The position numbers were made by a program, and so were the translations under genes. A stretch of 64,000 nucleotides of DNA from Phycisphaerae bacterium (lineage in GTDB: Bacteria; Planctomycetota; Phycisphaerae; UBA1845; Fen-1342): contig JAGNKU010000006.1 of NCBI GenBank assembly GCA_017999985.1, positions 242,276 to 306,275 of the forward strand. Direction: 5' to 3'. Positions within the stretch are counted from its first letter, which is position 1, and every line of letters starts with the position of its first letter. Of this stretch, positions 1-64,000 are shown piece by piece. The notes beneath the pieces are model-generated. The model was not told where the DNA came from and did not search any database. It worked only from the letters and a program-made list of their open reading frames with translations.

Positions 1-458
1 ACCTGCTCGATACAGTCGTTCGCGAGCACCCGCCCCACCGTCTCGTATACCGCGCGCTCGTCCAGGGCACCGCCCAGGACAAAGCGGCGTCCCGTGCGGA
101 CGGCTGCCACCGCGAAACCCTCGGCCTCCAGCTCGGCCCGCGTGCTCTCGGCGACCGGATCCATCACGCCCGGACGCAGTTGGATCTCGAACCCGACGGC
201 CCCCGGTGGCGGAGCCGGGATGCGGTCGCCCGCTGCATGAATCGCCGCCGCCTCGGTGACCGGGTCGGTCAGCAGTTCGGCGGCGATTCGTTCGACGTCG
301 TTGCGCTGCAGGTCGCCTTCCAGGAAGAAAAGCCGTGTCGCGGCCGCTGAAGTAAGCCCCGGCAGGCCGGCATCCCGCAAGATCGCAACCAGCGTGTCAC
401 TGGTGCCCTCACCCGCGGCGGCGATCCGCGGTGCGATTTCGATTCGATACACGCTCAT
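1..458 (-). CDS. purL: Phosphoribosylformylglycinamidine synthase, N-terminal fragment (partial)
   Basis: Reading the minus strand from the ATG at 458 gives an open frame of about 152 codons that runs off the left edge. The protein starts MSVYRIEIAPRIAAAGEG. It holds a PurS-like alpha/beta unit with RLFFLEGDL and AELLTDPVTE, then a second unit with RPGVMDPVAEST and RRFVLGGAL. This layout is known from the N-terminus of long PurL proteins, which convert FGAR, glutamine and ATP to FGAM in purine synthesis. The catalytic domain lies outside the window, so the call rests on the PurS-like region alone. A short PurS-like protein is ruled out because the frame is still open after 150 codons. The gene is divergent from accA. 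Confidence 0.7.
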   Translation of the reverse strand, partial: MSVYRIEIAPRIAAAGEGTSDTLVAILRDAGLPGLTSAAATRLFFLEGDLQRNDVERIAAELLTDPVTEAAAIHAAGDRIPAPPPGAVGFEIQLRPGVMDPVAESTRAELEAEGFAVAAVRTGRRFVLGGALDERAVYETVGRVLANDCIEQ

Positions 459-847
459 GGTTCGCTGTCCGCCTCCGTGGGCTGCCGCGCGCTGCAACTA
501 GCGTTAAGGGAGCGTGAATAATACCAGGGGCAGGTTTCTGCGTCGCCTGGTTGATGAACATGCGTGGTCCATTGGCAGCGACTGAGAGAGCATGGCTTAG
601 TCACCGGGATTCCGGGAGCGATTCCGATAAATTCTGTGGAGCAAAACTCATAACTCGTTATTTCATAAGCTATTGCGTTGACATCACGCCGGATGGAAGA
701 CGGAAAACCGTCCGCAATTCCGCGCCGGCCAGGAAAATAGACTTGCCTGCGGTGGGTCCAAAGTCGTACCATTACGCCCTAACGCAGGCAGACTCTGGGT
801 GCGGGTCGGAGACCCGCGAATGGCGCGGCCTGTCTGGTTAGGAGCTT
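459..847. other. Divergent intergenic region purL/accA
   Basis: This 389-base gap should hold the promoters of both divergent genes. Its middle (about 620-690) is clearly more AT-rich than the surroundings and contains TTGACA at 678-683, but no convincing -10 box follows at the right spacing. Short open frames here have codon use unlike the neighbouring genes, and I see no RNA gene. Confidence 0.4.
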
Positions 848-1918
848 ATGAGCACACAACCCAATGGTGCCAGCACGCCCGTCGTCAGCACGGCCCACGT
901 GCTCGAGTTTGAGAAGCCGATCGCAAAGATGGAGCAGGAAATCCATCGACTCGAGGCACTCCAGGCTGAGTCCGGGCGCGACTACTCAGAGGTCATCACG
1001 GGGATTCGCGCGCAGTTGCAGAATGCATTGCGTCAATCCTATGCCGACCTCACCGCGTGGGAGAAGGTGCTGATCGCGCGCCACCCCCGCCGGCCACTCA
1101 CGCGCGATTACATCCGCATGCTCACGCAGGACTTCTGCGAGCTGCACGGCGACAAGCTGTATGGCGATGATCGTGCGATAGTCTGCGGTTTTGCCCGTCT
1201 GGCGGGCCACCGCGTCATGCTTATCGGACATCAGAAAGGCCGCGAGACGCGCGAGAAGATCGAAGTCAACTTCGGCTGCGCGCACCCCGACGGCTACCGC
1301 AAGGCGCTGCAGAAGATGCAGCTCGCCGCCAAGTTCAAGGTGCCGATCGTCTGCCTGATCGATACACCGGGGGCCTACCCGGGTGTCGAGGCCGAGGAAC
1401 GCGGCATCGCCCGCGCGATCGCTGTAAGTCTCATGGAGATGTCGCGCCTCCCAACCCCGATCGTGGCGGTCGTGATCGGCGAGGGTGGCAGCGGCGGGGC
1501 GCTGGGCATCGCGGTAGCGGACCAGGTCGCGGTCATGGAGCACGCCTACTACTCGGTGATCAGCCCCGAGGGGTGTGCCGCGATTTTGTGGAAATCGGGT
1601 GAGCAGGCGGCGCTGGCGGCCGAAGCCCTGCGGCTCACGCCCCAGAACCTAAAGCGGCTGGACCTGATCGATGCGATCATCCCTGAGCCGCTGGGGGCGG
1701 CCCATCGCGACCCGGACACGACCGCCAAGAACTTGGAGGCGTGGATCGGCAAGACTCTGCGCGATTTGCGGCGGCTGAAGCCCGAGACTCTGTTACGACG
1801 CCGCTATGAACGGCTGCGAAAGCTGGGATCGTTCTTCACGGATCCCAAGCACATTGAAACCAAGACCCCCAAGCGCGCCCGGCGAACGCGGACGACGGCG
1901 CCCGCGACTGGGAACTGA
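848..1918 (+). CDS. accA: Acetyl-CoA carboxylase carboxyltransferase subunit alpha
   Basis: The 356-residue product is the alpha subunit of the carboxyltransferase that moves CO2 from biotin carrier protein to acetyl-CoA, giving malonyl-CoA, the first committed step of fatty acid synthesis. The coiled N-terminus (EKPIAKMEQEIHRLEALQ) is typical. It is followed by the crotonase-like core with GDRAIVCGFARL-type sequence, GHQKGRETREKI, LIDTPGAYPGVEAEERG and GEGGSGGALGIAVADQV, where glycine-rich loops form the oxyanion hole. A GGAG lies just upstream of the ATG. Length is near the usual 320, with a short basic C-terminal tail (KRARRTRTTA). The beta subunit accD is not in the window. Confidence 0.96.
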   Translation: MSTQPNGASTPVVSTAHVLEFEKPIAKMEQEIHRLEALQAESGRDYSEVITGIRAQLQNALRQSYADLTAWEKVLIARHPRRPLTRDYIRMLTQDFCELHGDKLYGDDRAIVCGFARLAGHRVMLIGHQKGRETREKIEVNFGCAHPDGYRKALQKMQLAAKFKVPIVCLIDTPGAYPGVEAEERGIARAIAVSLMEMSRLPTPIVAVVIGEGGSGGALGIAVADQVAVMEHAYYSVISPEGCAAILWKSGEQAALAAEALRLTPQNLKRLDLIDAIIPEPLGAAHRDPDTTAKNLEAWIGKTLRDLRRLKPETLLRRRYERLRKLGSFFTDPKHIETKTPKRARRTRTTAPATGN

Positions 1919-2071
1919 GAGATCGCCCGCCTGGAAGGGGGCGTGGGCCGATGCTACTGGGGTACTTACGGGGTCCCAAGCAGTCGGGGCCCCTGACGAT
2001 ACGACCGAGACTCGCAGATCGCGCGCGGCCTGGGCGCGGTCGGCGGGCGGGCCGCCGGGAGCGCTGTCGGA

Positions 2072-2452
2072 GTGCTTGACCCAGCCTTACGCCCGACGGA
2101 TATCGCGATAGCGCGTGGCGGATCGCTGCGGATCTGCTGGTCGGACGGTCGGCTGAGCGACATTCCGCTGCCCGTCCTGCGGAAGGCGTGTCCATGTGCA
2201 CAGTGCCGGGAGTCGCAGGGCGCGAAGGCTGGAAGCGGGTTGCCGGTGATACCCGCACCGGCGGCACAGGCCGCGATGACCGCCGTGGCCGGCGCCGAGC
2301 TGGTCGGCTACTACGCGGTGCGGATCCGGTGGCAGGATGGTCACGACGTTGGGATTTATGACTACGAGCTGCTGCGGCGGCTCGGGAGTTCCGGGGAGCG
2401 GCAAGAGGACGGCGGTGCGAACGAAACGCACGCAAGGGACGTAGAATGTTAG
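2072..2452 (+). CDS. DUF971 / GBBH-like N-terminal domain protein
   Basis: This 126-residue protein carries the DUF971 signature: LRICWSDGRLSDIPLPVLR, a cysteine pair in CPCAQCRES, and RIRWQDGHDVGIYDYELLRRL. The domain occurs alone in many bacteria and at the N-terminus of gamma-butyrobetaine hydroxylases, and has been linked to iron-sulfur and Mrp/ApbC contexts. Its biochemical role is not settled. The GTG start at 2072 is preceded by GGGAG at about 10 nt. The gene follows accA on the same strand after 153 nt and may be cotranscribed. The start could lie a few codons later. Confidence 0.75.
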   Translation: MLDPALRPTDIAIARGGSLRICWSDGRLSDIPLPVLRKACPCAQCRESQGAKAGSGLPVIPAPAAQAAMTAVAGAELVGYYAVRIRWQDGHDVGIYDYELLRRLGSSGERQEDGGANETHARDVEC

Positions 2453-2470
2453 GGGCGTCCGTGGATTTTG

Positions 2471-2500
2471 TTGGGCCTCGGGCATGGGCTGTGATATACT
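2471..2500 (+). promoter_or_regulatory. Candidate sigma-70-type promoter
   Basis: TTGGGC at 2471-2476 and TATACT at 2495-2500 are separated by 18 nt. The site lies 33 nt before the TTG start of the next gene. The -10 box is good, the -35 box only fair. Confidence 0.4.
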
Positions 2501-2532
2501 GAGGTTCCTAACCGAGTAGTGAGGTTTTACCC

Positions 2533-3105
2533 TTGTCAGAACGAACGATGCACAACGCGGACGTCACAAGTCCGGCGCTCCAAGCTGTTGATCTGCATTT
2601 ATTTGTGTATGATCGCGCACTCCACCCAGAGTTGTTCCAGCACTACGCGAACCACCGGGTGCTGCAGTCGCGCTACCATGCCGACATCTGGATTATCGGT
2701 CTAAGTCACGTCGTTACCGTGACCAGCGGTTCACACTGCCTGACCGAGCTGCTGACGCGCGAGAGCGAGGTACTCCCGACGCGTGGCGTGCTGTCGCGCT
2801 TCCGACTGAAGGGCGAGCGCGATCACGAGCGCAAGACGGCCGATGGCTGGAGCTACCTGGTCAGCACTCAGGTCGAAACGATGGACGAGGCCCTGTACAA
2901 GTCCGTTCATCACGACCTTCTGCGGCACACCGAGAAGCGCGGCTGGTTCCAGTCGTATGAGCAGTGGGCGGACGGCGACCTCACGCCGTTCACGTACATC
3001 GACCACGAGGCCCGTGACCGCGAGTTCCACGTGCATGCGTTCCATGCCTATCCACAGGAGCGCACGTTGGTCAAAACGCAGTCCATCATCGAGTTGCCGG
3101 CCTAG
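2533..3105 (+). CDS. Conserved protein of unknown function (possibly DUF2617-like)
   Basis: The 190-residue soluble protein has no signal peptide or membrane segment. Features include LHLFVYDRALHPELFQHY near the N-terminus, SHVVTVTSGSHCLTELL, and a His/Asp/Glu-rich second half ending in ERTLVKTQSIIEL. The pattern reminded me of DUF2617, but that is from memory and weak. I chose the TTG start at 2533 because GAGG sits 8 nt upstream, whereas the ATG at 2548 has no Shine-Dalgarno sequence. A good -10 box lies upstream, so it is probably transcribed separately from accA. Codon use matches the neighbours, so it is a real gene of unknown function. Confidence 0.6.
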   Translation: MSERTMHNADVTSPALQAVDLHLFVYDRALHPELFQHYANHRVLQSRYHADIWIIGLSHVVTVTSGSHCLTELLTRESEVLPTRGVLSRFRLKGERDHERKTADGWSYLVSTQVETMDEALYKSVHHDLLRHTEKRGWFQSYEQWADGDLTPFTYIDHEARDREFHVHAFHAYPQERTLVKTQSIIELPA

Positions 3106-3201
3106 TCCGGCCAGCCTGGCCCAATCCGCGGCCACCCGGTCTGGCGCACGCCGCGGGTGGCCGCGTGCTTACCGATCCCCGGCATGGAATTTGCGGCCAC
3201 C

Positions 3202-5151
3202 ATGAAGCCGACACGCGCGCCAGACGTGATTCAGATCGCCGGGGCCCGCGAGCATAATCTCCAGAACGTCGCCCTGACCATTCCGAAGAACCGGCTGATC
3301 TGCTTTACCGGCGTCTCGGGGAGCGGCAAGAGCAGCCTGGCGTTCGACACGCTTTACGCCGAAGGACAGCGGCGGTACGTCGAATCGCTCAGCGCGTACG
3401 CGCGGCAGTTCATGGGGCAGTTGCCCAAGCCGGACGTCGACCAGATCTCCGGGCTCGCGCCGGCGATTTCCATCCAGCAAAAGACGAGTGGCTGGAACCC
3501 GCGCAGCACCGTCGGCACAATCACGCAGATACACGACTACGCGCGCGTGTTGTTCGCGCGGGCCGGCGTCCAGCATTGCCCGCGGTGCGGGCGGGTGATC
3601 GCAGCCCAGACGCGCGAGCAGATGCTCGCGCGCATCCTGGCCCTGCCCGAGGGCACGCCGATCATGGTTCTGGCACCCAAGGTGCGGGCCCAGAAGGGCG
3701 AGTACCGCGATCTGTTTCAGGAACTCATGCGCCAGGGCTACGTGCGGGCGCGCGTCGACGGCCAGGTGGTCGACCTGTCCGATCCGCCGGCCCTCGACCG
3801 CTACCGGCGGCACGACATCGAGGCTGTGGTGGACCGCTTGACGATCCGACCCGCGGTTCGCGCGCGGCTGGCGGACTCGCTTGACACGGCGCTGACGGCG
3901 GGCGAGGGCACGGTCATCATCGCGACGGTGGAGGGCGAGGGCAGCGCCGGGCCGCGCGCGGTGCGCCGTGGCCGGCCCCCGTCGGCGGTCGCAAGCCGCG
4001 ACATGCTGCTGGCCACGGGGTTCGCGTGCGCCGTGTGCGATGTCAGTTTCGCACCGCCCCACCCGCAGATGTTCAGCTTCAACAGTCCCCAGGGTATGTG
4101 TCTGCAGTGCGACGGGCTCGGGACGCGTTACGATTTCGACCCCGACTTGCTCGTGCCGGACCCGGCGCTGAACTTCCTGGCGCCGTGCATCGCGGCTTTG
4201 CGTCACAAGCCCGGGCGCTGGCGGCGACATCTGTACGAGGGTGTCGCGCGACACCTCAACATCGACCTTCACACGCCCTGGCGCGACCTGTCGGCCGCAG
4301 CGCGGCACGCGCTGCTGTACGGCACGGGCGCTGCGCACATCACGTTTGAGTGGAAGGGACGCTACGGCACGTGGAAGCATGGCGGGACGTTCGAGGGCGT
4401 GGTGGCCGAGCTGCAGGCCCGGCATCGCAAGACGACGTCGGCGATGGTCCGGCGCTTCTATGAACAATTCATGCGGCAGGCCCCGTGCACGCAGTGTCGC
4501 GGCGGACGACTGAATGAGCAGGCGCTGGCAGTGCGCCTGAGCGGGCGACCGGACGGGCCAGGCAGCCCCAGTGCGAACCTGAACATCCACGAAGCGGCGC
4601 AGCTTCCTATCCGGCGCGCGCTCGGGTTCTTCTCGAACCTGGAACTGGACAGTGTGCGGAGCATCATTGCCGCCGAGCCGCTCAAGGAAATCCGCGCCCG
4701 GCTGCAGTTCCTGCTGGACGTCGGCTTGGACTACCTGACGCTGGACCGCGCGGCGCCGACGCTCTCGGGCGGCGAGTCGCAGCGCATCCGGCTCGCGAGC
4801 CAGATCGGCTGCGGGCTCGTGGGCGTGCTGTACGTTCTCGACGAACCCAGCATCGGGCTGCACCCGCGTGATCATCGCCGGCTGCTGGCGTCGCTGGAAC
4901 GCCTGCGCGACATGGGCAACACCGTGGTGGTGGTCGAGCACGACCGCGACACGATGGAGGCGGCAGACTACCTGGTCGACTTCGGGCCGGGCCCCGGGGC
5001 GCGCGGCGGGCGTGTGGTTGCCGCCGGCCTGCGCGACGAGCTGGCCGCAGCCGCGGAATCCGTCACCGGCGCGTATCTCGCCGGCCGCGCCAGCATCGAG
5101 GTTCCGCCGGCGCGCCGTCCGATCACGCGAACGAAGCGGCGCCGGTCGTAG
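3202..5151 (+). CDS. uvrA: UvrA-like excinuclease ATPase, N-terminal half only
   Basis: The 649-residue product matches the first ABC half of UvrA, the DNA-damage sensor of nucleotide excision repair. Visible motifs are IAGAREHNLQNV, Walker A GVSGSGKSS (about residue 37), HCPRCG, the zinc module CAVCDVSF...CLQCDGLG, CTQCRGGRL, ABC signature LSGGESQRIRLA (about 523) and Walker B VLYVLDEPSIGLH (about 544). A normal UvrA is about 940 residues with a second ABC cassette and the C-terminal zinc finger that contacts DNA. Here the protein ends right after VTGAYLAG and a basic tail (TRTKRRRS), at the domain boundary. No frame downstream resembles the second half, so this is not a simple frameshift. 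ATG 3202 gives the family's usual N-terminus; ATG 3184 and GTG 3157 are alternatives. Confidence 0.85.
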   Translation: MKPTRAPDVIQIAGAREHNLQNVALTIPKNRLICFTGVSGSGKSSLAFDTLYAEGQRRYVESLSAYARQFMGQLPKPDVDQISGLAPAISIQQKTSGWNPRSTVGTITQIHDYARVLFARAGVQHCPRCGRVIAAQTREQMLARILALPEGTPIMVLAPKVRAQKGEYRDLFQELMRQGYVRARVDGQVVDLSDPPALDRYRRHDIEAVVDRLTIRPAVRARLADSLDTALTAGEGTVIIATVEGEGSAGPRAVRRGRPPSAVASRDMLLATGFACAVCDVSFAPPHPQMFSFNSPQGMCLQCDGLGTRYDFDPDLLVPDPALNFLAPCIAALRHKPGRWRRHLYEGVARHLNIDLHTPWRDLSAAARHALLYGTGAAHITFEWKGRYGTWKHGGTFEGVVAELQARHRKTTSAMVRRFYEQFMRQAPCTQCRGGRLNEQALAVRLSGRPDGPGSPSANLNIHEAAQLPIRRALGFFSNLELDSVRSIIAAEPLKEIRARLQFLLDVGLDYLTLDRAAPTLSGGESQRIRLASQIGCGLVGVLYVLDEPSIGLHPRDHRRLLASLERLRDMGNTVVVVEHDRDTMEAADYLVDFGPGPGARGGRVVAAGLRDELAAAAESVTGAYLAGRASIEVPPARRPITRTKRRRS

Positions 5152-5429
5152 GCGGGCTCACGCGGCACACGGTGTATTGTTGAATGAGGCGACGTATTCG
5201 GACGCGCAGGCCGCGCCCGCGCGCCGCGGCGCGCGGATGGCCGCTCACGCGTCGTCGCGCCGGCGGCGTGCGGTAGCGGGAATCGGCTCGTTTTCGGGCG
5301 TGCCAGCGCGTGCCTGCAGCGCGGTACCCCCGGCAGCGGGGTTCCAGCGGCGCGGTAATCGGCGGGCGGCTTCTAACCGATACGAGACTGAGTTTGTATC
5401 GCGGCGTTGCCCCGAGGACGCATGGTCCA

Positions 5430-5624
5430 ATGCCCGTAACGATGATTTGTCCCAACCTGAAGTGCGGCCGCACGGTCGTCGCCGCCGACTCTGCCCGGGG
5501 CAAGGTCGTGCGCTGTGCCCATTGCCAGGCGCTGTTTCTCGTGCCGCGCGACGTGTCACGGCACACACGTGAGACGCGCCCGGCGGATCCCGCCGGCGAC
5601 GAAGCGAAGCGACGGAACCCGTAG
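5430..5624 (+). CDS. MJ0042-type zinc-ribbon micro-protein
   Basis: This 64-residue protein begins MPVTMICPNLKCGRTV and has one zinc-ribbon pattern, CPNLKC followed about 20 residues later by CAHC, then ALFLVPRDV. This is the MJ0042 finger, often found at the N-terminus of larger planctomycete and proteobacterial proteins. Here it stands alone with a charged tail. It lies 51 nt before a pair of TPR genes on the same strand and may be cotranscribed with them. Longer in-frame starts upstream (from 5310) would add a sequence with no family resemblance, so the ATG at 5430 is preferred. Function unknown. Confidence 0.55.
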   Translation: MPVTMICPNLKCGRTVVAADSARGKVVRCAHCQALFLVPRDVSRHTRETRPADPAGDEAKRRNP

Positions 5625-5675
5625 ACGCAGAAACGCGCGGCACCCGCCGCCGGAACACGAGAGGGAGCGTCGGAG

Positions 5676-6254
5676 ATGAATCCACCGAACGCGGAGCGGC
5701 CACGCCAGTCCGGACAGCCCGGCGCGCGGCGCGGGAGCAATCTGCGGGTCGCCTTCGGCCATGAACCGGAGCTGATCAGCGCCTGCCTGGAGGGCCTGGA
5801 AGCGAGCGCGCCGGAGCGGGCCCGGCAGATTCTGAAGGCGGCCCAGGCGGCGCTCAGCGATTTCCCGGACTACGCAGATCTCCATTATCACGCCAGCCGC
5901 GCCGCCCTCGCGGCGGGGGAATACGAGACGGCCACGCGGCTGCTGGAGTCCGCGCTGCGTGTGAACCCGGGCTACGTGGATGCGCTGCTGCTGGCGGCGC
6001 GCGTCGCCCTGCAGGGGCACCGGCTGGCGGACGCACGCCGACACCTGGAGACCGCCCGCGACCGGGGCGCGGACTACCCGGATTTGCACATGCTGATGGG
6101 GGGCGTGTGCTGCAAAGAAGGAAACTGGCAGGCGGCGCGCGCGGAGTACGAGCGTGCTCTGGAACTGAACGCCAACCTGGCGGAGGCGCGCGCCGCGCTC
6201 GCGGCGCTGCGACCGGAGCCGCGCAGCGGGACCGACGATGAGCTACCTGCTTGA
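5676..6254 (+). CDS. TPR-repeat protein
   Basis: The 192-residue protein has a polar N-terminus followed by at least three tetratricopeptide repeats: ADLHYHASRAALAAGEYETA, VDALLLAARVALQGHRLADA and PDLHMLMGGVCCKEGNWQAA. No signal peptide is seen, so it is probably a cytoplasmic scaffold. The start ATG has GGAG about 5 nt upstream. Its last codons overlap the next TPR gene by 17 nt, which suggests translational coupling and a shared job. Partner and role cannot be read from sequence. Confidence 0.75.
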   Translation: MNPPNAERPRQSGQPGARRGSNLRVAFGHEPELISACLEGLEASAPERARQILKAAQAALSDFPDYADLHYHASRAALAAGEYETATRLLESALRVNPGYVDALLLAARVALQGHRLADARRHLETARDRGADYPDLHMLMGGVCCKEGNWQAARAEYERALELNANLAEARAALAALRPEPRSGTDDELPA

Positions 6255-7932
6255 AGCGCTGGGGCGGGGTCTGCTCGCGGACCTGCGCTCTGCATTCGAG
6301 AAACAGTTGCCCGGCCAGCAGGAAGATGACCTCGGCCGGCTGCAGACGCGTTTTTCGGCGTCGCCGACCTCGCTGGACCTGGCCATGCGGCTCGGGATGG
6401 CATACCTGCGCGAGATGCGCCTCGCCGAGGCGTGCCGGGCCTTCGAAACCGCCACGCAACTCGGGCCGAGCGCGGCGCCGCCGCGACTGGCACTGGCGTG
6501 CGTCTATGACGAGCTGGGCCGGCTCGACCGGGCGCTCCAATCCCTGACCGCCGCCCAAGCCTGTGACGACCGCGACCCGGCCATCGCCTTCGGCATCGCG
6601 TTCTGTCACGAGCGGCTGGGGGACGGACGGGCGGCGCGCCAGGCCTATACCCGCGCGATCGAGCTGTGTCCGCAGTTGCGGAACGCGTACGAGCGTATGG
6701 CGGCCATCGCGATGCAGGCCGGCGAATGGAACGAGGCGATCACCCAGTACGAGCGCCTCGCGGAAATGGAGCCGGACGACCTGGACGTGCTGCTGACCCT
6801 GGGCAACTTATACCTGCAGGTCCAGCGGCCGGTGGACGCCATCGAGCAGTACCAGCAGGCGCTGCAGATCGAGCCGGACGGGCACGACGGCACGCTGGCG
6901 ACCGCGGACAACCTGGTTGAGGAGGGCCGGCTGGGCGAGGCGATCGTGACGCTCGAGAAGCTGGTGCACAAGTATCCGGGCATGGCCCCCTTCCATGTCC
7001 GGCTCGGGGACCTGTACGTGAAAGCCGGCGACGACACCCGCGCCATCGAGGAATACCACACCGCCCTCGCCACGCAGCCGAGCTTCCTCGAAGCCACCGT
7101 CAAGCTGGGCACGCAGCACATGCGCCAAGGGCGCTACGTCGACGCCGCGGTGACCTTCAACCGCGCCGTGGAGCTGAACGACCGGCTGATGACGGCATTC
7201 GTCGGCCTGGGCGTTGCGCAGTACGACTCCGGTCGCAAACACGAATCACTCGCCACGTTCGACCTGGCCGCCAGCCTCGAACCGAGCACGACGCTGCTCT
7301 TCTCGGAAACGACGCGGCTGCACCTCAAGTCGGAGCAGCAGCGCCACGTCGGCGACGACGACAGCGACCGCGACGAGCATGAAGTGGCCATCGACGCGGG
7401 GGACAGCGAGACCCTGCTGCAGGAAGCCCTGCGGCGCCACGAACAGGCGCTGCTGCACTCGCCGAACCACGCGGACCTGCACTACCGCTACGGGCTGCTG
7501 CTGCGACAGGTCGGGCGTTACGACGAGGCCACCACCGCGTTCCGCAGCGCGGTCGCGATCAACCCGAACTACTGCAAGGCGCTGGTCAAGCTGGCGATCT
7601 GCCTGAAGGAAGCGGGCGCGGTCGACGAGGCCATCGCCACGTTCCAGCGTGCCCTGCACCTCGACGAGAAATACGTCGACGTGCACTACGAGCTGGCGCT
7701 GCTGTTCGCCCAGCGCAACCAGTTCGACCTGGCGGCGGAACAGTTCGAGCAAGCCGCCGCCGCACGCGGCCAGAAGATCGCGTTCCGCGAGAACCTGACG
7801 CTGGCGCTGCAGAACGTCGGCATGATCGACCGCGCGTCGGCGACGTGGCGGCTGCTGTGCGAGCTGGCCCCGCCCGACGACGCGCAGCTCACCACCCGCG
7901 AGCAAGCCCTCCGAAACACGAAGCACAAGTAG
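6238..7932 (+). CDS. Large TPR-repeat protein
   Basis: The 564-residue product is built almost entirely of tetratricopeptide repeats. Recognisable units include LAMRLGMAYLREMRLAEACR, PDDLDVLLTLGNLYLQVQRP, AFVGLGVAQYDSGRKHESLA, ADLHYRYGLLLRQVGRYDEA and VDVHYELALLFAQRNQFDLA. A charged linker (about residues 370-390) separates two TPR blocks. It starts inside the end of the preceding TPR gene, so the two are coupled. No enzymatic domain, signal peptide or membrane segment is visible. It is probably a protein-interaction scaffold. Confidence 0.8.
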   Translation: MSYLLEALGRGLLADLRSAFEKQLPGQQEDDLGRLQTRFSASPTSLDLAMRLGMAYLREMRLAEACRAFETATQLGPSAAPPRLALACVYDELGRLDRALQSLTAAQACDDRDPAIAFGIAFCHERLGDGRAARQAYTRAIELCPQLRNAYERMAAIAMQAGEWNEAITQYERLAEMEPDDLDVLLTLGNLYLQVQRPVDAIEQYQQALQIEPDGHDGTLATADNLVEEGRLGEAIVTLEKLVHKYPGMAPFHVRLGDLYVKAGDDTRAIEEYHTALATQPSFLEATVKLGTQHMRQGRYVDAAVTFNRAVELNDRLMTAFVGLGVAQYDSGRKHESLATFDLAASLEPSTTLLFSETTRLHLKSEQQRHVGDDDSDRDEHEVAIDAGDSETLLQEALRRHEQALLHSPNHADLHYRYGLLLRQVGRYDEATTAFRSAVAINPNYCKALVKLAICLKEAGAVDEAIATFQRALHLDEKYVDVHYELALLFAQRNQFDLAAEQFEQAAAARGQKIAFRENLTLALQNVGMIDRASATWRLLCELAPPDDAQLTTREQALRNTKHK

Positions 7933-8025
7933 TCACGCAGACAACTCGCGGTGCCGCCCGCGGCAGGCTAGACTTGTGGCGCGCGCCAGCCGGTTGCGCG
8001 CGCCCACGAAGGCATTACCGAGACC

Positions 8026-8355
8026 ATGATGAAAACCGTGATTGTGCTGAACAACGACCAGATGGGCCACGGCGACCCGGCCCTGGGTCAGAAGATCCTG
8101 GCCACGTTCTTGCGGAAGCTGCCCGCCGTCGCCGGCGTCACCGCCATCGTGCTCTACAACAGCGGCGTGAAGCTGATCACGAAGGGTTCCCCGGTGCTGA
8201 CCGAGCTCACCCAGCTCCATGAGATGGGGATCGACCTGCGGCCGTGCGGCACGTGCCTGAACTTCTACCAGCTCCAGCCCGAACTCGTGCCGGCGTCGAA
8301 CATGGACGAAATCCTGCGCGAGCTGGCGGCGGCGGAGAAGGTCATCACGCTCTAG
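8026..8355 (+). CDS. DsrE-family protein (YedF C-terminal-domain-like)
   Basis: The 109-residue protein is a single DsrE/DsrF-like Rossmann-type domain. It aligns by eye with the C-terminal half of YedF, the sulfurtransferase-like protein linked to selenium metabolism: TVIVLNNDQMGHGDPALGQK, LYNSGVKLITKGSPVL, and CGTCLNFYQL, whose cysteines are the presumed sulfur-handling residues. The N-terminal TusA domain of full YedF is absent. ATG 8026 and ATG 8029 are adjacent in-frame choices. It is convergent with the DUF486 gene, with only 3 nt between the stops. Sulfur or selenium trafficking is inferred from family only. Confidence 0.75.
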   Translation: MMKTVIVLNNDQMGHGDPALGQKILATFLRKLPAVAGVTAIVLYNSGVKLITKGSPVLTELTQLHEMGIDLRPCGTCLNFYQLQPELVPASNMDEILRELAAAEKVITL

Positions 8356-8358
8356 GCA

Positions 8359-8688
8359 TCACCACTTCTTGAAGACGAAGAACACCGCGCCGACGATCAG
8401 GCCGAAGCCGACGAGGTAGTTCCACTTCAGCGGCTCACGCAGGTAGAGCACCGAGAAGCCGCAGAACACGATCAGCGTGATCACTTCCTGCAGCGTCTTG
8501 AGCTGCGCGGCGTTGAACTGCTGGTGCCCCCAGCGGTTCGCGGGCACCTGGAAGCAGTACTCCACGAACGCAATCAGCCAGCTTACGAGGATGACTTTCC
8601 ACATGGCCACCCCCTTGAACTTCAAGTGGCCGTACCAGGCCATCGTCATGAACACGTTCGAGATCGTCAGCAGAATGGCGGTTCGCAT
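8359..8688 (-). CDS. DUF486 (DMT-like) small membrane protein
   Basis: The 109-residue product matches the DUF486 family of small four-helix membrane proteins related to the drug/metabolite transporter superfamily. It shows MRTAILLTISNVFMTMAWYG, the conserved central WLIAFVEYCFQVPANRWGH, FNAAQLKTLQEVITL and a final hydrophobic helix ending FFVFKKW. Length and helix pattern fit the family exactly. Substrate unknown. It ends 3 nt from the convergent DsrE-family gene. Confidence 0.85.
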   Translation of the reverse strand: MRTAILLTISNVFMTMAWYGHLKFKGVAMWKVILVSWLIAFVEYCFQVPANRWGHQQFNAAQLKTLQEVITLIVFCGFSVLYLREPLKWNYLVGFGLIVGAVFFVFKKW

Positions 8689-8821
8689 TGCGGTTTCAGT
8701 TCCTATCGGGTACGCCGGCCGCCGCGCACGAGCGACCGTGCCCAGAGTTTAGCACGTCCGACGCCGGATGCGCAGGCCGCGCTCCGGCGCGACCCGGACG
8801 GAACGCGGTAGAATATGGGCG

Positions 8822-10852
8822 ATGGTCTTTCACCCGGATCGCAGCCCGATGCGTAAGCGACGCCTGGTGCGCGCCGGCCAGCTCTTGATCCTTGTGCTGG
8901 CGGCACTTGCGGTGGCCCTGCCCTTGATCCTCCGCCCGTCGGTCGGAACGCGTCCCGCATCGCCGAGGCCCGCCGTAGTGGACAGCAATGGCCCAGCCGA
9001 AACCGAGCCCCCGCCCGCGGAAGAGCCGGTCCCCTACCAGCCGGAGCCCACGACGCCGGGACCCGCTCGCGACGAGGCGCCGGCATCAACGACCGATCGC
9101 CGGCACGTAAGTCAGGGCCCGCCAGCTCCGGGAGCGGATGCGACCTCGCGCCCAGCCGCGGCCGGACGCAACTCCGAATGGGACCGCTCGGACGAAGCCA
9201 AGCGGCGCGGCATGGAGCAGTTCGGCGGTACGCCGCTGACGGAGGGCGCCGTCGAGTCCGGTCTGGCATGGCTCGCAGCCCACCAGGCGGAAGACGGCAC
9301 TTGGGACCGCCTGCACTTCGACCGCCGCTGCCCGCGTGATGACCGCTGCACGGGCGTCGCGCTGCAGCGTGAGACGGACGACCTGACGGCGGGCGTGACG
9401 GGCCTGGCGCTGCTCGCGTTCCTGGGCGCGGGCTACACGGACCGTGCCGGCCCCTACCCCGAAGTGGTGCGCAGCGCGGTGGGTGCGCTGTTGCGCCGGC
9501 AGGAGCCGCACGGCGGGTTCTCGCAGGGCGACAGTATGGCCGGCTACAACGACGCCCTCGGAACCCTGGCGCTGGCGGAGTATCTGGCGCTCACGCAGGA
9601 CGACCGCGTCCGCGCGCCGCTCGCGCGGGCGGTCGCGCGCATCGTGGCGAATCAGCAGGCGCGCGGCGGCTGGGACTATGTCCGCTCTCCAACCTCGGGC
9701 CGAAATGACACTTCCATCACGGCGTGGATGGTCCAGGCGCTGCATGCCTGCGCGGCGGCCGGTGTGGCGGTACCGCAGGAGACGCTGGTGCGCGCCGCCA
9801 TGCACTTCACGCAGGCCACCGAGCCGGACGGGCGGGTACGCTACGCCGATGCCGGCGCGGGCTACGAGCTGGATGCCACTCTGCACCCGGTCTACAGGTA
9901 CGGCGTCGGGATGCTGGCGGCGGGACTGACGTGCGAGCAACTGCTGGGCTGGCGCCAGGATAGCACGACGCCGCTGCTGCAGTGCGCGCTGCTGGCCAGT
10001 GAGCTGCCGTCGGCGGCGCGGGCGCGGGGACGCGACGCGACGGGGGCGCACAACGAGTACTATTGGTACTATGGCACGCTGGCGATGTTCCAGCGCGGCG
10101 GCGACGACTGGGAGCGCTGGAACGCCCGGCTGCGCGACGCGATCCTGCCGCTGCAGGATCGCTCCAAGACCAAGTCGGGTAAGAAGCGGCACACGTACGG
10201 CAGTTGGCCGCCGTATGGCGCCAGCTGGGGGCAGTTCGGGCGGATGGGCGGGCGCGTCTATACGACCGCGATCTGCACGCTGACGCTGGAGATCTATTAT
10301 CGGCACACGCCGGCGTTCCTGGCGGGCGAGCTGCACTTTACGGCGGATGACTGGCGGATGCACCTGCGCGCGCGGACGCCGCGCGATCGGCTGGCGCTGG
10401 TGGCGTGCCTGGCGCAGTTGCGCGTCGAGGTGTGCGAGCCGGTGCTGGTCGATCTGCTGGCCGACCCGGAGCGACCGGTCGCGTTGGCGGCGGCGGAAGC
10501 GCTGGCCATGATCGACTCGCCGATGGGGGTGGCGCTGATCGATGACGTGATCACGATGCTGCCGCCGTGGGAGCGCGCGGGGCTGGAGCGGGCGCTGGCG
10601 CGCGGCAAAGCGGTGGCGGCGCTGCCGTCCGTCGAGGGGGAGGTGCGGATGTTCGACGCGCGCGCCGGGCTGGCGACCCTGGAGTTGCCACGGAGCTACG
10701 TCGGCATGCCCGTACGCGTGCTGCGCGGCGACGACCTGATCGCACAGATGCAGGTAATTCAGCGCTTCACCGGGCGTAACGTGGTGGTCGCCCAACTCGT
10801 GTCCGACCGGCGCGCGACACCGCAACGTGGCGACCGCGTCGTCGGGCCATGA
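8822..10852 (+). CDS. Membrane-anchored squalene-oxidase/prenyltransferase-repeat protein
   Basis: The 676-residue protein has a basic N-terminus and one hydrophobic segment (LLILVLAALAVALPLIL), then a Pro/Ala-rich linker of about 100 residues. Next comes an alpha/alpha-toroid domain with repeats such as GLAWLAAHQAEDGTWD, LLRRQEPHGGFSQGD and IVANQQARGGWDY, and finally a HEAT-like stretch (ALVACLAQLRVEVCEPVL). The toroid resembles the squalene-cyclase/prenyltransferase fold, but the catalytic DxDD motif of cyclases is absent, so hopanoid synthesis is unlikely. Planctomycetes carry many such secreted toroid proteins of unknown role. TAGAAT at 8809-8814 lies 7 nt before ATG 8822, so the mRNA may be nearly leaderless; ATG 8849 is an alternative start. 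Confidence 0.75.
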   Translation: MVFHPDRSPMRKRRLVRAGQLLILVLAALAVALPLILRPSVGTRPASPRPAVVDSNGPAETEPPPAEEPVPYQPEPTTPGPARDEAPASTTDRRHVSQGPPAPGADATSRPAAAGRNSEWDRSDEAKRRGMEQFGGTPLTEGAVESGLAWLAAHQAEDGTWDRLHFDRRCPRDDRCTGVALQRETDDLTAGVTGLALLAFLGAGYTDRAGPYPEVVRSAVGALLRRQEPHGGFSQGDSMAGYNDALGTLALAEYLALTQDDRVRAPLARAVARIVANQQARGGWDYVRSPTSGRNDTSITAWMVQALHACAAAGVAVPQETLVRAAMHFTQATEPDGRVRYADAGAGYELDATLHPVYRYGVGMLAAGLTCEQLLGWRQDSTTPLLQCALLASELPSAARARGRDATGAHNEYYWYYGTLAMFQRGGDDWERWNARLRDAILPLQDRSKTKSGKKRHTYGSWPPYGASWGQFGRMGGRVYTTAICTLTLEIYYRHTPAFLAGELHFTADDWRMHLRARTPRDRLALVACLAQLRVEVCEPVLVDLLADPERPVALAAAEALAMIDSPMGVALIDDVITMLPPWERAGLERALARGKAVAALPSVEGEVRMFDARAGLATLELPRSYVGMPVRVLRGDDLIAQMQVIQRFTGRNVVVAQLVSDRRATPQRGDRVVGP

Positions 10853-11358
10853 TACGTCGCGCGCGTGCAAGAGCTGCGGGGGTAGCGCAACGGATGCCGG
10901 TGATCGGGCGATTCGGAGTGTGGCACGCCAGTCACCGCGCGCGGATTACTGCAGCAGCAAATCCCACGCACTGAACAGGTTATCGATCTCGTCGCGCGTT
11001 GCCACCGTCCGCCAGCGCGCGATCTGGCACGGCATCTGCCCTCTGACGGCTACGTGCCCGAGCGCGGCCTGCACGGATGCGGCGCGCGGGGCACGAGCTG
11101 GCGCAGGAGTCGCCGGATGCAACGACAGCTTCCGATTGCGTCCAGGGCACGGGTCGCAAGGCCCACCCCCGCGTCCGGAGGTCGCGTGCCTCAGGAGCAC
11201 ATCAGGACACCGGACAGCGACGCTGCGCCGCGGGACTGGAGCCAATTGGGGCGGCGGGTGCTGGCCGAGGCGTGGTACCGGCTCACGGATGAGCACGGGC
11301 CAGGTCGCGGCATTGCGGCCACACCCGTCGTCCCGGCTCCCCATGACAAGGAACAGCC
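10853..11358. other. 506-base gap before the flagellar block
   Basis: No gene is convincing here. Two weak possibilities exist. A plus-strand frame from 11054 ends at 11362 and overlaps the flgF start as GTGA, a typical coupling arrangement, but its first half is Arg-rich and looks non-coding. A minus-strand frame ending at 10946 finishes TRDEIDNLFSAWDLLLQ with fairly good codon use, but nothing in it is recognisable. The gap also holds a sigma-54-like site at 11025-11040. Confidence 0.3.
11025..11040 (+). promoter_or_regulatory. Candidate sigma-54 (-24/-12) promoter
   Basis: TGGCACGGCATCTGCC has the invariant GG and GC exactly 10 nt apart, a perfect TGGCACG -24 half and a -12 half of CTGCC (consensus TTGCW). 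Sigma-54 drives rod/hook genes in many flagellated bacteria. It is 319 nt upstream of flgF, which is long, and single matches of this kind can arise by chance. Confidence 0.35.
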
Positions 11359-12111
11359 GTGATCTACGGGCTGTACAACTCGGCCGCGGGAATGCTGACC
11401 AGCGAGTACCGCCAGGCGGTGCTGGCCAACAACATCGCGAACGCCGACACCGTCGGCTTCCGGCGCGACATCGCGACGTTTGCCGAGCGCGTGCCGGCCC
11501 GCGCCGCCGGTATTCGCCAGGGTGCCAGCGCGGTTGACCTGGCCGGGCTCTCCGGCGGGATGTGGCTCGGCGAGACTTTTACCGACCACACGGCGGGCAC
11601 CCCGGTCGCGACCGGCAATCCGTACGACGTGGCCCTGGACGGACCGGGCTTTCTGGCGGTCGAGGTGGACGGACAAACGCTCTACACGCGCGACGGGCGC
11701 ATGACCAGACGCGACGACGGGCTGCTCGTCGCGGCGAGCGACGGGGCGCCGATTCTGGGCCGCGGCGGCATGCCGATCCGGCTCAATCCGCACGGCGGCG
11801 ACATCAGCGTGGACACGCAGGGGCGCGTGCAGCAGGACGGGGCCGTTGTCGGCGAGCTGGAACTGGTGGACTTCGCCGACTACGGCACGCTCCGTAAAGC
11901 CGGAGCGGCGCGCTTCGCCGGCCCCGCTGAAGGGACCGTGGAAGCCCCCGTGCTGGTGCAGGCGGGCTACGTCGAGAGCGCGAGCGTGCAGCCGGTAAAC
12001 GAGCTCGTGAGCATGATTCAGGCCGCGCACGCGTACCAGATGAACGCGCGCATGATTGCGCTCCAGGACGAATCGGCCGGCAAGCTGATCAACGTGGTCC
12101 TGCGGACGTAG
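11359..12111 (+). CDS. flgF: Flagellar basal-body rod protein FlgF
   Basis: The 250-residue product is a flagellar rod/hook-family protein. It has MIYGLYNSAAGMLTSEYRQ, then the family signature NNIANADTVGFRRD, the central GNPYDVALDGPGFLAVEVDG and the C-terminal coiled motif YVESASVQPVNELVSMIQAA. FlgF forms part of the proximal/distal rod that carries torque through the periplasm. Its position just before flgG, with the divergent VGF in the signature, favours FlgF over FlgG. Start is GTG. It is the first recognisable gene of the flagellar block. Confidence 0.9.
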   Translation: MIYGLYNSAAGMLTSEYRQAVLANNIANADTVGFRRDIATFAERVPARAAGIRQGASAVDLAGLSGGMWLGETFTDHTAGTPVATGNPYDVALDGPGFLAVEVDGQTLYTRDGRMTRRDDGLLVAASDGAPILGRGGMPIRLNPHGGDISVDTQGRVQQDGAVVGELELVDFADYGTLRKAGAARFAGPAEGTVEAPVLVQAGYVESASVQPVNELVSMIQAAHAYQMNARMIALQDESAGKLINVVLRT

Positions 12112-12169
12112 GGCCGCGGGAAAGAACGTGACTCCGCGGGTGCGGGTCACGCGTGAAGGATTGTGAACC

Positions 12170-12970
12170 ATGGCCATCACCGCACTCCATACCGCCGCGA
12201 CGGGCATGCAGGCCCTGTCGACGAAGATCGATGTGATCGCGAACAACATCGCGAACGCCGACACGCCGGGGTTCAAGGCCGCGCGCGCGAACTTCCAGGA
12301 TCTGCTGTACCAGATTCGCGCGCAGCCGGGCGTGCAGACGAGCGACGAAAGCGAGACGCCGCTGGGCACGGAGGTCGGCCTGGGCGTGGCCCTGAGCAAC
12401 ACGCAGGTGATCTTCAAGCAGGGCTCGGCGACGCCGACCGGCGAGCCGCTGGACATCATGATCCAGGGCGACGGGTTCTTTCAGGTCGAGCTGCCCGGCG
12501 GAGCGACGGGGTACACCCGCGCCGGGAACTTCGTCCGCAACGCGAACGGTGAACTCGTGCTGGGCAACAGCTACGGCTACCGTCTGAAGGATTCGCCGAC
12601 CATTCCGGACGACGTTCCGAAGGAAAACGTCGGCATCTCGAGCGATGGCCGGATCATGGCGACGAACCCGGACGGCACGACCGAGGAGCTCGGTCAGATC
12701 GAGCTCGCGCGGTTCGTGAACCCCAACGGTCTGCTGCAGCGCGGAGCGAACATCTTCACGGCGACGCAGGCCTCGGGGGAGCCCATCGAGGGGACCCCTG
12801 GCGAGCAGGGCCTGGGCGAGATCATGGCGGCGCATCTCGAGCAGAGCACGACCGAGGCCGTCGCCGAGCTGGTCGAACTGATCAAGGCCCAACGCGTGTT
12901 CCAGATGAACTCACAGACGATCCAGGCGGCCGACGAGTCGCTGCGGACCATCGCCAATCTGCGGAGGTAG
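12170..12970 (+). CDS. flgG: Flagellar distal rod protein FlgG
   Basis: The 266-residue protein has the classic FlgG N-terminus (MAITALHTAATGMQALSTKI, NNIANADTPGFKAARANFQD) and the C-terminal EIMAAHLEQSTTEAVAELVE with NSQTIQAADESLRTIANL. The length matches FlgG (about 260). FlgG subunits build the distal rod that passes through the P and L rings encoded downstream. It follows flgF after 58 nt on the same strand and is followed by flgA. Confidence 0.95.
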   Translation: MAITALHTAATGMQALSTKIDVIANNIANADTPGFKAARANFQDLLYQIRAQPGVQTSDESETPLGTEVGLGVALSNTQVIFKQGSATPTGEPLDIMIQGDGFFQVELPGGATGYTRAGNFVRNANGELVLGNSYGYRLKDSPTIPDDVPKENVGISSDGRIMATNPDGTTEELGQIELARFVNPNGLLQRGANIFTATQASGEPIEGTPGEQGLGEIMAAHLEQSTTEAVAELVELIKAQRVFQMNSQTIQAADESLRTIANLRR

Positions 12971-12975
12971 GCGTG

Positions 12976-14028
12976 ATGAGCAGGCTACTGCTGCTGGCGG
13001 TCTGTCTGATGGGGACGGCGGGCGTGGCCGGCGCCGCCGACGCCGACGCCGATACCGTCTCCCTGCGGCTCCGCCCGCAGACGACGGTGTACGGCGAAGC
13101 CGTCACGCTCGGGGACGTGCTGGTGTTCGCGAGCGCGGCGGACGAGCTGACCGAGCGCATCGCCGGCGAGCCGGTGTGCGCCGATGCGGCCCGACCGCTG
13201 ACCGCGGTGAGCCACGACACGATCGTGCGGCGTCTGGACGAACTGGGCGTGAACCTGTCGCGCGTGCTGGTCGGCGGCGCGCTGCAATGCGTGATTACGC
13301 GGCCGCCGCCGGCGCAGCCCCTGGAGCCCGAGTCCGTCGCGGCCCCGCTGCTGGGCGCGCCGGCCGCGCCCGTCGCGGAGGGGGGGCGCGCGCTCGCGGA
13401 GGTTCTGCGGGCCCACGTCAATGGCGAGCTGGCCAGTCTGGGCGGGACCGCGGAGATCGACTTCGAACGCGCGGGGCAGGAGTTTCTGCAGCTCACGACG
13501 CCGCCGTGGGATTTCGGCGTGAGCAGCAGCAGCCGGGACAAGCTGGGGCTGCGTGAGTTTCACGTGGTGATCCGCCGGGACGGCCATGTGCAGCGCAAGG
13601 TGGACTTGTACGCCCAGGTGCGCCTGGTGCGTCCGGTGGTGGTGGCCCGGCGGCCGCTAAACCCGGGGAATTTCATCCGAAGCGACGACGTGGCCGTGGA
13701 GACGCGGGTGTTTGCGGATGCGGCGCACCGCGGCCCGAGCCAGATCGAGGAAGTCGTTGGCCAGCAGATCAAACGCTTCGTGCCCGCGGGCGAGGCCGTG
13801 CGCGCCGATGCCATCAAGCCCGCCGACCTGGTCGTACGCTCGCGGCCGGTGACGGTCACGAACGACAACAGCGCCGTACATGTGCGGTTGACCGGCATGG
13901 CCCTGGATTCTGGCGGCTACGGCGACACGGTGCGCATCCGGATGGGTGACACCCGCGGCGAGCGCCAGTTGCTGCGCGGCGTGGTGACCGGCCTGGGTAC
14001 GGTGCGACTGGTGGAGGGCAACCTGTGA
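12976..14028 (+). CDS. flgA: Flagellar P-ring chaperone FlgA
   Basis: The 350-residue product has a cleavable signal peptide (LLLLAVCLMGTAGVAGAADA) and a C-terminal SAF/FlgA module: VVVARRPLNPGNFIRSDDV, VGQQIKRFVPAGEAVRADAI and RPVTVTNDNSAVHVRLTGMA. FlgA is the periplasmic chaperone that helps FlgI assemble into the P ring. The protein is longer than the E. coli protein (219), with an extra N-terminal half as in many other bacteria. GGAGG at 12963-12967 serves ATG 12976 (8 nt); the GTG at 12973 is an alternative. It overlaps flgH by 4 nt. Confidence 0.88.
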   Translation: MSRLLLLAVCLMGTAGVAGAADADADTVSLRLRPQTTVYGEAVTLGDVLVFASAADELTERIAGEPVCADAARPLTAVSHDTIVRRLDELGVNLSRVLVGGALQCVITRPPPAQPLEPESVAAPLLGAPAAPVAEGGRALAEVLRAHVNGELASLGGTAEIDFERAGQEFLQLTTPPWDFGVSSSSRDKLGLREFHVVIRRDGHVQRKVDLYAQVRLVRPVVVARRPLNPGNFIRSDDVAVETRVFADAAHRGPSQIEEVVGQQIKRFVPAGEAVRADAIKPADLVVRSRPVTVTNDNSAVHVRLTGMALDSGGYGDTVRIRMGDTRGERQLLRGVVTGLGTVRLVEGNL

Positions 14029-14828
14029 GCCACACGCGCACACTGCGGCGGGTCGAGTGGTGGCTCGCGCTGGCGGCAGCCGTGGTCGCGCTGACGGCCG
14101 CGCCGCGTCCGGCGCAGGCGCAGAACAACTCGCTGCTGGGCAACGGATGGCGGGCGGCGGACGCGGCGCGCGACACGCCGGCGCCGGCGTCCAGCGGCGC
14201 GGCACTGCTCGGCACCGCGGGCAACGCGCGCGCCACGCTGGCCCAAGACCGTCCGGAGCCCAAGCCAAACACGGTGCTGCTGCGCAGCTCGCCGTTCGCG
14301 GTGAAGACTCCCGATCCCGAGAAGATCAAGGTCCATGACCTGGTCACGATTATCGTGCGCGAGAGCAAGACCGCGACGACCGACTCGAAACTCGAGTCAA
14401 AGAAAGACTGGAAGCTGGACTCGGCCCTGACGAAGTGGATCCGCTTCAGCGACAAGCACGGGCTCATCCCGGCGAAGCAGGAGCAGGGCAGCCCGGCGGT
14501 GCTGTTCGACTTCAAGAACGACTACAAGGGCGACGGCTCGTATGACCGCAAGGACGAGCTGACCACGCGCGTGACGGCGCGGGTCATCGACGTGAAGCCC
14601 AACGGCAACCTCGTCCTCGAGGCGGTCAAGGAAATCATGATCGACGACGAAGGCTACCGGATCACACTGACGGGCGAATGCCGGAGCAAGGACGTGATGC
14701 CGGACAACACGATCCTGAGCACGCAGATCGCTGACCCGGTGATCGACGTGCAGCACTCGGGCGCGGTGCGGGACGCGACCCGCCGTGGCTGGATCCAGCG
14801 GGCGCTCGACCTCGTACGGATCTTCTAG
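14025..14828 (+). CDS. flgH: Flagellar L-ring protein FlgH
   Basis: The 267-residue protein has a signal peptide (WWLALAAAVVALTAAPRPAQAQ) and the FlgH core: IKVHDLVTIIVRESKTATTD, VTARVIDVKPNGNLVLEAVK, ITLTGECRSKDVMPDNTILS and QIADPVI. FlgH forms the outer-membrane bushing around the rod. The usual lipobox cysteine of FlgH lipoproteins is not present at the cleavage site, so the protein may not be lipidated. Translation starts at a GTG that overlaps the flgA stop (GTGA), which indicates coupling. Confidence 0.9.
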   Translation: MSHTRTLRRVEWWLALAAAVVALTAAPRPAQAQNNSLLGNGWRAADAARDTPAPASSGAALLGTAGNARATLAQDRPEPKPNTVLLRSSPFAVKTPDPEKIKVHDLVTIIVRESKTATTDSKLESKKDWKLDSALTKWIRFSDKHGLIPAKQEQGSPAVLFDFKNDYKGDGSYDRKDELTTRVTARVIDVKPNGNLVLEAVKEIMIDDEGYRITLTGECRSKDVMPDNTILSTQIADPVIDVQHSGAVRDATRRGWIQRALDLVRIF

Positions 14829-14877
14829 GCACGGGCTAAGCCCCGGCCGGCGTGCCGGGGCCAGGAAGGCTGACGGA

Positions 14878-15969
14878 ATGCGTAGATGCACACCGACAAT
14901 CGGACTGCTGCTGGCCGCGACGGCTGGCGCCCTCGGCGCCGACGTCCGCGTGCAGGACATCGCGCGGCTCCAGGGCCAGCGCACCAACCGGCTGATGGGC
15001 TACGGCCTGGTGGTCGGCCTGCCCGGCACGGGCGACGGCGAGAAGTACCTGCCGACCATGCGGTCACTGGCCCGCATGCACGAGCGCTACCACGCGCCGA
15101 TCCTGGACGAGGCCGAGGTCAAGGGCAACCGCAGCATCGCGCTGGTTTCCGTCGAGGCGGTGATCCCCGAGCACGGCGCCCGCGAAGGCCAGGCGCTGGA
15201 CGTGATTGTCTCCGCCGTGGGCACCTGCAAGAGCCTGCGGGGCGGGCAATTACTCACGACGCCGCTGCAGTACGCCATGTTCGCCGAGGACGATCCGGCC
15301 ACGCAGCGGATCCTGGCGCTGGCCGCCGGGGCGCTGGAGACGCCGGACGAGAAGACACCGACGCGCGCGGTCATCCGCGCGGGTGCGGTGCTGGAAGCGG
15401 ATTTCCTGTACACGTTCATGCAGGACGGATGCATCACGCTGGTGCTGGATGACGCACATGCGGGGTGGACCTGGGCGCACATGGTCGCGCGGGCCGTGAA
15501 CCACGAGCTGTCCAGCCCCGCCGGCCGCGGGGCGCCGGCCGACGCAGGCGCGACGGTGGCGAACGCGACGCCGGCGGTGGCCACCAGCCCGAGAAACGTG
15601 GTGGTGCGCATCCCGCCGTATGAGCTGGACAGTCCGGCCCGCTTTATCAGCACGGTGGAAGAGACGCCGCTGTTCGATCTGCCGGCGCCGGCTGCCGTGG
15701 TGACGATCAACCGCACGACCAAGAACGTCGCGTTCACGTCGGGGGTGCGGGTCTCACCGACCGTGCTCCAGATCCCAGGCGTGGGGACGGTGCGCATCGG
15801 CACGACGGAAACGCCGCCGGACACGCCGCCGACGCCCGGCAACACGATCGGGTTCAACGAGCTGTTTGACACGCTGTCGGCGATCAAGGTGACCCCGGAC
15901 CAGTTGATCGACGCAATCGAGCACCTGCACCGCAGCGGCACGCTGCACGCGCAGATTCAATACAAGTAG
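14878..15969 (+). CDS. flgI: Flagellar P-ring protein FlgI
   Basis: The 363-residue product begins with a short signal peptide (TIGLLLAATAGALGADV), then the invariant FlgI start VRVQDIARLQGQRTNRLMGY and GLVVGLPGTGDGE. The C-terminal part includes VVTINRTTKNVAFTSGVRVS, GFNELFDTLSAIKVTPDQLI and DAIEHLHRSGTLHAQI. FlgI forms the periplasmic ring in the peptidoglycan layer. ATG 14878 has AGGAAGG upstream and fits the family N-terminus. Its presence with FlgH shows a Gram-negative-type basal body. Confidence 0.93.
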   Translation: MRRCTPTIGLLLAATAGALGADVRVQDIARLQGQRTNRLMGYGLVVGLPGTGDGEKYLPTMRSLARMHERYHAPILDEAEVKGNRSIALVSVEAVIPEHGAREGQALDVIVSAVGTCKSLRGGQLLTTPLQYAMFAEDDPATQRILALAAGALETPDEKTPTRAVIRAGAVLEADFLYTFMQDGCITLVLDDAHAGWTWAHMVARAVNHELSSPAGRGAPADAGATVANATPAVATSPRNVVVRIPPYELDSPARFISTVEETPLFDLPAPAAVVTINRTTKNVAFTSGVRVSPTVLQIPGVGTVRIGTTETPPDTPPTPGNTIGFNELFDTLSAIKVTPDQLIDAIEHLHRSGTLHAQIQYK

Positions 15970-15979
15970 AGGCCCAGGC

Positions 15980-16408
15980 ATGGCTTTGACTATCACCCGC
16001 GCCATGATCGCCCGCCCGACGGCCATCACCGGCCGGACGGACGTGACGCCGCAGACGTTGCGCGCCTTGCTGGCGGCGGGCCGCAAGCTGGACGAGACCG
16101 ATCCGGCGGTCGTGCGGCAGACGGCAGCGCAGTTCCTGTCCGAGCTGTTCTTCAAACCGCTGCTGGCCGAGGCCCGCGAATTTCCGCTGGGGCGCGATTT
16201 CGCGGACGGCGGACAGACGGAATCGACGTTTGGAGCGAAGCTCGACGAGCGCTTCGCGGACGGTATCGCCACCGCCAGCAGCGGGCTGGTTCGGCAGATG
16301 ACCCGGTACTTCGGCGCCGTGCCCCCGCCGGCGGCCTCGGACGCGCGGCGCGTGTCCTGGACGACGCAGACCCAGTTGGCCCCCAGGGCGGAGGTCCCCG
16401 CGGCATGA
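15980..16408 (+). CDS. Flagellar rod-binding protein (FlgJ N-terminal-like)
   Basis: The 142-residue protein matches the rod-binding domain of FlgJ: AAQFLSELFFKPLLAEARE, a short Gly-rich loop (FADGGQTESTFGAKLDERFA) and GLVRQMTRYF. It lacks the C-terminal muramidase domain of enterobacterial FlgJ, as in many phyla where rod capping and peptidoglycan cutting are done by separate proteins. It sits directly after flgI, the usual place for flgJ, and overlaps the flgN-like gene by 4 nt (ATGA). Confidence 0.82.
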   Translation: MALTITRAMIARPTAITGRTDVTPQTLRALLAAGRKLDETDPAVVRQTAAQFLSELFFKPLLAEAREFPLGRDFADGGQTESTFGAKLDERFADGIATASSGLVRQMTRYFGAVPPPAASDARRVSWTTQTQLAPRAEVPAA

Positions 16409-16971
16409 GCCCCAGTAACCCGACATCCCGTGCTCCCGCGGTGGCGAAGTCGCCGCCCGGCACCGGCGGCCTGGCGCCCCGGCTGCGTGAGCTGGGTGAG
16501 TGCCTGACGGCGTTGCACGCCGCGATGAAAACGCTGGGCGAGCTGGCCGCCGAGAAGCTCGCGGGGCTGCGCGCCGCGGACACGGCGGCGCTGGAGCGCT
16601 GTGCCCGGCGCGAGGAGGAAGTGCTGCGGGAAGTGTTCCGCGGGGAGCAGCGGCGCAAGGCAGTTCTTGCGCGCGTCGCGCAGGGACTGCACATGGCGGA
16701 GCCCGCGCGGGTGCGGCTGCCGGAGGTGGCCGAACGGCTGCCGGAGCCGCTGGCCTCGTCGCTGCGGGCCAGAAACGCGGCCCTGCGCGCGACCGTCGGC
16801 GACTTGCAGAGAAAAAACCGGCTCGCGGCCCGCGTGGCACAGAACCTGCAATCTCACATTCGCGGCGTGTTTGCCGAGGTGGCGCGCGCCGCCCAGGAGT
16901 CACTGGTGTACGGACCGCAGGGTCAACACGAGGTCGGACGACCACGCAGTTGGGTCGAGGCGATTGGGTGA
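16405..16971 (+). CDS. flgN: FlgN-like flagellar export chaperone
   Basis: The 188-residue, mostly helical protein starts in an ATGA overlap with the rod-binding gene. Its body is an antiparallel coiled coil: LGECLTALHAAMKTLGELAA, ALERCARREEEVLREVFRGE and a C-terminal amphipathic helix RVAQNLQSHIRGVF. FlgN keeps FlgK and FlgL soluble and delivers them to the export gate. Sequence similarity within this family is low, so the call rests on coiled-coil character, size and position immediately before flgK and flgL. Confidence 0.7.
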   Translation: MSPSNPTSRAPAVAKSPPGTGGLAPRLRELGECLTALHAAMKTLGELAAEKLAGLRAADTAALERCARREEEVLREVFRGEQRRKAVLARVAQGLHMAEPARVRLPEVAERLPEPLASSLRARNAALRATVGDLQRKNRLAARVAQNLQSHIRGVFAEVARAAQESLVYGPQGQHEVGRPRSWVEAIG

Positions 16972-16975
16972 TGCC

Positions 16976-18685
16976 GTGGCAGTCTTAGGCGCCGCATTTC
17001 AGATCGGACGCAGCGCGCTGGCCGCGTATCAGAGCGCGATCGCCATCACCGGCCAGAACATCGCGAACGTCGGCAACCCGGACTACACGCGACAGACCGG
17101 CCGGCTCGTGGCGATGTACGGCGGCATGACGCTGGGCGGCGTCGCGCCGGGCATGGGGGTGAACCTCAGCGGCCTGCAGCGGCACGTGGACGAAGCGGTC
17201 GAGGCCCGCCTGCGGCTCGCCCTGGGCGACCGGGCCGGGGCCCAGACGGCCTACACCGCGCTGAATCGCATCGAGTCGCTGTACAACGAGCTGACGCAGT
17301 ACGACCTGTCGACGCAACTGACGACCTTCTTCGGCAGCTTCTCCGACGTGCAGACCAATCCCGCGGACATCAGCGCCCGCAATCTGATCCTCGCCAACGC
17401 CGACACGGTCATCCAGACGCTCCAGCGGCAGCGCACCGGCCTGCTCAGCGAGATCAGCGATCTGAACGACACGGTGGCGTCGCTGGCCCGCGACGCCAAC
17501 GCGCTGACCGAGCAGATTGCTAAGCTGAATGAGCTAATCGTCACGACCGAGGCGCAGTCGCCCGGCAGCGCCGGCGCCCTGCGCGACAACCGCGACGCGC
17601 TGCTGCGTCAGCTCGGCGAGCTGATGGACATCACGACCCGCGAGCAGGACAACGGCGTGGTCAACGTCTACGTCGGCAGCGAGCCGCTGGTGGACTTCAA
17701 CCGCTCGCGCGGCCTGACCACCGAGACGGTGCGGGCCGACGGGCTGGCACGTACTACGCTGCGGTTCGCGGACAACAACAGCAGCGTAATCGCGCGGTCG
17801 GGCAAGCTGGCCGCGATCGCCGAGACCCGCGACGTACACCTGGCCGGGCAGCTCGAACGGCTGGACCAACTCGCCAAGGCCCTGATCTACGAGGTGAACT
17901 GCGTCCACAGCAGCGGGCAAGGACTCGTCGGCTACCAGCGGCTTCAGGGGAGCTACGCCGTGCACGACGCCAGCGCCGCCCTGAACAGCGCTGAAGCGGG
18001 CCTGCCTTTCGACGTGCAGAACGGCACGTTTTTTGTGCGCGTGCGTGACCAGGCCACCGGCCAGGTCACGACCCAGATGATCGAGGTCGATCTCGACGGA
18101 CTGAACAACGACGACACCACGCTGAGCTCCCTGGCCGCCGCGCTGAGCGCCGTGCCGGGGCTCAACGCCACGGTCACGGGCGACAACCGGCTGCGCATTG
18201 ATGCGGCCGCGGGCTTCGAGGTGTCGTTCGCGGACGACACGTCGCACGCGCTGGCTGCCCTCGGCATCGGCACGTTCTTCACGGGCACCGACGCCGCGAC
18301 CATCGCGGTCAACGCGGCGCTCACGAGCAACCCGCGCCTGCTGGCGGCCGCGCTCGACGGCGCCGCAGGCGACGGGCGTAACGCCGGTCGCCTGGCCGCG
18401 CTCGGCAGCGCGACCAGCGCTCTGCTCGGCGGCGTGAGCATCGAAGCCTACCACGCGATGACGATCAACGGCCTGGCGGTGACAACCGCCGCGGCCAGCA
18501 CGGCACAGGAGGCCGCCGACATGGTCTACAGCAGTCTGCTCGCGCAGCGCGAAGCGACCAGCGGCGTCAGCCTGGATGAAGAGGCGATCAACCTGACCAA
18601 GTATGAGCGGGCCTTCCAGGGCGCTTCGCGTTTCCTGAACGTCCTCGACTCGCTCTCGGACGAGATTCTCAGCCTGGTGAGCTAA
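16976..18685 (+). CDS. flgK: Flagellar hook-associated protein 1 FlgK
   Basis: The 569-residue product joins hook to filament. It has the FlgK N-terminus VLGAAFQIGRSALAAYQSAI with TGQNIANVGNPDYTRQTGRL, the conserved STQLTTFFGSFSDVQTNPAD and the C-terminal GVSLDEEAINLTKYERAFQG plus SRFLNVLDSLSDEILSLV. I use the GTG at 16976: it is 5 nt after the flgN-like stop and gives the expected N-terminus. The frame stays open far upstream, inside flgN, but that part has no FlgK resemblance. Confidence 0.93.
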   Translation: MAVLGAAFQIGRSALAAYQSAIAITGQNIANVGNPDYTRQTGRLVAMYGGMTLGGVAPGMGVNLSGLQRHVDEAVEARLRLALGDRAGAQTAYTALNRIESLYNELTQYDLSTQLTTFFGSFSDVQTNPADISARNLILANADTVIQTLQRQRTGLLSEISDLNDTVASLARDANALTEQIAKLNELIVTTEAQSPGSAGALRDNRDALLRQLGELMDITTREQDNGVVNVYVGSEPLVDFNRSRGLTTETVRADGLARTTLRFADNNSSVIARSGKLAAIAETRDVHLAGQLERLDQLAKALIYEVNCVHSSGQGLVGYQRLQGSYAVHDASAALNSAEAGLPFDVQNGTFFVRVRDQATGQVTTQMIEVDLDGLNNDDTTLSSLAAALSAVPGLNATVTGDNRLRIDAAAGFEVSFADDTSHALAALGIGTFFTGTDAATIAVNAALTSNPRLLAAALDGAAGDGRNAGRLAALGSATSALLGGVSIEAYHAMTINGLAVTTAAASTAQEAADMVYSSLLAQREATSGVSLDEEAINLTKYERAFQGASRFLNVLDSLSDEILSLVS

Positions 18686-18708
18686 GCGCCCCGGCGGAAA
18701 GTGGAAGC

Positions 18709-20622
18709 ATGGCCGTCACTGGAATCAGCCTGGCACGCATCAGCCAAAACCTGAAGGCGTACAACCTTCTGGAGGCGCTGCGCCAGAACCAGACGGCCCT
18801 CTATCGCGTGCAGACCAGCCTCTCCACCGGGCTGCGGTTTCTCCAGCCGAGCGAAGACCCCTTGCGGGCGGCGAGCGCCATCCAGCTCGACCGGCGCCTC
18901 GACTGGATGAACAAGGTGCAGGGCAACCTGGAAAAAGCGAACGCCACGATGACCGAGGTCGACGCCGCCGCGCAGGAGGCGATCGAGCTGCTCACCGAGG
19001 CCCAGGCGCTGGCCGTGCAGGCCACGGGCGACACGCTGTCGACCGAGGAACGGCAGGCGCTGGCGACGGTCGTGGACTCGCTGCTAGATCGGCTCGTCAC
19101 CGTGGGCAACCGGCGGCACCTGGACACCTATCTGTTCAGCGGCCTCGCGGGCGTGACGCCCTTCAAGCGCACCGGCGAGGGCGTGGTGTACTACGGCGAC
19201 GCAGGCCGCATGGAAACCGTGCTGGACACCGATCTGTCGGAGGACTCGTTCACGATCTCCGGGCTGGAGTTCTTCGGGGCGGTCTCGGCGGAGGTCAAGG
19301 GGGTCGTCGATCTCGACCCGGCCGTGACGCGCGCGACGCGCCTGTCCGACCTGAACGGCGCGCGCGGCACCGGGGTCACGCTGGGACGAATCAACGTCGT
19401 GACGGCCACCGGCCAGGCCCAGATCGATCTGAGCGGCGCCGCCACGGTCGGCGATGTGCTCGACCGGCTCACGGCCGCGCTGCCGGCCGGCGTAGCGGTC
19501 GCGCTCGGCCCCACCGGCTTCCTGCTGACGCGGACGAACCCCGCGGCCGGCGAGATCACGATCAGCGACGTCGGGGGTGGCCACACCGCGGCGGACCTCG
19601 GCCTGGCCTGTCGCTTCAATGCTCCGGCGCGGGCCGGCGAAGACCTCGATCCGCGCGTGACCAGCCTGACGCGCCTCGCGGACTTGGACGGCGGCACCGG
19701 CCTGAACCTGGGCGGCGGCCTCGTGATTCACAACGGCGGGCAGAGCGCCACCATCACGTTTGACGGCGCCGTGACCATCGAGGACGTGCTCAATCGCATC
19801 AACCACGCGGGGGTGAACGTCTGGGCGCGCGTGTCGGACGACGGCCGCTCCATCAACATCGTCAGTCGCGTATCGGGGGCCGATCTGCGGATCGAGGAAA
19901 ACGGCGGACAAGCCGCCACCGCGCTCGGCGTGCGTTCGCTGCACGCTGGCACGCTGCTCGCCGGATTGAACGGCGGCCGCGGCGTCGAGACGGTGCCGGG
20001 CGGCGATTTACGGATCACGACGGCGGACGGCACGACCATCGATGTCAGCCTCGACGGGGTGCTGACACTGCAGGACGTGCTCGACCGGATCAACGCAGCC
20101 GGCGGCGGCGCTGTCACGGCGGGGCTGGCGAACCCGGGCAACGGCATCGTCATCACCGACGGCACGGCCGGCGCCGGCACGCTGACGATCGCGGCGTTGA
20201 ACGACTCGCCCGCGCTGCTCGACCTGGGTTTGGACGTGACCGCGACGGGCAACCAGCTCGTCGGCCAGGACATGAACCCGCTGCGCGCGGACAGCCCGTT
20301 CACGGCGCTACTGGAGCTGAAGGACGGGATGGAGCGCGACCATCGCCAGACCCTGACGTACGCGGGCGAGCGCATCGACCGGATCCTGAAGTACATGCAG
20401 CAGAAGCACGGCGAGATCGCCGCCCAGGCGCGCACGCTGGCGGACCGCGGCGAGCGGGTGGAGACGGAGATCACCGCCACGCAGACGATGCTGAGCGACG
20501 TGCGGGACGTGGACATGACGGACGCGATCGTGCGCTTCCAGCAGTTGCAGACGGCCTTGCAGGCGAATTTGAGCACGGCATCGCAGGTCCTAAACCTGTC
20601 GTTGCTGGACTATCTGGACTAA
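18709..20622 (+). CDS. flgL: Flagellar hook-filament junction protein FlgL, enlarged
   Basis: The 637-residue protein is about twice the size of E. coli FlgL (317). The ends are typical: LYRVQTSLSTGLRFLQPSED near the N-terminus and DVRDVDMTDAIVRFQQLQTA with LNLSLLDYLD at the C-terminus. Between about residues 205 and 508 lie three related modules, each with an LxDLxGGxG-type start, a VxDVLDRL-type helix and an ending like LGL; they resemble flagellin-IN repeats and should form surface domains. FlgL forms the adaptor ring between FlgK and the first flagellin. It follows flgK after 23 nt. Confidence 0.9.
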   Translation: MAVTGISLARISQNLKAYNLLEALRQNQTALYRVQTSLSTGLRFLQPSEDPLRAASAIQLDRRLDWMNKVQGNLEKANATMTEVDAAAQEAIELLTEAQALAVQATGDTLSTEERQALATVVDSLLDRLVTVGNRRHLDTYLFSGLAGVTPFKRTGEGVVYYGDAGRMETVLDTDLSEDSFTISGLEFFGAVSAEVKGVVDLDPAVTRATRLSDLNGARGTGVTLGRINVVTATGQAQIDLSGAATVGDVLDRLTAALPAGVAVALGPTGFLLTRTNPAAGEITISDVGGGHTAADLGLACRFNAPARAGEDLDPRVTSLTRLADLDGGTGLNLGGGLVIHNGGQSATITFDGAVTIEDVLNRINHAGVNVWARVSDDGRSINIVSRVSGADLRIEENGGQAATALGVRSLHAGTLLAGLNGGRGVETVPGGDLRITTADGTTIDVSLDGVLTLQDVLDRINAAGGGAVTAGLANPGNGIVITDGTAGAGTLTIAALNDSPALLDLGLDVTATGNQLVGQDMNPLRADSPFTALLELKDGMERDHRQTLTYAGERIDRILKYMQQKHGEIAAQARTLADRGERVETEITATQTMLSDVRDVDMTDAIVRFQQLQTALQANLSTASQVLNLSLLDYLD

Positions 20623-20850
20623 GGGCGTGGCCGGTCCCGGGACGGGGCCGGCGGCCGGGGAAACGAGGCAGACACAGGGTTGCGGGCCGCGGCAGTGGCT
20701 CGGCGAACCGCAACCAACGGTTGGTCCGCGGAGCGCGGGTCGGGCAATGGAAACGCCCGGTCCGACGGGCGGAGTGTATGGACAGCCGGCCTACGGCGGC
20801 CGGCCGCCCGTCGGGCGAACCACAGGACAGCGAGCCACGGGAGCAATGGG

Positions 20851-21300
20851 ATGCTCATTCAGACGACGCGTTTCGGACCCATCGAGGTGGACGACGCCAA
20901 GATCATGTCGTTCAAGGACGGCCTGCTCGGGTTCCCGAACCACCACCGCTTCGCGCTGCTCCAGACGACCGCGGATCCCGCCTTCTTCTGGATGCAGTCG
21001 GTCGATGACCCGGACCTGGCGTTCGTGGTCTGCGATCCGCTGCTGTTCGTCCCGGACTACCAGGTTCCCATCCGCAAGGACGACGTGGCGGCCCTCGCGC
21101 TCAACGACCTGAACGATTGCCAGGTGCTCGTCATCGTAAACAAGGTGAACGGGGACCTGACGGCGAACCTGCTGGGACCGCTGGTGGTCGGTGCGCACTC
21201 GCTCCAGGCCAAGCAGCTCGTGCTGTCCGACAAGCGGTACGGGACCCGCCACCGCTTGGTGTCGGCGCCCACCGCCCGGACGGTGGCCAAGACGGCCTAA
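20851..21300 (+). CDS. fliW: Flagellar assembly factor FliW
   Basis: The 149-residue protein is FliW: MLIQTTRFGPIEVDDAKIM, FKDGLLGFPNHHRFALL, FFWMQSVDDPDLAFVVCDPL and QVLVIVNKVNGDLTANLLGP. In Bacillus and Campylobacter, FliW binds CsrA and releases it from flagellin mRNA, and is itself titrated by unsecreted flagellin. The ATG at 20851 has GGGAG 8 nt upstream; the frame is open upstream but that part does not resemble FliW. Its position directly before csrA and the flagellins fits this partner-switch circuit. Confidence 0.93.
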   Translation: MLIQTTRFGPIEVDDAKIMSFKDGLLGFPNHHRFALLQTTADPAFFWMQSVDDPDLAFVVCDPLLFVPDYQVPIRKDDVAALALNDLNDCQVLVIVNKVNGDLTANLLGPLVVGAHSLQAKQLVLSDKRYGTRHRLVSAPTARTVAKTA

Positions 21301-21332
21301 ATCGGCGGTGGCATTCCGCCGGAGAGGTGCGG

Positions 21333-21338
21333 TATAAT
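21333..21338 (+). promoter_or_regulatory. Candidate csrA -10 box
   Basis: A perfect TATAAT lies 167 nt before csrA. No recognisable -35 box occurs 16-18 nt upstream, so the promoter is uncertain. If used, csrA would have a leader of about 160 nt. Confidence 0.35.
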
Positions 21339-21505
21339 GTACACGGGAGTGCACCAGGTTGACGGAGGGCGTGAGGCGCAGCGTGATTGCCGCGCCGCGG
21401 GTTGGTCTGTGGACCCGCGTTCCGCCCGGGAGGGTGCCCTGGACACGAGCCCCGCGTCGACGCCTGTCCGGCTACGCATCGGCATAAACCAGGAAGGAGC
21501 CGCGT

Positions 21506-21754
21506 ATGTTGGTGCTTTCAAGACAACGCGACGAATCAATCATTATCGGCGACAACGTGCAGATCACGATCGTCGATATCCGGGGGGACAAAGTGCGCCT
21601 GGGCATCGAAGCCCCGGCCGACATAACCGTGCATCGCAAGGAAGTGTTCGACGCTATTCAGCGCGAGAATCGCAGGGCCGCTGGTGTGACGACCGACGAC
21701 CTGGCGGCGGTGCCCGCGCCCAAGCGTGGCCCGCGGCCGCGCCCCGCCAAGTAG
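21506..21754 (+). CDS. csrA: Carbon storage regulator CsrA (translational regulator)
   Basis: The 82-residue protein carries all CsrA hallmarks: [20 protein letters not shown], then [20 protein letters not shown]. The N-terminal LxLxR strand and the Arg in VRLGIEAP form the RNA-binding surface for GGA-containing hairpins. The C-terminal tail ([16 protein letters not shown]) is longer and more basic than in E. coli (61 residues). A strong AGGAAGGAG precedes the ATG and itself holds GGA motifs, which leaves room for autoregulation. The gene lies between fliW and two flagellin genes. Confidence 0.95.
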
Positions 21755-21815
21755 TCGTCGAATCCCCCACTGTCACTCGTTCCCACCCCTGTATCAATCC
21801 AGCCACGAACCGTTC

Positions 21816-21823
21816 AAGGAGGA
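21816..21823 (+). promoter_or_regulatory. Flagellin Shine-Dalgarno with overlapping GGA motifs (candidate CsrA site)
   Basis: AAGGAGGA, 6 nt before the flagellin ATG, contains two GGA triplets. CsrA recognises ANGGA, and in Bacillus it blocks the hag ribosome site in this way. No second GGA is present in the short leader after csrA. Confidence 0.4.
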
Positions 21824-21829
21824 TGGCCC

Positions 21830-23251
21830 ATGGCTCGAATTAACACCAATGTCTCTGCGCTCACGGCCCAGAGAAACCTGAACAGCGCCTACAAGAAACT
21901 GAACACCACAATGGAGCACCTGAGCACCGGGCTGCGGATCAGCCGCGGTGCGGACGACCCGGCCGGCCTGATCGTCTCCGAGCGCCTGCGCGCCGAGATC
22001 AGCGCGGTCAAGCAGGCGGTCTCCAACACGGAGCGCGCCAAGCTGATCGTCGCCACCGCGGAAGGCGCGCTCGACGAGGTCTCCTCGCTCCTCAAGGACA
22101 TCCAGGCCAAGATCGTCGAGGCCGCCAACGAAGGCGCGTTCTCCGCCGAGGAGATCGCCGCCAACCAGCTCCAGATCGACTCGGCCATCGACAGCATTAC
22201 GCGCATCGCGAACACCACGACGTTCGCCGGACGCAAGCTGCTCGACGGCTCGCTCGCGTACACCACCAGCAACGTGGACCTGTCGCACATCCGCGGCCTG
22301 CACATCAACGCCACGCAGTTCGGCACGCGCGCCGCGATGGCCGTGAACGTCGCCGTCCAGTCCGCCGCCCAGCAGGCCCGGCTGGAGTTCCCGTACGCGG
22401 CCCTGTCGAACTCCCGCGAGGTCAGCATCGAGCTGCGCGGCACGCGCGGCGTGACGACGCTGACCTTCGCCAGCAACGCCACGGCCAGCCAGATCATCGA
22501 GGCCGTCAACGCCGTCGCCGACGCGACCGGCGTGGAGGCCACCTCGCATGTGACCTCGGGTGTGGCCCTGTACAGCCGCGACTACGGCAGCGCCGAGTAC
22601 GTCAAGGTCCGCGTCCTGTCCGAAGGCCAGGAGTTCATGCGGGTCAACGACCTGCGTGAGGATAAGGGCACCGACGCCAAGGCGACCATCAACGGATCCG
22701 CGGCCCGCGCGCAGGGAAACCACCTGACGATGAAGACCTCCAGCATCGATCTGGAGCTGAACGTCGCCGCCGGCTGGGTCAGCAGCTCCTCCTTCTCCAT
22801 CACGGGTGGCGGGGCGCTCTTCCAGGTTGGCCCGCAGGTCAACTCGAACCTGCAGGTGAATATGGCGATCAACTCGGTCCACGCGTCCGAGCTGGGCGAT
22901 TCCGAAATCGGCTATCTGGCCCAGGTGAAGACGGGCGGCGAGTTCGCCCTCACCGAGGAGGAGCCGAACTACACGCGGGCCTCGGATATCATCTCCAAGG
23001 CCATCGACCAGATCTCGATGCTCCGCGGCCGCCTCGGCTCGTTCGAGCGCAACACGCTCGACACGAACCTGAACCAGTTGGGCATCACGTCGGAGAACTT
23101 GCAGTCGGCCGAGTCCTCGATCCGGGACGCCGACTTCGCGTCGGAGACCTCGCGGCTGGCCCGCGACCAGATCCTGGTCAACGCGGGCACCACGGTCCTG
23201 ACGCTGGCGAACCAGACCACGCAGTCCGTGCTGCGGCTGCTGGGCGGCTAA
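21830..23251 (+). CDS. fliC: Flagellin (copy 1)
   Basis: The 473-residue protein has both conserved flagellin ends: INTNVSALTAQRNLNSAYKK with LSTGLRISRGADDPAGLIVS at the N-terminus, and LGSFERNTLDTNLNQLGITS, IRDADFASETSRLARDQILV and the final SVLRLLGG at the C-terminus. The middle holds one flagellin-IN-like module (VSIELRGTRGVTTLTFASNA). Subunits polymerise into the filament after export. It lies 75 nt after csrA with no obvious promoter, so it may be read from csrA; a purine-rich ribosome site with GGA motifs precedes it. Confidence 0.95.
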   Translation: MARINTNVSALTAQRNLNSAYKKLNTTMEHLSTGLRISRGADDPAGLIVSERLRAEISAVKQAVSNTERAKLIVATAEGALDEVSSLLKDIQAKIVEAANEGAFSAEEIAANQLQIDSAIDSITRIANTTTFAGRKLLDGSLAYTTSNVDLSHIRGLHINATQFGTRAAMAVNVAVQSAAQQARLEFPYAALSNSREVSIELRGTRGVTTLTFASNATASQIIEAVNAVADATGVEATSHVTSGVALYSRDYGSAEYVKVRVLSEGQEFMRVNDLREDKGTDAKATINGSAARAQGNHLTMKTSSIDLELNVAAGWVSSSSFSITGGGALFQVGPQVNSNLQVNMAINSVHASELGDSEIGYLAQVKTGGEFALTEEEPNYTRASDIISKAIDQISMLRGRLGSFERNTLDTNLNQLGITSENLQSAESSIRDADFASETSRLARDQILVNAGTTVLTLANQTTQSVLRLLGG

Positions 23252-23279
23252 AACGCGCCGGGGTCCACACGCCGCACCG

Positions 23280-23339
23280 ACGGCCGGTCGTGCCGGTCGG
23301 CGGCCCGATAATCGGGCGGCCGGCGGCGCGACCGGCCGT
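23280..23339. terminator. 60-nt palindrome between the flagellin genes
   Basis: ACGGCCGGTCG (23280-23290) pairs perfectly with CGACCGGCCGT (23329-23339), and the interior is also largely self-complementary (CCCGAT/ATCGGG at the tip). No T-run follows, so it could be a terminator of the high-GC kind, an mRNA stabiliser or an attenuator between the two flagellin genes. Confidence 0.5.
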
Positions 23340-23364
23340 CTGGCATCCGGTGGGCTGAAATTAC

Positions 23365-23392
23365 TAAAGGCCCGGCGCGATCGGGACGATGC
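23365..23392 (+). promoter_or_regulatory. Candidate sigma-28 (FliA-type) promoter for the second flagellin
   Basis: TAAAG at 23365-23369 and GACGATGC at 23385-23392 resemble the TAAA(GTTT) and GCCGATAA boxes of sigma-28 promoters. The spacer is one or two nt longer than ideal, and the -10 matches 5 of 8. It is 131 nt upstream of the second flagellin. Confidence 0.35.
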
Positions 23393-23522
23393 CCCCGGTG
23401 TCTCAAAGCCCTACAGACGGTCACAGGAACCGTCGTGGCAGCTGATTGGCAGCAGCACACCTGCACCGGCCGGGCGGATGATTTCCGCCGGCCGCCGTGT
23501 GCCGCCCTTGGAGGCGTAAGCC

Positions 23523-24935
23523 ATGAGTCGTATCAACACCAACGTGTCGTCCATCATCGCGCAGCGCATCCTGACGACGCAGAACACGCGGCTCAACCAG
23601 TCGCTCCAGCGCCTGAGCACGGGTCTGCGCATCAATTCCGGCAAGGACGACCCGGCGGGCCTGATCGCATCCGAGACTCTGCGCGCCGAGAAAAACGCCG
23701 TGCAGGCCGCGCAGACCAACGTGGCCCGCGCTGTCAACGTCGTCGCGGTTGCCGAGTCCGGGCTGAGCGAGATCACCACCCTGTTGACCGACCTCGAGGA
23801 CCTGGTCGACCGCTCGAGCAACGAAACCGGCATCAGTGACGACGAGCGCGTCGCCAACCAGCAGGAAATCGACCTGATCCTGGCCTCCATCAATCGCATC
23901 GCCAACTCGACCGAGCTCCAGGGCCGCAAGCTGCTCAACGGCGACCTGGCCTACACGACCTCGACGGTGTCGACCGCGAAGATCGCCCACCTGCAGCTCA
24001 ACTCCGCCCGCGTGCCGCAGGGCGGCACCCGTTCGGTCGCCGTCCAGGTCACCCAGGCCGCTTCGCTCGCGGTCGTCAGCTACACGGGCGGCGCCATCGG
24101 CGCTACCCCGGTCACCATCGAAGTGCTCGGCAACCTCGGTGCCGAACGCATCACGTTCGCGTCCGCGTCCCTCGCCGACATCGCCGCGGCCGTCAACCAG
24201 TCGGCCGCCCTCACCGGCGTGTCCGCCACGGTCGACGGCTCGGTCGTGCGACTCACCAGCACCGAATACGGCTCGGCCCAGTTCGTCAAGGTCCGCGTGC
24301 TGGACAGCGGCACATTCACCGTCGCCGGCAGCGGCGAGGACTGGGGCCGGGACGTGGTCGTCAACGTGAACGGCCAGACTCTGACCGGCACCGGCCTCCA
24401 GGTGAGCGCACGCTCCACCGCGCTCGATGCCGACATCACGCTCAAGGATACCTTCGGCAGCGTCACCACTGGAGGGACTGCGCTCTTCGGCATCACCGGC
24501 GGCGGCGCCAAGTTCAGCATCTCGCCCAAGCTCGACTTGAACTCGATGGCGACGCTCGGCATCAACACGTTGACGACCGCGTCGCTCGGCGACGGCAACG
24601 TGGGCTGGCTGTACTCCATCGGGACCGGCCAGGAAAACGCCATGAGCGAGAAGAACTACTTCACGGCGCAGCGGATCGTGCGCCGGGCCCTGTCGCAGGT
24701 CGCGACGCTCCGTGGCCGACTCGGGTCGTTCGAGCGCAACACGCTCGATACGACGGCGAACTCGCTCAACATTCAGTTCGAAAACCTGTCCTCGGCCGAA
24801 AGTGCGCTGCGTGACACGGACTTCGCCGAGGAGACCAGCAACCTGACGCGGGCCCAGATCCTGGTGCAGTCGGCCACGAGCGTGCTCAAGCTGGCGAACC
24901 AGGCTCCGCAGAACGTGCTGGCCCTGCTGCAGTAA
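23523..24935 (+). CDS. Flagellin (copy 2)
   Basis: The 470-residue protein is a second flagellin: INTNVSSIIAQRILTTQNTR and LSTGLRINSGKDDPAGLIAS at the N-terminus, LGSFERNTLDTTANSLNIQF and LRDTDFAEETSNLTRAQILV at the C-terminus, ending NVLALLQ. The two copies share ends and overall plan but differ throughout the exposed middle, so this is an old duplication. GGAGG at 23510-23514 precedes the ATG. A 6-bp hairpin whose stem contains GGA (23473-23489) lies in the leader. A palindrome and a sigma-28-like site upstream suggest separate expression. Confidence 0.95.
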   Translation: MSRINTNVSSIIAQRILTTQNTRLNQSLQRLSTGLRINSGKDDPAGLIASETLRAEKNAVQAAQTNVARAVNVVAVAESGLSEITTLLTDLEDLVDRSSNETGISDDERVANQQEIDLILASINRIANSTELQGRKLLNGDLAYTTSTVSTAKIAHLQLNSARVPQGGTRSVAVQVTQAASLAVVSYTGGAIGATPVTIEVLGNLGAERITFASASLADIAAAVNQSAALTGVSATVDGSVVRLTSTEYGSAQFVKVRVLDSGTFTVAGSGEDWGRDVVVNVNGQTLTGTGLQVSARSTALDADITLKDTFGSVTTGGTALFGITGGGAKFSISPKLDLNSMATLGINTLTTASLGDGNVGWLYSIGTGQENAMSEKNYFTAQRIVRRALSQVATLRGRLGSFERNTLDTTANSLNIQFENLSSAESALRDTDFAEETSNLTRAQILVQSATSVLKLANQAPQNVLALLQ

Positions 24936-24980
24936 GCGTGCCGCGCAACTGACGTGTCCGGCCTCGCAGCCGACGCTTTC

Positions 24981-25010
24981 AACGAGCCCCGGTGACCCCG
25001 GGGCTCGTTT
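24981..25010 (+). terminator. Rho-independent-type terminator after the flagellar block
   Basis: AACGAGCCCCGG (24981-24992) and CCGGGGCTCGTT (24998-25009) form a perfect 12-bp stem with a 5-nt loop, ending in TTT. It closes the flagellar block and lies just before a convergent gene, so it could work in both directions. Confidence 0.8.
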
Positions 25011-25035
25011 GCACTCCGCGCGCGGCGCGCTGAGA

Positions 25036-26043
25036 TCAGTCGCCGCGCTGCGCCAGGTACCAGCGCACCGTCGCCGGCACCCCCACTTCGTAAGTCACCG
25101 TCGGCTGCCACCCCAGCACCCGCCGGGCCTTCTCCGCGGAAAAATACGACCGCCGCCCCATGAGCCACACGGCGTAGCGCGTCACGAACGGGGGTTTTCG
25201 CCAGCGGAACAGGTGCCCGAGGCACTCCAGCATGAACCCGACGAAGTACGCCGCCTGGTACGGCGCGTGCCGCTTCACCGGCGGCGCCCCGATCGCGCGG
25301 GCCAGCAGGTCGAAGTACTGCTGCTGGGTGATCTCGCCGTCATTGCTGCAGTTGAACGCCTCGCCGTTGCAGTCGGGGCGCGCCGCGGCGGCGATGGCGG
25401 CCTCGGCAATGTTGCCGGCGTAGACCACGTTGAGCCGGTTGTCGCCGCGGCCGAGGATCTTCGCCTGCCCGTTGCGGACCATCCGGTAGAGGCGCGCGAT
25501 GGTCGTACGATCGCGCTCGCCGTAAATCCAGGCCGGCCGGATCACGGTTACCTCGATGCGCTTGGCGCGGTGCGCCTCCCACGCGAGCCGCTCGGCCGCG
25601 ACTTTCGACTTGCTGTAATAGGCCCACTTGTACAGCTTGTAGCCCAGGTCGAAGGTCTCATCCACGGTGATGTCGTGCGTGTAGTAGCCGTAGGCGCTGA
25701 TCGAGCTGACATGCATGAAACGTCGCACGCCGGCCGTGATCGCGGCTTCCAGGATGTTGCGGGTGCCATCGATCGTGATGCGCTGGAACTCTTCCCACGG
25801 CCCCCAGTCGCCGACCTTCGCGGCCGAATGATACACAACGTCGACTCCCGCGCAGGCAGCGGCCAGCGACGCGGGGTCGGTGATGTCACCCTCCGCGAAC
25901 TCGACGCCCTGGGTCTTCAGCCAGGTCGTGTCGCTGCCGCGCCGCACCAGCGCGCGCACCGGCAGGCCGCGCTTGCGGAGTTGCTCAACAATGTGACTGC
26001 CGAGCAGGCCGGTTGCGCCGGTCACGAGGTTCATGCCGCCCAT
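25036..26043 (-). CDS. NAD(P)-dependent extended SDR epimerase/dehydratase
   Basis: The 335-residue protein has the extended-SDR nucleotide motif VTGATGLLGSHIVEQL, a downstream GDITDP, the VSSISAYG serine strand and the YSKSK catalytic Tyr-Lys pair, followed by RPAWIYGERD. A hydrophobic C-terminal segment (YQAAYFVGFMLECLGHLF) suggests membrane contact, as in the 3-beta-hydroxysteroid dehydrogenase branch. The substrate could be a nucleotide sugar or a sterol/isoprenoid-like ketone and cannot be fixed from sequence. It lies 9 nt downstream of the transketolase gene on the same strand. Confidence 0.8.
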   Translation of the reverse strand: MGGMNLVTGATGLLGSHIVEQLRKRGLPVRALVRRGSDTTWLKTQGVEFAEGDITDPASLAAACAGVDVVYHSAAKVGDWGPWEEFQRITIDGTRNILEAAITAGVRRFMHVSSISAYGYYTHDITVDETFDLGYKLYKWAYYSKSKVAAERLAWEAHRAKRIEVTVIRPAWIYGERDRTTIARLYRMVRNGQAKILGRGDNRLNVVYAGNIAEAAIAAAARPDCNGEAFNCSNDGEITQQQYFDLLARAIGAPPVKRHAPYQAAYFVGFMLECLGHLFRWRKPPFVTRYAVWLMGRRSYFSAEKARRVLGWQPTVTYEVGVPATVRWYLAQRGD

Positions 26044-26052
26044 CGCGTGCCT

Positions 26053-28008
26053 CTACTCCCCCTGCCGCATGAACGCGATCGCATGGTCCGCGATCTGCGT
26101 CGCCCCCACGCCGCAATACTCCAGAACTTCTTCCGCCGTCCGCGTGGACTTGGGGATGCGCTGGCAGCCCAGCGTGGCGACCCGCAGCCGGCCACCACGG
26201 GCGGCAATCTCGGCCACCGCCGCCCCCCAGCCGCCGCCGTAATTGTCCTCGACGACGACCGCCCGGCCGCCCGCCCGCTGCAACGCCTCGCACAGCCGGT
26301 CCGCATCGATCGGCAGCGCGTACGCATCGATCAACGTGGCGCGGATGTTCTGCTGCGCGAGCAGCGCCACCGCCTGCCTGGCCACGTGGACCATATAGCC
26401 CGATGCCACCAGCGCCAGATCATCGCCGCCATTTAGGATGTGGAACCCGCCCGGCTCGAATTTCGTCTGCGCATCGTACAGCAGCGGCACATCCGGGCGA
26501 TGCGTCCGCATGTAACACAACCCCGGGTGCAGAGTCATCAGTCGCGTGCACTGGTACGCCGCCACCGCATCCGCCGGATGATAGAACCAGCCCACCGGAT
26601 TCCGGCGGTCATCGCCGCGCACGGTCGTGAACGCGCGGAAGAACGCGACGTCGAGCAGGCCCATCTGGCTGGGCCCGTCGGCCGCGAGCGAGATCCCCGC
26701 GTGCGAGCCGACCAGCTTGACGTTCGCGCGGGAGATGCTGGCCATCTCGACCTGGTCGTAGGCGCGGGCGATGAACTTCGCGAACGAGTTCACGAACGGC
26801 ATGAACCCCGCGGCCGAGAGCCCCGCGGCGGCGGAAACCATGTTCTGCTCGGCGATCTTGCACTCGAAGAACCGCGCGGGATACGCCTTCGCAAACATCT
26901 CCGCGAAAGTCGAATTGCTGACGTCGCCGTCCAGCGCGACGACCTGCGGGAGCAACTCGCCGGCGATCTTGAGCGCCGCGCCGTACGCGCGCCGCGTCGA
27001 CAACTTGCCCTTCTCCACGGCGCCCCCCAGACCCGCCGCCTGCATCGCTGCGTGAAACGACGGCCATTCCACGTCGGTCGGTTTGGCCCGCGCCGGCGCA
27101 TGGGCGGCGGGTGGCGCCGGTGGCAGGCCGAGCTTGGCGCCGGCGGCCGGCAGGGCGGCCGCGGTGCGATCCAGCGCGGCGTAGGCTGCGTCGAGCGCGG
27201 ACTCGGGCAGCGGCTTGCCGTGCCAGTTGCCCTTCTGCAGCTCCTCGACCCCCCAGCCCTTGATGGTGTGGGCCACGATCGCGAGCGGTTTATCGGACTT
27301 GCCCGCCTTACGGAACGCCGTCGCTACCGCCGCCGCATCGTGCCCGTCGATTTCCACGACGCGCCACCCGAAAGCCTTGAGCTTGGCCACCAGGCGGTCC
27401 GCACTCTGCTGGGGCGAGACGTTGGCCGCCTGGCCCTGGCCATTCGAGTTGAACACGGCACAGACATTCGTCAGGCCGTGGTCCACGATGAAGTCCGCCG
27501 CCTCCCAGATCTGACCCTCGCGCGCCTCACCGTCGCCGATGAGCACGTAGATTCGCCGGTCGCGGCCATCCAGCCGGGCCGCCAGCGCCAGCCCGGCCGC
27601 CACGCTCAGGCCCTGCCCCAGGCTGCCCGTGGCCGCGTCGAAGAATGGAACGCCCTCGGCGGGGTTCGGGTGGCCGTCCAGCACGCTGCCGACGGCACGG
27701 AGCTGGTCCAGCTCGTTGGCGGTGAGGCGAAACGCGGAACTCTCGCTGCGACCGACACTTGCGCCCAGGTCCGCCAGGGCGGCATAGACGATGGGAACCG
27801 CGTGTCCTTCGGACAGCACGAGGCGGTCAGCGGCCGGATGCCAGGGGTTGGCGGGGTCCCAGCGCATCTGGCGGTACATCAAGTGCACAACGATGTGGGC
27901 GAGCGAGAGCGCGCTCGAGGGGTGCCCCGAACCCGCCTTGGCCGTCATCCGCACGGCCAGCTTGCCGAGTTCCGCCGCTTTGTGGTGAATCGCCGCCGCC
28001 AGCGCCAT
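26053..28008 (-). CDS. tkt: Transketolase
   Basis: The 651-residue product is a full-length transketolase, which moves two-carbon units between sugar phosphates in the pentose phosphate pathway using thiamine diphosphate. Visible are AGSGHPSSALSLAHIV, RLVLSEGHAVPIVYA, TGSLGQGLSVAAGLALA, the TPP motif GDGEAREGQIWEAADF...NSNGQ and the second-domain EQNMVSAAAGLSAAGFMPFV. ATG 28008 is preceded by GGGAGAG at a good distance; the GTG at 28023 is an alternative. It probably shares a transcript with the SDR gene that follows. Confidence 0.92.
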   Translation of the reverse strand: MALAAAIHHKAAELGKLAVRMTAKAGSGHPSSALSLAHIVVHLMYRQMRWDPANPWHPAADRLVLSEGHAVPIVYAALADLGASVGRSESSAFRLTANELDQLRAVGSVLDGHPNPAEGVPFFDAATGSLGQGLSVAAGLALAARLDGRDRRIYVLIGDGEAREGQIWEAADFIVDHGLTNVCAVFNSNGQGQAANVSPQQSADRLVAKLKAFGWRVVEIDGHDAAAVATAFRKAGKSDKPLAIVAHTIKGWGVEELQKGNWHGKPLPESALDAAYAALDRTAAALPAAGAKLGLPPAPPAAHAPARAKPTDVEWPSFHAAMQAAGLGGAVEKGKLSTRRAYGAALKIAGELLPQVVALDGDVSNSTFAEMFAKAYPARFFECKIAEQNMVSAAAGLSAAGFMPFVNSFAKFIARAYDQVEMASISRANVKLVGSHAGISLAADGPSQMGLLDVAFFRAFTTVRGDDRRNPVGWFYHPADAVAAYQCTRLMTLHPGLCYMRTHRPDVPLLYDAQTKFEPGGFHILNGGDDLALVASGYMVHVARQAVALLAQQNIRATLIDAYALPIDADRLCEALQRAGGRAVVVEDNYGGGWGAAVAEIAARGGRLRVATLGCQRIPKSTRTAEEVLEYCGVGATQIADHAIAFMRQGE

Positions 28009-28099
28009 CCTGGTCTCTCCCACGCACGATCCTTTGGTTGGAGGATAAAGGCCGGCAGTCTATCCAGGGGGCCCGGCGCGGGCAAGGGGCGCCGCGCCG

Positions 28100-28128
28100 T
28101 TGGCGCCGGCATGGGCGTCTGGCATAAT
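28100..28128 (+). promoter_or_regulatory. Promoter of rpmH
   Basis: TTGGCG (28100-28105) and CATAAT (28123-28128) are spaced by 17 nt, with ACA after the -10. It is about 75 nt before the rpmH ATG and points toward it. Confidence 0.55.
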
Positions 28129-28203
28129 ACATGGTCTGCGATGTTACTGGGTTCACAGGTTAGCGACCGCCGCCTCGGCGGTTAGACAGCAGCGGTGACG
28201 GTC

Positions 28204-28338
28204 ATGCATTACCCACATCGAATCAGCAAGATCAAACGCAAGCGCAAGTGCGGCTTCCGGGCGCGGATGCGCACGCAGAGCGGCCGCAAGCTCATCAACC
28301 GCAAGCGGCGCGTCGGGCGGCGCGTCAGCGTGGCCTGA
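28204..28338 (+). CDS. rpmH: 50S ribosomal protein bL34
   Basis: A 44-residue, very basic protein, MHYPHRISKIKRKRKCGFRA followed by RMRTQSGRKLINRKRRVGRR. The pattern KRKRxxGFRARMxTxxGRxxxxxRRxxGR is diagnostic of bL34, a small rRNA-binding protein of the large subunit. The N-terminus differs from the usual MKRTYQPS. It has its own promoter upstream and a strong hairpin downstream. In most bacteria rpmH is followed by rnpA, yidD and yidC; none of these is present here, so it stands alone between a transketolase and a lipoprotein gene. Confidence 0.9.
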   Translation: MHYPHRISKIKRKRKCGFRARMRTQSGRKLINRKRRVGRRVSVA

Positions 28339-28443
28339 GCCGGCGCGACCACCTTCACGCGGATCAGCAGTGGTCAAGGCGGGGCGCCGGGGTTCTGCGC
28401 ACACCCGGATTCGACTTGCCCGCGCAGGGCCGGCGCGCAAGAA

Positions 28444-28477
28444 CGGACGCCGCGCACCGGGGAGCACGCGGCGTCCG
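28444..28477. terminator. Bidirectional terminator-like hairpin
   Basis: CGGACGCCGCG (28444-28454) and CGCGGCGTCCG (28467-28477) form a perfect 11-bp stem with a 12-nt loop. It lies between convergent rpmH and the lipoprotein gene. There is no long T-run. Confidence 0.6.
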
Positions 28478-28515
28478 CATTCGGTCGAATTCAATCCACG
28501 CGGGTACGGCTGCGA

Positions 28516-30690
28516 TCACTCTGCGAACCAGTCGCCGATGTAGTTGTCGAGACTGTCTTCGAAGTAGCTGCCGACGAAGTACCCGTCGTCCCACTCACCC
28601 GCGTAGATGCCCAGAGCGTACCCCAGCGTATCCGCATCATCTTCGAAGTAGATGTCGCCGAACTCGTCGACCCAGCCGAAGAGCGCGAACTGGCCCGCGC
28701 CCCAATAGGAAGTGCCCTCGACCGTGCCGTCGTCATACACCGTGAACTCGAACGTATGCGCCCAGCCGTCAGGCTCGCTCAGCTCACCGAGGTAGTCGCC
28801 GACGTAGTCCGAGTAATCGCCGACGTACGGTCCACCGTCGCCCCAGTCCACCTCGCCCTCGGCGATCACATCCACATCCTGGTAGAGGTAGATGTAGTCG
28901 CCATCCGCGGTCCAGGCCTGGAAGACGACCTGGAAACTGCCGGGCTCGAAGAACGTGATGCCGGTGCGCGGTGCGAACGGATTGTCGATGAAGTAGTTCC
29001 ACGTCCCAACCACGAACCACTCCAAGTACACGAGCTCCGAAACCAGCGGGCCCTGGACCCAGCACTCCTCCGTTTCATCGACCACCATCGTGACCGGGCA
29101 GAAGCCGGCGAGCTCGTCGGCAGCGGGCACGCCGGCCCCGCCATCCCGGCCGACATTGACGGTGCACGTGTAGACGCCCAGCACGTCCGGGTCGTCCCAC
29201 ATGTCATGGACCAGCAGCGTGATTTCGAGGAAGCCCGCCGCCGTCGCGCGGAAGGTCGTCACCGGGGCCGTCGGGTCGCCGATGATGTAGCCGGACCCAC
29301 TGCTGATGAACCAGTCGAAAATGAAGTCGCCCTCGTCGGCGCTGCCCGGGTCAAAGGCGATGTCGATGTCTTCGCCGAGCGGGATGATCCCCGGCGGGCA
29401 GATAATGCCGCGCTCGGGGTCGAGGTCGAACTGGGATTGCGGATCATACGAGCAGGCGAAGATCCGCGTGGGCTGGCGGACGTTCTGGTCGTGATAGCGC
29501 AGCCGCCCCAGCGTCGCCACCGGGTTCGCCTGGCTCAGGTCCACCAGGATCAGGTCCAGTTCGAGCAGCGTCCCGTCTTCGGACAGCTCACCGTTGATGA
29601 ACGCCACGTCGAAGAGCTGATGCGCCTCGGCCACCGCCCCGCCCGCGAAAAGCTCGACATCAAACGTCAGGTCGGCCAGGAAGCGCCGCTCGATGGTGAT
29701 GTTGCCGGCGTCATCGAGCTGTGTGCCCGTGAAGACCGGCGTGACCCACAGCTCGAAGCCGACTTCGCCGTCGGGCGTCAGGTTGACCGGCGTGCCGGAG
29801 AGATAGTTGATGGTGATGCCGGCGTCTTGACCGCCACTGAGGCTGAAATCCGGGAACACCAGGTGCCGGTCAAACTCGGTCTGGAGGACGCCGCTGTTGT
29901 CGAAGGTCAGCCGGTTGACGACGTCAGTCAGCTCGAGGCAGAAGCCCTCGGCGTCGAAGAGCTTGAAGGTCTTGCCGGCGAGGCGCTGGATGGCTTCGGG
30001 GATCACGTCGATGACCACGATGTCGCCGAGGTCGGTGCGCGCATCCACCTCGACGATGCCGACCAGGGACGCGATGTTGGCAATCAGGCCGATGCCGGCT
30101 TCAAGGTCACTGTCGATGAGCGGGCAGTCGGGGTTGGTCTCCGGGTCGGTGATCGAGACGATGACCTCCTCGCAGACTTCGAGGCCCTTCTGCAGCGCCG
30201 TCAGCTTCGTGGACATGCCCTGCGCGTGCAGCGCGGCCTTGGAAAAATTCGCAACCCGGCGGGCGCGAACCTCTTCCTTGCGTGTGTCGGTCTTGAGTCC
30301 CGCCGCGGCGCCGGTCACGCCGCCCTGGGCATCCGTGACGCGGACCGTGACCTCGTCGCCGTCATAGACCAGGTCGGCCGCGGTGTTGCTCGACAGGCGC
30401 GCATTCACGGGCCGGCCCGAGCTGTCGAGGGAGAGCTTGAGGGTCCGGCCGTCGGTCGTCAGGATGTTGGCCTCGGTGATCGTCGTGTCGCCGTTGGCTT
30501 CCTCCCGCGCGCGAAACGTGTACTGGTTGCCCTGCTTGTCGGTGGCGACGGCGAAGTTGCCCCCGCCGGCGTCAAAACTGACGCGCAGGGTCTCGTCCGT
30601 CGCGCCGCCATCCAGCGGACAGCCGCCCAACTGACTACCCAGCAGCGCTGCCCCCAGTACGCACGCCCAATGAATCTGCCTGCCTGTCAT
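28516..30690 (-). CDS. Large secreted lipoprotein of unknown function
   Basis: The 724-residue protein has a lipoprotein signal peptide ending in LGSQLGGC, so it is probably lipid-anchored outside the inner membrane. The first part is beta-rich with Gly/Asp-rich stretches; a middle part (CSYDPQSQFDLDPERGI to TFRATAAGFLEITLLVHDMW) looks like an Ig/PKD-like fold. The C-terminus is very acidic and rich in Tyr and Gly (GYALGIYAGEWDDGYFVGSY). No catalytic motif was recognised. ATG 30690 has GGTGG upstream; GTG 30699 is an alternative. A calcium-binding or surface role is only a guess from composition. Confidence 0.7.
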   Translation of the reverse strand: MTGRQIHWACVLGAALLGSQLGGCPLDGGATDETLRVSFDAGGGNFAVATDKQGNQYTFRAREEANGDTTITEANILTTDGRTLKLSLDSSGRPVNARLSSNTAADLVYDGDEVTVRVTDAQGGVTGAAAGLKTDTRKEEVRARRVANFSKAALHAQGMSTKLTALQKGLEVCEEVIVSITDPETNPDCPLIDSDLEAGIGLIANIASLVGIVEVDARTDLGDIVVIDVIPEAIQRLAGKTFKLFDAEGFCLELTDVVNRLTFDNSGVLQTEFDRHLVFPDFSLSGGQDAGITINYLSGTPVNLTPDGEVGFELWVTPVFTGTQLDDAGNITIERRFLADLTFDVELFAGGAVAEAHQLFDVAFINGELSEDGTLLELDLILVDLSQANPVATLGRLRYHDQNVRQPTRIFACSYDPQSQFDLDPERGIICPPGIIPLGEDIDIAFDPGSADEGDFIFDWFISSGSGYIIGDPTAPVTTFRATAAGFLEITLLVHDMWDDPDVLGVYTCTVNVGRDGGAGVPAADELAGFCPVTMVVDETEECWVQGPLVSELVYLEWFVVGTWNYFIDNPFAPRTGITFFEPGSFQVVFQAWTADGDYIYLYQDVDVIAEGEVDWGDGGPYVGDYSDYVGDYLGELSEPDGWAHTFEFTVYDDGTVEGTSYWGAGQFALFGWVDEFGDIYFEDDADTLGYALGIYAGEWDDGYFVGSYFEDSLDNYIGDWFAE

Positions 30691-30908
30691 GATGCCCACC
30701 TTTTGTTAAAGGGACTCACACCGGTTCACGAACTGAACACACATGCGATGAGCCAGTTGCCCGCCGGACTCGCCGCAGGTGCGCTACGCGACGCACCTCC
30801 GTCTTCCGTGGCCAGACGAACCAGAATGTACCCGCGCGCAAGCGTCTCCACCACCATTAGCGGGCCATGCGCGCGCTTCTGACAAGCGCCGCCGGGCGCA
30901 TGCGAAAT

Positions 30909-30933
30909 GCGCGCCGGCGGGTCGCCGGCGCGC
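30909..30933 (-). terminator. Hairpin after the subtilisin-like gene
   Basis: GCGCGCCGGCG (30909-30919) and CGCCGGCGCGC (30923-30933) form a perfect 11-bp stem with a 3-nt loop. On the minus strand it follows the protease stop by about 40 nt and is trailed by ATTT. Confidence 0.5.
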
Positions 30934-30974
30934 GTTCCTCTGTAACTCATTTCGCCGCAGTGAGTTGTGGCTGA

Positions 30975-33446
30975 CTAGGGCTGGGTCAGCAGCGTCACAA
31001 ACGGGTTGATGTCGCCGAAATCCGTCTGCCCGTCCGCGTTGATGTCCGCGTTCGCCCAGTGGCAACCGGGGTACGCGGCCGCGTAGGACGCCTCACCGTC
31101 CAGTGCCACGATGAAGGGGTTGATGTCGCCGAAGCCGATCTCGCCGTCACAGTCCGTGTCGCCGCGCGCCCATACTGTCAGCGTCGCAATCGCACTCGTG
31201 GCCGATCCGCAGGCATTGTTCACGACGACGTCGTAGTCGCCCGCATCCGCATAGTCGGCCGGCGCGATCGTGAGCGTCGCCGTCGTTGTGCCATTCAGAC
31301 GCCCGCCCTCGTCCAGCGGTACACCCGCGTAGCGCCACTGGTAGGTCATCGGCTGCGAGCCCGTGGCCGCCACGGTGAACGTCACGCTGTCCCCGGCCGT
31401 CGTCGCCTGTGTAGCCGGCTCGGTCGTGATGGCCGGACAACTCGCGTCCACCACGTCACCGGTGACGACGACCGCATAGCCCTGGGCCCCGGAGTTCACG
31501 GCCGTCCCCTTCACGCGGACGGTCCAGATACCCAGCTCCGGCAAGTCGACATGCACCTGCTCGACGTTGTTCTTCGCGTCCGCCGTGCCGCCCGTCACCG
31601 ACGTGCCGCCGGAGAACACGTTGCCGAGGTAGACCGCGCCCGTCGGCGAGGTCACCACCAGGTCGAGATTGTTGACCGGCGGGCTGGCCGAGTTGATGGC
31701 CGCGGGCGCATCGTGCCACACGAGCGTGACGCGGAGCTGAAGCGTGGCGCCGTTCACCGCCACGTCGTAGGCCGCGTAACCGCCGGTCGCCAGCGCCGTG
31801 GGGCTGTTGTTGCGCACGTCCTGCACCACGAGGCCGCGCGCATCGCCCAGGAAATACAGCGCGTTGTCCGCCAGCACCCGCCCCCAGCCTTCCTGGTTCG
31901 ATGGATAGCCGGAGATGCCGGTCATGTCGACCGCCGAGTTGAGCAGCACGGCCTTGATGAGCGGGCCGGACGGGACGAACGCGTGGGCGGCGTCGGGGGC
32001 GCCCGTCGGATAGTAGCCGTCGGTGAAGTACTGCCGCACGAGCAGGCCGGTCGCCGCGATCGCCGGGCAGGCCATCGACGTGCCGGTCTTCGCGACGGTG
32101 TTGCAGGGCGTGCTGCTGCTGTAGTAAGCGGAAAGCGTGCCGCAGCCCGGCGCGAAAATTTCGGGCTTGCGCCGCCCGTCAGCGGTCGGGCCGGTGCCGC
32201 CGGAGCAGAAATTGCCTTGGCTCGGCGTGTCCTGCGACGCACCGATTGCGAGGCAGTTCTTGGCGTTCTCGGGGTTCTTGAGGTAGCTCTGGTTGGTCAC
32301 GGCAAAACAGACGAGGTTGTCGTCGTACATCCAGGAGAAGTTGTCGATGGCGCGACACACGCCGTCATACGCGGTGGTGGCGTCGTTGCCCCAACTGTTG
32401 GTGTGGACGGTGGCGCCCTGCACGCGGTGCAGGTCCAACCGGCTGAACATCAACGACTCGGTCATGCTGGGCGTTACGTTGTGCACCATCTTGGCCAAGT
32501 AGGCCACGCCGCGCGTGTCCGTCCACACGCCGGCATCGCCGACAGCCGTGCCGGCGGTGTGCGTGCCGTGCGAGTCATTGCCCTGCGTCGTGTTGTAGGC
32601 GAGGATCTTGCGATGGTCAGGGCCGGGGACCACCGTGTCATAGAACGAGCAGTGTCCGACGGCGACGCGGCCGTCGATGTGCCCCAGGATCTGGCCCTCG
32701 CCGTGCAGGCCGTGGTCATATAACGGCGTCACGTTCGCGATGTTGCTCTGCACGATCCAGCGGTCGGTGCTGTTGCGCAGCGTGAATTCGGGATACTCCT
32801 CGACATACTGCACCGCCGGAATCGCGGCCAGCGCGGCCACGCTTGTCGCCGGCAACACCACGTTGAAGACGTCCTGACTGCCGTCCCAGTCCGTGGCGAC
32901 AATCTCCGCGCCGGCCACCCGCGACAGCGCGTCGCGGCCGGTGCTGAGCGTTTCATCCGGGAACAGATACACGGTAACAGCGAGCTTGCCGGCGTTCGCA
33001 ATGGCCTGCCGTTCGGGAGTCTGGAACGTCGTCTGGCCGATCCGCGGGTCGAGGCGCCACTCGGGGCGGTAGTCGCCGGCCCACCGCACGAAACCAAGCC
33101 GCTGTAACGCGCCGGGGGTGACAGCGGAAACGTCGGCGATGAAGGAATTGACCGGCAGGTAGTCGCCAAGCTTCACGCCCGCGTCGCGCAGGGCCGCGGC
33201 CCGGGCCGGGGTCAGCGGTCCGTCGAGCTGCAGCACGCCGTGCCGGGCATCGCGGAAGGCCTTGTCCGGGGTCATGGCCGCAAGATTCGGCAGCGTCGCC
33301 GTCGCGACCGCGCCGGTGCGGAGTTGCAGCATGCCGGCGGGCGGCGCCGTGCTGCCGTCCGGCCGACCGGTGGCGGCGGCGAACGGCGCGGCGCACAAGA
33401 GCCAGAACCCCACTCCCAGTGCGAACCAGCCTCGATGATGCGACAT
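30975..33446 (-). CDS. Secreted subtilisin-like (S8) serine protease with dockerin-like C-terminus
   Basis: The 823-residue protein has a signal peptide (ALGVGFWLLCAAPFAAATG), a propeptide-like region, and an S8 peptidase domain: Asp in GQILGHIDGRV, His in GNDSHGTHTAGTAVGD and Ser in VAKTGTSMACPAIAATG. After a proprotein-convertase-like beta domain comes an Ig-like domain (AGDSVTFTVAATGSQPMTYQ with GDYDVVVNNACG). It ends with two Ca-binding dockerin-like units, DTDCDGEIGFGDINPF and DINADGQTDFGDINPF. It should be exported and may be sorted or anchored through the tail. ATG 33446 gives the best signal peptide. A near-consensus promoter lies about 200 nt upstream. Confidence 0.88.
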   Translation of the reverse strand: MSHHRGWFALGVGFWLLCAAPFAAATGRPDGSTAPPAGMLQLRTGAVATATLPNLAAMTPDKAFRDARHGVLQLDGPLTPARAAALRDAGVKLGDYLPVNSFIADVSAVTPGALQRLGFVRWAGDYRPEWRLDPRIGQTTFQTPERQAIANAGKLAVTVYLFPDETLSTGRDALSRVAGAEIVATDWDGSQDVFNVVLPATSVAALAAIPAVQYVEEYPEFTLRNSTDRWIVQSNIANVTPLYDHGLHGEGQILGHIDGRVAVGHCSFYDTVVPGPDHRKILAYNTTQGNDSHGTHTAGTAVGDAGVWTDTRGVAYLAKMVHNVTPSMTESLMFSRLDLHRVQGATVHTNSWGNDATTAYDGVCRAIDNFSWMYDDNLVCFAVTNQSYLKNPENAKNCLAIGASQDTPSQGNFCSGGTGPTADGRRKPEIFAPGCGTLSAYYSSSTPCNTVAKTGTSMACPAIAATGLLVRQYFTDGYYPTGAPDAAHAFVPSGPLIKAVLLNSAVDMTGISGYPSNQEGWGRVLADNALYFLGDARGLVVQDVRNNSPTALATGGYAAYDVAVNGATLQLRVTLVWHDAPAAINSASPPVNNLDLVVTSPTGAVYLGNVFSGGTSVTGGTADAKNNVEQVHVDLPELGIWTVRVKGTAVNSGAQGYAVVVTGDVVDASCPAITTEPATQATTAGDSVTFTVAATGSQPMTYQWRYAGVPLDEGGRLNGTTTATLTIAPADYADAGDYDVVVNNACGSATSAIATLTVWARGDTDCDGEIGFGDINPFIVALDGEASYAAAYPGCHWANADINADGQTDFGDINPFVTLLTQP

Positions 33447-33648
33447 GGATGCGGTCCTCGTTAGCTTCTTGATTCTACGCCGGCCCCGCCCGGCATGCAC
33501 AGCGGCGTCGCGCGGCTCGCGCTGCCTTCGCGATCAGTAACGGCCGACCGGAGTGTAACGGGAGCAACCAACGGCATTCTTCCCCGACCGAGACGGCCGC
33601 CACGCAGCGCGACAGACGGAATGGCTGATCCTCGGCCGTGCTGTATGC

Positions 33649-33678
33649 ATTCTAGCCAGAAACGGTCCTATTTGTCAA
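33649..33678 (-). promoter_or_regulatory. Near-consensus promoter of the protease gene
   Basis: On the minus strand, TTGACA (33678-33673) and TAGAAT (33654-33649) are 18 nt apart, the best sigma-70-type match in the window. It implies a leader of nearly 200 nt before the protease ATG. Confidence 0.65.
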
Positions 33679-33759
33679 TCGAGCGCCATACGGCGGCGCA
33701 CGCCGCCACTATCATCATCGGGCGGTTGCGGACGCGACTTGCGCCGCGCGAACCCGGCA

Positions 33760-33788
33760 TTGTAAGTGCTTGTGGACGCTGATATAGT
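33760..33788 (+). promoter_or_regulatory. Promoter of tRNA-Arg
   Basis: TTGTAA (33760-33765) and TATAGT (33783-33788) are spaced by 17 nt, about 40 nt before the mature tRNA 5' end. Confidence 0.6.
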
Positions 33789-33827
33789 GTGCCTGACCGG
33801 GCGCGGACTCGCAGCCCGCGCCGCGTG

Positions 33828-33901
33828 GCGCCCGTAGCTCAACTGGACAGAGCATCGGTCTTCGGAACCGAGGGTTAGGGGTTCGAATCCCTTCGGGCGC
33901 G
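33828..33901 (+). tRNA. tRNA-Arg (anticodon TCG)
   Basis: A complete 74-nt cloverleaf: acceptor GCGCCCG/CGGGCGC with discriminator G, D-arm GCTC/GAGC, anticodon stem TCGGT/ACCGA with loop CTTCGGA (anticodon TCG at 33862-33864), and T-arm AGGGG-TTCGAAT-CCCTT. CCA is not encoded. It reads CGA codons for arginine. Confidence 0.95.
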
Positions 33902-34053
33902 GTCGTTGGCCTGGCGGCCGCGTCGGGCCCGGGTGGGTGCTGTGTACGTCGGTCGGCGCCCGTGGATTCCCCGTGGATTCTCTGAAACGTACGCTGTATG
34001 GTTACGCTGGTGCGCGTCCAATACTGAAACTGGTGGGGCCTTGGGGTACGAAC

Positions 34054-35124
34054 ATGTCGAATTCCGGGTTCGCCGCGTCGTCCGTCGATCCGTCCGATAC
34101 GCAGGACGAAGAACTGATTGGGATGGACCTGCTGCGGGCGTGTGAAGCGGCCGCGCTGAACGTCTTTCACTGGATCGGTAAGGGCGACAAGAACGCCGCC
34201 GACGCCGCCGCCACCGATGCGCTGCGCGGCATGCTCAACCTGACCGACATGTGCGGAACGTGCACGATCGGCGAGGGCATCAAGGATGAAGCGCCGGGCA
34301 TCTTCATCGGTGAGAAGCTCGGCACGTGGCGGGCAGGTTCGCCGGTCGTCAGCATCGCCGTCGATCCCATCGACGGCACGACGCTGACTTCCAAGGGCCT
34401 GCCCGGTGCGCTCGCGGTGATCGCCGCCGCCAAGGCGTCCGGCGAAGACCACCGTACATTGGCGGCGATCCCCAGCTTCTACGTCGAGAAGATCGCGGTC
34501 GGGCCGCGCGTGAAGGAGGGCACGGGCATGGTCCGGCTGGGGGCGCCGGTGGATCAGAACCTGGAAATCATCGCGCTCAAGCTCGGCAAACGCGTCCGCG
34601 ATCTGATCGTCTGCGTCCTCGATCGCCCGCGGCATGAGAAGCTCATCAATGACATCCGCCGGACCGGTGCCGCCATCCGCCTGATCGGCGACGGCGATGT
34701 CTCGGCGGCGATCGCCCCGAGCATCCCGGAAAGTAACGTCGATGTGTACATGGGCTCGGGCGGCTCGCCGGAGGCGGTGCTGGCGGCGGCGGCGATTCGG
34801 TGCCTGGGCGGCGAGATCCTGGCGCGCATGTGGCCGCGCGACGAGCACGAGCGCAAGCAGCTCGAGGCCGACGGCTACGGCGAACTGATGAAGAAGATCT
34901 TCACGACCGCGGACATGGCGGTGGGCGACGACGTGGTGTTCGTCGCGACCGGCATCACGGACAATTCGCTGCTGCACGGCGTGGCGGTGCGCGAGCATAT
35001 CGCCACGACGTACTCGGTCGTGATGCGGGCGCATTCGCGGACGGTGCGCTATGTCAAGGCATACCACGACCTGACGCGGAAGACGATCCACCTGGCGAGC
35101 ACGTCGCGGCACGAGCACCTGTAG
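34054..35124 (+). CDS. glpX: Class II fructose-1,6-bisphosphatase
   Basis: The 356-residue protein is GlpX-type FBPase, which removes the 1-phosphate of fructose-1,6-bisphosphate in gluconeogenesis and sugar-phosphate cycling. Motifs are LLRACEAAALNVFHWIGKGD, KNAADAAATDALR, the metal-binding VSIAVDPIDGTTLTSKG, YMGSGGSPEAVLAAAAIRCL and GDDVVFVATGITDNSLLHGV. The length fits (about 320-350). ATG 34054 is used; ATG 34123, right at the family's usual N-terminus, is an alternative. It is 152 nt after the tRNA. With transketolase nearby it fits central carbon metabolism. Confidence 0.92.
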   Translation: MSNSGFAASSVDPSDTQDEELIGMDLLRACEAAALNVFHWIGKGDKNAADAAATDALRGMLNLTDMCGTCTIGEGIKDEAPGIFIGEKLGTWRAGSPVVSIAVDPIDGTTLTSKGLPGALAVIAAAKASGEDHRTLAAIPSFYVEKIAVGPRVKEGTGMVRLGAPVDQNLEIIALKLGKRVRDLIVCVLDRPRHEKLINDIRRTGAAIRLIGDGDVSAAIAPSIPESNVDVYMGSGGSPEAVLAAAAIRCLGGEILARMWPRDEHERKQLEADGYGELMKKIFTTADMAVGDDVVFVATGITDNSLLHGVAVREHIATTYSVVMRAHSRTVRYVKAYHDLTRKTIHLASTSRHEHL

Positions 35125-35217
35125 GCGCGGCCGCGGCGCAGGCGTTTGAAACCATGGGTGCCCCAACGGTCCGCAACGGCCGCTGGGGCATCCAGCGTTT
35201 TGGGGTATCATCGGGGC

Positions 35218-36126
35218 ATGGCGCTCACGATCCGGCGGCTGATCTCGTGGCTGGGCACGCTCGCGGTGCTGGGCGCACTCGCGGTCGGCATCTCACGTCT
35301 GCCGGCCCAGGGCGGCCTGGTCGGTGAGTTGCGCTGGGTGTTCACGCAGCCGATCCCGGCGGCAACGAAGTACAGCCGGACACTTGAGTTGCTGTGGCAG
35401 GCCAAGCAGCGCGCGCCAGATGGCCCGTTCAACGTCATGCGTGTGCTTCTGCACGACGACGATACACGCGTCGTGCAGTGCGCGCTCGTCCTCGTAGGCG
35501 ATTCGATCAGGTCGGCGGCAGCATTCGCGGTAGACTGGGGAGCGCGGCTCTTTGAAGAGTGGTTCGCACACAGTACAGCTGACCAACGGTTCGCGCACCT
35601 GCCGTACACACTGCTTCAGTGTTACTGGGACGCGGGCTCACGAATGTACGCTCCTCACTTTGCCGAGACATCCACGCGTGATGAAGTCGCAGCCGGGCAA
35701 TTAGCGCCCTGGCGCGGCGCGGACGACGTGTGCTGGATCGTTGCCGGCACGCTCGAAAAAGGGCCGGACTGGCGGCCGCTCGCGGATGCCGGGGCTTTTA
35801 ATGACGCTGCGCCTACACAACACATACGCGTGCGACTGCTCGTGCTCGATGCACTGCTGACACGAGACACCGCGTTCGTCCCGACGCCGCTCGACGAAAG
35901 TACGCTGCAGACAGAGCTCAGACCTCCACTCGAGCAGGTGCTCTCGCTCCTGACGGACTTGCGTGAGAAGGTCCGCTGGGCGGCGGGGCGCATTCTGACC
36001 GTGGCCGGCGACCGTCGCGGGCTGCCCGCGTTTCGCGAATGGCTGAAAGCACACCCGAATATCCCTCCTGGTGCGACGCAGATGCTCGCGGAACTCTTCG
36101 GCCCCGACTGGAGAACAGCCCCATGA
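35218..36126 (+). CDS. Membrane-anchored protein of unknown function
   Basis: The 302-residue protein starts with one hydrophobic segment (LISWLGTLAVLGALAVGIS) and has a mostly helical body with HEAT-like character: VMRVLLHDDDTRVVQCALVL and LLTDLREKVRWAAGRILTVA. No enzymatic motif was recognised. TATCAT at 35206-35211 is 6 nt before the ATG, so the mRNA might be nearly leaderless. Its stop overlaps the dtd start as ATGA, so the two are coupled. Codon use is slightly less GC-biased than its neighbours in the middle part. Confidence 0.6.
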   Translation: MALTIRRLISWLGTLAVLGALAVGISRLPAQGGLVGELRWVFTQPIPAATKYSRTLELLWQAKQRAPDGPFNVMRVLLHDDDTRVVQCALVLVGDSIRSAAAFAVDWGARLFEEWFAHSTADQRFAHLPYTLLQCYWDAGSRMYAPHFAETSTRDEVAAGQLAPWRGADDVCWIVAGTLEKGPDWRPLADAGAFNDAAPTQHIRVRLLVLDALLTRDTAFVPTPLDESTLQTELRPPLEQVLSLLTDLREKVRWAAGRILTVAGDRRGLPAFREWLKAHPNIPPGATQMLAELFGPDWRTAP

Positions 36127-36572
36127 GAGCCGTCGTGCAGCGCGTGACGGAGGCGCGGGTCACCGTCGACGACGCGCTCGTCGGTCAAATCGGAGCCGGG
36201 CTGCTCGTGTACGCCGCCGCGGCGCCCGACGATGGCGCGGCCGACGTGAGCTACCTCGCGGAGAAGATCGCGCACGTGCGCGTCTTTCCTGACGCGGACG
36301 GCAAGATGAATCGTTCGGTGATCGAGGCCGGCGGGTCGGTGCTGCTGGTCAGCGCGTTCACCGTCCAGGCGGACGCGCGCAAAGGCCGGCGGCCGTCGTT
36401 TGATACGTCGGCGTCAGGGCCGGTCGCCGAGCCGCTCGTGGAACAACTCGTCGCCGGCGTACGCGCGTACGGACTGACCGTCGCGACCGGCCGTTTTGCG
36501 GCGCACATGCACGTCGCTTCCGTGAACGACGGGCCGATCTGCATTCTGCTCGACTCGCGCCGCGTCGTGTAG
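36123..36572 (+). CDS. dtd: D-aminoacyl-tRNA deacylase
   Basis: The 149-residue protein matches DTD, which hydrolyses D-amino acids (and glycine) from mischarged tRNAs: MRAVVQRVTEARVTVDDALV, GKMNRSVIEAGGSVLLVSAF, KGRRPSFDTSASGP and VNDGPICILLDS. Two active-site motifs are altered: SQFT of the usual family reads SAFT here, and the NxGPVT motif reads NDGPIC. The rest of the fold and length are standard, so it is probably active but variant. The start lies in an ATGA overlap with the upstream gene. Confidence 0.87.
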   Translation: MRAVVQRVTEARVTVDDALVGQIGAGLLVYAAAAPDDGAADVSYLAEKIAHVRVFPDADGKMNRSVIEAGGSVLLVSAFTVQADARKGRRPSFDTSASGPVAEPLVEQLVAGVRAYGLTVATGRFAAHMHVASVNDGPICILLDSRRVV

Positions 36573-36591
36573 TCTGCTGGTTCTCAGAATC

Positions 36592-36644
36592 GGGGAGTGC
36601 CAAGCTCCGCTTCTGCAGCAGCAAACCAGAGGTTTGCGCTCCCC
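36592..36644. repeat. Imperfect inverted repeat with internal hairpin
   Basis: The outer GGGGAG/CTCCCC pair (36592-36597, 36639-36644) encloses a perfect small hairpin GCAAACC-AGA-GGTTTGC (36621-36637). It lies between convergent dtd and the CDF gene and may act as a terminator. Confidence 0.4.
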
Positions 36645-36691
36645 TTCTCGCCCTGCAAGAGCCAAGAAGTGGTGAGAAAATTGCCATTCTG

Positions 36692-36727
36692 ACCCTCCCC
36701 CTGCCCCCTCCCTAAGAGGAAGGGGAG
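36692..36727 (+). repeat. C-rich hairpin element, copy 1 of 5
   Basis: The sequence runs ACCCTCCCCCTGCCCCCTCC, then TAAGAGG and AAGGGGAG, giving a CCCCTCCC/GGAAGGGG-type stem. It lies at the convergent 3' ends of dtd and the CDF gene. It shares sequence with copies near 49925, 51242, 52069 and 52845. Confidence 0.65.
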
Positions 36728-38169
36728 TCCGCCGCTTCACCGGCGTCCGCCGGTTCCGGATGCGTCGTCACGCGGGCGAGGCCGGGGATCGCGGCGCGCA
36801 GGCGGTTCTCCAGCTCGCTCGAAATGTCATGCACCGCGCGGACCGGCAGCCCCGGCTCAAACGTGCAGTGCATCGACAAGAACAGCTCCCCCCCGGCCCG
36901 CCGCAACGCCACATCGTGACACGCCGTCACGCCCGGCGTGCCCGCGACAATCTCGCGTACCTGCCGCACGAGTTCTTCCGAGCTGTGCGTGATGTCGCGC
37001 GACGCGGCTCCGCGCTCACGCCGGGGCTCGATGTGCGTGGTCACAGCGGCGAGATTCGGCAGCTCGGTGTGCAACGCCGCCTCGAGCCGATCCGCGTCGG
37101 CGTGTGCCTGCCGCAGGTCCATGTCGCCATCGACCTCGATGTGCAACTCCATGAACAGCCGCCCATGTTCCTCGGACACCAGGATGTTGTGCACGGTCTG
37201 GCCCTGGTTCACGGCGATGGCGCGGATGCGCTCACTAAGCGTCTCGCCCGCGTCGCAGACGGGCTCGACGTGCACGACCACGTCCGCGTGGGGCAGCTCG
37301 GCCTGGACACGCGCCTCCGCCGCCCGGCTGATCTCATGGCTGGTTTCAAGCGAGAGTCCGCGCCGTACGCCGATCGTCAGATCGACGAACGTCTGGTTGC
37401 CGGACGGGCGCAGGCGGAGCTGGCGGCACTCGAGCACGCCGTCGAGCTGGCGGATGGCCCGCGCGACGCGCGCCGTCAGGCCCGTCGGCGCCCGATCGAG
37501 CAAGGCATCGACGGTCCGCCGGCCCAGCTTGAGGCTGACCCAGATGACGATCACGGCGACGATCAGGGCCGCGACGGCGTCTCCCCGTTGCAGCACATGC
37601 CCGTGGCCGGTGTACTCGCCGAGCTTCACAAGCCCGAGCCCGACCAGCACGACGGCGGAGCTCCACACGTCGGTGCTGAAGTGCAGCGCGTCCGCCTCCA
37701 GCGCCTGGCTGCCGTGCTTGCGCGCCACCTTCAGCAGCGCCCGCGAGCGCGAGATGTCGATGATGATGGAGATCACAATTACGCCGAAAGCGGCCAGTGT
37801 CGCCTCGACCTCGACCTGCTTGAAGAACAGCCGTTCGACCGCCTCGTAGATGATCCAGCCGCAGGTGACCAGGAGCAGCACCGTCTCGGCCAGCGCGGAG
37901 AGGTTCTCGATCTTGCCATGGCCGTAATGGTGCTCGGCGTCGGCGGGCCGGTCGGAGAAGCGCACGGCGAAATAGGTGATCAGCGCGGCGACGAGGTCGA
38001 TGCCGGAGTGCGCCGCTTCCGCCAGCAGGCCCAGGCTGCCGGTCATCAGGCCGACGATCACCTTCATGGCGGTCAGCACGATGGCGGCGCCGACCGACGT
38101 CAGCGCCACGCGGCGTTTCTCGTGTCCCGCCGTGAGTCCGGCCGCCATGTGAGTCACTTCACCGCTCAC
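36712..38169 (-). CDS. Cation diffusion facilitator (CDF) transporter with three cytosolic domains
   Basis: The 485-residue protein has the six-helix CDF membrane part: VALTSVGAAIVLTAMKVIVG, SLGLLAEAAHSGIDLVAALI (His/Asp metal site), DRPADAEHHYGHGKIENLSA and ADALHFSTDVWSSAVVLVGL (second metal site). CDF pumps export Zn, Mn, Fe or other divalent cations by proton antiport. After it come three ZT-dimer-like modules instead of the usual one, each ending VxTHxEP or VVHVEP. GTG 38169 has GAGGG upstream and is preferred; ATG 38148 is an alternative. Metal specificity cannot be read safely. Confidence 0.88.
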   Translation of the reverse strand: MSGEVTHMAAGLTAGHEKRRVALTSVGAAIVLTAMKVIVGLMTGSLGLLAEAAHSGIDLVAALITYFAVRFSDRPADAEHHYGHGKIENLSALAETVLLLVTCGWIIYEAVERLFFKQVEVEATLAAFGVIVISIIIDISRSRALLKVARKHGSQALEADALHFSTDVWSSAVVLVGLGLVKLGEYTGHGHVLQRGDAVAALIVAVIVIWVSLKLGRRTVDALLDRAPTGLTARVARAIRQLDGVLECRQLRLRPSGNQTFVDLTIGVRRGLSLETSHEISRAAEARVQAELPHADVVVHVEPVCDAGETLSERIRAIAVNQGQTVHNILVSEEHGRLFMELHIEVDGDMDLRQAHADADRLEAALHTELPNLAAVTTHIEPRRERGAASRDITHSSEELVRQVREIVAGTPGVTACHDVALRRAGGELFLSMHCTFEPGLPVRAVHDISSELENRLRAAIPGLARVTTHPEPADAGEAADSPSS

Positions 38170-38202
38170 GCGGAAACACCCTCTTCGCACCAAAGTGCAA
38201 TC

Positions 38203-38224
38203 GGCCGGGCACACACGCCCGGCC
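38203..38224 (-). terminator. Hairpin between the DUF2807 and CDF genes
   Basis: GGCCGGGC (38203-38210) and GCCCGGCC (38217-38224) form a perfect 8-bp stem with a 6-nt loop, 64 nt past the DUF2807 stop on the minus strand. No U-tract. Confidence 0.4.
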
Positions 38225-38287
38225 TGATCGCGTCGCCTGCCTACGGCGGCACCGCGCCTCACGGCGGCGCGGTCCGGCGCGGCGTGG

Positions 38288-38953
38288 CTACTCGTTCTTT
38301 TCGAGGCGCCCGGTGCCGGTGATGTTCTGCGTGATCGTGGGCGCGCCCGAGTAAGTGACCACGCCCGAGCCGGCAATCACGACATCCAGCGTCTGCGCTG
38401 CCTGCACGTCGGCCGTGCCGACGCCGTCGATTTCGATGGAGACATCGTTGGCGGCGAGCGCGCCGGCCGAGACGCGGCCGGCGCCGTTGAGGTCGACCAC
38501 CAGCGTCTCGGTCTGGCCGTCGAGGGTGATGACGCCGGTGCCGATCACGGAGGCGCTCATATAGGTGTTGTCGATGCCGCTGACGACGATCTCGCCGGTT
38601 CCGGTGATGCGCACGTTGCGGACGTTGGGGACCGTCACCTTGATGACGAGCGGCGTCACGGTCTGGAGGACGCGTTCCGGGCTGATGTAGAGCCGGCCAT
38701 TCTCGACCTTGGTCTCGACGTACGGCAGGATGTTCTCGTCGGCGGTGATTTCCAGCGGCCCGAGTTCGCCCATGGTGACCTCGACGCGTCCGGAGCCGAG
38801 CAGTTCGAGCTGGGTGAAGTCCGCGACCGTGCGATTCTCGGTCTTCGCCACGCCATCGCCGAAGACCGTGAACAGCAGGGACGCCGAGCAACCCGACGCC
38901 GCCAGACAGAGCGCCAAGATGAAGACCCCGAGTCCGTTTCGCAAGGCACGCAC
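38288..38953 (-). CDS. DUF2807 (GIN-domain) lipoprotein
   Basis: The 221-residue protein has a lipoprotein signal peptide (GVFILALCLAASGC) and a DUF2807 beta-helix-like domain with the typical FTQLELLGSGRVEVT start and repeated short strands such as VRITGTGEIVVSGI, VVDLNGAGRVSAGALAANDV and IEIDGVGTADVQ. Members are surface or periplasmic proteins of unknown function, sometimes called auto-transporter adhesin head-like. The GTG start at 38953 is chosen because GGAGGT lies 5 nt upstream; longer frames upstream are low-complexity. Confidence 0.78.
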   Translation of the reverse strand: MRALRNGLGVFILALCLAASGCSASLLFTVFGDGVAKTENRTVADFTQLELLGSGRVEVTMGELGPLEITADENILPYVETKVENGRLYISPERVLQTVTPLVIKVTVPNVRNVRITGTGEIVVSGIDNTYMSASVIGTGVITLDGQTETLVVDLNGAGRVSAGALAANDVSIEIDGVGTADVQAAQTLDVVIAGSGVVTYSGAPTITQNITGTGRLEKNE

Positions 38954-39372
38954 GGCACACCTCCGGTCAGGTCGAAGCGTTCGCGGAAACTCGTCGGACA
39001 CGGCCCGACGGCGATGGTGCGCATTGTGCGGGTGCGGCGGGGGAACGGCAAGCGGGGGCCTCGAAGGCACGCAGGGGAAGCCACGGAGCCACGGAGGGGA
39101 AGCGACGAAGCGACGGAGCGACGGAGGGTGGGTGCCGCGGCGGTCAGAGCCCCGAACGCGAGCGAGCGGGTCCGCGCAGCGCGCGATGTGCATGGGAACG
39201 TGGGAAGGTGGGAACGGGGGGACGTGGGGACGGGGGAGGCGACTGAGCGACGGCTCGTGTGGCATGGCCGCGTCCCGCGGGCAATGACGGCGCCGAACAC
39301 ACGCTGCTCATCGCGAAAACGTCCCTCACCCGCAACGCCGCGGCCATGTCAAGAGCAGTGGCACACGGTGCG
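38954..39372. other. Low-complexity, G-rich intergenic region
   Basis: This 419-base stretch has no gene. It contains short tandem-like units (GCGACGGA/GCGACGAA near 39100-39125, CCACGGAG near 39080-39095) and a run of G-tracts at 39194-39237 that could form a G-quadruplex. Similar filler repeats recur between planctomycete genes. Confidence 0.5.
39194..39237 (+). repeat. G-tract cluster (potential G-quadruplex)
   Basis: At least six runs of three to six G separated by loops of two to five nt lie on the plus strand. This satisfies the usual G3N1-7 quadruplex rule. It is upstream of the DUF2807 gene, on its non-coding side. Confidence 0.5.
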
Positions 39373-40359
39373 TTATGCAGGCGGGATGGTCACTTCGAGC
39401 CAGCGGGTGTCCGCTGCGAGCGTCACGTCGCAACTAGTAATGGCCGCTGGGAGTAATGCGACGTCGCCGCAGCGAAATGCGCCGCCGGTGGAGAAGCGGC
39501 CGCCGCCCGCCAGAATGATCCAGATACGCACCCGGCCGGGCGGAATCGGCCAGCTTTGGCCGGTCGGAGCCTCCAGCACATCCAGCATGAAACGTGGGCA
39601 GGATGCGACTCGCGTCGCCCGCGTCGGACCGGCCCCCGGGACCTGCTCGGGCTGAGGCCGGATCATCTCCGCCGTCACGTCGTAACGGATGTTCGCCAAC
39701 GCCTCGGCCACATGCAGCGTGCGCGGCCGGCCGGCGGAATCGACGCGGTCCCAGTCGTACGCGCGGTATGTCACGTCCGACGGCGTCTGCACCTCCGCGA
39801 CCACCAAGCCGGCACCCAGCGCGTGCAACGTCCCGCTCGGCAGATAGAAGCAGTCGCCGGGGCGGGCATCCCACGCGTGCAGCAGCTCCGCGATGGCAGG
39901 CGTGTCCGCCGCGCGAGCCACGTCGTCCGCCGTCACGCCGGGCTTCAGACCAATGTACAGCCGCGCGCCCGGGTCGGCGTGCAGCACGTACCAGGCCTCG
40001 TGCTTGACGCCGGTCTGCGCGGCATGCGGGTCGCCAACCGGCTTCGGATGAACCTGCACGCTCAGGTTCTGGCACGCGTCGAGGAACTTGACCAGCAGCG
40101 GAAAACGCCCGTCGGCGAGATCGGCCGCGCCGAGCAAGTCCGGGCCCCACGCCGCCACCAGTTCCCCCAGGGTGCGACCCGCGAACGGACCGTCACGCAC
40201 GCGCGACTCATGGCCCGGCAGGCTGACCAGCTCCCATGATTCGCCGATCGGCTCATCCGGCGGCAGGTGCTTGTTCAGCAAAGTGGCCAGGCGGCCTCCG
40301 CCCCACGGCTTGGGCACAAAGAGCGGCGTGAAGGTGATCGGCTGCGGCGCGGGGATCAT
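39373..40359 (-). CDS. manA: Mannose-6-phosphate isomerase, class I
   Basis: The 328-residue protein is a short-type (Bacillus-like) phosphomannose isomerase, which interconverts mannose-6-phosphate and fructose-6-phosphate. Seen are FVPKPWGGGRLATLL, IGESWELVSLPGHESRV, the zinc ligands in LSVQVHPK and KHEAWYVLHADPGARLYIGL, and LPSGTLHALGAGLVVAEVQT with DVTYRAYDWDRVD. The start at 40359 forms an ATGA overlap with the ComEA-like gene, which decides it over GTG 40383. It is the last gene of a three-gene coupled minus-strand operon. Confidence 0.9.
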   Translation of the reverse strand: MIPAPQPITFTPLFVPKPWGGGRLATLLNKHLPPDEPIGESWELVSLPGHESRVRDGPFAGRTLGELVAAWGPDLLGAADLADGRFPLLVKFLDACQNLSVQVHPKPVGDPHAAQTGVKHEAWYVLHADPGARLYIGLKPGVTADDVARAADTPAIAELLHAWDARPGDCFYLPSGTLHALGAGLVVAEVQTPSDVTYRAYDWDRVDSAGRPRTLHVAEALANIRYDVTAEMIRPQPEQVPGAGPTRATRVASCPRFMLDVLEAPTGQSWPIPPGRVRIWIILAGGGRFSTGGAFRCGDVALLPAAITSCDVTLAADTRWLEVTIPPA

Positions 40360-40742
40360 CGGGATGCGGTCGCTCCTTCGCACGCCGGCGGCGCGGCGGG
40401 AAAGGTCAGATGCGGGCGCAGTGCGTCGACCGTCGCCGGCCCGATGCGTGCGACACGGTCCAGGTCGGCGGCCGTGCGGAAGGCCGGTTGCTCGGGCACC
40501 GACGCGCGATACGCGATGATGTGCTGCGCGAGTGTCGGACCGATGCGTGGCAGCAGCTCCAGTTCGGCGGCCGTGGCTATGTTCGGGTCGATACGCAGTT
40601 GAACCTGGGCCGCGGTGACGGGCCGCCCCGCGCGCGACTGCCAGCCGGCGTATCCAGTCGCGAAGTGCAGCACCAGCAGCGCGATCGCCGTGCCCAGCGC
40701 CGCCCGCCGCGCGGGCGTCGGCGGCTGCGCGGGCGCCGTCAT
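40356..40742 (-). CDS. ComEA-like helix-hairpin-helix protein
   Basis: The 128-residue protein has an N-terminal membrane segment (LGTAIALLVLHFATGYAGW), a short linker and a C-terminal DNA-binding HhH pair: DPNIATAAELELLPRIGPTL with AQHIIAYRAS, and TAADLDRVARIGPATVDALR. It resembles ComEA, which binds incoming DNA at the cell surface during natural transformation, although the same domain occurs in many small proteins. Both ends overlap neighbours by ATGA, so it is translated in step with the GH10-like and manA genes. Confidence 0.75.
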   Translation of the reverse strand: MTAPAQPPTPARRAALGTAIALLVLHFATGYAGWQSRAGRPVTAAQVQLRIDPNIATAAELELLPRIGPTLAQHIIAYRASVPEQPAFRTAADLDRVARIGPATVDALRPHLTFPAAPPACEGATASR

Positions 40743-42229
40743 GGTTCGCCGCCGGCGATGAGCCGCTTGCGCATTTCGAGCAGGCGACCGAACGCCGGTT
40801 TGGGGGTGAGGTTCGCGTGCAGCAGCCCGCCGCTGGCGATGACGTCGTCGGGTTGGTCGACGAGGGTCTGGATGCAGACCGTATCGACGTACGGCTTGGA
40901 GAGCGCGATCTCGCAGAGCGTGGTGAGCCAGTCGGCCTGCACGGCGTCCGACCAGGGGCCGTGCCATTCGCCGCCCGGGGTGGTGCCGTTCTGGGAATCG
41001 GGGGCGACGCACGACGGTGCCCCGAGGGCCGTGACGTGCAGCGGCTTGCCGAGGTTGGCGAGCTTGTCGATCAGGGCGCTGACCTGGAACGGGTCGCGCA
41101 GGTGGTAGCCGTCGCTGCCAATGCCGAACAGGAACTGCAGGCCGAAGCCGTCGAAGTTGATGCCTGACTGCACGGCCATGTCGGCGTACAGCAGCGGCGG
41201 GACGGTTTGCTGGTTGCGGGCGTAGTACTCACCCCAGGGCTGGTTGAGATCGATGAGCACCTGGGCGCGCGGCGCGATCTGTTTCGTGACGGTGGCCGCC
41301 ATCCGCGTCAGCTCCATCGTCTGCTCGAAGCTGAAGCCGAAGACGTTGTCTGCCTGGAGCCCGCTGGCGACGACCCAGGACGTCACTTGGCGGGCGAAGC
41401 GCTGTACCGTGCGCTCGACGTGTTCGCGCGCGGCTTCGTAAATGGACTCGAAATCGTTCTCCCAGATATACATCCAGTCGGGAACCGAGCTGACCCCGAA
41501 CGCCAGCAGCGGCCCGCCGCGCACGGCCAGCTTGTTCGTGCTGCACGCCTTGATGACCGCCTCCACCGCCTCGTACGCGGGCGCCTGCTCGGTCGGCTGA
41601 ATGCTGCGCCAGATGAATGGCACGTAGGCAAAATCGAAGACATCGCCGAGGCGCTTGGTGATTGCCTGCTGGACCGTGGCGCCGGCGACGCGGACCCCCA
41701 GGAATGCCCGCCCGAAACCGCCGGTTTGCTGCCGGCGGCCGAGGAATACGCCGGCGTGGAAACGCGACATCTCCTCCGCCGCCCAGAGCCCATGCGCGAG
41801 CGATTCATCAGCGTGCTGAGCGGCCTCCTCCGGGTGGTCGGAGGTCTGGAGGGCCCGGATGAACGCGTCGCGGCTCTGATCGATCCGGGCGGCGATGTCG
41901 TCCATGCCGCTGTAGTCGAACAGGCCCCATTCCTCGCGTTTTACGGTCACTCGCATGAGCTGGTGGCGGGCCAACTCCACGTGCAGGTTGTACGGCTGCT
42001 CGCGGGCCGGCAGACGCGTGGTCTGCAACTGGATGGTGCCGAAGCCCTCGACGGGCCAGAGCAGCGAGAGGCCGACCGGATCCTGCATCCGCGGCGTGCA
42101 GCGGATGACGCCGTCCTCCCAACGGATTTCCGCGCGCAGCGGCACGTTGTCGTTCCCGACGAGGTGGGCGCCGTGCAGATTGGGCGGATTTTTCCGCTGA
42201 CGGGTGGGGTAGCACGTAAACCTGTGCAC
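40739..42229 (-). CDS. GH10-like TIM-barrel protein, probably catalytically inactive
   Basis: The 496-residue protein has an N-terminal beta-rich part (HLVGNDNVPLRAEIRWEDGV) followed by a barrel reminiscent of glycoside hydrolase family 10: FDFAYVPFIWRSIQPTEQAP, FGFSFEQTMELTRMAATVTK, APRAQVLIDLNQPWGEYY and a final DQPDDVIASGGLLHANLTPK with KPAFGRLLEMRKRL. At the places where GH10 enzymes have their acid/base Glu (WDVVNE) and nucleophile (TELD), this protein reads SWVVAS and HVTALGAP. I infer loss of xylanase activity and perhaps a sugar-binding role. GTG 42229 has GGAGG 9 nt upstream. No signal peptide is seen. Confidence 0.6.
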   Translation of the reverse strand: MHRFTCYPTRQRKNPPNLHGAHLVGNDNVPLRAEIRWEDGVIRCTPRMQDPVGLSLLWPVEGFGTIQLQTTRLPAREQPYNLHVELARHQLMRVTVKREEWGLFDYSGMDDIAARIDQSRDAFIRALQTSDHPEEAAQHADESLAHGLWAAEEMSRFHAGVFLGRRQQTGGFGRAFLGVRVAGATVQQAITKRLGDVFDFAYVPFIWRSIQPTEQAPAYEAVEAVIKACSTNKLAVRGGPLLAFGVSSVPDWMYIWENDFESIYEAAREHVERTVQRFARQVTSWVVASGLQADNVFGFSFEQTMELTRMAATVTKQIAPRAQVLIDLNQPWGEYYARNQQTVPPLLYADMAVQSGINFDGFGLQFLFGIGSDGYHLRDPFQVSALIDKLANLGKPLHVTALGAPSCVAPDSQNGTTPGGEWHGPWSDAVQADWLTTLCEIALSKPYVDTVCIQTLVDQPDDVIASGGLLHANLTPKPAFGRLLEMRKRLIAGGEP

Positions 42230-42429
42230 GTCGACCGGCCTCCAATCGCCGCCGCACAGACCGCCCCTGCCCCCGACGCGGTCGCACGGTGAACAACCAT
42301 GATAAGGCCGCGCCGCGTTGCGGGAAAGCAGAACCTGCCACCCCCCCTGCCGCACCCCCCGGCCTGCTCGCCAGCCCCGACCACCGCCGAGGCTGAAGCC
42401 TCGCCGGCGGCATTGCGGAGGCGTGTCCG

Positions 42430-42475
42430 GCGGCGGAGCGGATGGCGGCCAGAGGTCCGCGGCAGCCGCTCCGCC
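42430..42475 (-). terminator. Hairpin after the 42489 lipoprotein gene
   Basis: CGGCGGAGCGG (42430-42440) pairs perfectly with CCGCTCCGCCG (42465-42475). On the minus strand it starts 13 nt after the lipoprotein stop. No U-tract, but the 11-bp GC stem is strong. Confidence 0.5.
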
Positions 42476-42488
42476 GCGCCCGTCACCC

Positions 42489-43238
42489 TTAGCGCCAGAG
42501 CGTGCCTTCGGGCTCGATCTCCTGCACCACCAGCGGGTCCGCCGAGCGCGAGGGGATCTCGAACGCCAGCGACGGCAGCGTCTCGTCGAAGCGATGGCGC
42601 AATTCGATGCGTGCCCAGTCGTACGGCGGGATCATGACGTGCCAGAACACGTGCAGCTCCCACTCGTCCGAGAGGTAGAGGTAATGCGTCACCACGAGGA
42701 TGTGCGGGGTCACGATGGTGCCCGCCCACTCCGTGGCGCTCGTGATCCCCAGGGCCGGGCGGTTCTCCTCGAGCCAGGGGATGAAGAGGTCGCGCACCGG
42801 CTCCGCCTCCGGCCCGACGAGGTCTTCCTCCTCGGACGTGACGTGGATGTTCACCGTCGCTGTCTCGACGTCGCCGCCGCGCGCCGCCTGGATCGTGACC
42901 GTGATGTCGCGGCCGGTATCCGGCACCGAATTCGGGTCATCGGCCGGAGCGGGGACGACGCTGATTTCGGCGACCTCGCCGGCCTTGATCGAACGATTCT
43001 GCACCGTGACCGTGGCGCCGGGCGCGGTCGCGGTCACATCGACAACACCGGCCAGCAGACTGGGCAAGTTCGGATCATTCTCGATCGTCACCAGCAACAG
43101 GCACCGCTGGCCCGGAATCGAGTCTGTGACCTCTGCCGGAACGACCGTCAGTGTAAACGGCACCGGCGTCAACCAGTCGGCCAGGTCACACCCGCCACAC
43201 AGCCCAACCAACACCGCAACAACCACCCATCGTGACAC
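42489..43238 (-). CDS. Lipoprotein of unknown function
   Basis: The 249-residue protein has a signal peptide with lipobox (VAVLVGLCGGC) and then a beta-sandwich-like domain (FTLTVVPAEVTDSIPGQRCL to ATVTVQNRSIKAGEVAEISV). The C-terminal part is rich in aromatic residues (THYLYLSDEWELHVFWHVMI). No catalytic motif was found. GTG 43238 is preceded by AAAGGAGG at ideal distance, which fixes the start; the upstream in-frame ATG region lacks a signal peptide. Confidence 0.7.
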   Translation of the reverse strand: MSRWVVVAVLVGLCGGCDLADWLTPVPFTLTVVPAEVTDSIPGQRCLLLVTIENDPNLPSLLAGVVDVTATAPGATVTVQNRSIKAGEVAEISVVPAPADDPNSVPDTGRDITVTIQAARGGDVETATVNIHVTSEEEDLVGPEAEPVRDLFIPWLEENRPALGITSATEWAGTIVTPHILVVTHYLYLSDEWELHVFWHVMIPPYDWARIELRHRFDETLPSLAFEIPSRSADPLVVQEIEPEGTLWR

Positions 43239-43546
43239 GGCTCGCCTCCTTTGGCCACCGAGCAGCATGCGCTCCGGCCGGGCGCCCACCATAGGCGCGC
43301 ACACACCGACGACCGGATCGACCAGTCTGCCGCATCTGGACACCCCGCGCCCGCACAACGCTGGACCGGCCCACACGCGGGCCGGTCGCGAAGGTCCAGT
43401 TCAATCTATGAAGGCCGAAAGTGTCTCGTCCAGAGAGCGGCCGCGCTCCCGGCAGCGCGCTACAATTTCTGACAGTTGGCGGCCCCCGTTGCCGGACAGA
43501 GCGGCGTCGGCCACAATCCGGTGGGCCCTACTCAAAGGGAGCAGCG
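43239..43546. other. Divergent intergenic region lipoprotein/prpD
   Basis: This 308-base gap should carry promoters for both directions. TACAAT at 43461-43466 is a possible -10 for prpD but lacks a clear -35 box. No gene is seen. Confidence 0.35.
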
Positions 43547-44902
43547 ATGGCAACCCTCGCCCAGACGCTGGCCGAGCACGCGCACCAAACGTCGTTCCGC
43601 GATCTGTCTCCGAAGGTCGTCCACGAGGCCAAGCGTCGCGTGCTCGATTCCATCGGCTGCGCCCTCGGGGCGTGGACCAGCCGCCCGGCCAGCGTGACAC
43701 GGGCGCTGGCCCAAAGAGTCGCCATTCCGAAGGGAGCCAGCCTGTTGGGTTCGCGCTACCGGACGACGCCGGACCTAGCCGCCTTTAGCAACGGGGCGCT
43801 CGTCCGCTACCTGGATTTCAATGACACATACCTCAGCCGCGAACCAGCCCACCCGAGCGATAACATCCCGGCGGCCCTCGCCGTCGGGCAGGCGTGCGGC
43901 GCCCGCGGGCACGAGATCATCACGGCCATCGCGCTGGGCTACGAGCTGCAATGCCGGCTGTGCGATGCGGCGTCACTGCGGGCGCACGGCTGGGACCACG
44001 TCGTGTATGGCGCGTTCTCCACGGCCCTGCTCGCCAGCAAGCTCTACCAACTTTCGGTGGAGCAGACCGTCCACGCGCTCGGCATTGCCGGCGTGTGCAA
44101 CTTTGCGACGCGCCAGACGCGGACCGGACAGCTCGCTGACTGGAAGGCCTGCGCATTCTCGAACGCCGCCCGCAACGGCGTGTTTGCCGCGGCGCTCGCG
44201 CGCGAGGGGCTGACCGGGCCGCACGAAATCTTCGAGGGACCGAAGGGGCTGTTCAACATGGTCACCGGTCCGTTCGAGCTGCGCTGGGCCAGCGACCCGG
44301 ACGACTGGATGATCCGCCGGACGTACGTGAAGTTCTGGCCGGCGGAGTATCACTCGCAGTCGGCGATCGACGCGGCGTTGCAGTTGCGGCCGGAGATTGG
44401 CGATCCCGACCGGATCGAGAGCATCCGGATCGAGAGTTTCGAGGCAGCGGTGAGCATCATTGGCAGCGAGCCCGAGAAGTGGCGGCCGACCAGCCGTGAG
44501 ACGGCGGACCACAGCATGGGGTACTGTGTGGCAGTGGCCCTGTTGGACGGCGAGGTCACGCAGAATTCGTTCTCCGATGCGAAGATTCATGACACGCGCG
44601 TGCTCGACCTGCTCGACCGCATCCGCATCGTGGAGACCGACGAATGCAACGCGGGCTATCCGGACGGTATTCCGAACAAGCTGATTGTCCGGCTGCAGGA
44701 CGGACGGGAGCTGACACGGCTGGTCAAATACCCGCGCGGCCACGCCGGCAATCCGATGACCGACGCGGAGGTGATCGCGAAGTTCCGCGCGCAGGCCGCC
44801 GGCGTCGTCAGCGATGCGACGGCGCAGCGCATCGTCGATCTGGCGCTGTCGCTGGACGAGCTGGCGGACGTAACCCCCTTGCTGGAATTCGAGCCGGCCT
44901 AG
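43547..44902 (+). CDS. prpD: 2-methylcitrate dehydratase (MmgE/PrpD family)
   Basis: The 451-residue product belongs to the MmgE/PrpD family, whose PrpD members dehydrate 2-methylcitrate to 2-methyl-cis-aconitate. Motifs: VVHEAKRRVLDSIGCALGAW, NGALVRYLDFNDTYL, HPSDNIPAALAVGQACG, the lid sequence VKFWPAEYHSQSAIDAAL and ADHSMGYCVAVALLDGEVTQ. ATG 43547 has AAAGGGAGC upstream. Downstream genes encode a citrate synthase, methylisocitrate lyase and a methylcitrate-synthase-type enzyme, which makes the PrpD role much more likely than another MmgE-type activity. Confidence 0.88.
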   Translation: MATLAQTLAEHAHQTSFRDLSPKVVHEAKRRVLDSIGCALGAWTSRPASVTRALAQRVAIPKGASLLGSRYRTTPDLAAFSNGALVRYLDFNDTYLSREPAHPSDNIPAALAVGQACGARGHEIITAIALGYELQCRLCDAASLRAHGWDHVVYGAFSTALLASKLYQLSVEQTVHALGIAGVCNFATRQTRTGQLADWKACAFSNAARNGVFAAALAREGLTGPHEIFEGPKGLFNMVTGPFELRWASDPDDWMIRRTYVKFWPAEYHSQSAIDAALQLRPEIGDPDRIESIRIESFEAAVSIIGSEPEKWRPTSRETADHSMGYCVAVALLDGEVTQNSFSDAKIHDTRVLDLLDRIRIVETDECNAGYPDGIPNKLIVRLQDGRELTRLVKYPRGHAGNPMTDAEVIAKFRAQAAGVVSDATAQRIVDLALSLDELADVTPLLEFEPA

Positions 44903-44985
44903 CCCGCGCGCCCGGCGCGCGCGAGTTCGCGCCCTATGATCGAAGTGTGACGACAGGTTGAACCACGACGATGGAAGGATCGCCC

Positions 44986-46275
44986 ATGAGCGAGCAGGCC
45001 ACCCTGGCGTACGGCGGCAAGACGTATGCGCTGCCGGTGAAGACTGGCACGGAGCACGAGCAGGCCGTCGACATTTCGGAGTTGCGGGCCCAATCAGGGC
45101 TGATCACGCTCGATGACGGTTACGGCAACACGGGCTCGTGCGTCAGCAACATCACCTTCATCGACGGTGAGAAGGGGATCCTGCGCTACCGGGGCTATCC
45201 GATCGAGGAGCTGGCTGAGCACTCGACCTTCATCGAGACGGCCTACCTGATCATCTTCGGCGAGCTGCCGACCGAGACGCAGTTGGCCGAGTTCCGCAAT
45301 CTGCTGCTCGAGCACATGTTCATCCACGAGGCCATGCGGCACCACTTCGAGGGCTTTCCGCCAAACGCCCCGCCGATGGCCATTCTCTCCGCCATGATCA
45401 ACACGCTGGGTTGCTTCCAGCCCAGCCTGACCGAGCCGGAAAAAGACGAGCACTTCATCGACTCCGCCGCCCGGCTGATCAGCAAGGTCCGCACGATCGC
45501 CGCCGCCGCGTACAAGAAGTCCATCGGCGACCCGATCGTCTACCCGCGTTTCGACCTGTCGTACACGGCGAATTTCCTGCACATGCTGTTCTGCCGGCCG
45601 AACAAGATCTGCCGGCCCGACCCGGCGATCGAGCGGGCGCTGGACCAGATCTTCATCCTCCATGCGGATCACGAGCAGAACTGCTCCACGTCCACCGTGC
45701 GGATGGTGGGGTCATCGCAGGCCAACCTGTACGCGTCCGTCGCGGCGGGCGTGTGCGCGCTGTGGGGACCGCTGCACGGCGGGGCAAACGTCGCGGTCAT
45801 CGAGATGCTGGAGACCATCCGAACCAGCGGGGAATCCATCCCCGCCTTCATCGCCAGGATCAAAGACAAGCAGGCCCACGCGCGGCTCATGGGCTTCGGC
45901 CACCGCGTGTACAAGAACTATGACCCGCGGGCCCGGTTTATCAAGCAGTCCTGCGACGCGGTGCTCAGCAAGCTGGGGATCCAGGACCCGCTGCTGGACA
46001 TCGCGCTGCAGCTCGAGGAAGTCGCGCTCAAGGACCCGTATTTCATCGAGCGCAAGCTGTACCCGAACGTGGACTTCTACAGCGGCATCATCATGCGAGC
46101 CGTGGGCATTCCGCTGGACATGTTCACGGTCCTGTTCGCAATCGGGCGTTTGCCCGGCTGGATCGCGAATTGGCGCGAGGTGCACTTGAACCCGCACGCG
46201 CGCATCTATCGCCCGCGGCAGGTCTACAACGGACCGACGCAGCGCAAGTACGTACCGGTCGAACAGCGCCGCTGA
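44986..46275 (+). CDS. gltA: Citrate synthase (GltA type)
   Basis: The 429-residue protein is a hexameric-type citrate synthase, which condenses acetyl-CoA with oxaloacetate. Motifs: ITFIDGEKGILRYRGYPIEE, LHADHEQNCSTSTVRMVGSS, the catalytic His in WGPLHGGANVAVIEML, GFGHRVYKNYDPRARFIKQ, and LYPNVDFYSGIIMRAVGIPL (catalytic Asp). ATG 44986 has AAGGA six nt upstream; ATG 44971 is an alternative. It lies between prpD and prpB, so a role in methylcitrate formation is also possible, but the length and N-terminal beta domain are those of TCA-cycle GltA. Confidence 0.9.
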   Translation: MSEQATLAYGGKTYALPVKTGTEHEQAVDISELRAQSGLITLDDGYGNTGSCVSNITFIDGEKGILRYRGYPIEELAEHSTFIETAYLIIFGELPTETQLAEFRNLLLEHMFIHEAMRHHFEGFPPNAPPMAILSAMINTLGCFQPSLTEPEKDEHFIDSAARLISKVRTIAAAAYKKSIGDPIVYPRFDLSYTANFLHMLFCRPNKICRPDPAIERALDQIFILHADHEQNCSTSTVRMVGSSQANLYASVAAGVCALWGPLHGGANVAVIEMLETIRTSGESIPAFIARIKDKQAHARLMGFGHRVYKNYDPRARFIKQSCDAVLSKLGIQDPLLDIALQLEEVALKDPYFIERKLYPNVDFYSGIIMRAVGIPLDMFTVLFAIGRLPGWIANWREVHLNPHARIYRPRQVYNGPTQRKYVPVEQRR

Positions 46276-46351
46276 CGACGATTCGCGGCGGCGCGCCGCG
46301 ACAGCAGAATCACGCTGTGTGCCCTGGTGTCTTGGTGGTGAGAATCGAGTG

Positions 46352-47218
46352 ATGAGCACGACACCCACGCGCAGCGCACGGCTGCGGGCCGCGCTGCGCG
46401 ATCACACGGTCGTCATGCCGGGCGCGTTCAACGCACTGACGGCGCGGGCCATTGAGCAGGCCGGCTTCGAGGCCGTCTATCTCTCCGGCGCCGCCCTCGC
46501 CAACAGCCTGCTCGGCGTGCCTGACGTCGGCCTCACCACGCTCTCGGAGGCCGCCTATCACGCCACCCGCTGCGCCGCCGTCACGACCGTGCCGCTGATT
46601 GCCGACGCCGACACGGGCTTCGGCGGGCCGGAAAACGTGGCGCGGACGGTCGTGGAGTTCGAGCGCGCCGGCCTCAGCGGGCTGCACCTGGAAGACCAGG
46701 AATTCCCCAAGCGCTGCGGACACCTGGCCGGCAAGGACCTGGTGGCCATGGATGAGTTCTGCGCAAAGGTGGCCGCGGCCGTCGCCGCCCGGCGGGACCC
46801 GGATTTCCTCCTGATCGCGCGCACCGACGCGCGCGGCGTGACCACGTATGACGATGCGGTCGCGCGGGCGCATGCGTATCTCAAGGCCGGGGCGGACGCG
46901 ATTTTCCCGGAGGCGCTGCAGAGCCGGGAGGAATTCGAGCGCTTCGCGCGCGATGTGCCCGCCCCCCTGCTCGCCAACATGACCGAGTTCGGGCGTACGC
47001 CATACTTGTCCGTCAGCGAGTTCGCCGCCCTGGGCTATCGCATCGTGATCTTCCCGGTGACACTGCAGCGCGTGGCGCTGAAGGCGGTGACGGAGGCATT
47101 GGAAGAGCTGCGCACGAAGGGCACGCAGCGCGACATGCTGGAGCGGATGCAGACACGGCGGGAACTCTATGATCTGCTGGGCTACGCAGACGGCAAAGAT
47201 GGTATGCAGGGCGTTTAA
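46352..47218 (+). CDS. prpB: 2-methylisocitrate lyase
   Basis: The 288-residue protein is PrpB, which splits 2-methylisocitrate into pyruvate and succinate. The isocitrate-lyase-family core is clear: MPGAFNALTARAIEQAGFEA, PLIADADTGFGGPENVARTV, the signature loop HLEDQEFPKRCGHLAGKDLV (KRCGH nucleophile) and FLLIARTDARGVTTYDDAVA. A C-terminal GYRIVIFPVTLQRVALKAV fits. PrpB length (about 290) and the KRCGH context favour it over isocitrate lyase (about 430). ATG 46352 is chosen; the upstream in-frame sequence is a dispersed repeat-like stretch. Confidence 0.92.
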   Translation: MSTTPTRSARLRAALRDHTVVMPGAFNALTARAIEQAGFEAVYLSGAALANSLLGVPDVGLTTLSEAAYHATRCAAVTTVPLIADADTGFGGPENVARTVVEFERAGLSGLHLEDQEFPKRCGHLAGKDLVAMDEFCAKVAAAVAARRDPDFLLIARTDARGVTTYDDAVARAHAYLKAGADAIFPEALQSREEFERFARDVPAPLLANMTEFGRTPYLSVSEFAALGYRIVIFPVTLQRVALKAVTEALEELRTKGTQRDMLERMQTRRELYDLLGYADGKDGMQGV

Positions 47219-47286
47219 CTAACACGAGCCACGGCCTGGCCGCGACAGACCGTGCCACCCCGATTGCTGCCCAATGGAGAATCAGC

Positions 47287-48411
47287 ATGACCGACGCGAT
47301 CGATGCATACCATCCGGGACTCGAGGGCGTGATCGCCGGCGAGACGTCGATCTGCTGCGTCGAGCAGGGCCGCCTCCTGTACCGCGGCTACGACATCGCC
47401 GACCTGGCCCGCCACGCCAGCTTCGAGGAATGCGCGTTCCTGCTGCTGCACGGGGAGTTGCCCACGCCGCAGGAGTTGACGCTGTTCCAACAGCAGATCG
47501 ACGGCGAGCGCGAGCTGCCCGGGGCCGTGGTCGATGTGCTGCGCGCCATCCCGCGCCAGGCGCCGATGATGGACGTGCTGCGCACCGGCGTATCGTTGTG
47601 CGGAAACTTCAGCAGCGCGCGGTCGCAGGGCCGCAGCAGCCTGCTCACCCGCGCCGTCCGCGTGCTCGCCGCCGTGCCGGCCCTGATCGCGGCCCGGCTG
47701 CGGGCCATGGACGGCAAGTGGCCACTGGAGCCGAAGCCCGGCCTCTCGCACGCGGGGCAGTTCATTTACATGGCGTTCGGCCGCGAGCCGACGGAGCTCG
47801 AAGCCCGCGTGCTGAACCTGACGCTCGTGCTGTACGCCGAGCATGAGTTCAACGCGTCCACGTTCGCCGCCCGCGTGTGCACGAGCACGCTGAGCGGCCT
47901 GCATTCATCCGTGGTCGCGGCCATCGGCACGCTGAAAGGTCCGCTGCATGGCGGCGCGAACGAGGAGTCCCTGAAGCTGATCCAGCGTTACGCGTCCGCC
48001 GCCGAAGCCCGCAAGGGCGTCCTCGACGCATTGGCGCGCAAAGAGAAGATCATGGGCTTCGGCCACCGCGTGTATCGCAACGGCGACCACCGGGCGACGA
48101 TTCTCGAACCCTACGTGGACAAGCTGGCGGAGATGCGCAACGAACAGTGGCGGGCCGAGGTCTATCACGCGATCAAGCAGACCATGTGGGACGAGAAGAA
48201 GCTGCATCCCAACGTCGATTATCCCTGCGGCCTGGTCTACCACTTCCTCGGCTTCCCGACGGACATCTTCACACCGCTGTTCGTGACCGCCCGCGTCGCT
48301 GGCTGGTGCGCCCACATCATCGAGCAACACCAGCACAACCGCCTGATCCGCCCGCGGAGCCGCTACACGGGGCCCGCGTTGCGCACCTACCAGCCGCTGA
48401 TCGATCGCTGA
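47287..48411 (+). CDS. prpC: 2-methylcitrate synthase / citrate synthase II
   Basis: The 374-residue protein is a short-type citrate synthase: GLEGVIAGETSICCVEQGRL, YRGYDIADLARHASFEECAF, the catalytic GPLHGGANEESLKL, GFGHRVYRNGDHRATIL and KLHPNVDYPCGLVYHFLGFP. This branch includes PrpC, which joins propionyl-CoA and oxaloacetate, and CitZ-type citrate synthases. Placement directly after prpB, and the presence of a separate GltA-type enzyme in the cluster, favour PrpC. It follows prpB by 68 nt on the same strand. Confidence 0.87.
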   Translation: MTDAIDAYHPGLEGVIAGETSICCVEQGRLLYRGYDIADLARHASFEECAFLLLHGELPTPQELTLFQQQIDGERELPGAVVDVLRAIPRQAPMMDVLRTGVSLCGNFSSARSQGRSSLLTRAVRVLAAVPALIAARLRAMDGKWPLEPKPGLSHAGQFIYMAFGREPTELEARVLNLTLVLYAEHEFNASTFAARVCTSTLSGLHSSVVAAIGTLKGPLHGGANEESLKLIQRYASAAEARKGVLDALARKEKIMGFGHRVYRNGDHRATILEPYVDKLAEMRNEQWRAEVYHAIKQTMWDEKKLHPNVDYPCGLVYHFLGFPTDIFTPLFVTARVAGWCAHIIEQHQHNRLIRPRSRYTGPALRTYQPLIDR

Positions 48412-48430
48412 CCGGCCGCGACGTTTCGCG

Positions 48431-48459
48431 TTGACACGCGCCGCGGGACCTCGCACACT
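48431..48459 (+). promoter_or_regulatory. Candidate promoter of cardiolipin synthase, leaderless
   Basis: Perfect TTGACA (48431-48436), a 17-nt spacer and CACACT (48454-48459) place transcription start at or next to the ATG at 48466. The -10 box is weak (3 of 6). Confidence 0.35.
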
Positions 48460-48465
48460 GCGTCC

Positions 48466-49914
48466 ATGGCGTCGTTCTGGTTCTGGGCCTTCCTCGCCTA
48501 CTATGCCATCGCCCTGGTGGCGATCGCCCGCATTCTCATTCGGCCCAAAGAGCCGACCGCCATGGTGGCGTGGATCTTCGCGCTGCTGTGCGTGCCCGGC
48601 CTGGGCCTGCTCGCATACTGGCTGTTCGGCTCGCGCCGCTTGCGCCGCAAGGTCCGCCGCCGGCGCCGGCGCGTGGCCAGCCTGCTGGCCGAGTTCAAGC
48701 GCCGAGCCGAGGAGCGTTCGCACCCCAGCACCGAAACGCACGACGCTGAACTACCCGCCGACCTCGCGGGCATCGCCCAGCTTGGACAGCGCCTGGTCGA
48801 TATGCCCCCCGTCGGCGGCAACGAAGTCACGGTGCTGGAAGAAGCCAACGCGACGTACGCCGCCCTGTCCGACGCCTTGCGCGCCGCCCAGCATCACATC
48901 CACCTGGAGTACTACATCTGGCAGCCGGACGAGACCGGCCGCCTCTTCCGCGACATCCTGATCGAGCGCGCCCACGCCGGCGTCCAGTGTCGGCTGCTGC
49001 TCGACGCCGTCGGCTGCTGGCGGCTCAACCGCAGCTTTCTGCAACCGCTGACGGACGCCGGCGTGCGCGTGGCGTACTTCCTGCCGGTGTACCATTTCCC
49101 GTTCCGCAAGCGCTGGAGCCTGCACCTCCGCAATCACCGCAAGATCGTCGTCATCGACGGGCAGACCGCGTTCATGGGCAGCCAGAACATCGGCGACGAG
49201 TACCGCGGCCGGCTCGCCCGGCTCAGCCCCTGGTACGACACGCACATGCGGCTGCGCGGGCCGGCGGCGCTGTTCCTGCAGCAAACCTTCGCCGAAGACT
49301 GGTACCTGGCGACGCGCGAGGACCTGAGCGCCGGCCTGTACTTTCCCGAGCCCGAGCGGCCGGGGCCGTCGATTGTGCAGATTCTCCCCACCGGGCCGGA
49401 CCGCCGGTTCAGCACGCTGGCGCAGATCATGTTCGCCGCGGTGTCATCCGCCCGCAGCAGCATCAGTATCGCGACGCCGTATTTCGTCCCCGACCTCGCC
49501 GTGCGGCTGGCGCTGGTGCACGCGTGCTATCGCGGCGTGCAGGTGCGGCTGGTGCTGCCGTCCCGGAGCGATTCGGCGCTGTCGCTGTGGGCGGCGCGCA
49601 GCTTCTACGCGGAGCTGATCGAGGCCGGCGTGGAGATTCACGAGTACGACGCCGGCGTGCTGCACTCGAAGCTGGTCACGGTCGATGACCGCTGGTGCAT
49701 GCTGGGCTCGGCGAACATGGACGCGCGCAGCTTCCGGCTAAATTTCGAGGTCACCGCAGTCATTTACGATTCGCAGGTTGCCGCCGAGTTGGGGCGCTCG
49801 ATCGGCCAGTTCTGCGACAACGCCCGGCGGATCACGGCGCGGGCGGCGTGGCGCGGCGACATGTGGCGCCGTATGGGCGAAGGCGCGGCGCGGCTGTTTG
49901 CACCGCTACTCTGA
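48466..49914 (+). CDS. cls: Cardiolipin synthase (phospholipase D family)
   Basis: The 482-residue membrane enzyme makes cardiolipin from phosphatidylglycerol. Two N-terminal transmembrane helices (WFWAFLAYYAIALVAIARIL and AWIFALLCVPGLGLLAYWLF) precede two PLD domains with HKD motifs: NHRKIVVIDGQTAFMGSQNI and LHSKLVTVDDRWCMLGSANM with DARSFRLNFE. Length and layout match bacterial Cls (about 480). No Shine-Dalgarno is visible before ATG 48466, consistent with a leaderless transcript from the TTGACA site just upstream. Confidence 0.93.
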   Translation: MASFWFWAFLAYYAIALVAIARILIRPKEPTAMVAWIFALLCVPGLGLLAYWLFGSRRLRRKVRRRRRRVASLLAEFKRRAEERSHPSTETHDAELPADLAGIAQLGQRLVDMPPVGGNEVTVLEEANATYAALSDALRAAQHHIHLEYYIWQPDETGRLFRDILIERAHAGVQCRLLLDAVGCWRLNRSFLQPLTDAGVRVAYFLPVYHFPFRKRWSLHLRNHRKIVVIDGQTAFMGSQNIGDEYRGRLARLSPWYDTHMRLRGPAALFLQQTFAEDWYLATREDLSAGLYFPEPERPGPSIVQILPTGPDRRFSTLAQIMFAAVSSARSSISIATPYFVPDLAVRLALVHACYRGVQVRLVLPSRSDSALSLWAARSFYAELIEAGVEIHEYDAGVLHSKLVTVDDRWCMLGSANMDARSFRLNFEVTAVIYDSQVAAELGRSIGQFCDNARRITARAAWRGDMWRRMGEGAARLFAPLL

Positions 49915-49924
49915 TCGGATAGAA

Positions 49925-49961
49925 CTCCCCTCCCTTCCATGGAGGGGGCAGGGGGAGGAGT
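49925..49961 (-). repeat. C-rich hairpin element, copy 2 of 5 (inverted)
   Basis: Read on the minus strand it is the same element as at 36692: CTCCTCCCCCTGCCCCCTCC, then ATGGAAGGGAGGGGAG. It fills the gap between convergent cls and the RlmI-like gene, overlapping the latter's stop by one base. Confidence 0.65.
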
Positions 49962-51208
49962 TAAAGCACGCGGAACCAGAGCACTTTCAGATACGCCGAC
50001 TCGGGGCAGTCCAGCAGCATCGGATGATCCGGGGCCGCGCCGCTTTGATCGAACAATTGCAGCGCACGCCCAGCACGCTGCGCCGCGCGCCGCACCGTCT
50101 CGAGAAACGCACTGCGCGACACCAGCCCGCTGCAACTGCACGTCACGAACACGCCGCCGGGACGGACCACCTGCAGCGCGAGTGCGTTCATGTCGCCGTA
50201 CTTCCGCAACGCGTCCTCGTATTCCTCGCGATACGTGACCAGCTTCGGTGGATCGAGGACGACCACGTCGAACTGTCGCTGGTTCGCGAGCATCTGCCGC
50301 ACATACGTGAACGCGTCGGCGTACACGAAATCGACGCGCGTCTGGTTGAGATTGGCGTTTTCGCGCGCAATGGCGATCGCGGCCTCGTCGAGGTCCACGC
50401 CGGTGACGGCCCGCGCGCCGCCCAGCTTCTGCGCACAGAGCGCAAACCCGCCGGTGTAACAGCACAGGTCGAGCACTTCCGCGTCGCGGCAAAGCGTCGC
50501 CAGCCGGCGGCGGTTGTCGCGCTGGTCGCAGAAGAAGCCGGTCTTGTGCCCCTCCTTGACATCGACGCGGTAGCGGATGCCGTGCTCGCGGATCGTGAGG
50601 CGGGTCGATGCATCGCCGCCCGGCAGATCGGGATGCACGGGGACGGTGAAGCCTTCGAGCCGTTCAACGCGCGGGTCGGCGCGGAGGAACATCCGCCAGG
50701 TCGGCGACGCACGGTCCGGGCGGTCGAGCGATGTCGGCGGGCCGAGCACCTCCGCGAGCAGCGTGCCGAGCTCGCGGGCGCGCTGGAACATCGCCAGCGA
50801 GAAGACCTCGAACACGAGGCTGTCGGCGTAGCGCTCCACGATCAGGCCGCTGAGGCCGTCGCCCTCGGCGTGAACGAGGCGATACGCGTCCGTGGCGGCG
50901 TCGAGGTCGAGGCGGCGGCGGAGGGCGACTGCCCGCTCCAGACGGGCACGCCAGAACGCCGTGTCGACGGGAATGTCCTCGTGCGTGAGGATGCGGACGA
51001 CGATCTGCGAACGCGGGTTGTACAGGCCGCGGCCGAAGTAGCGACCGGATTTGTCGTACAGGTTGACGATGTCGCCGGGCCGGGCGGCGGGGTCGGCGGA
51101 GCGGACCATCTTGCGGTAGACGAACGGGTGCAGCGACGCGGAGCGCAGGAGGACCCAGGGCGACCGGGCGTCCGGCGGGGGTTCGACGTGGTGCGGCTCA
51201 CGCGACAC
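49961..51208 (-). CDS. rlmI: Class I SAM-dependent rRNA methyltransferase (RlmI-like)
   Basis: The 415-residue protein has an N-terminal PUA-like part (HPFVYRKMVRSADPAARPGD, YNPRSQIVVRILTHED), a central beta domain (VHAEGDGLSGLIVERYADSL) and a Rossmann methyltransferase: GHKTGFFCDQRDNRRRLATL, VLDLCCYTGGFALCAQKLGG for SAM, and VVVLDPPKLVTYREEYEDAL with FVTCSCSGLVS. This is the RlmI/YccW family that makes m5C in 23S rRNA. The exact target base is inferred from family. Start ATG 51208. Confidence 0.87.
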   Translation of the reverse strand: MSREPHHVEPPPDARSPWVLLRSASLHPFVYRKMVRSADPAARPGDIVNLYDKSGRYFGRGLYNPRSQIVVRILTHEDIPVDTAFWRARLERAVALRRRLDLDAATDAYRLVHAEGDGLSGLIVERYADSLVFEVFSLAMFQRARELGTLLAEVLGPPTSLDRPDRASPTWRMFLRADPRVERLEGFTVPVHPDLPGGDASTRLTIREHGIRYRVDVKEGHKTGFFCDQRDNRRRLATLCRDAEVLDLCCYTGGFALCAQKLGGARAVTGVDLDEAAIAIARENANLNQTRVDFVYADAFTYVRQMLANQRQFDVVVLDPPKLVTYREEYEDALRKYGDMNALALQVVRPGGVFVTCSCSGLVSRSAFLETVRRAAQRAGRALQLFDQSGAAPDHPMLLDCPESAYLKVLWFRVL

Positions 51209-51241
51209 GGGGGCTAGACCTCAGCCTGGAAGCGTACTCAA

Positions 51242-51280
51242 AACTCCTCCCCCTCTTAGCGGGAGGGCAGGGTGGGGGTG
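51242..51280 (-). repeat. C-rich hairpin element, copy 3 of 5 (diverged, inverted)
   Basis: Minus-strand reading gives CACCCCCACCCTGCCCTCCC, then GCTAAGAGGGGGAGGAG, a diverged form of the copy at 36692. It lies just upstream of the RlmI-like start. Confidence 0.5.
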
Positions 51281-51312
51281 CAGCGTCCCGTAAGCCGCCG
51301 CTCCCTCCATCC

Positions 51313-51343
51313 ATCCGAGCCCGAAGCGCAAGCGAGGGCCATC
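51313..51343 (+). repeat. 31-bp inverted repeat, left copy
   Basis: The sequence starting ATCCGAGCCCGAAGCGCAAG and ending CGAGGGCCATC is the exact reverse complement of 52919-52949. The pair brackets the tandem duplication. Confidence 0.85.
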
Positions 51344-51350
51344 TGTTCCT

Positions 51351-51378
51351 TTGCTCCTTGACCGGCCACGCACATAAT
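51351..51378 (+). promoter_or_regulatory. Candidate promoter, first duplicate
   Basis: TTGCTC (51351-51356), a 16-nt spacer and CATAAT (51373-51378). The same site is preserved upstream of the second duplicate at 52131-52158, which supports function. Confidence 0.45.
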
Positions 51379-51435
51379 TGTCACGGGGCCGCGGCGTGGC
51401 AAGAGAGGCCCCGGCGAACTTCGGAGTCAGCGACC

Positions 51436-52011
51436 GTGCGCGAGCAACCGGACGATGCGATCGAGAAACGCGACGACCCAGCAGTCGTGCGGTATGCGGC
51501 GCGTCCATCGCCGCGGGGGATCCGTTTCCTTATCTATTGCGTCCTTGGCATGTCCGTGGGCTTGCTTCTGCTATTCGCATACTGGGCTCGCCCGAGGGTC
51601 CACAGTCGCGACATTTCTCCGCGGGCATGGTGTGCCTCAAACCTGCGCGGAATCGGCCAAGGCCTGAAAGTGTACGCTTCCGATTACGCGGACGCGTATC
51701 CTCCCACGCTGCGGACCTTGATCGATGACGGCGTAGTAACCGCGTGGCAACTCATCTCCCCCGTCTCGGGGCATGCCACGCCGGCCTGCGACTACTACTA
51801 CGTCACCGGCCTGACACTCAACGATCCGGCCATGTGGATCGTCGCCTACGGCGATCCGGCGTACCTGAAGGGCGCAGGCGCAAATGTCCTTTATGTAGAC
51901 GGGCACGTCGCTTTCGTGAAGGAGCCGCAGTTTTCGCAGGACCTGGCGCGCTTCAGGGCCGACTACGAGACGGCCCGCGGCACGCCGCCGGTGATCATTC
52001 CGCCGCGCTAA
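51436..52011 (+). CDS. Secreted H-X9-DG-like (pseudopilin-related) protein, copy 1
   Basis: The 191-residue protein has a charged N-terminus (REQPDDAIEKRDDPAVVRYA), one membrane helix (FLIYCVLGMSVGLLLLFAYW) and a C-terminal domain with ASNLRGIGQGLKVYASDYAD, YPPTLRTLIDDG, DYYYVTGLTLNDPAMWIVAY and GANVLYVDGHVAFVKEPQFS. The VLYVDGHV end resembles the H-X9-DG domain of type II-pseudopilin-like planctomycete proteins, but the conserved His is replaced by Lys and no prepilin cleavage motif is seen. GTG 51436 has GGAG upstream at about 9 nt. It is half of a tandem duplication. Confidence 0.7.
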   Translation: MREQPDDAIEKRDDPAVVRYAARPSPRGIRFLIYCVLGMSVGLLLLFAYWARPRVHSRDISPRAWCASNLRGIGQGLKVYASDYADAYPPTLRTLIDDGVVTAWQLISPVSGHATPACDYYYVTGLTLNDPAMWIVAYGDPAYLKGAGANVLYVDGHVAFVKEPQFSQDLARFRADYETARGTPPVIIPPR

Positions 52012-52068
52012 CGTCGTAGCGGCCGACCCCCGAGTCGGCCGTTGTGTGTGATACCGCGCCTACGCTCG

Positions 52069-52106
52069 ACCCTCCCTCTGCCCCCTCCCTGGAAGGGAGG
52101 GGAGTT
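52069..52106 (+). repeat. C-rich hairpin element, copy 4 of 5
   Basis: ACCCTCCCTCTGCCCCCTCC followed by CTGGAAGGGAGGGGAGTT, with a perfect CCCCTCCC/GGGAGGGG 8-bp stem. It lies 58 nt after the stop of duplicate 1 and is a plausible terminator. Confidence 0.65.
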
Positions 52107-52130
52107 ACACCGCGACACACATCGATTCCT

Positions 52131-52158
52131 TTGCTCCTTGACTGGCCACGCACATAAT
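52131..52158 (+). promoter_or_regulatory. Candidate promoter, second duplicate
   Basis: TTGCTC (52131-52136), 16-nt spacer, CATAAT (52153-52158), identical boxes and spacing to the site before duplicate 1. Confidence 0.45.
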
Positions 52159-52216
52159 TGTCGTGGGGCCGCGGCATGGCAAGAGAGGCCCCCGGCGATC
52201 TTCGGAGTCAGCCACC

Positions 52217-52795
52217 GTGCGCGAGTACCCCGGCGATGCGATCGAGAAACGCGACGATCCAGCAGTCGTGCGGTATGCGGCGCGTCCATCGCGGCGGGGA
52301 ACACGTGTGCTCGTCCTCTGCGTTGTCGGCCTGCTCGTGGGCATGCTCCCGCTATTGGCGTACCGGTCTATTCCGCGGATTCACAGTGGGCGCGACACGT
52401 CGCCGGGAGGCCAATGCCGTTTCAACCTTCGTATGATTGGCAACGGTCTTGAAGTGTACGCTCTTGGCAACTGTGACACTTATCCGCCCGCCTTACGGGC
52501 TTTGATTGACGATGACACGCTCATCCCGCAGCAACTGGTTTCGCCTCTGTCGGGACATACCCAGCCCACGTGCGACTACTACTACGTTACCGGCCTTACG
52601 CCCAACGATCCCGAAACGTGGATCGTCGCGTACGCCGATCCTGCCTACACAAACGGCGAAGGCGCCAACGTCCTGTATCTCGACGGTCACGTTGACTTCG
52701 TGAAGGAGCCGCAGTTTTCGCAGGACCTGGCGCGCTTCAAGGCCGACTACCAGAAGGCCCGCGGCGCGCCGCCGGTGATTATTCCGCCGAATTGA
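52217..52795 (+). CDS. Secreted H-X9-DG-like (pseudopilin-related) protein, copy 2
   Basis: The 192-residue paralogue of the preceding gene has the same plan: REYPGDAIEKRDDPAVVRYA, a membrane helix (VLVLCVVGLLVGMLPLLAYR), FNLRMIGNGLEVYALGNCDT, DYYYVTGLTPNDPETWIVAY and GANVLYLDGHVDFVKEPQFS. The two genes are nearly identical in DNA over the upstream 90 nt, the first 40 codons and the last 30 codons, but differ strongly between. GTG 52217 has GGAG upstream as in copy 1. Function unknown; surface exposure is inferred from the single N-terminal helix. Confidence 0.7.
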   Translation: MREYPGDAIEKRDDPAVVRYAARPSRRGTRVLVLCVVGLLVGMLPLLAYRSIPRIHSGRDTSPGGQCRFNLRMIGNGLEVYALGNCDTYPPALRALIDDDTLIPQQLVSPLSGHTQPTCDYYYVTGLTPNDPETWIVAYADPAYTNGEGANVLYLDGHVDFVKEPQFSQDLARFKADYQKARGAPPVIIPPN

Positions 52796-52844
52796 GGCGC
52801 GATCCGCGGCGCCGTATTGCGGCAAGGCGACAGCCGAGCGCTCA

Positions 52845-52882
52845 ACCCTCCCCCTGCCCCCTCCCTGGGAGGGAGGGGAGTT
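52845..52882 (+). repeat. C-rich hairpin element, copy 5 of 5
   Basis: ACCCTCCCCCTGCCCCCTCC followed by CTGGGAGGGAGGGGAGTT, with a perfect CCCCTCCC/GGGAGGGG stem. It lies 49 nt after duplicate 2. Confidence 0.65.
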
Positions 52883-52918
52883 GGAGGGCCGCGGACCCTC
52901 GCTCGCACTTCAGGATTC

Positions 52919-52949
52919 GATGGCCCTCGCTTGCGCTTCGGGCTCGGAT
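52919..52949 (-). repeat. 31-bp inverted repeat, right copy
   Basis: Exact reverse complement of 51313-51343. It lies 11 nt downstream of the thrC stop on the minus strand. Confidence 0.85.
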
Positions 52950-52959
52950 TGGGGGCGCG

Positions 52960-54330
52960 CTACGTTGTGAACCGTGCTTGCAGCCAAGCTCGGAATGGCT
53001 CGTACGCCGCTGGCAAGTGCTCGTAGGACTCCGGCTTCTTTTCCAGGCCCGCCAGGCTGGGCGGCACCTCCGGATCGACGCCGATCGTCGCCTGGATCTC
53101 TTCCGGGAACTTCGCCGGATGCGCCGTCTCCACGCTGATCGCCAAGCGCTCCGCCGCCGCGGGCTCGTCGCGGAAATAGCGCATCAAGCCCGCCCAGCCG
53201 ACCGCGCCGTGCGGCTCCAGGATTACGCCGTAGCGGTCGTACGCGTCCTTGATCGTCGCACGCGTCTCGTCGTCCGGAATGCTGACGGCGTACAGGTCGC
53301 GACGCATGCGGTCCATGTCCGGCGGCCGGCGCAGTCCGCCGGTCTCGTCCATGTGGCCGCCGTAGGCATCGACGAGCCGCGCGAGGTTCGACGGGTGGCC
53401 GACGTTCATCGCGTTCGAGATGCACACGCGCGACGGCGCGATCTTCTGATAGCGCCCCGTGCGCAGGAAATTCGGCACCTCGTCGTTCGCATTTGTCGCG
53501 ATGACCAGCCGCGCGATCGGCAGCCCCATGCGCCGCGCGATGACGGCCCCCATCATGTCGCCGAAATTGCCCGACGGCACGCAGATCGTGACCGGCTCGC
53601 CGCTGGCGGCGTCCGCCAGATTCACGTACGCGTACACGTAATACACGCTTTGCGGCAACAGCCGGCCGATGTTGATCGAGTTCGCCGAGCTGAGCCGGAT
53701 CGCCCGCAGGGCCGGGTCGGCGAACGCCTGCTTCACCATTGCCTGGCAATCGTCGAACTGCCCATCTACGGCGATCGTCGTCACGTTGCCGCCGATCGTC
53801 GTCATCTGCTTGCGTTGCCGGTCGGACACCTCGGCCGGCGGGAACAGCACGACGACACGCACATGCGGCACGCTGTGGTACGCGTGCGCGACGGCGCTGC
53901 CGGTGTCGCCCGACGTCGCGGTCAGGATGACAAGGTCGCCCCCCTGCTGCCGCATCAGCACGCCCATCCAGCGGGCCATCATGCGGGCGGCGAAGTCCTT
54001 AAACGACGCGGTCGGGCCGCGATCCAGCCGCAGCAGATGCCAGTTGCGCGTTACGTGCTCGGTCGGCACCGCAAAGTCGTATGCGTCCGCGCACAATTCC
54101 CGTAGCGTCGCGCCGTCGAACACGCCGCGCGTGTACGGCTTGAGCAGCGCGAATGCGACCTCCGGGTACGGCTTGCCCCGCAACGTGGCCAATTCGGCGG
54201 CCGAGAACGCCGGGAATGATTCCGGCATGAACAGCCCGCGATCGGCGGCCTGGCCCTGCAGCAGGGCCGCGTCCAAGGTCACGGGCGGCACGTCATGGTT
54301 GGTGCTGTAATATCGCAGTGGTTCGGTCAT
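52960..54330 (-). CDS. thrC: Threonine synthase
   Basis: The 456-residue protein is a PLP enzyme converting O-phosphohomoserine to threonine. Seen are MTEPLRYYSTNHDVPPVTLD, DRGLFMPESFPAFS, the PLP-lysine motif GPTASFKDFAARMM, ILTATSGDTGSAVAHAYHSV, SSANSINIGRLLPQSVYYVY and VPSGNFGDMMGAVIARRMGL. Length fits the E. coli-like ThrC branch (about 430). It is divergent from a Cys/Met-metabolism PLP gene, so two homoserine-consuming branches face each other across a 205-nt gap. Confidence 0.94.
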   Translation of the reverse strand: MTEPLRYYSTNHDVPPVTLDAALLQGQAADRGLFMPESFPAFSAAELATLRGKPYPEVAFALLKPYTRGVFDGATLRELCADAYDFAVPTEHVTRNWHLLRLDRGPTASFKDFAARMMARWMGVLMRQQGGDLVILTATSGDTGSAVAHAYHSVPHVRVVVLFPPAEVSDRQRKQMTTIGGNVTTIAVDGQFDDCQAMVKQAFADPALRAIRLSSANSINIGRLLPQSVYYVYAYVNLADAASGEPVTICVPSGNFGDMMGAVIARRMGLPIARLVIATNANDEVPNFLRTGRYQKIAPSRVCISNAMNVGHPSNLARLVDAYGGHMDETGGLRRPPDMDRMRRDLYAVSIPDDETRATIKDAYDRYGVILEPHGAVGWAGLMRYFRDEPAAAERLAISVETAHPAKFPEEIQATIGVDPEVPPSLAGLEKKPESYEHLPAAYEPFRAWLQARFTT

Positions 54331-54448
54331 GTCCGGGCACCCGCAAACGGCGGCCCAGCCGCGACCACCGACCGGGCAGCGCCAAACGCGACTGTACCGG
54401 ATCGTCGCTCGGTGAACCAGCGGCCTGACGCTATCCGCGCTCGCCCGT

Positions 54449-54478
54449 TTGGTGGCGTGGTGGATAATCCGATATACT
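54449..54478 (+). promoter_or_regulatory. Candidate promoter of the Cys/Met PLP gene
   Basis: TTGGTG (54449-54454), an 18-nt spacer and TATACT (54473-54478). The expected leader is about 50 nt and includes AAAGGAG before the GTG start. Confidence 0.5.
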
Positions 54479-54535
54479 GGGCATGTTGCACAGCACCGGC
54501 GGGGGCGCCGCTGTGCCCATCAAAGGAGTGCCACC

Positions 54536-55990
54536 GTGTACGGCAACGAAGACGTCCACATCACGCCGGGGATGCAGCGGTATATCGAGCACAACAACGA
54601 TTACCTGGCCCGCCGGGCGCAATACATCCGCGACGTGGTCAAGAAATGGAAGTTCGACACGATCGCCGTCCACGGCCTGTACTCGGTCCAGGACGCGCTC
54701 GACGACTACCAGGGCGCGATCATCGAGCCGGTGTTCATGAGTTCGTCGCAGGCCTACCGCGACTCGGACGAGATGGCGGCGGCGCTGGCGTATCTGATCC
54801 CGACATGGTGCTACTCGCGCATCGCCAACCCCTCCACGTATTATTACGAGTGGACACTTGCCCTGCTCGAAGGGTACGGCTTCAGCGGCGAGACCGGCTG
54901 CTGCTCCACGTCGTCCGGCATGGCCGCGATCATGACCGCCGTCCAGCCGTTCCTGGTGCACCGCTTCCACAAGAAGCTCGAGCCGCGCAACTTCATCGCC
55001 ACGGCCCAGTGCTACGGCGGGACGTTCCAGCAATTCAACGTCCGGCTGGCGGAAGAGCGTGACATCGAGTGCCGCTGGGTCCAGGACCCCACGAACATGG
55101 ACGAATGGGCCTCCAAGATCGACCAGAACACGCGGTTCCTGTACGGCGAGCTGCCCAGCAACCCCGGCCAGGGCTTCTTCGACATCGCCGCGGTCGCCGA
55201 CCTGGCGCACAGCCACAACCTGCCGCTGATCTGCGACACCACGGTCGCGTCGCCGGCCCTGTTGCGCCCGATCTGCCACGGGGCGGACATCGTCGTGCAG
55301 TCGGCGACCAAGAGCCTCACGACGAGCGGCTTCGGGGTGGCCGGCGCGGTGATCGCGCGGCAGAACGTCACGACCAACCTCGACAATGACGACCTGAAGC
55401 GGGATTTCGCGGCGTACGTCAAATATCTGCCGAACCGCGATTACGGCCCTAACCTGCATCCGATGCAGGCGATCCTGACGCTGAACGACATGCGGACCTT
55501 GCGGTCGAAGATGGACCTGATGAGCCGCAACACGATGAAGGTGGCCGAGTTCCTGCAGGGGCACCCGCAAATCGCCGGCGTGCAGTACCTGGGTCTGCCG
55601 GACCATCCGCTGCACGAGCTGGCCAGCCGGTACATGTGGCTCGTGGACGCGGAGTACGACGAGCTGTACGGCAAGCCGGTGAACCGCTACGGCCACCTGA
55701 TGTCGTTCCGCGTCAAGGGCGGCCCCGAGGCGGCCCGCAAGTTCTTCGACGGGCTGCAGCGCATCTGGCGGGCCACCGACCTCGGCCGCATCAAGAGCGT
55801 CGCCACGATTCCGGCGATCTCGACGCACCAGCAGCAAGGCGAGGCCGGCCGCTGCCTGGCGAATATCTCGCCGGACATGGTCCGCTTGTGCGTGGGGGCC
55901 GAGCACCCGGACGACGTCATCGCCGACTTGGACCAGGCGCTGGCGAAGCTGAAGACGAAGGCGGCTTTGCAGCCGGCGCGCGCCAAGTAG
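54536..55990 (+). CDS. Cys/Met-metabolism PLP-dependent enzyme (homoserine sulfhydrylase / cystathionine gamma-synthase-like)
   Basis: The 484-residue protein belongs to the Cys/Met metabolism fold-type I family: FDTIAVHGLYSVQDALDDYQ, a GCCSTSSGMAAIMTAV phosphate-binding region, LPLICDTTVASPALLRPICH and the PLP lysine in VVQSATKSLTTSGFGVAGAV. It is longer than usual (about 400-430), with an N-terminal extension and an insert around VKYLPNRDYGPNLHPMQAIL. It probably forms a sulfur-amino-acid bond from an activated homoserine, but sulfhydrylase, gamma-synthase and gamma-lyase activities cannot be told apart. GTG 54536 has AAAGGAG 7 nt upstream. Confidence 0.82.
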   Translation: MYGNEDVHITPGMQRYIEHNNDYLARRAQYIRDVVKKWKFDTIAVHGLYSVQDALDDYQGAIIEPVFMSSSQAYRDSDEMAAALAYLIPTWCYSRIANPSTYYYEWTLALLEGYGFSGETGCCSTSSGMAAIMTAVQPFLVHRFHKKLEPRNFIATAQCYGGTFQQFNVRLAEERDIECRWVQDPTNMDEWASKIDQNTRFLYGELPSNPGQGFFDIAAVADLAHSHNLPLICDTTVASPALLRPICHGADIVVQSATKSLTTSGFGVAGAVIARQNVTTNLDNDDLKRDFAAYVKYLPNRDYGPNLHPMQAILTLNDMRTLRSKMDLMSRNTMKVAEFLQGHPQIAGVQYLGLPDHPLHELASRYMWLVDAEYDELYGKPVNRYGHLMSFRVKGGPEAARKFFDGLQRIWRATDLGRIKSVATIPAISTHQQQGEAGRCLANISPDMVRLCVGAEHPDDVIADLDQALAKLKTKAALQPARAK

Positions 55991-56419
55991 CGCTGCGCGG
56001 CAGCCCGCGGCTGGCAATGGTCTGTTCCGCCCGCCCGTTGCATCGGCGGTGGCGCTCTGCGTCCACGCGTCGGCGAACCAACGATTGTCCCGTGCGCGAC
56101 CGTACGCGCCGCTCCGCTCGCATGACTCCACCCGGATTTGCGGACTGTCACGGATCGGCGACCGCGGCCGACCGCCTCCAGCGCAGCGTTCGGCCCAGCG
56201 TCATTCCACCGCCCGGCCGCCGGGGCCGGCAAATTGTTTTGCCTGTCCGATAACGGTCTGGTATGATACTGGCTGAAGGGAGCCGGCGCAGCTCGCCGGC
56301 GTCATGATTCAGGCTCCGCGGCATTCTCATCTCTGCGACCTTGGCCAGACGGACCTGCGTGTGTCGGGCTCGGCCGGTTGAGTGTCGTTTCATGCCGCCC
56401 GCAAGGAGGAGGTAGATCC
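55991..56419. other. Intergenic region before the dockerin-tailed protein
   Basis: This 429-base gap contains one good promoter (56239-56267) and a leader of about 145 nt. Short open frames have poor codon use. I see no RNA gene. Confidence 0.45.
56239..56267 (+). promoter_or_regulatory. Promoter of the dockerin-tailed protein gene
   Basis: TTGCCT (56239-56244) and TATGAT (56262-56267) are spaced by 17 nt, in an AT-rich island. It is about 150 nt before the ATG. Confidence 0.55.
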
Positions 56420-57949
56420 ATGTCATTGCGTTTGAATTCCAGTTGGTCCCGAGTCTTGCTGGGCGCGGCGGTGGCGGCGCTCTGCGCCCCCGCGCTGGCC
56501 GACAACATCGAGGTGATCTACACCGAGATCACCGGCCATCCGACGGCGGTCGTGCCCGGTGCCCGCGATGCGGCGGGCAATCTCGCGTTCGCCGAATGGA
56601 CCGCCATCGAGGAAGTGGCGCTGCGCGCCGACGGCGGCGAGTGGATGATCAAGGGCCGCAGTTCGCTCGCCTCGACCCTGGACGCCATCCTGGTGCTCGG
56701 CTCCGACACCACCGGCTGGGCCTTCGCCCAGGATGGTCAGCCGCTGCAGGGCGGCGTGGCCGGCGAACTGTATGACTTCTTCGATTCCCCCGTGCCCGCC
56801 GCGTGGGATGACGCAGGCAACATCGCGTTCAGTTGCCGCGCAAAGGGTGGCGTTGCGTCTGTATTCGAGAAGGTGATCGTCTACAGCGGCGGCGTCCACA
56901 CGGTCGTCCTGCAGATGGGCGACCTCGCGCTCGGACTGATTGACGCCCCGCCGAACCCGTCCGGCGACGAGCGATTCGGCAATTCGATCAACTCCGTGTA
57001 CCTGCTGAACTCCGGCCAGGTGGCCTTCGTCAACACGCCGATCACGAACTGCCACAGCAGCCGCTACCCGGCCAGCTTCCGCGGCAACACCGGCTTCCGG
57101 CAGTCCGGGGTCAGCGTGATCGGCGGCGAGACGTGGGACAACATCGACTACGACGATTGCGGCGGCACCGCGGACGGCCTGCACTACTTCCACAAGGGCG
57201 ACACCGAGAACCCGAACACCGCGGTGGACGACATCCTCGACGTCGACGGCGTCGTCGTACTGCGCGAGGGCTCGCCCGTCGCCGGCTCGTCGGTCACCAT
57301 GGCCGCCGTGTTCTTCACGCGCATGCTGTCCGACGGCACCTGGTTCTGCCGCGGCGACGATCCGCTCGACAACGACTGGGCGGTGCGCAACGGTGTGCTG
57401 CTCGCCAAGACCGGCGACCCGATCACCGCGACGGAGAACTGGGGCAACTCGTTCTCCGCGTTCAACGGCAACCGGGTCGGCGACTGGATCATGGCGGGCA
57501 ACACCGACAATCCGGATGTCAACGCCGACAACGTCCTGGTCCTGAACGGCACGGAGATCGTGGCCCGCGAGGGCGACCCGGTGGATGTGAACGGCGATGG
57601 CGTGTTCGACGACAATGCCTTCATCAACACGTTCCAGCCGAACGACCTGTTCCTGACCGACGCGCGCATGGCATACTTCCTCGTCACGCTACGCAACAGC
57701 GCGGGCACCGGCATCGGCGACGCCTTCGTCCGCCTGCAACTGCCGTGGCCCACCCTGCCGGGCGATATGAACTGTGACGGCGAAGTCAACTTCCGCGACA
57801 TCAACCCGTTCGTGCTGGCCATCACCAACGCGCCGCTGTGGCAGGCCACCTACCCGGACTGCAACCTCATGAACGGTGATATCAACGGCGACGACGAGTT
57901 CAACTTCCGCGACATCAACCCGTTTGTCGAGCTGCTCACCAGCTTCTAG
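56420..57949 (+). CDS. Secreted protein of unknown function with dockerin-like C-terminus
   Basis: The 509-residue protein has a signal peptide (SRVLLGAAVAALCAPALADN), then a large beta-rich domain with repeated short sequences such as ARDAAGNLAFAEW, AWDDAGNIAFSCRAKGG and VLREGSPVAGSSV, resembling a beta-propeller-like choice-of-anchor protein. It ends with two dockerin-like Ca-binding units, GDMNCDGEVNFRDINPF and GDINGDDEFNFRDINPF. An excellent AGGAGGAGG precedes ATG 56420, and a rho-independent terminator follows. The same tail occurs on the subtilisin-like protease in this window. Confidence 0.75.
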   Translation: MSLRLNSSWSRVLLGAAVAALCAPALADNIEVIYTEITGHPTAVVPGARDAAGNLAFAEWTAIEEVALRADGGEWMIKGRSSLASTLDAILVLGSDTTGWAFAQDGQPLQGGVAGELYDFFDSPVPAAWDDAGNIAFSCRAKGGVASVFEKVIVYSGGVHTVVLQMGDLALGLIDAPPNPSGDERFGNSINSVYLLNSGQVAFVNTPITNCHSSRYPASFRGNTGFRQSGVSVIGGETWDNIDYDDCGGTADGLHYFHKGDTENPNTAVDDILDVDGVVVLREGSPVAGSSVTMAAVFFTRMLSDGTWFCRGDDPLDNDWAVRNGVLLAKTGDPITATENWGNSFSAFNGNRVGDWIMAGNTDNPDVNADNVLVLNGTEIVAREGDPVDVNGDGVFDDNAFINTFQPNDLFLTDARMAYFLVTLRNSAGTGIGDAFVRLQLPWPTLPGDMNCDGEVNFRDINPFVLAITNAPLWQATYPDCNLMNGDINGDDEFNFRDINPFVELLTSF

Positions 57950-57974
57950 CGTGCGACCGGTAACCGGAACCCGC

Positions 57975-58014
57975 GGCCGGCGCCGTGTTTCGTGCATGGC
58001 GCCGGCCTTTTCTT
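57975..58014 (+). terminator. Rho-independent terminator
   Basis: GGCCGGCGCC (57975-57984) and GGCGCCGGCC (57998-58007) form a perfect 10-bp stem, followed by TTTTCTT. It lies 26 nt after the dockerin-tailed gene. Confidence 0.85.
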
Positions 58015-58151
58015 GCGCCCGCCGATAACGTCGCGGGCGGCATCGCCGGATGGACGCGCAGAATCCGCCTACATCACTTTCTGTTTGCCCCACGCCCCGG
58101 CGATTCGCAGGTTACCTGTACGGGACGGTCTGCCCGTGCAGGATACGGTGT

Positions 58152-59873
58152 ATGCAGGTCAACACAAACTACAGCCTGACCAGCCTGTGGGGCACACCCA
58201 AGTCCGGCACCGGCACCAGCACCGCCACCGTGCGTCTGGTCAGCCGGACCGACGGCTCAACCTTCGGTCCCGCCACCGACGTCTCCGTCAACGAGAACGC
58301 GCCGAACATCACGGGGTTCACCGACTACACCGCGCTGGGCAGCTCCGGGCTGTGGCAGTTCGATCTGACCGGCGTGCTGAACGCGACCCCGACCGGGCTG
58401 GGCGAGGCCACCGTCTCCGCGGATCAGCAGAAGGCCGAAGAAAAGGCCGTCGCGCTGGCCTACGAGTACATTGACCAACTGCAATATGACTCGGCCCGCA
58501 AGCTGCTCCAGAGCGTGCTGGACCAGAACGCGCGCAACTCCGCCGCGCTGCGAGCACTGGGTTATGTGAGCATCGGCGAGGGCGACTACCAGGGCGCAGA
58601 GGAACTGTTCCTCAAGGCGCACGCGATCAACCCGTCGCTGGGGTATGACAGCGACGCACAGATCGCGCGGATTCTTCAGAAGGACGACCCGTCCGTGCTC
58701 GTCGCGGCGCGCGGCATGCTGGCCACCACGAGCCAGCGCAAGGCCGGCCGGCAGCTGCTGATCGCGCTGACCGAGCGCAGCCCCCGGAACACGGCCGCGC
58801 ACATGCTGCTGGGCGAAACGCTGCTGAAGCAGGGCGACACGCTGAACGGCCTGATGCAGTACAGTTCCGCGATCACCAATGCCGACACCGGCGAGCTCAG
58901 CCAGCTCGCATCCCGCTTCGAGCGGATGGCCAGCGAGAAACCGGGCAGCGCGTTCGTGCAGCAACTGCTGGGCAAGGTGCAATTGCGCCAGGGGGACTAC
59001 GACGCGGCGCTGGAGACGCTCACGCATGCCACGCAGATCGCCGAGGATCCGACCCCCTATCAGGCCACGCTGGCCCAGGCGTACATCGGCCGCGGGCGCG
59101 CCAAGCTGACCAGCCGCGACATCCCCGGCGCCATGGCCGACTTCACACAGGCCCAGACGCTCGATCCGACCGGGCGCGACACCAAGGCCGCCGTCGCCGA
59201 GGGCCGTGTCGCACAGGCCGAGGAATACAGCCGGCGCGGCGACTACCGGGCGGCGAAGGATGCGTACCGCGCGCTCAGCGAACTGCTCGCCGAAAACCGT
59301 AACCAGGCGCTCAAGACGCGCGCGGCGGCCGGGGCCTACGCGGTGGGCCGCGCGCTCGAGCGCCGCCGGATCGCCGCCGGCGCGGAGATCGACAGCGAAG
59401 TGACGGTGTTCCAGACGGCGTACGATCTGGATCCGGAGAACAAGGCGTACAAGCGCAAGCTGGCCGAGACGCGCAACGCGATCGGAGACCAGCTCTACGC
59501 CACCGACAAGTACCAGGAGGCGGCCCAGTCGTACAATCGCGCGCGCGAACTCTACAAGTACGACAAGACATACAAGTCCAACACGATTAACGCGTTCGTC
59601 AAGTACGGCGACGAGCGGGCGGCGAACCTGAACTACGGCGACGCGATCGAGGCGTATCGGCAGGCGTACCTGGTCGACACGTACAACGCGGAAGTGAAGC
59701 AGAAGCTGGCGACCCAGTACAACGCGCGCGGCCTGGACTACGTGAGCTGGGAGAAGTACAAGCTCGCCGCGCTGGACTTCAAGGAAGCGCTGCGGCTCTT
59801 CCCGGGCAACGCGGAGTACCAGGCGAACTACAACAGGTACAGCGCCTGGGACACTACGAACGATGAGGAATAG
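58152..59873 (+). CDS. TPR-repeat protein with unusual N-terminal region
   Basis: The 573-residue protein starts with about 85 residues rich in Thr, Ser and Gly (YSLTSLWGTPKSGTGTSTAT) that resemble no domain I know. About 450 residues of TPR-like helices follow: YEYIDQLQYDSARKLLQSVL, ALRALGYVSIGEGDYQGAEE, FVQQLLGKVQLRQGDYDAAL and RNAIGDQLYATDKYQEAAQS. No signal peptide is visible. AGGAT lies 8 nt before ATG 58152; a longer frame from 58050 would add a sequence lacking any signal. It is probably a scaffold protein. It is convergent with topA. Confidence 0.7.
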   Translation: MQVNTNYSLTSLWGTPKSGTGTSTATVRLVSRTDGSTFGPATDVSVNENAPNITGFTDYTALGSSGLWQFDLTGVLNATPTGLGEATVSADQQKAEEKAVALAYEYIDQLQYDSARKLLQSVLDQNARNSAALRALGYVSIGEGDYQGAEELFLKAHAINPSLGYDSDAQIARILQKDDPSVLVAARGMLATTSQRKAGRQLLIALTERSPRNTAAHMLLGETLLKQGDTLNGLMQYSSAITNADTGELSQLASRFERMASEKPGSAFVQQLLGKVQLRQGDYDAALETLTHATQIAEDPTPYQATLAQAYIGRGRAKLTSRDIPGAMADFTQAQTLDPTGRDTKAAVAEGRVAQAEEYSRRGDYRAAKDAYRALSELLAENRNQALKTRAAAGAYAVGRALERRRIAAGAEIDSEVTVFQTAYDLDPENKAYKRKLAETRNAIGDQLYATDKYQEAAQSYNRARELYKYDKTYKSNTINAFVKYGDERAANLNYGDAIEAYRQAYLVDTYNAEVKQKLATQYNARGLDYVSWEKYKLAALDFKEALRLFPGNAEYQANYNRYSAWDTTNDEE

Positions 59874-59995
59874 GGCCGTCGGCCGTCAGCTACCGACCTC
59901 AGGCCATTAGCCATGGGCCGTAAGCCGTGCGCCCAGCTGGCGGCGCTGTGGGGGAGATCAATGGAGACAAGGCTGGAGAGCTGGGGCACCCGGTC

Positions 59996-62995
<3,000 letters not shown>

Positions 62996-63012
62996 GGAAT
63001 ACGACCTAACCC

Positions 63013-63040
63013 ATTGTATGATCGCCTGTTACACGCCAAG
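63013..63040 (-). promoter_or_regulatory. Candidate topA promoter
   Basis: On the minus strand, TACAAT (63018-63013) is preceded by CTTGGC (63040-63035) at 16 nt. It is about 20 nt before the topA ATG. Confidence 0.4.
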
Positions 63041-63240
63041 TAGGCCCCGCCGCACGCAGCGCCCAGGGCCGGCACCGAACAGACAATATCGGAATTTCGA
63101 ACCATCAACTTCCTCAGATCGTTAGCGGCTGCCGCCCCGGTGTCAAGCCGCACGCGACGTCGCGGCCTGCCGCGGACCGCACGAAGAGCGGCCTGAACGG
63201 CTCCAAAAACCGCGGCTGCGGCGTTAGTATCAGGCTCGCC

Positions 63241-63322
63241 GCGAGAGTGGCGGAATTGGCAGACGCACCAGATTTAGGTTCTGGCGGGGAAACCCGTGCG
63301 GGTTCGACTCCCGCCTCTCGCA
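63241..63322 (+). tRNA. tRNA-Leu (anticodon TAG)
   Basis: An 82-nt cloverleaf with a long variable arm typical of class II tRNAs: acceptor GCGAGAG/CTCTCGC with discriminator A, anticodon stem CCAGA/TCTGG with loop TTTAGGT (anticodon TAG), variable stem CGGGG...CCCGTG-like, and T-arm with GGTTCGACTCC. CCA is not encoded. It reads CUA/CUN leucine codons. Confidence 0.95.
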
Positions 63323-63349
63323 GTGGTCGGTTCGTGGGCGGCGGCGGGG

Positions 63350-64000
63350 CTACTCGCCCTTGAGCCAGTCGACCCACATTCGGCCGTGGGGGAAATCCAC
63401 CGTACAGCTCTTCATCTCCCGGAACGCCGGCATGCCAATCAGGATGTCGATGCGGACGCCCAGCACCGGGCCGAGCACGTCGTCCAGCACGTCCAGCCCC
63501 AGCCCGCTGTAGTTCTCGAACTTGCGCCCCGCGAACTCCAACGCGACGCCGGAACCGACGGTGATGCTCGGCGTCTGTTCGCCGCCCACGCCCAGCGCGA
63601 GGCCGGTATCGAACTTGCGGACGGGGCGATCGGGGAACAGCTCGGTCAGCCGCGTGGGCGCGAGCGCGACGGCATCGGCCCCGGTGTCGAGCATCGCCAC
63701 CGCGGGTTGACCTTCCAGCGTCACCGGCACGATGAGCTTGGAATCCGCGACGAGGCGAAGCTCGGTCTCGTGCCCGGCGGCCGGCTGCGCGCCGGAGGGC
63801 GCGATGATCAGTTGCCCACCGACGAAATCGAGCGTCATGCGTCCGTTCGCAAAGATGCCCGTGCCGATGATGCCGTCGGCGGCGTTCATTATCGCGCCAC
63901 GCACGTCGAACGTCCGCGTGACGACGCGCCGGCACTTGATCGTGCCGATTTGAAGCTCATCAATCAGGACCTGGCCGGTTGCCTGCTTGCCGGACACCCC
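63350..64000 (-). CDS. Retropepsin-like aspartyl protease, C-terminal part (partial)
   Basis: The minus-strand frame runs from the right edge to a stop at 63350, giving at least 216 residues. It shows GIIGTGIFANGRMTLDFVGG, then a second pepsin-like half with the catalytic motif VAMLDTGADAVAL and IDILIGMPAFREM. Two half-domains suggest a duplicated retropepsin-type protease; the first DTG, if present, lies outside the window. Targets are unknown. A GTG at 63997 could be read as a start, but the frame continues upstream, so I treat the gene as partial. Confidence 0.65.
   Translation of the reverse strand, partial: GVSGKQATGQVLIDELQIGTIKCRRVVTRTFDVRGAIMNAADGIIGTGIFANGRMTLDFVGGQLIIAPSGAQPAAGHETELRLVADSKLIVPVTLEGQPAVAMLDTGADAVALAPTRLTELFPDRPVRKFDTGLALGVGGEQTPSITVGSGVALEFAGRKFENYSGLGLDVLDDVLGPVLGVRIDILIGMPAFREMKSCTVDFPHGRMWVDWLKGE

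Follow-up and report, generated by a model that had tools for sequence, protein, structure and literature searches.

Similar ends and a diverged middle in two neighbouring pilin-like genes of a Phycisphaerae bacterium: probable gene conversion after an old tandem duplication

Genes A and B, two neighbours in the window (the whole 64,000-nucleotide stretch of Phycisphaerae bacterium DNA analysed here), are built of segments of two different ages, and the middle is under purifying selection. At silent and non-coding sites, the divergence of the ends is 5-15 times lower than that of the middle. Our preferred explanation, to which we give a probability of about 0.68, is an old tandem duplication, the ends of which were later homogenised by patchy gene conversion. 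A unit of ~780 bp, consisting of the leader, the gene and a trailing dispersed repeat, would have been duplicated and the copies would first have diverged, after which the neighbouring genes would have exchanged sequence by homologous recombination with no net crossover; we infer conversion as the process of this exchange. The leader and the first ~27 codons would have been copied from one copy to the other and the last ~32 codons separately, leaving untouched the middle and the spacer downstream of the stop codon, both of which would have retained their old divergence. The divergence of the middle may now hinder exchange there.

Identity along the gene pair

Both genes are intact and lie side by side on the plus strand, where the initial annotation had placed them (Table 1), and over the whole protein they share 70% amino acid identity. 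The DNA identity, computed in 40-base windows (A coordinates), was 0.88-0.97 at 51353-51511, 0.53-0.70 at 51512-51785, 0.72-0.88 at 51766-51925 and again 0.88-0.97 at 51906-52004. The pair has two similar blocks. The 5' block (~180 bp, ~92% identity) takes in 96 bp upstream and codons 1 to ~27; the 3' block is ~97 bp long with ~95% identity, and between the two the identity drops to ~62%. The similarity sets in at 51340/52120 and ends with the last codon; the 45-50 bp past either stop codon are unalignable between the copies, and in both a dispersed repeat comes next. As a 1-base indel near 51408, upstream of the GTG, shifts the frames of A and B out of register, the region upstream of the GTG is leader DNA and not coding. 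Counted from the GTG, 24 of the first 27 residues are the same, as are 26 of the last 30, with one synonymous difference in the latter.

Table 1. Features of the A-B locus and its surroundings (positions in the window)
Feature	Position	Strand	Description
Gene A	51436..52011	+	GTG 51436, stop 52011; 191 aa; open frame; predicted single-helix membrane protein with pilin-like outer domain
Gene B	52217..52795	+	GTG 52217, stop 52795; 192 aa; open frame; tandem paralogue of A
rRNA methyltransferase, RlmI kind (rlmI)	49961-51208	-	name read from the translation; flanks the A-B pair
Threonine synthase (thrC)	52960-54330	-	name read from the translation; flanks the A-B pair on the other side
5' block of A	51340..51523	+	leader DNA and first ~28 codons; ~92% identity to B
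5' block of B	52120..52304	+	partner of 51340-51523
Diverged middle of A	51524..51907	+	carries membrane helix, long helix and sheet; DNA ~62% identical to B; near-saturated silent sites
Diverged middle of B	52305..52691	+	counterpart of the A middle
3' block of A	51908..52004	+	last strand, C-terminal helix, tail; ~95% identity to B
3' block of B	52692..52788	+	partner of 51908-52004
Dispersed palindromic repeat after A	52063..52106 (palindrome 52071-52106)	+	CCCCTCCCT..AGGGAGGGG
Same dispersed repeat after B	52839..52882 (palindrome 52847-52882)	+	93% identity to the copy after A
Same palindromic repeat after rlmI	49923-49958	-	intergenic

In the initial annotation the upstream DNA, the first 40 codons and the last 30 codons had been described as nearly identical, which holds for the upstream DNA and the last 30 codons, but the N-terminal stretch is really ~27 codons long. 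The strong divergence described there for the membrane helix and the central domain was found again in the sliding windows. The uneven divergence itself was seen both in the sliding-window alignment and in a three-segment scan, in which one contrasting inner segment was sought among the 132 codons whose residue is shared by A and B, and in both the ends are far closer than the middle. The boundaries of the scan fell at codons 28 and 158, with 46/81 codons identical inside versus 48/51 outside, a contrast matched by 0/1000 shuffles.

Silent sites and selection

Between A and B, dS is 0.05-0.18 at the ends versus 0.9-2 in the middle; by codons it is 0.10 (1-27), 1.35 (28-115), 2.06 (53-115), 0.88 (116-156) and 0.05 (161-190). 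The neutral sites of the leader, the N-terminal segment and the C-terminal segment have one common low divergence (homogeneity p 0.52), from which the middle is strongly different. One cause of this pattern offered initially was diversifying (positive) selection on an exposed middle domain once the gene had duplicated, and the amino acid differences do cluster in the middle, where B may also have changed faster than A (13 vs 4 unique changes with the outgroup gene G010, p 0.049, with a weaker contrast for other outgroups). However, dN/dS values of the middle lie for the most part at 0.14-0.26 with dS near saturation (0.26 in codons 28-115, 0.16 in 53-115 and 0.14 in 116-156), and diversifying selection is therefore not supported; the highest value in 20-codon windows, 0.65, lies around the membrane helix. 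The diverged part takes in the membrane helix and the buried core and not the surface alone, and since such selection predicts even silent divergence along the gene, the uneven silent divergence also speaks against it, making this cause hardly credible.

The common age of all end segments would also be expected from a single recent duplication, which counts against conversion. According to that account, the whole unit was duplicated recently and one middle was then replaced by a homologous but diverged one, taken from a different lineage or from a lost paralogue, with the recombination anchored in the shared ends. We consider this unlikely, although the about equally low divergence of the end segments, the middle distance between A and B, which is nearly that of A to a gene of another genus, and the sharing of some middle residues by B with G002 and by A with G010 all fit it. 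A replaced middle leaves the spacer after the stop codon, which is also unalignable, to a second change; no donor with a closer middle was found in the genome or the relatives; and the best middle trees mostly still pair A with B, with weak support. Old duplication with patchy conversion is preferred because no such donor was found and because diverged sequence flanks the 3' block on both sides, the kind of pattern expected from patchy exchange.

A closer relative was found neither in 101 relatives nor in 114 genomes of the order, and two scans of genome contigs gave no confirmed match. In G002, which belongs to another genus, a single homologue adjoins the same methyltransferase gene (rlmI), and the A-B locus is therefore probably older than the genus. 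For the possibility raised in the initial annotation, that the two copies are separately inherited orthologues, this homologue gave a partial check: trees of the middle were compatible with placing it with B, with A and B together or with neither (AU p 0.3-0.5). No convincing copy beside rlmI or thrC was seen in 16 relatives with flanks examined, and the G002 homologue is the only one beside rlmI.

Relatives as a control for constraint at the ends

As constraint is an alternative explanation for similar ends, relatives were taken as a control, with G010, G016, own_C1, G008 and G005b as outgroups; the relatives come from other genera. At residues 60-156, A is 60% identical to G010, the closest gene in another genus, and 64% to B, and at the 3' end (residues 157-191) the values are 51% and 83%, so that between A and G010 the 3' end is less conserved than the middle. 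Bootstrapping of the contrast between 3' end and middle gave P 0.005 with G010 and 0.03 with G016, and was non-significant with own_C1, G008 and G005b (2/5 outgroups significant overall). Of the same-residue codons at the 3' end, 27/29 are identical between A and B versus 62/93 between A and the outgroups (p 0.004); codon bias thus lifts the silent identity of the 3' block even across genera, and that of A and B is higher still. Because three of the five outgroups gave no significance and codon bias raises the silent identity, the 3' evidence taken alone is moderate. These sequence comparisons give moderate support to the view that a family-wide constraint of equal strength is absent at the 3' end. 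For the 5' block, no counterpart exists beyond A and B, and no other copies of it were found in the genome; its contrast is numerically strong and includes non-coding DNA.

It could be argued that the ends have been kept alike by constraint on DNA or RNA (a shared promoter, leader or codon bias) while the middle simply changed faster and no exchange took place, as the family shows moderate conservation of the C-terminal motif and even genes of different genera have raised silent identity at the 3' end. This is very improbable given how little the silent and non-coding sites of the ends have diverged compared to the middle; moreover, A and G010 differ more at the 3' end than in the middle, and the leader matches no Rfam family and is not predicted to fold with unusual stability. 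Conversion at the ends, the other cause proposed in the initial annotation, is supported by the young silent and leader sites at both ends, by a middle near saturation and by genes of other genera, which do not show a matching 3' constraint (significant with two of the five outgroups).

Protein family and fold

A and B appear to be membrane-anchored, pilin-like proteins near the H-X9-DG/DUF1559 families, as judged from profile matches and a structure model. Both exceed the curated cut-off of 19 bits of TIGR04294 (H-X9-DG), with 22.2 bits in A and 19.4 bits in B, in a match that covers model positions 8-22 only. The histidine of this motif, 9-10 residues before DG, is present in the relatives and replaced by Leu in A and by Thr in B. 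With DUF1559/SBP_bac_10 (PF07596), A scores 14.2 bits, below the gathering threshold of 23.3, and B has no match; 16 of 33 relatives match it at E < 0.1.

The structure of A was modelled from 33 sequences with a mean pLDDT of 90.7. In the model, a membrane helix (26-50) and a long helix (62-83) are separated by a low-confidence break at 51-61 and followed by a small sheet and a C-terminal helix (165-181), and the N-terminus has low confidence. The best VIA-align match was 6xxd_A (Z 6.6, rmsd 3.2, 91 residues), and the best 10 matches were all pilins. Foldseek alone gave no match at E < 0.001 (E 0.13), and a profile search of PDB sequences yielded PilA4 at E 0.025 only. By inspection, the prepilin peptidase site (Gly, Glu at +5) is absent from both proteins (PRGIRFLIYCVLG in A, RRGTRVLVLCVVG in B). 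An extracytoplasmic binding or scaffolding role would be our guess.

The same pilin-like domain ends a protein of ~750 aa, L013, in the same genome (C5:266015-266422), which is found in most genomes of the order and is probably the conserved member of the family. In two proteins of other genera, L051 (G010) and L052 (G008), the domain stands behind a DUF4190-like multi-helix N-terminus; as A and B have their own short tail and one helix instead, the anchor seems to have been exchanged within the family.

Comparison with known systems

A similar layout is known from Helicobacter pylori, in which babA/babB(/babC) and homA/homB have an N-terminal homology region, a variable middle and a highly similar C-terminal region, and the end segments of babA/babB and homA/homB have been homogenised by intragenomic gene conversion (PMC4552749, PMC2795765). 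For homA/homB, within-strain Ks was 0.05 in segment 3 versus 0.24 in segment 1 (PMC4552749, PMC2795765). A and B share with these genes both the layout and, at synonymous sites, the young ends and the old middle. In contrast, the Helicobacter genes encode outer-membrane adhesins at separate loci and were studied in many strains, while A and B are adjacent, pilin-like and from one genome.

The DUF1559 group is large in other planctomycetes: Planctopirus limnophila has 68 paralogues (PMC10632474) and Rhodopirellula baltica 74 (PMC2754498). These families also point to a planctomycete as the source of the genome. A and B resemble H-X9-DG/DUF1559 (SBP_bac_10) proteins in the conserved NLRxIG helix, YYV strand and VLYVDGH motif, and differ from them in the replaced histidine, the lack of a prepilin signal and their own short N-terminal tail. 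To type IV pilins and the pseudopilins of type II secretion they are alike in the predicted membrane helix followed by a small head of helix and sheet, but they have no prepilin peptidase site, carry a tail of 25 residues before the helix and have no assembly genes alongside. A limited literature search found no earlier description of patchy gene conversion in this protein family; the mechanism is already known, and the family and the host are new for segmental conversion as far as that search shows.

Wider occurrence

In ~9 other genera of the order, family members lie close together on the same strand, with tandem examples in G005 C580, G004 C29, G051 C117, G076 C614, G055 C41 and G108 C280. 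When the identity of the 3' end was compared with that of the middle over 33 sequences, the two highest excesses were those of the G005 pair (genus g6, z 4.0) and of A and B (z 2.7), with 2.6 for the best non-tandem pair; the G004 tandem pair was ordinary (z -0.4), and in the other tandem pairs the number of aligned end residues was too small for a score. These comparisons are a hint, not proof, that homogenisation of the ends may recur among tandem pairs. One could speculate, though we think it rather improbable, that tandem H-X9-DG/DUF1559 arrays across the order are a diversity-generating layout, in which the leader and N-terminal segments and the C-terminal segments would serve as recombination anchors kept alike by conversion while the central domains between them would diverge or be exchanged, and that this would have helped to build the large paralogue sets.

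A and B are evidence of segmental gene conversion in a very large pilin-like family of undefined function, and as such conversion would act on the family, whole-gene trees and duplication dates can be misleading. If the pattern recurs, the end segments could offer a handle on how one genome gains dozens of paralogues.

Composition, leader and repeats

Third-position G+C of A (51436-51906) and B (52217-52690), with the 3' block excluded, is 0.64-0.78, well below the 0.87-0.89 of the neighbouring genes. As a sign of conversion bias, third-position G+C gave no consistent picture, since the two ends disagree and the relatives disagree too. A leader RNA element was considered and rejected after the Rfam and folding results given above, and a promoter scan of the leaders found sigma-70-like sites on the minus strand only.

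The dispersed repeat that trails both genes is intergenic, with ~28 sites in the genome and a REP-like look. A second palindrome, CGGCCGACCCCCGAGTCGGCCG, at ~52020-52044 is dispersed too. The A-B pair is also bracketed by a 31-base dispersed repeat, present in identical and inverted copies at 51313-51343 and 52919-52949, the core of which occurs at 19 sites in the genome compared to 0 for a reversed control pattern.
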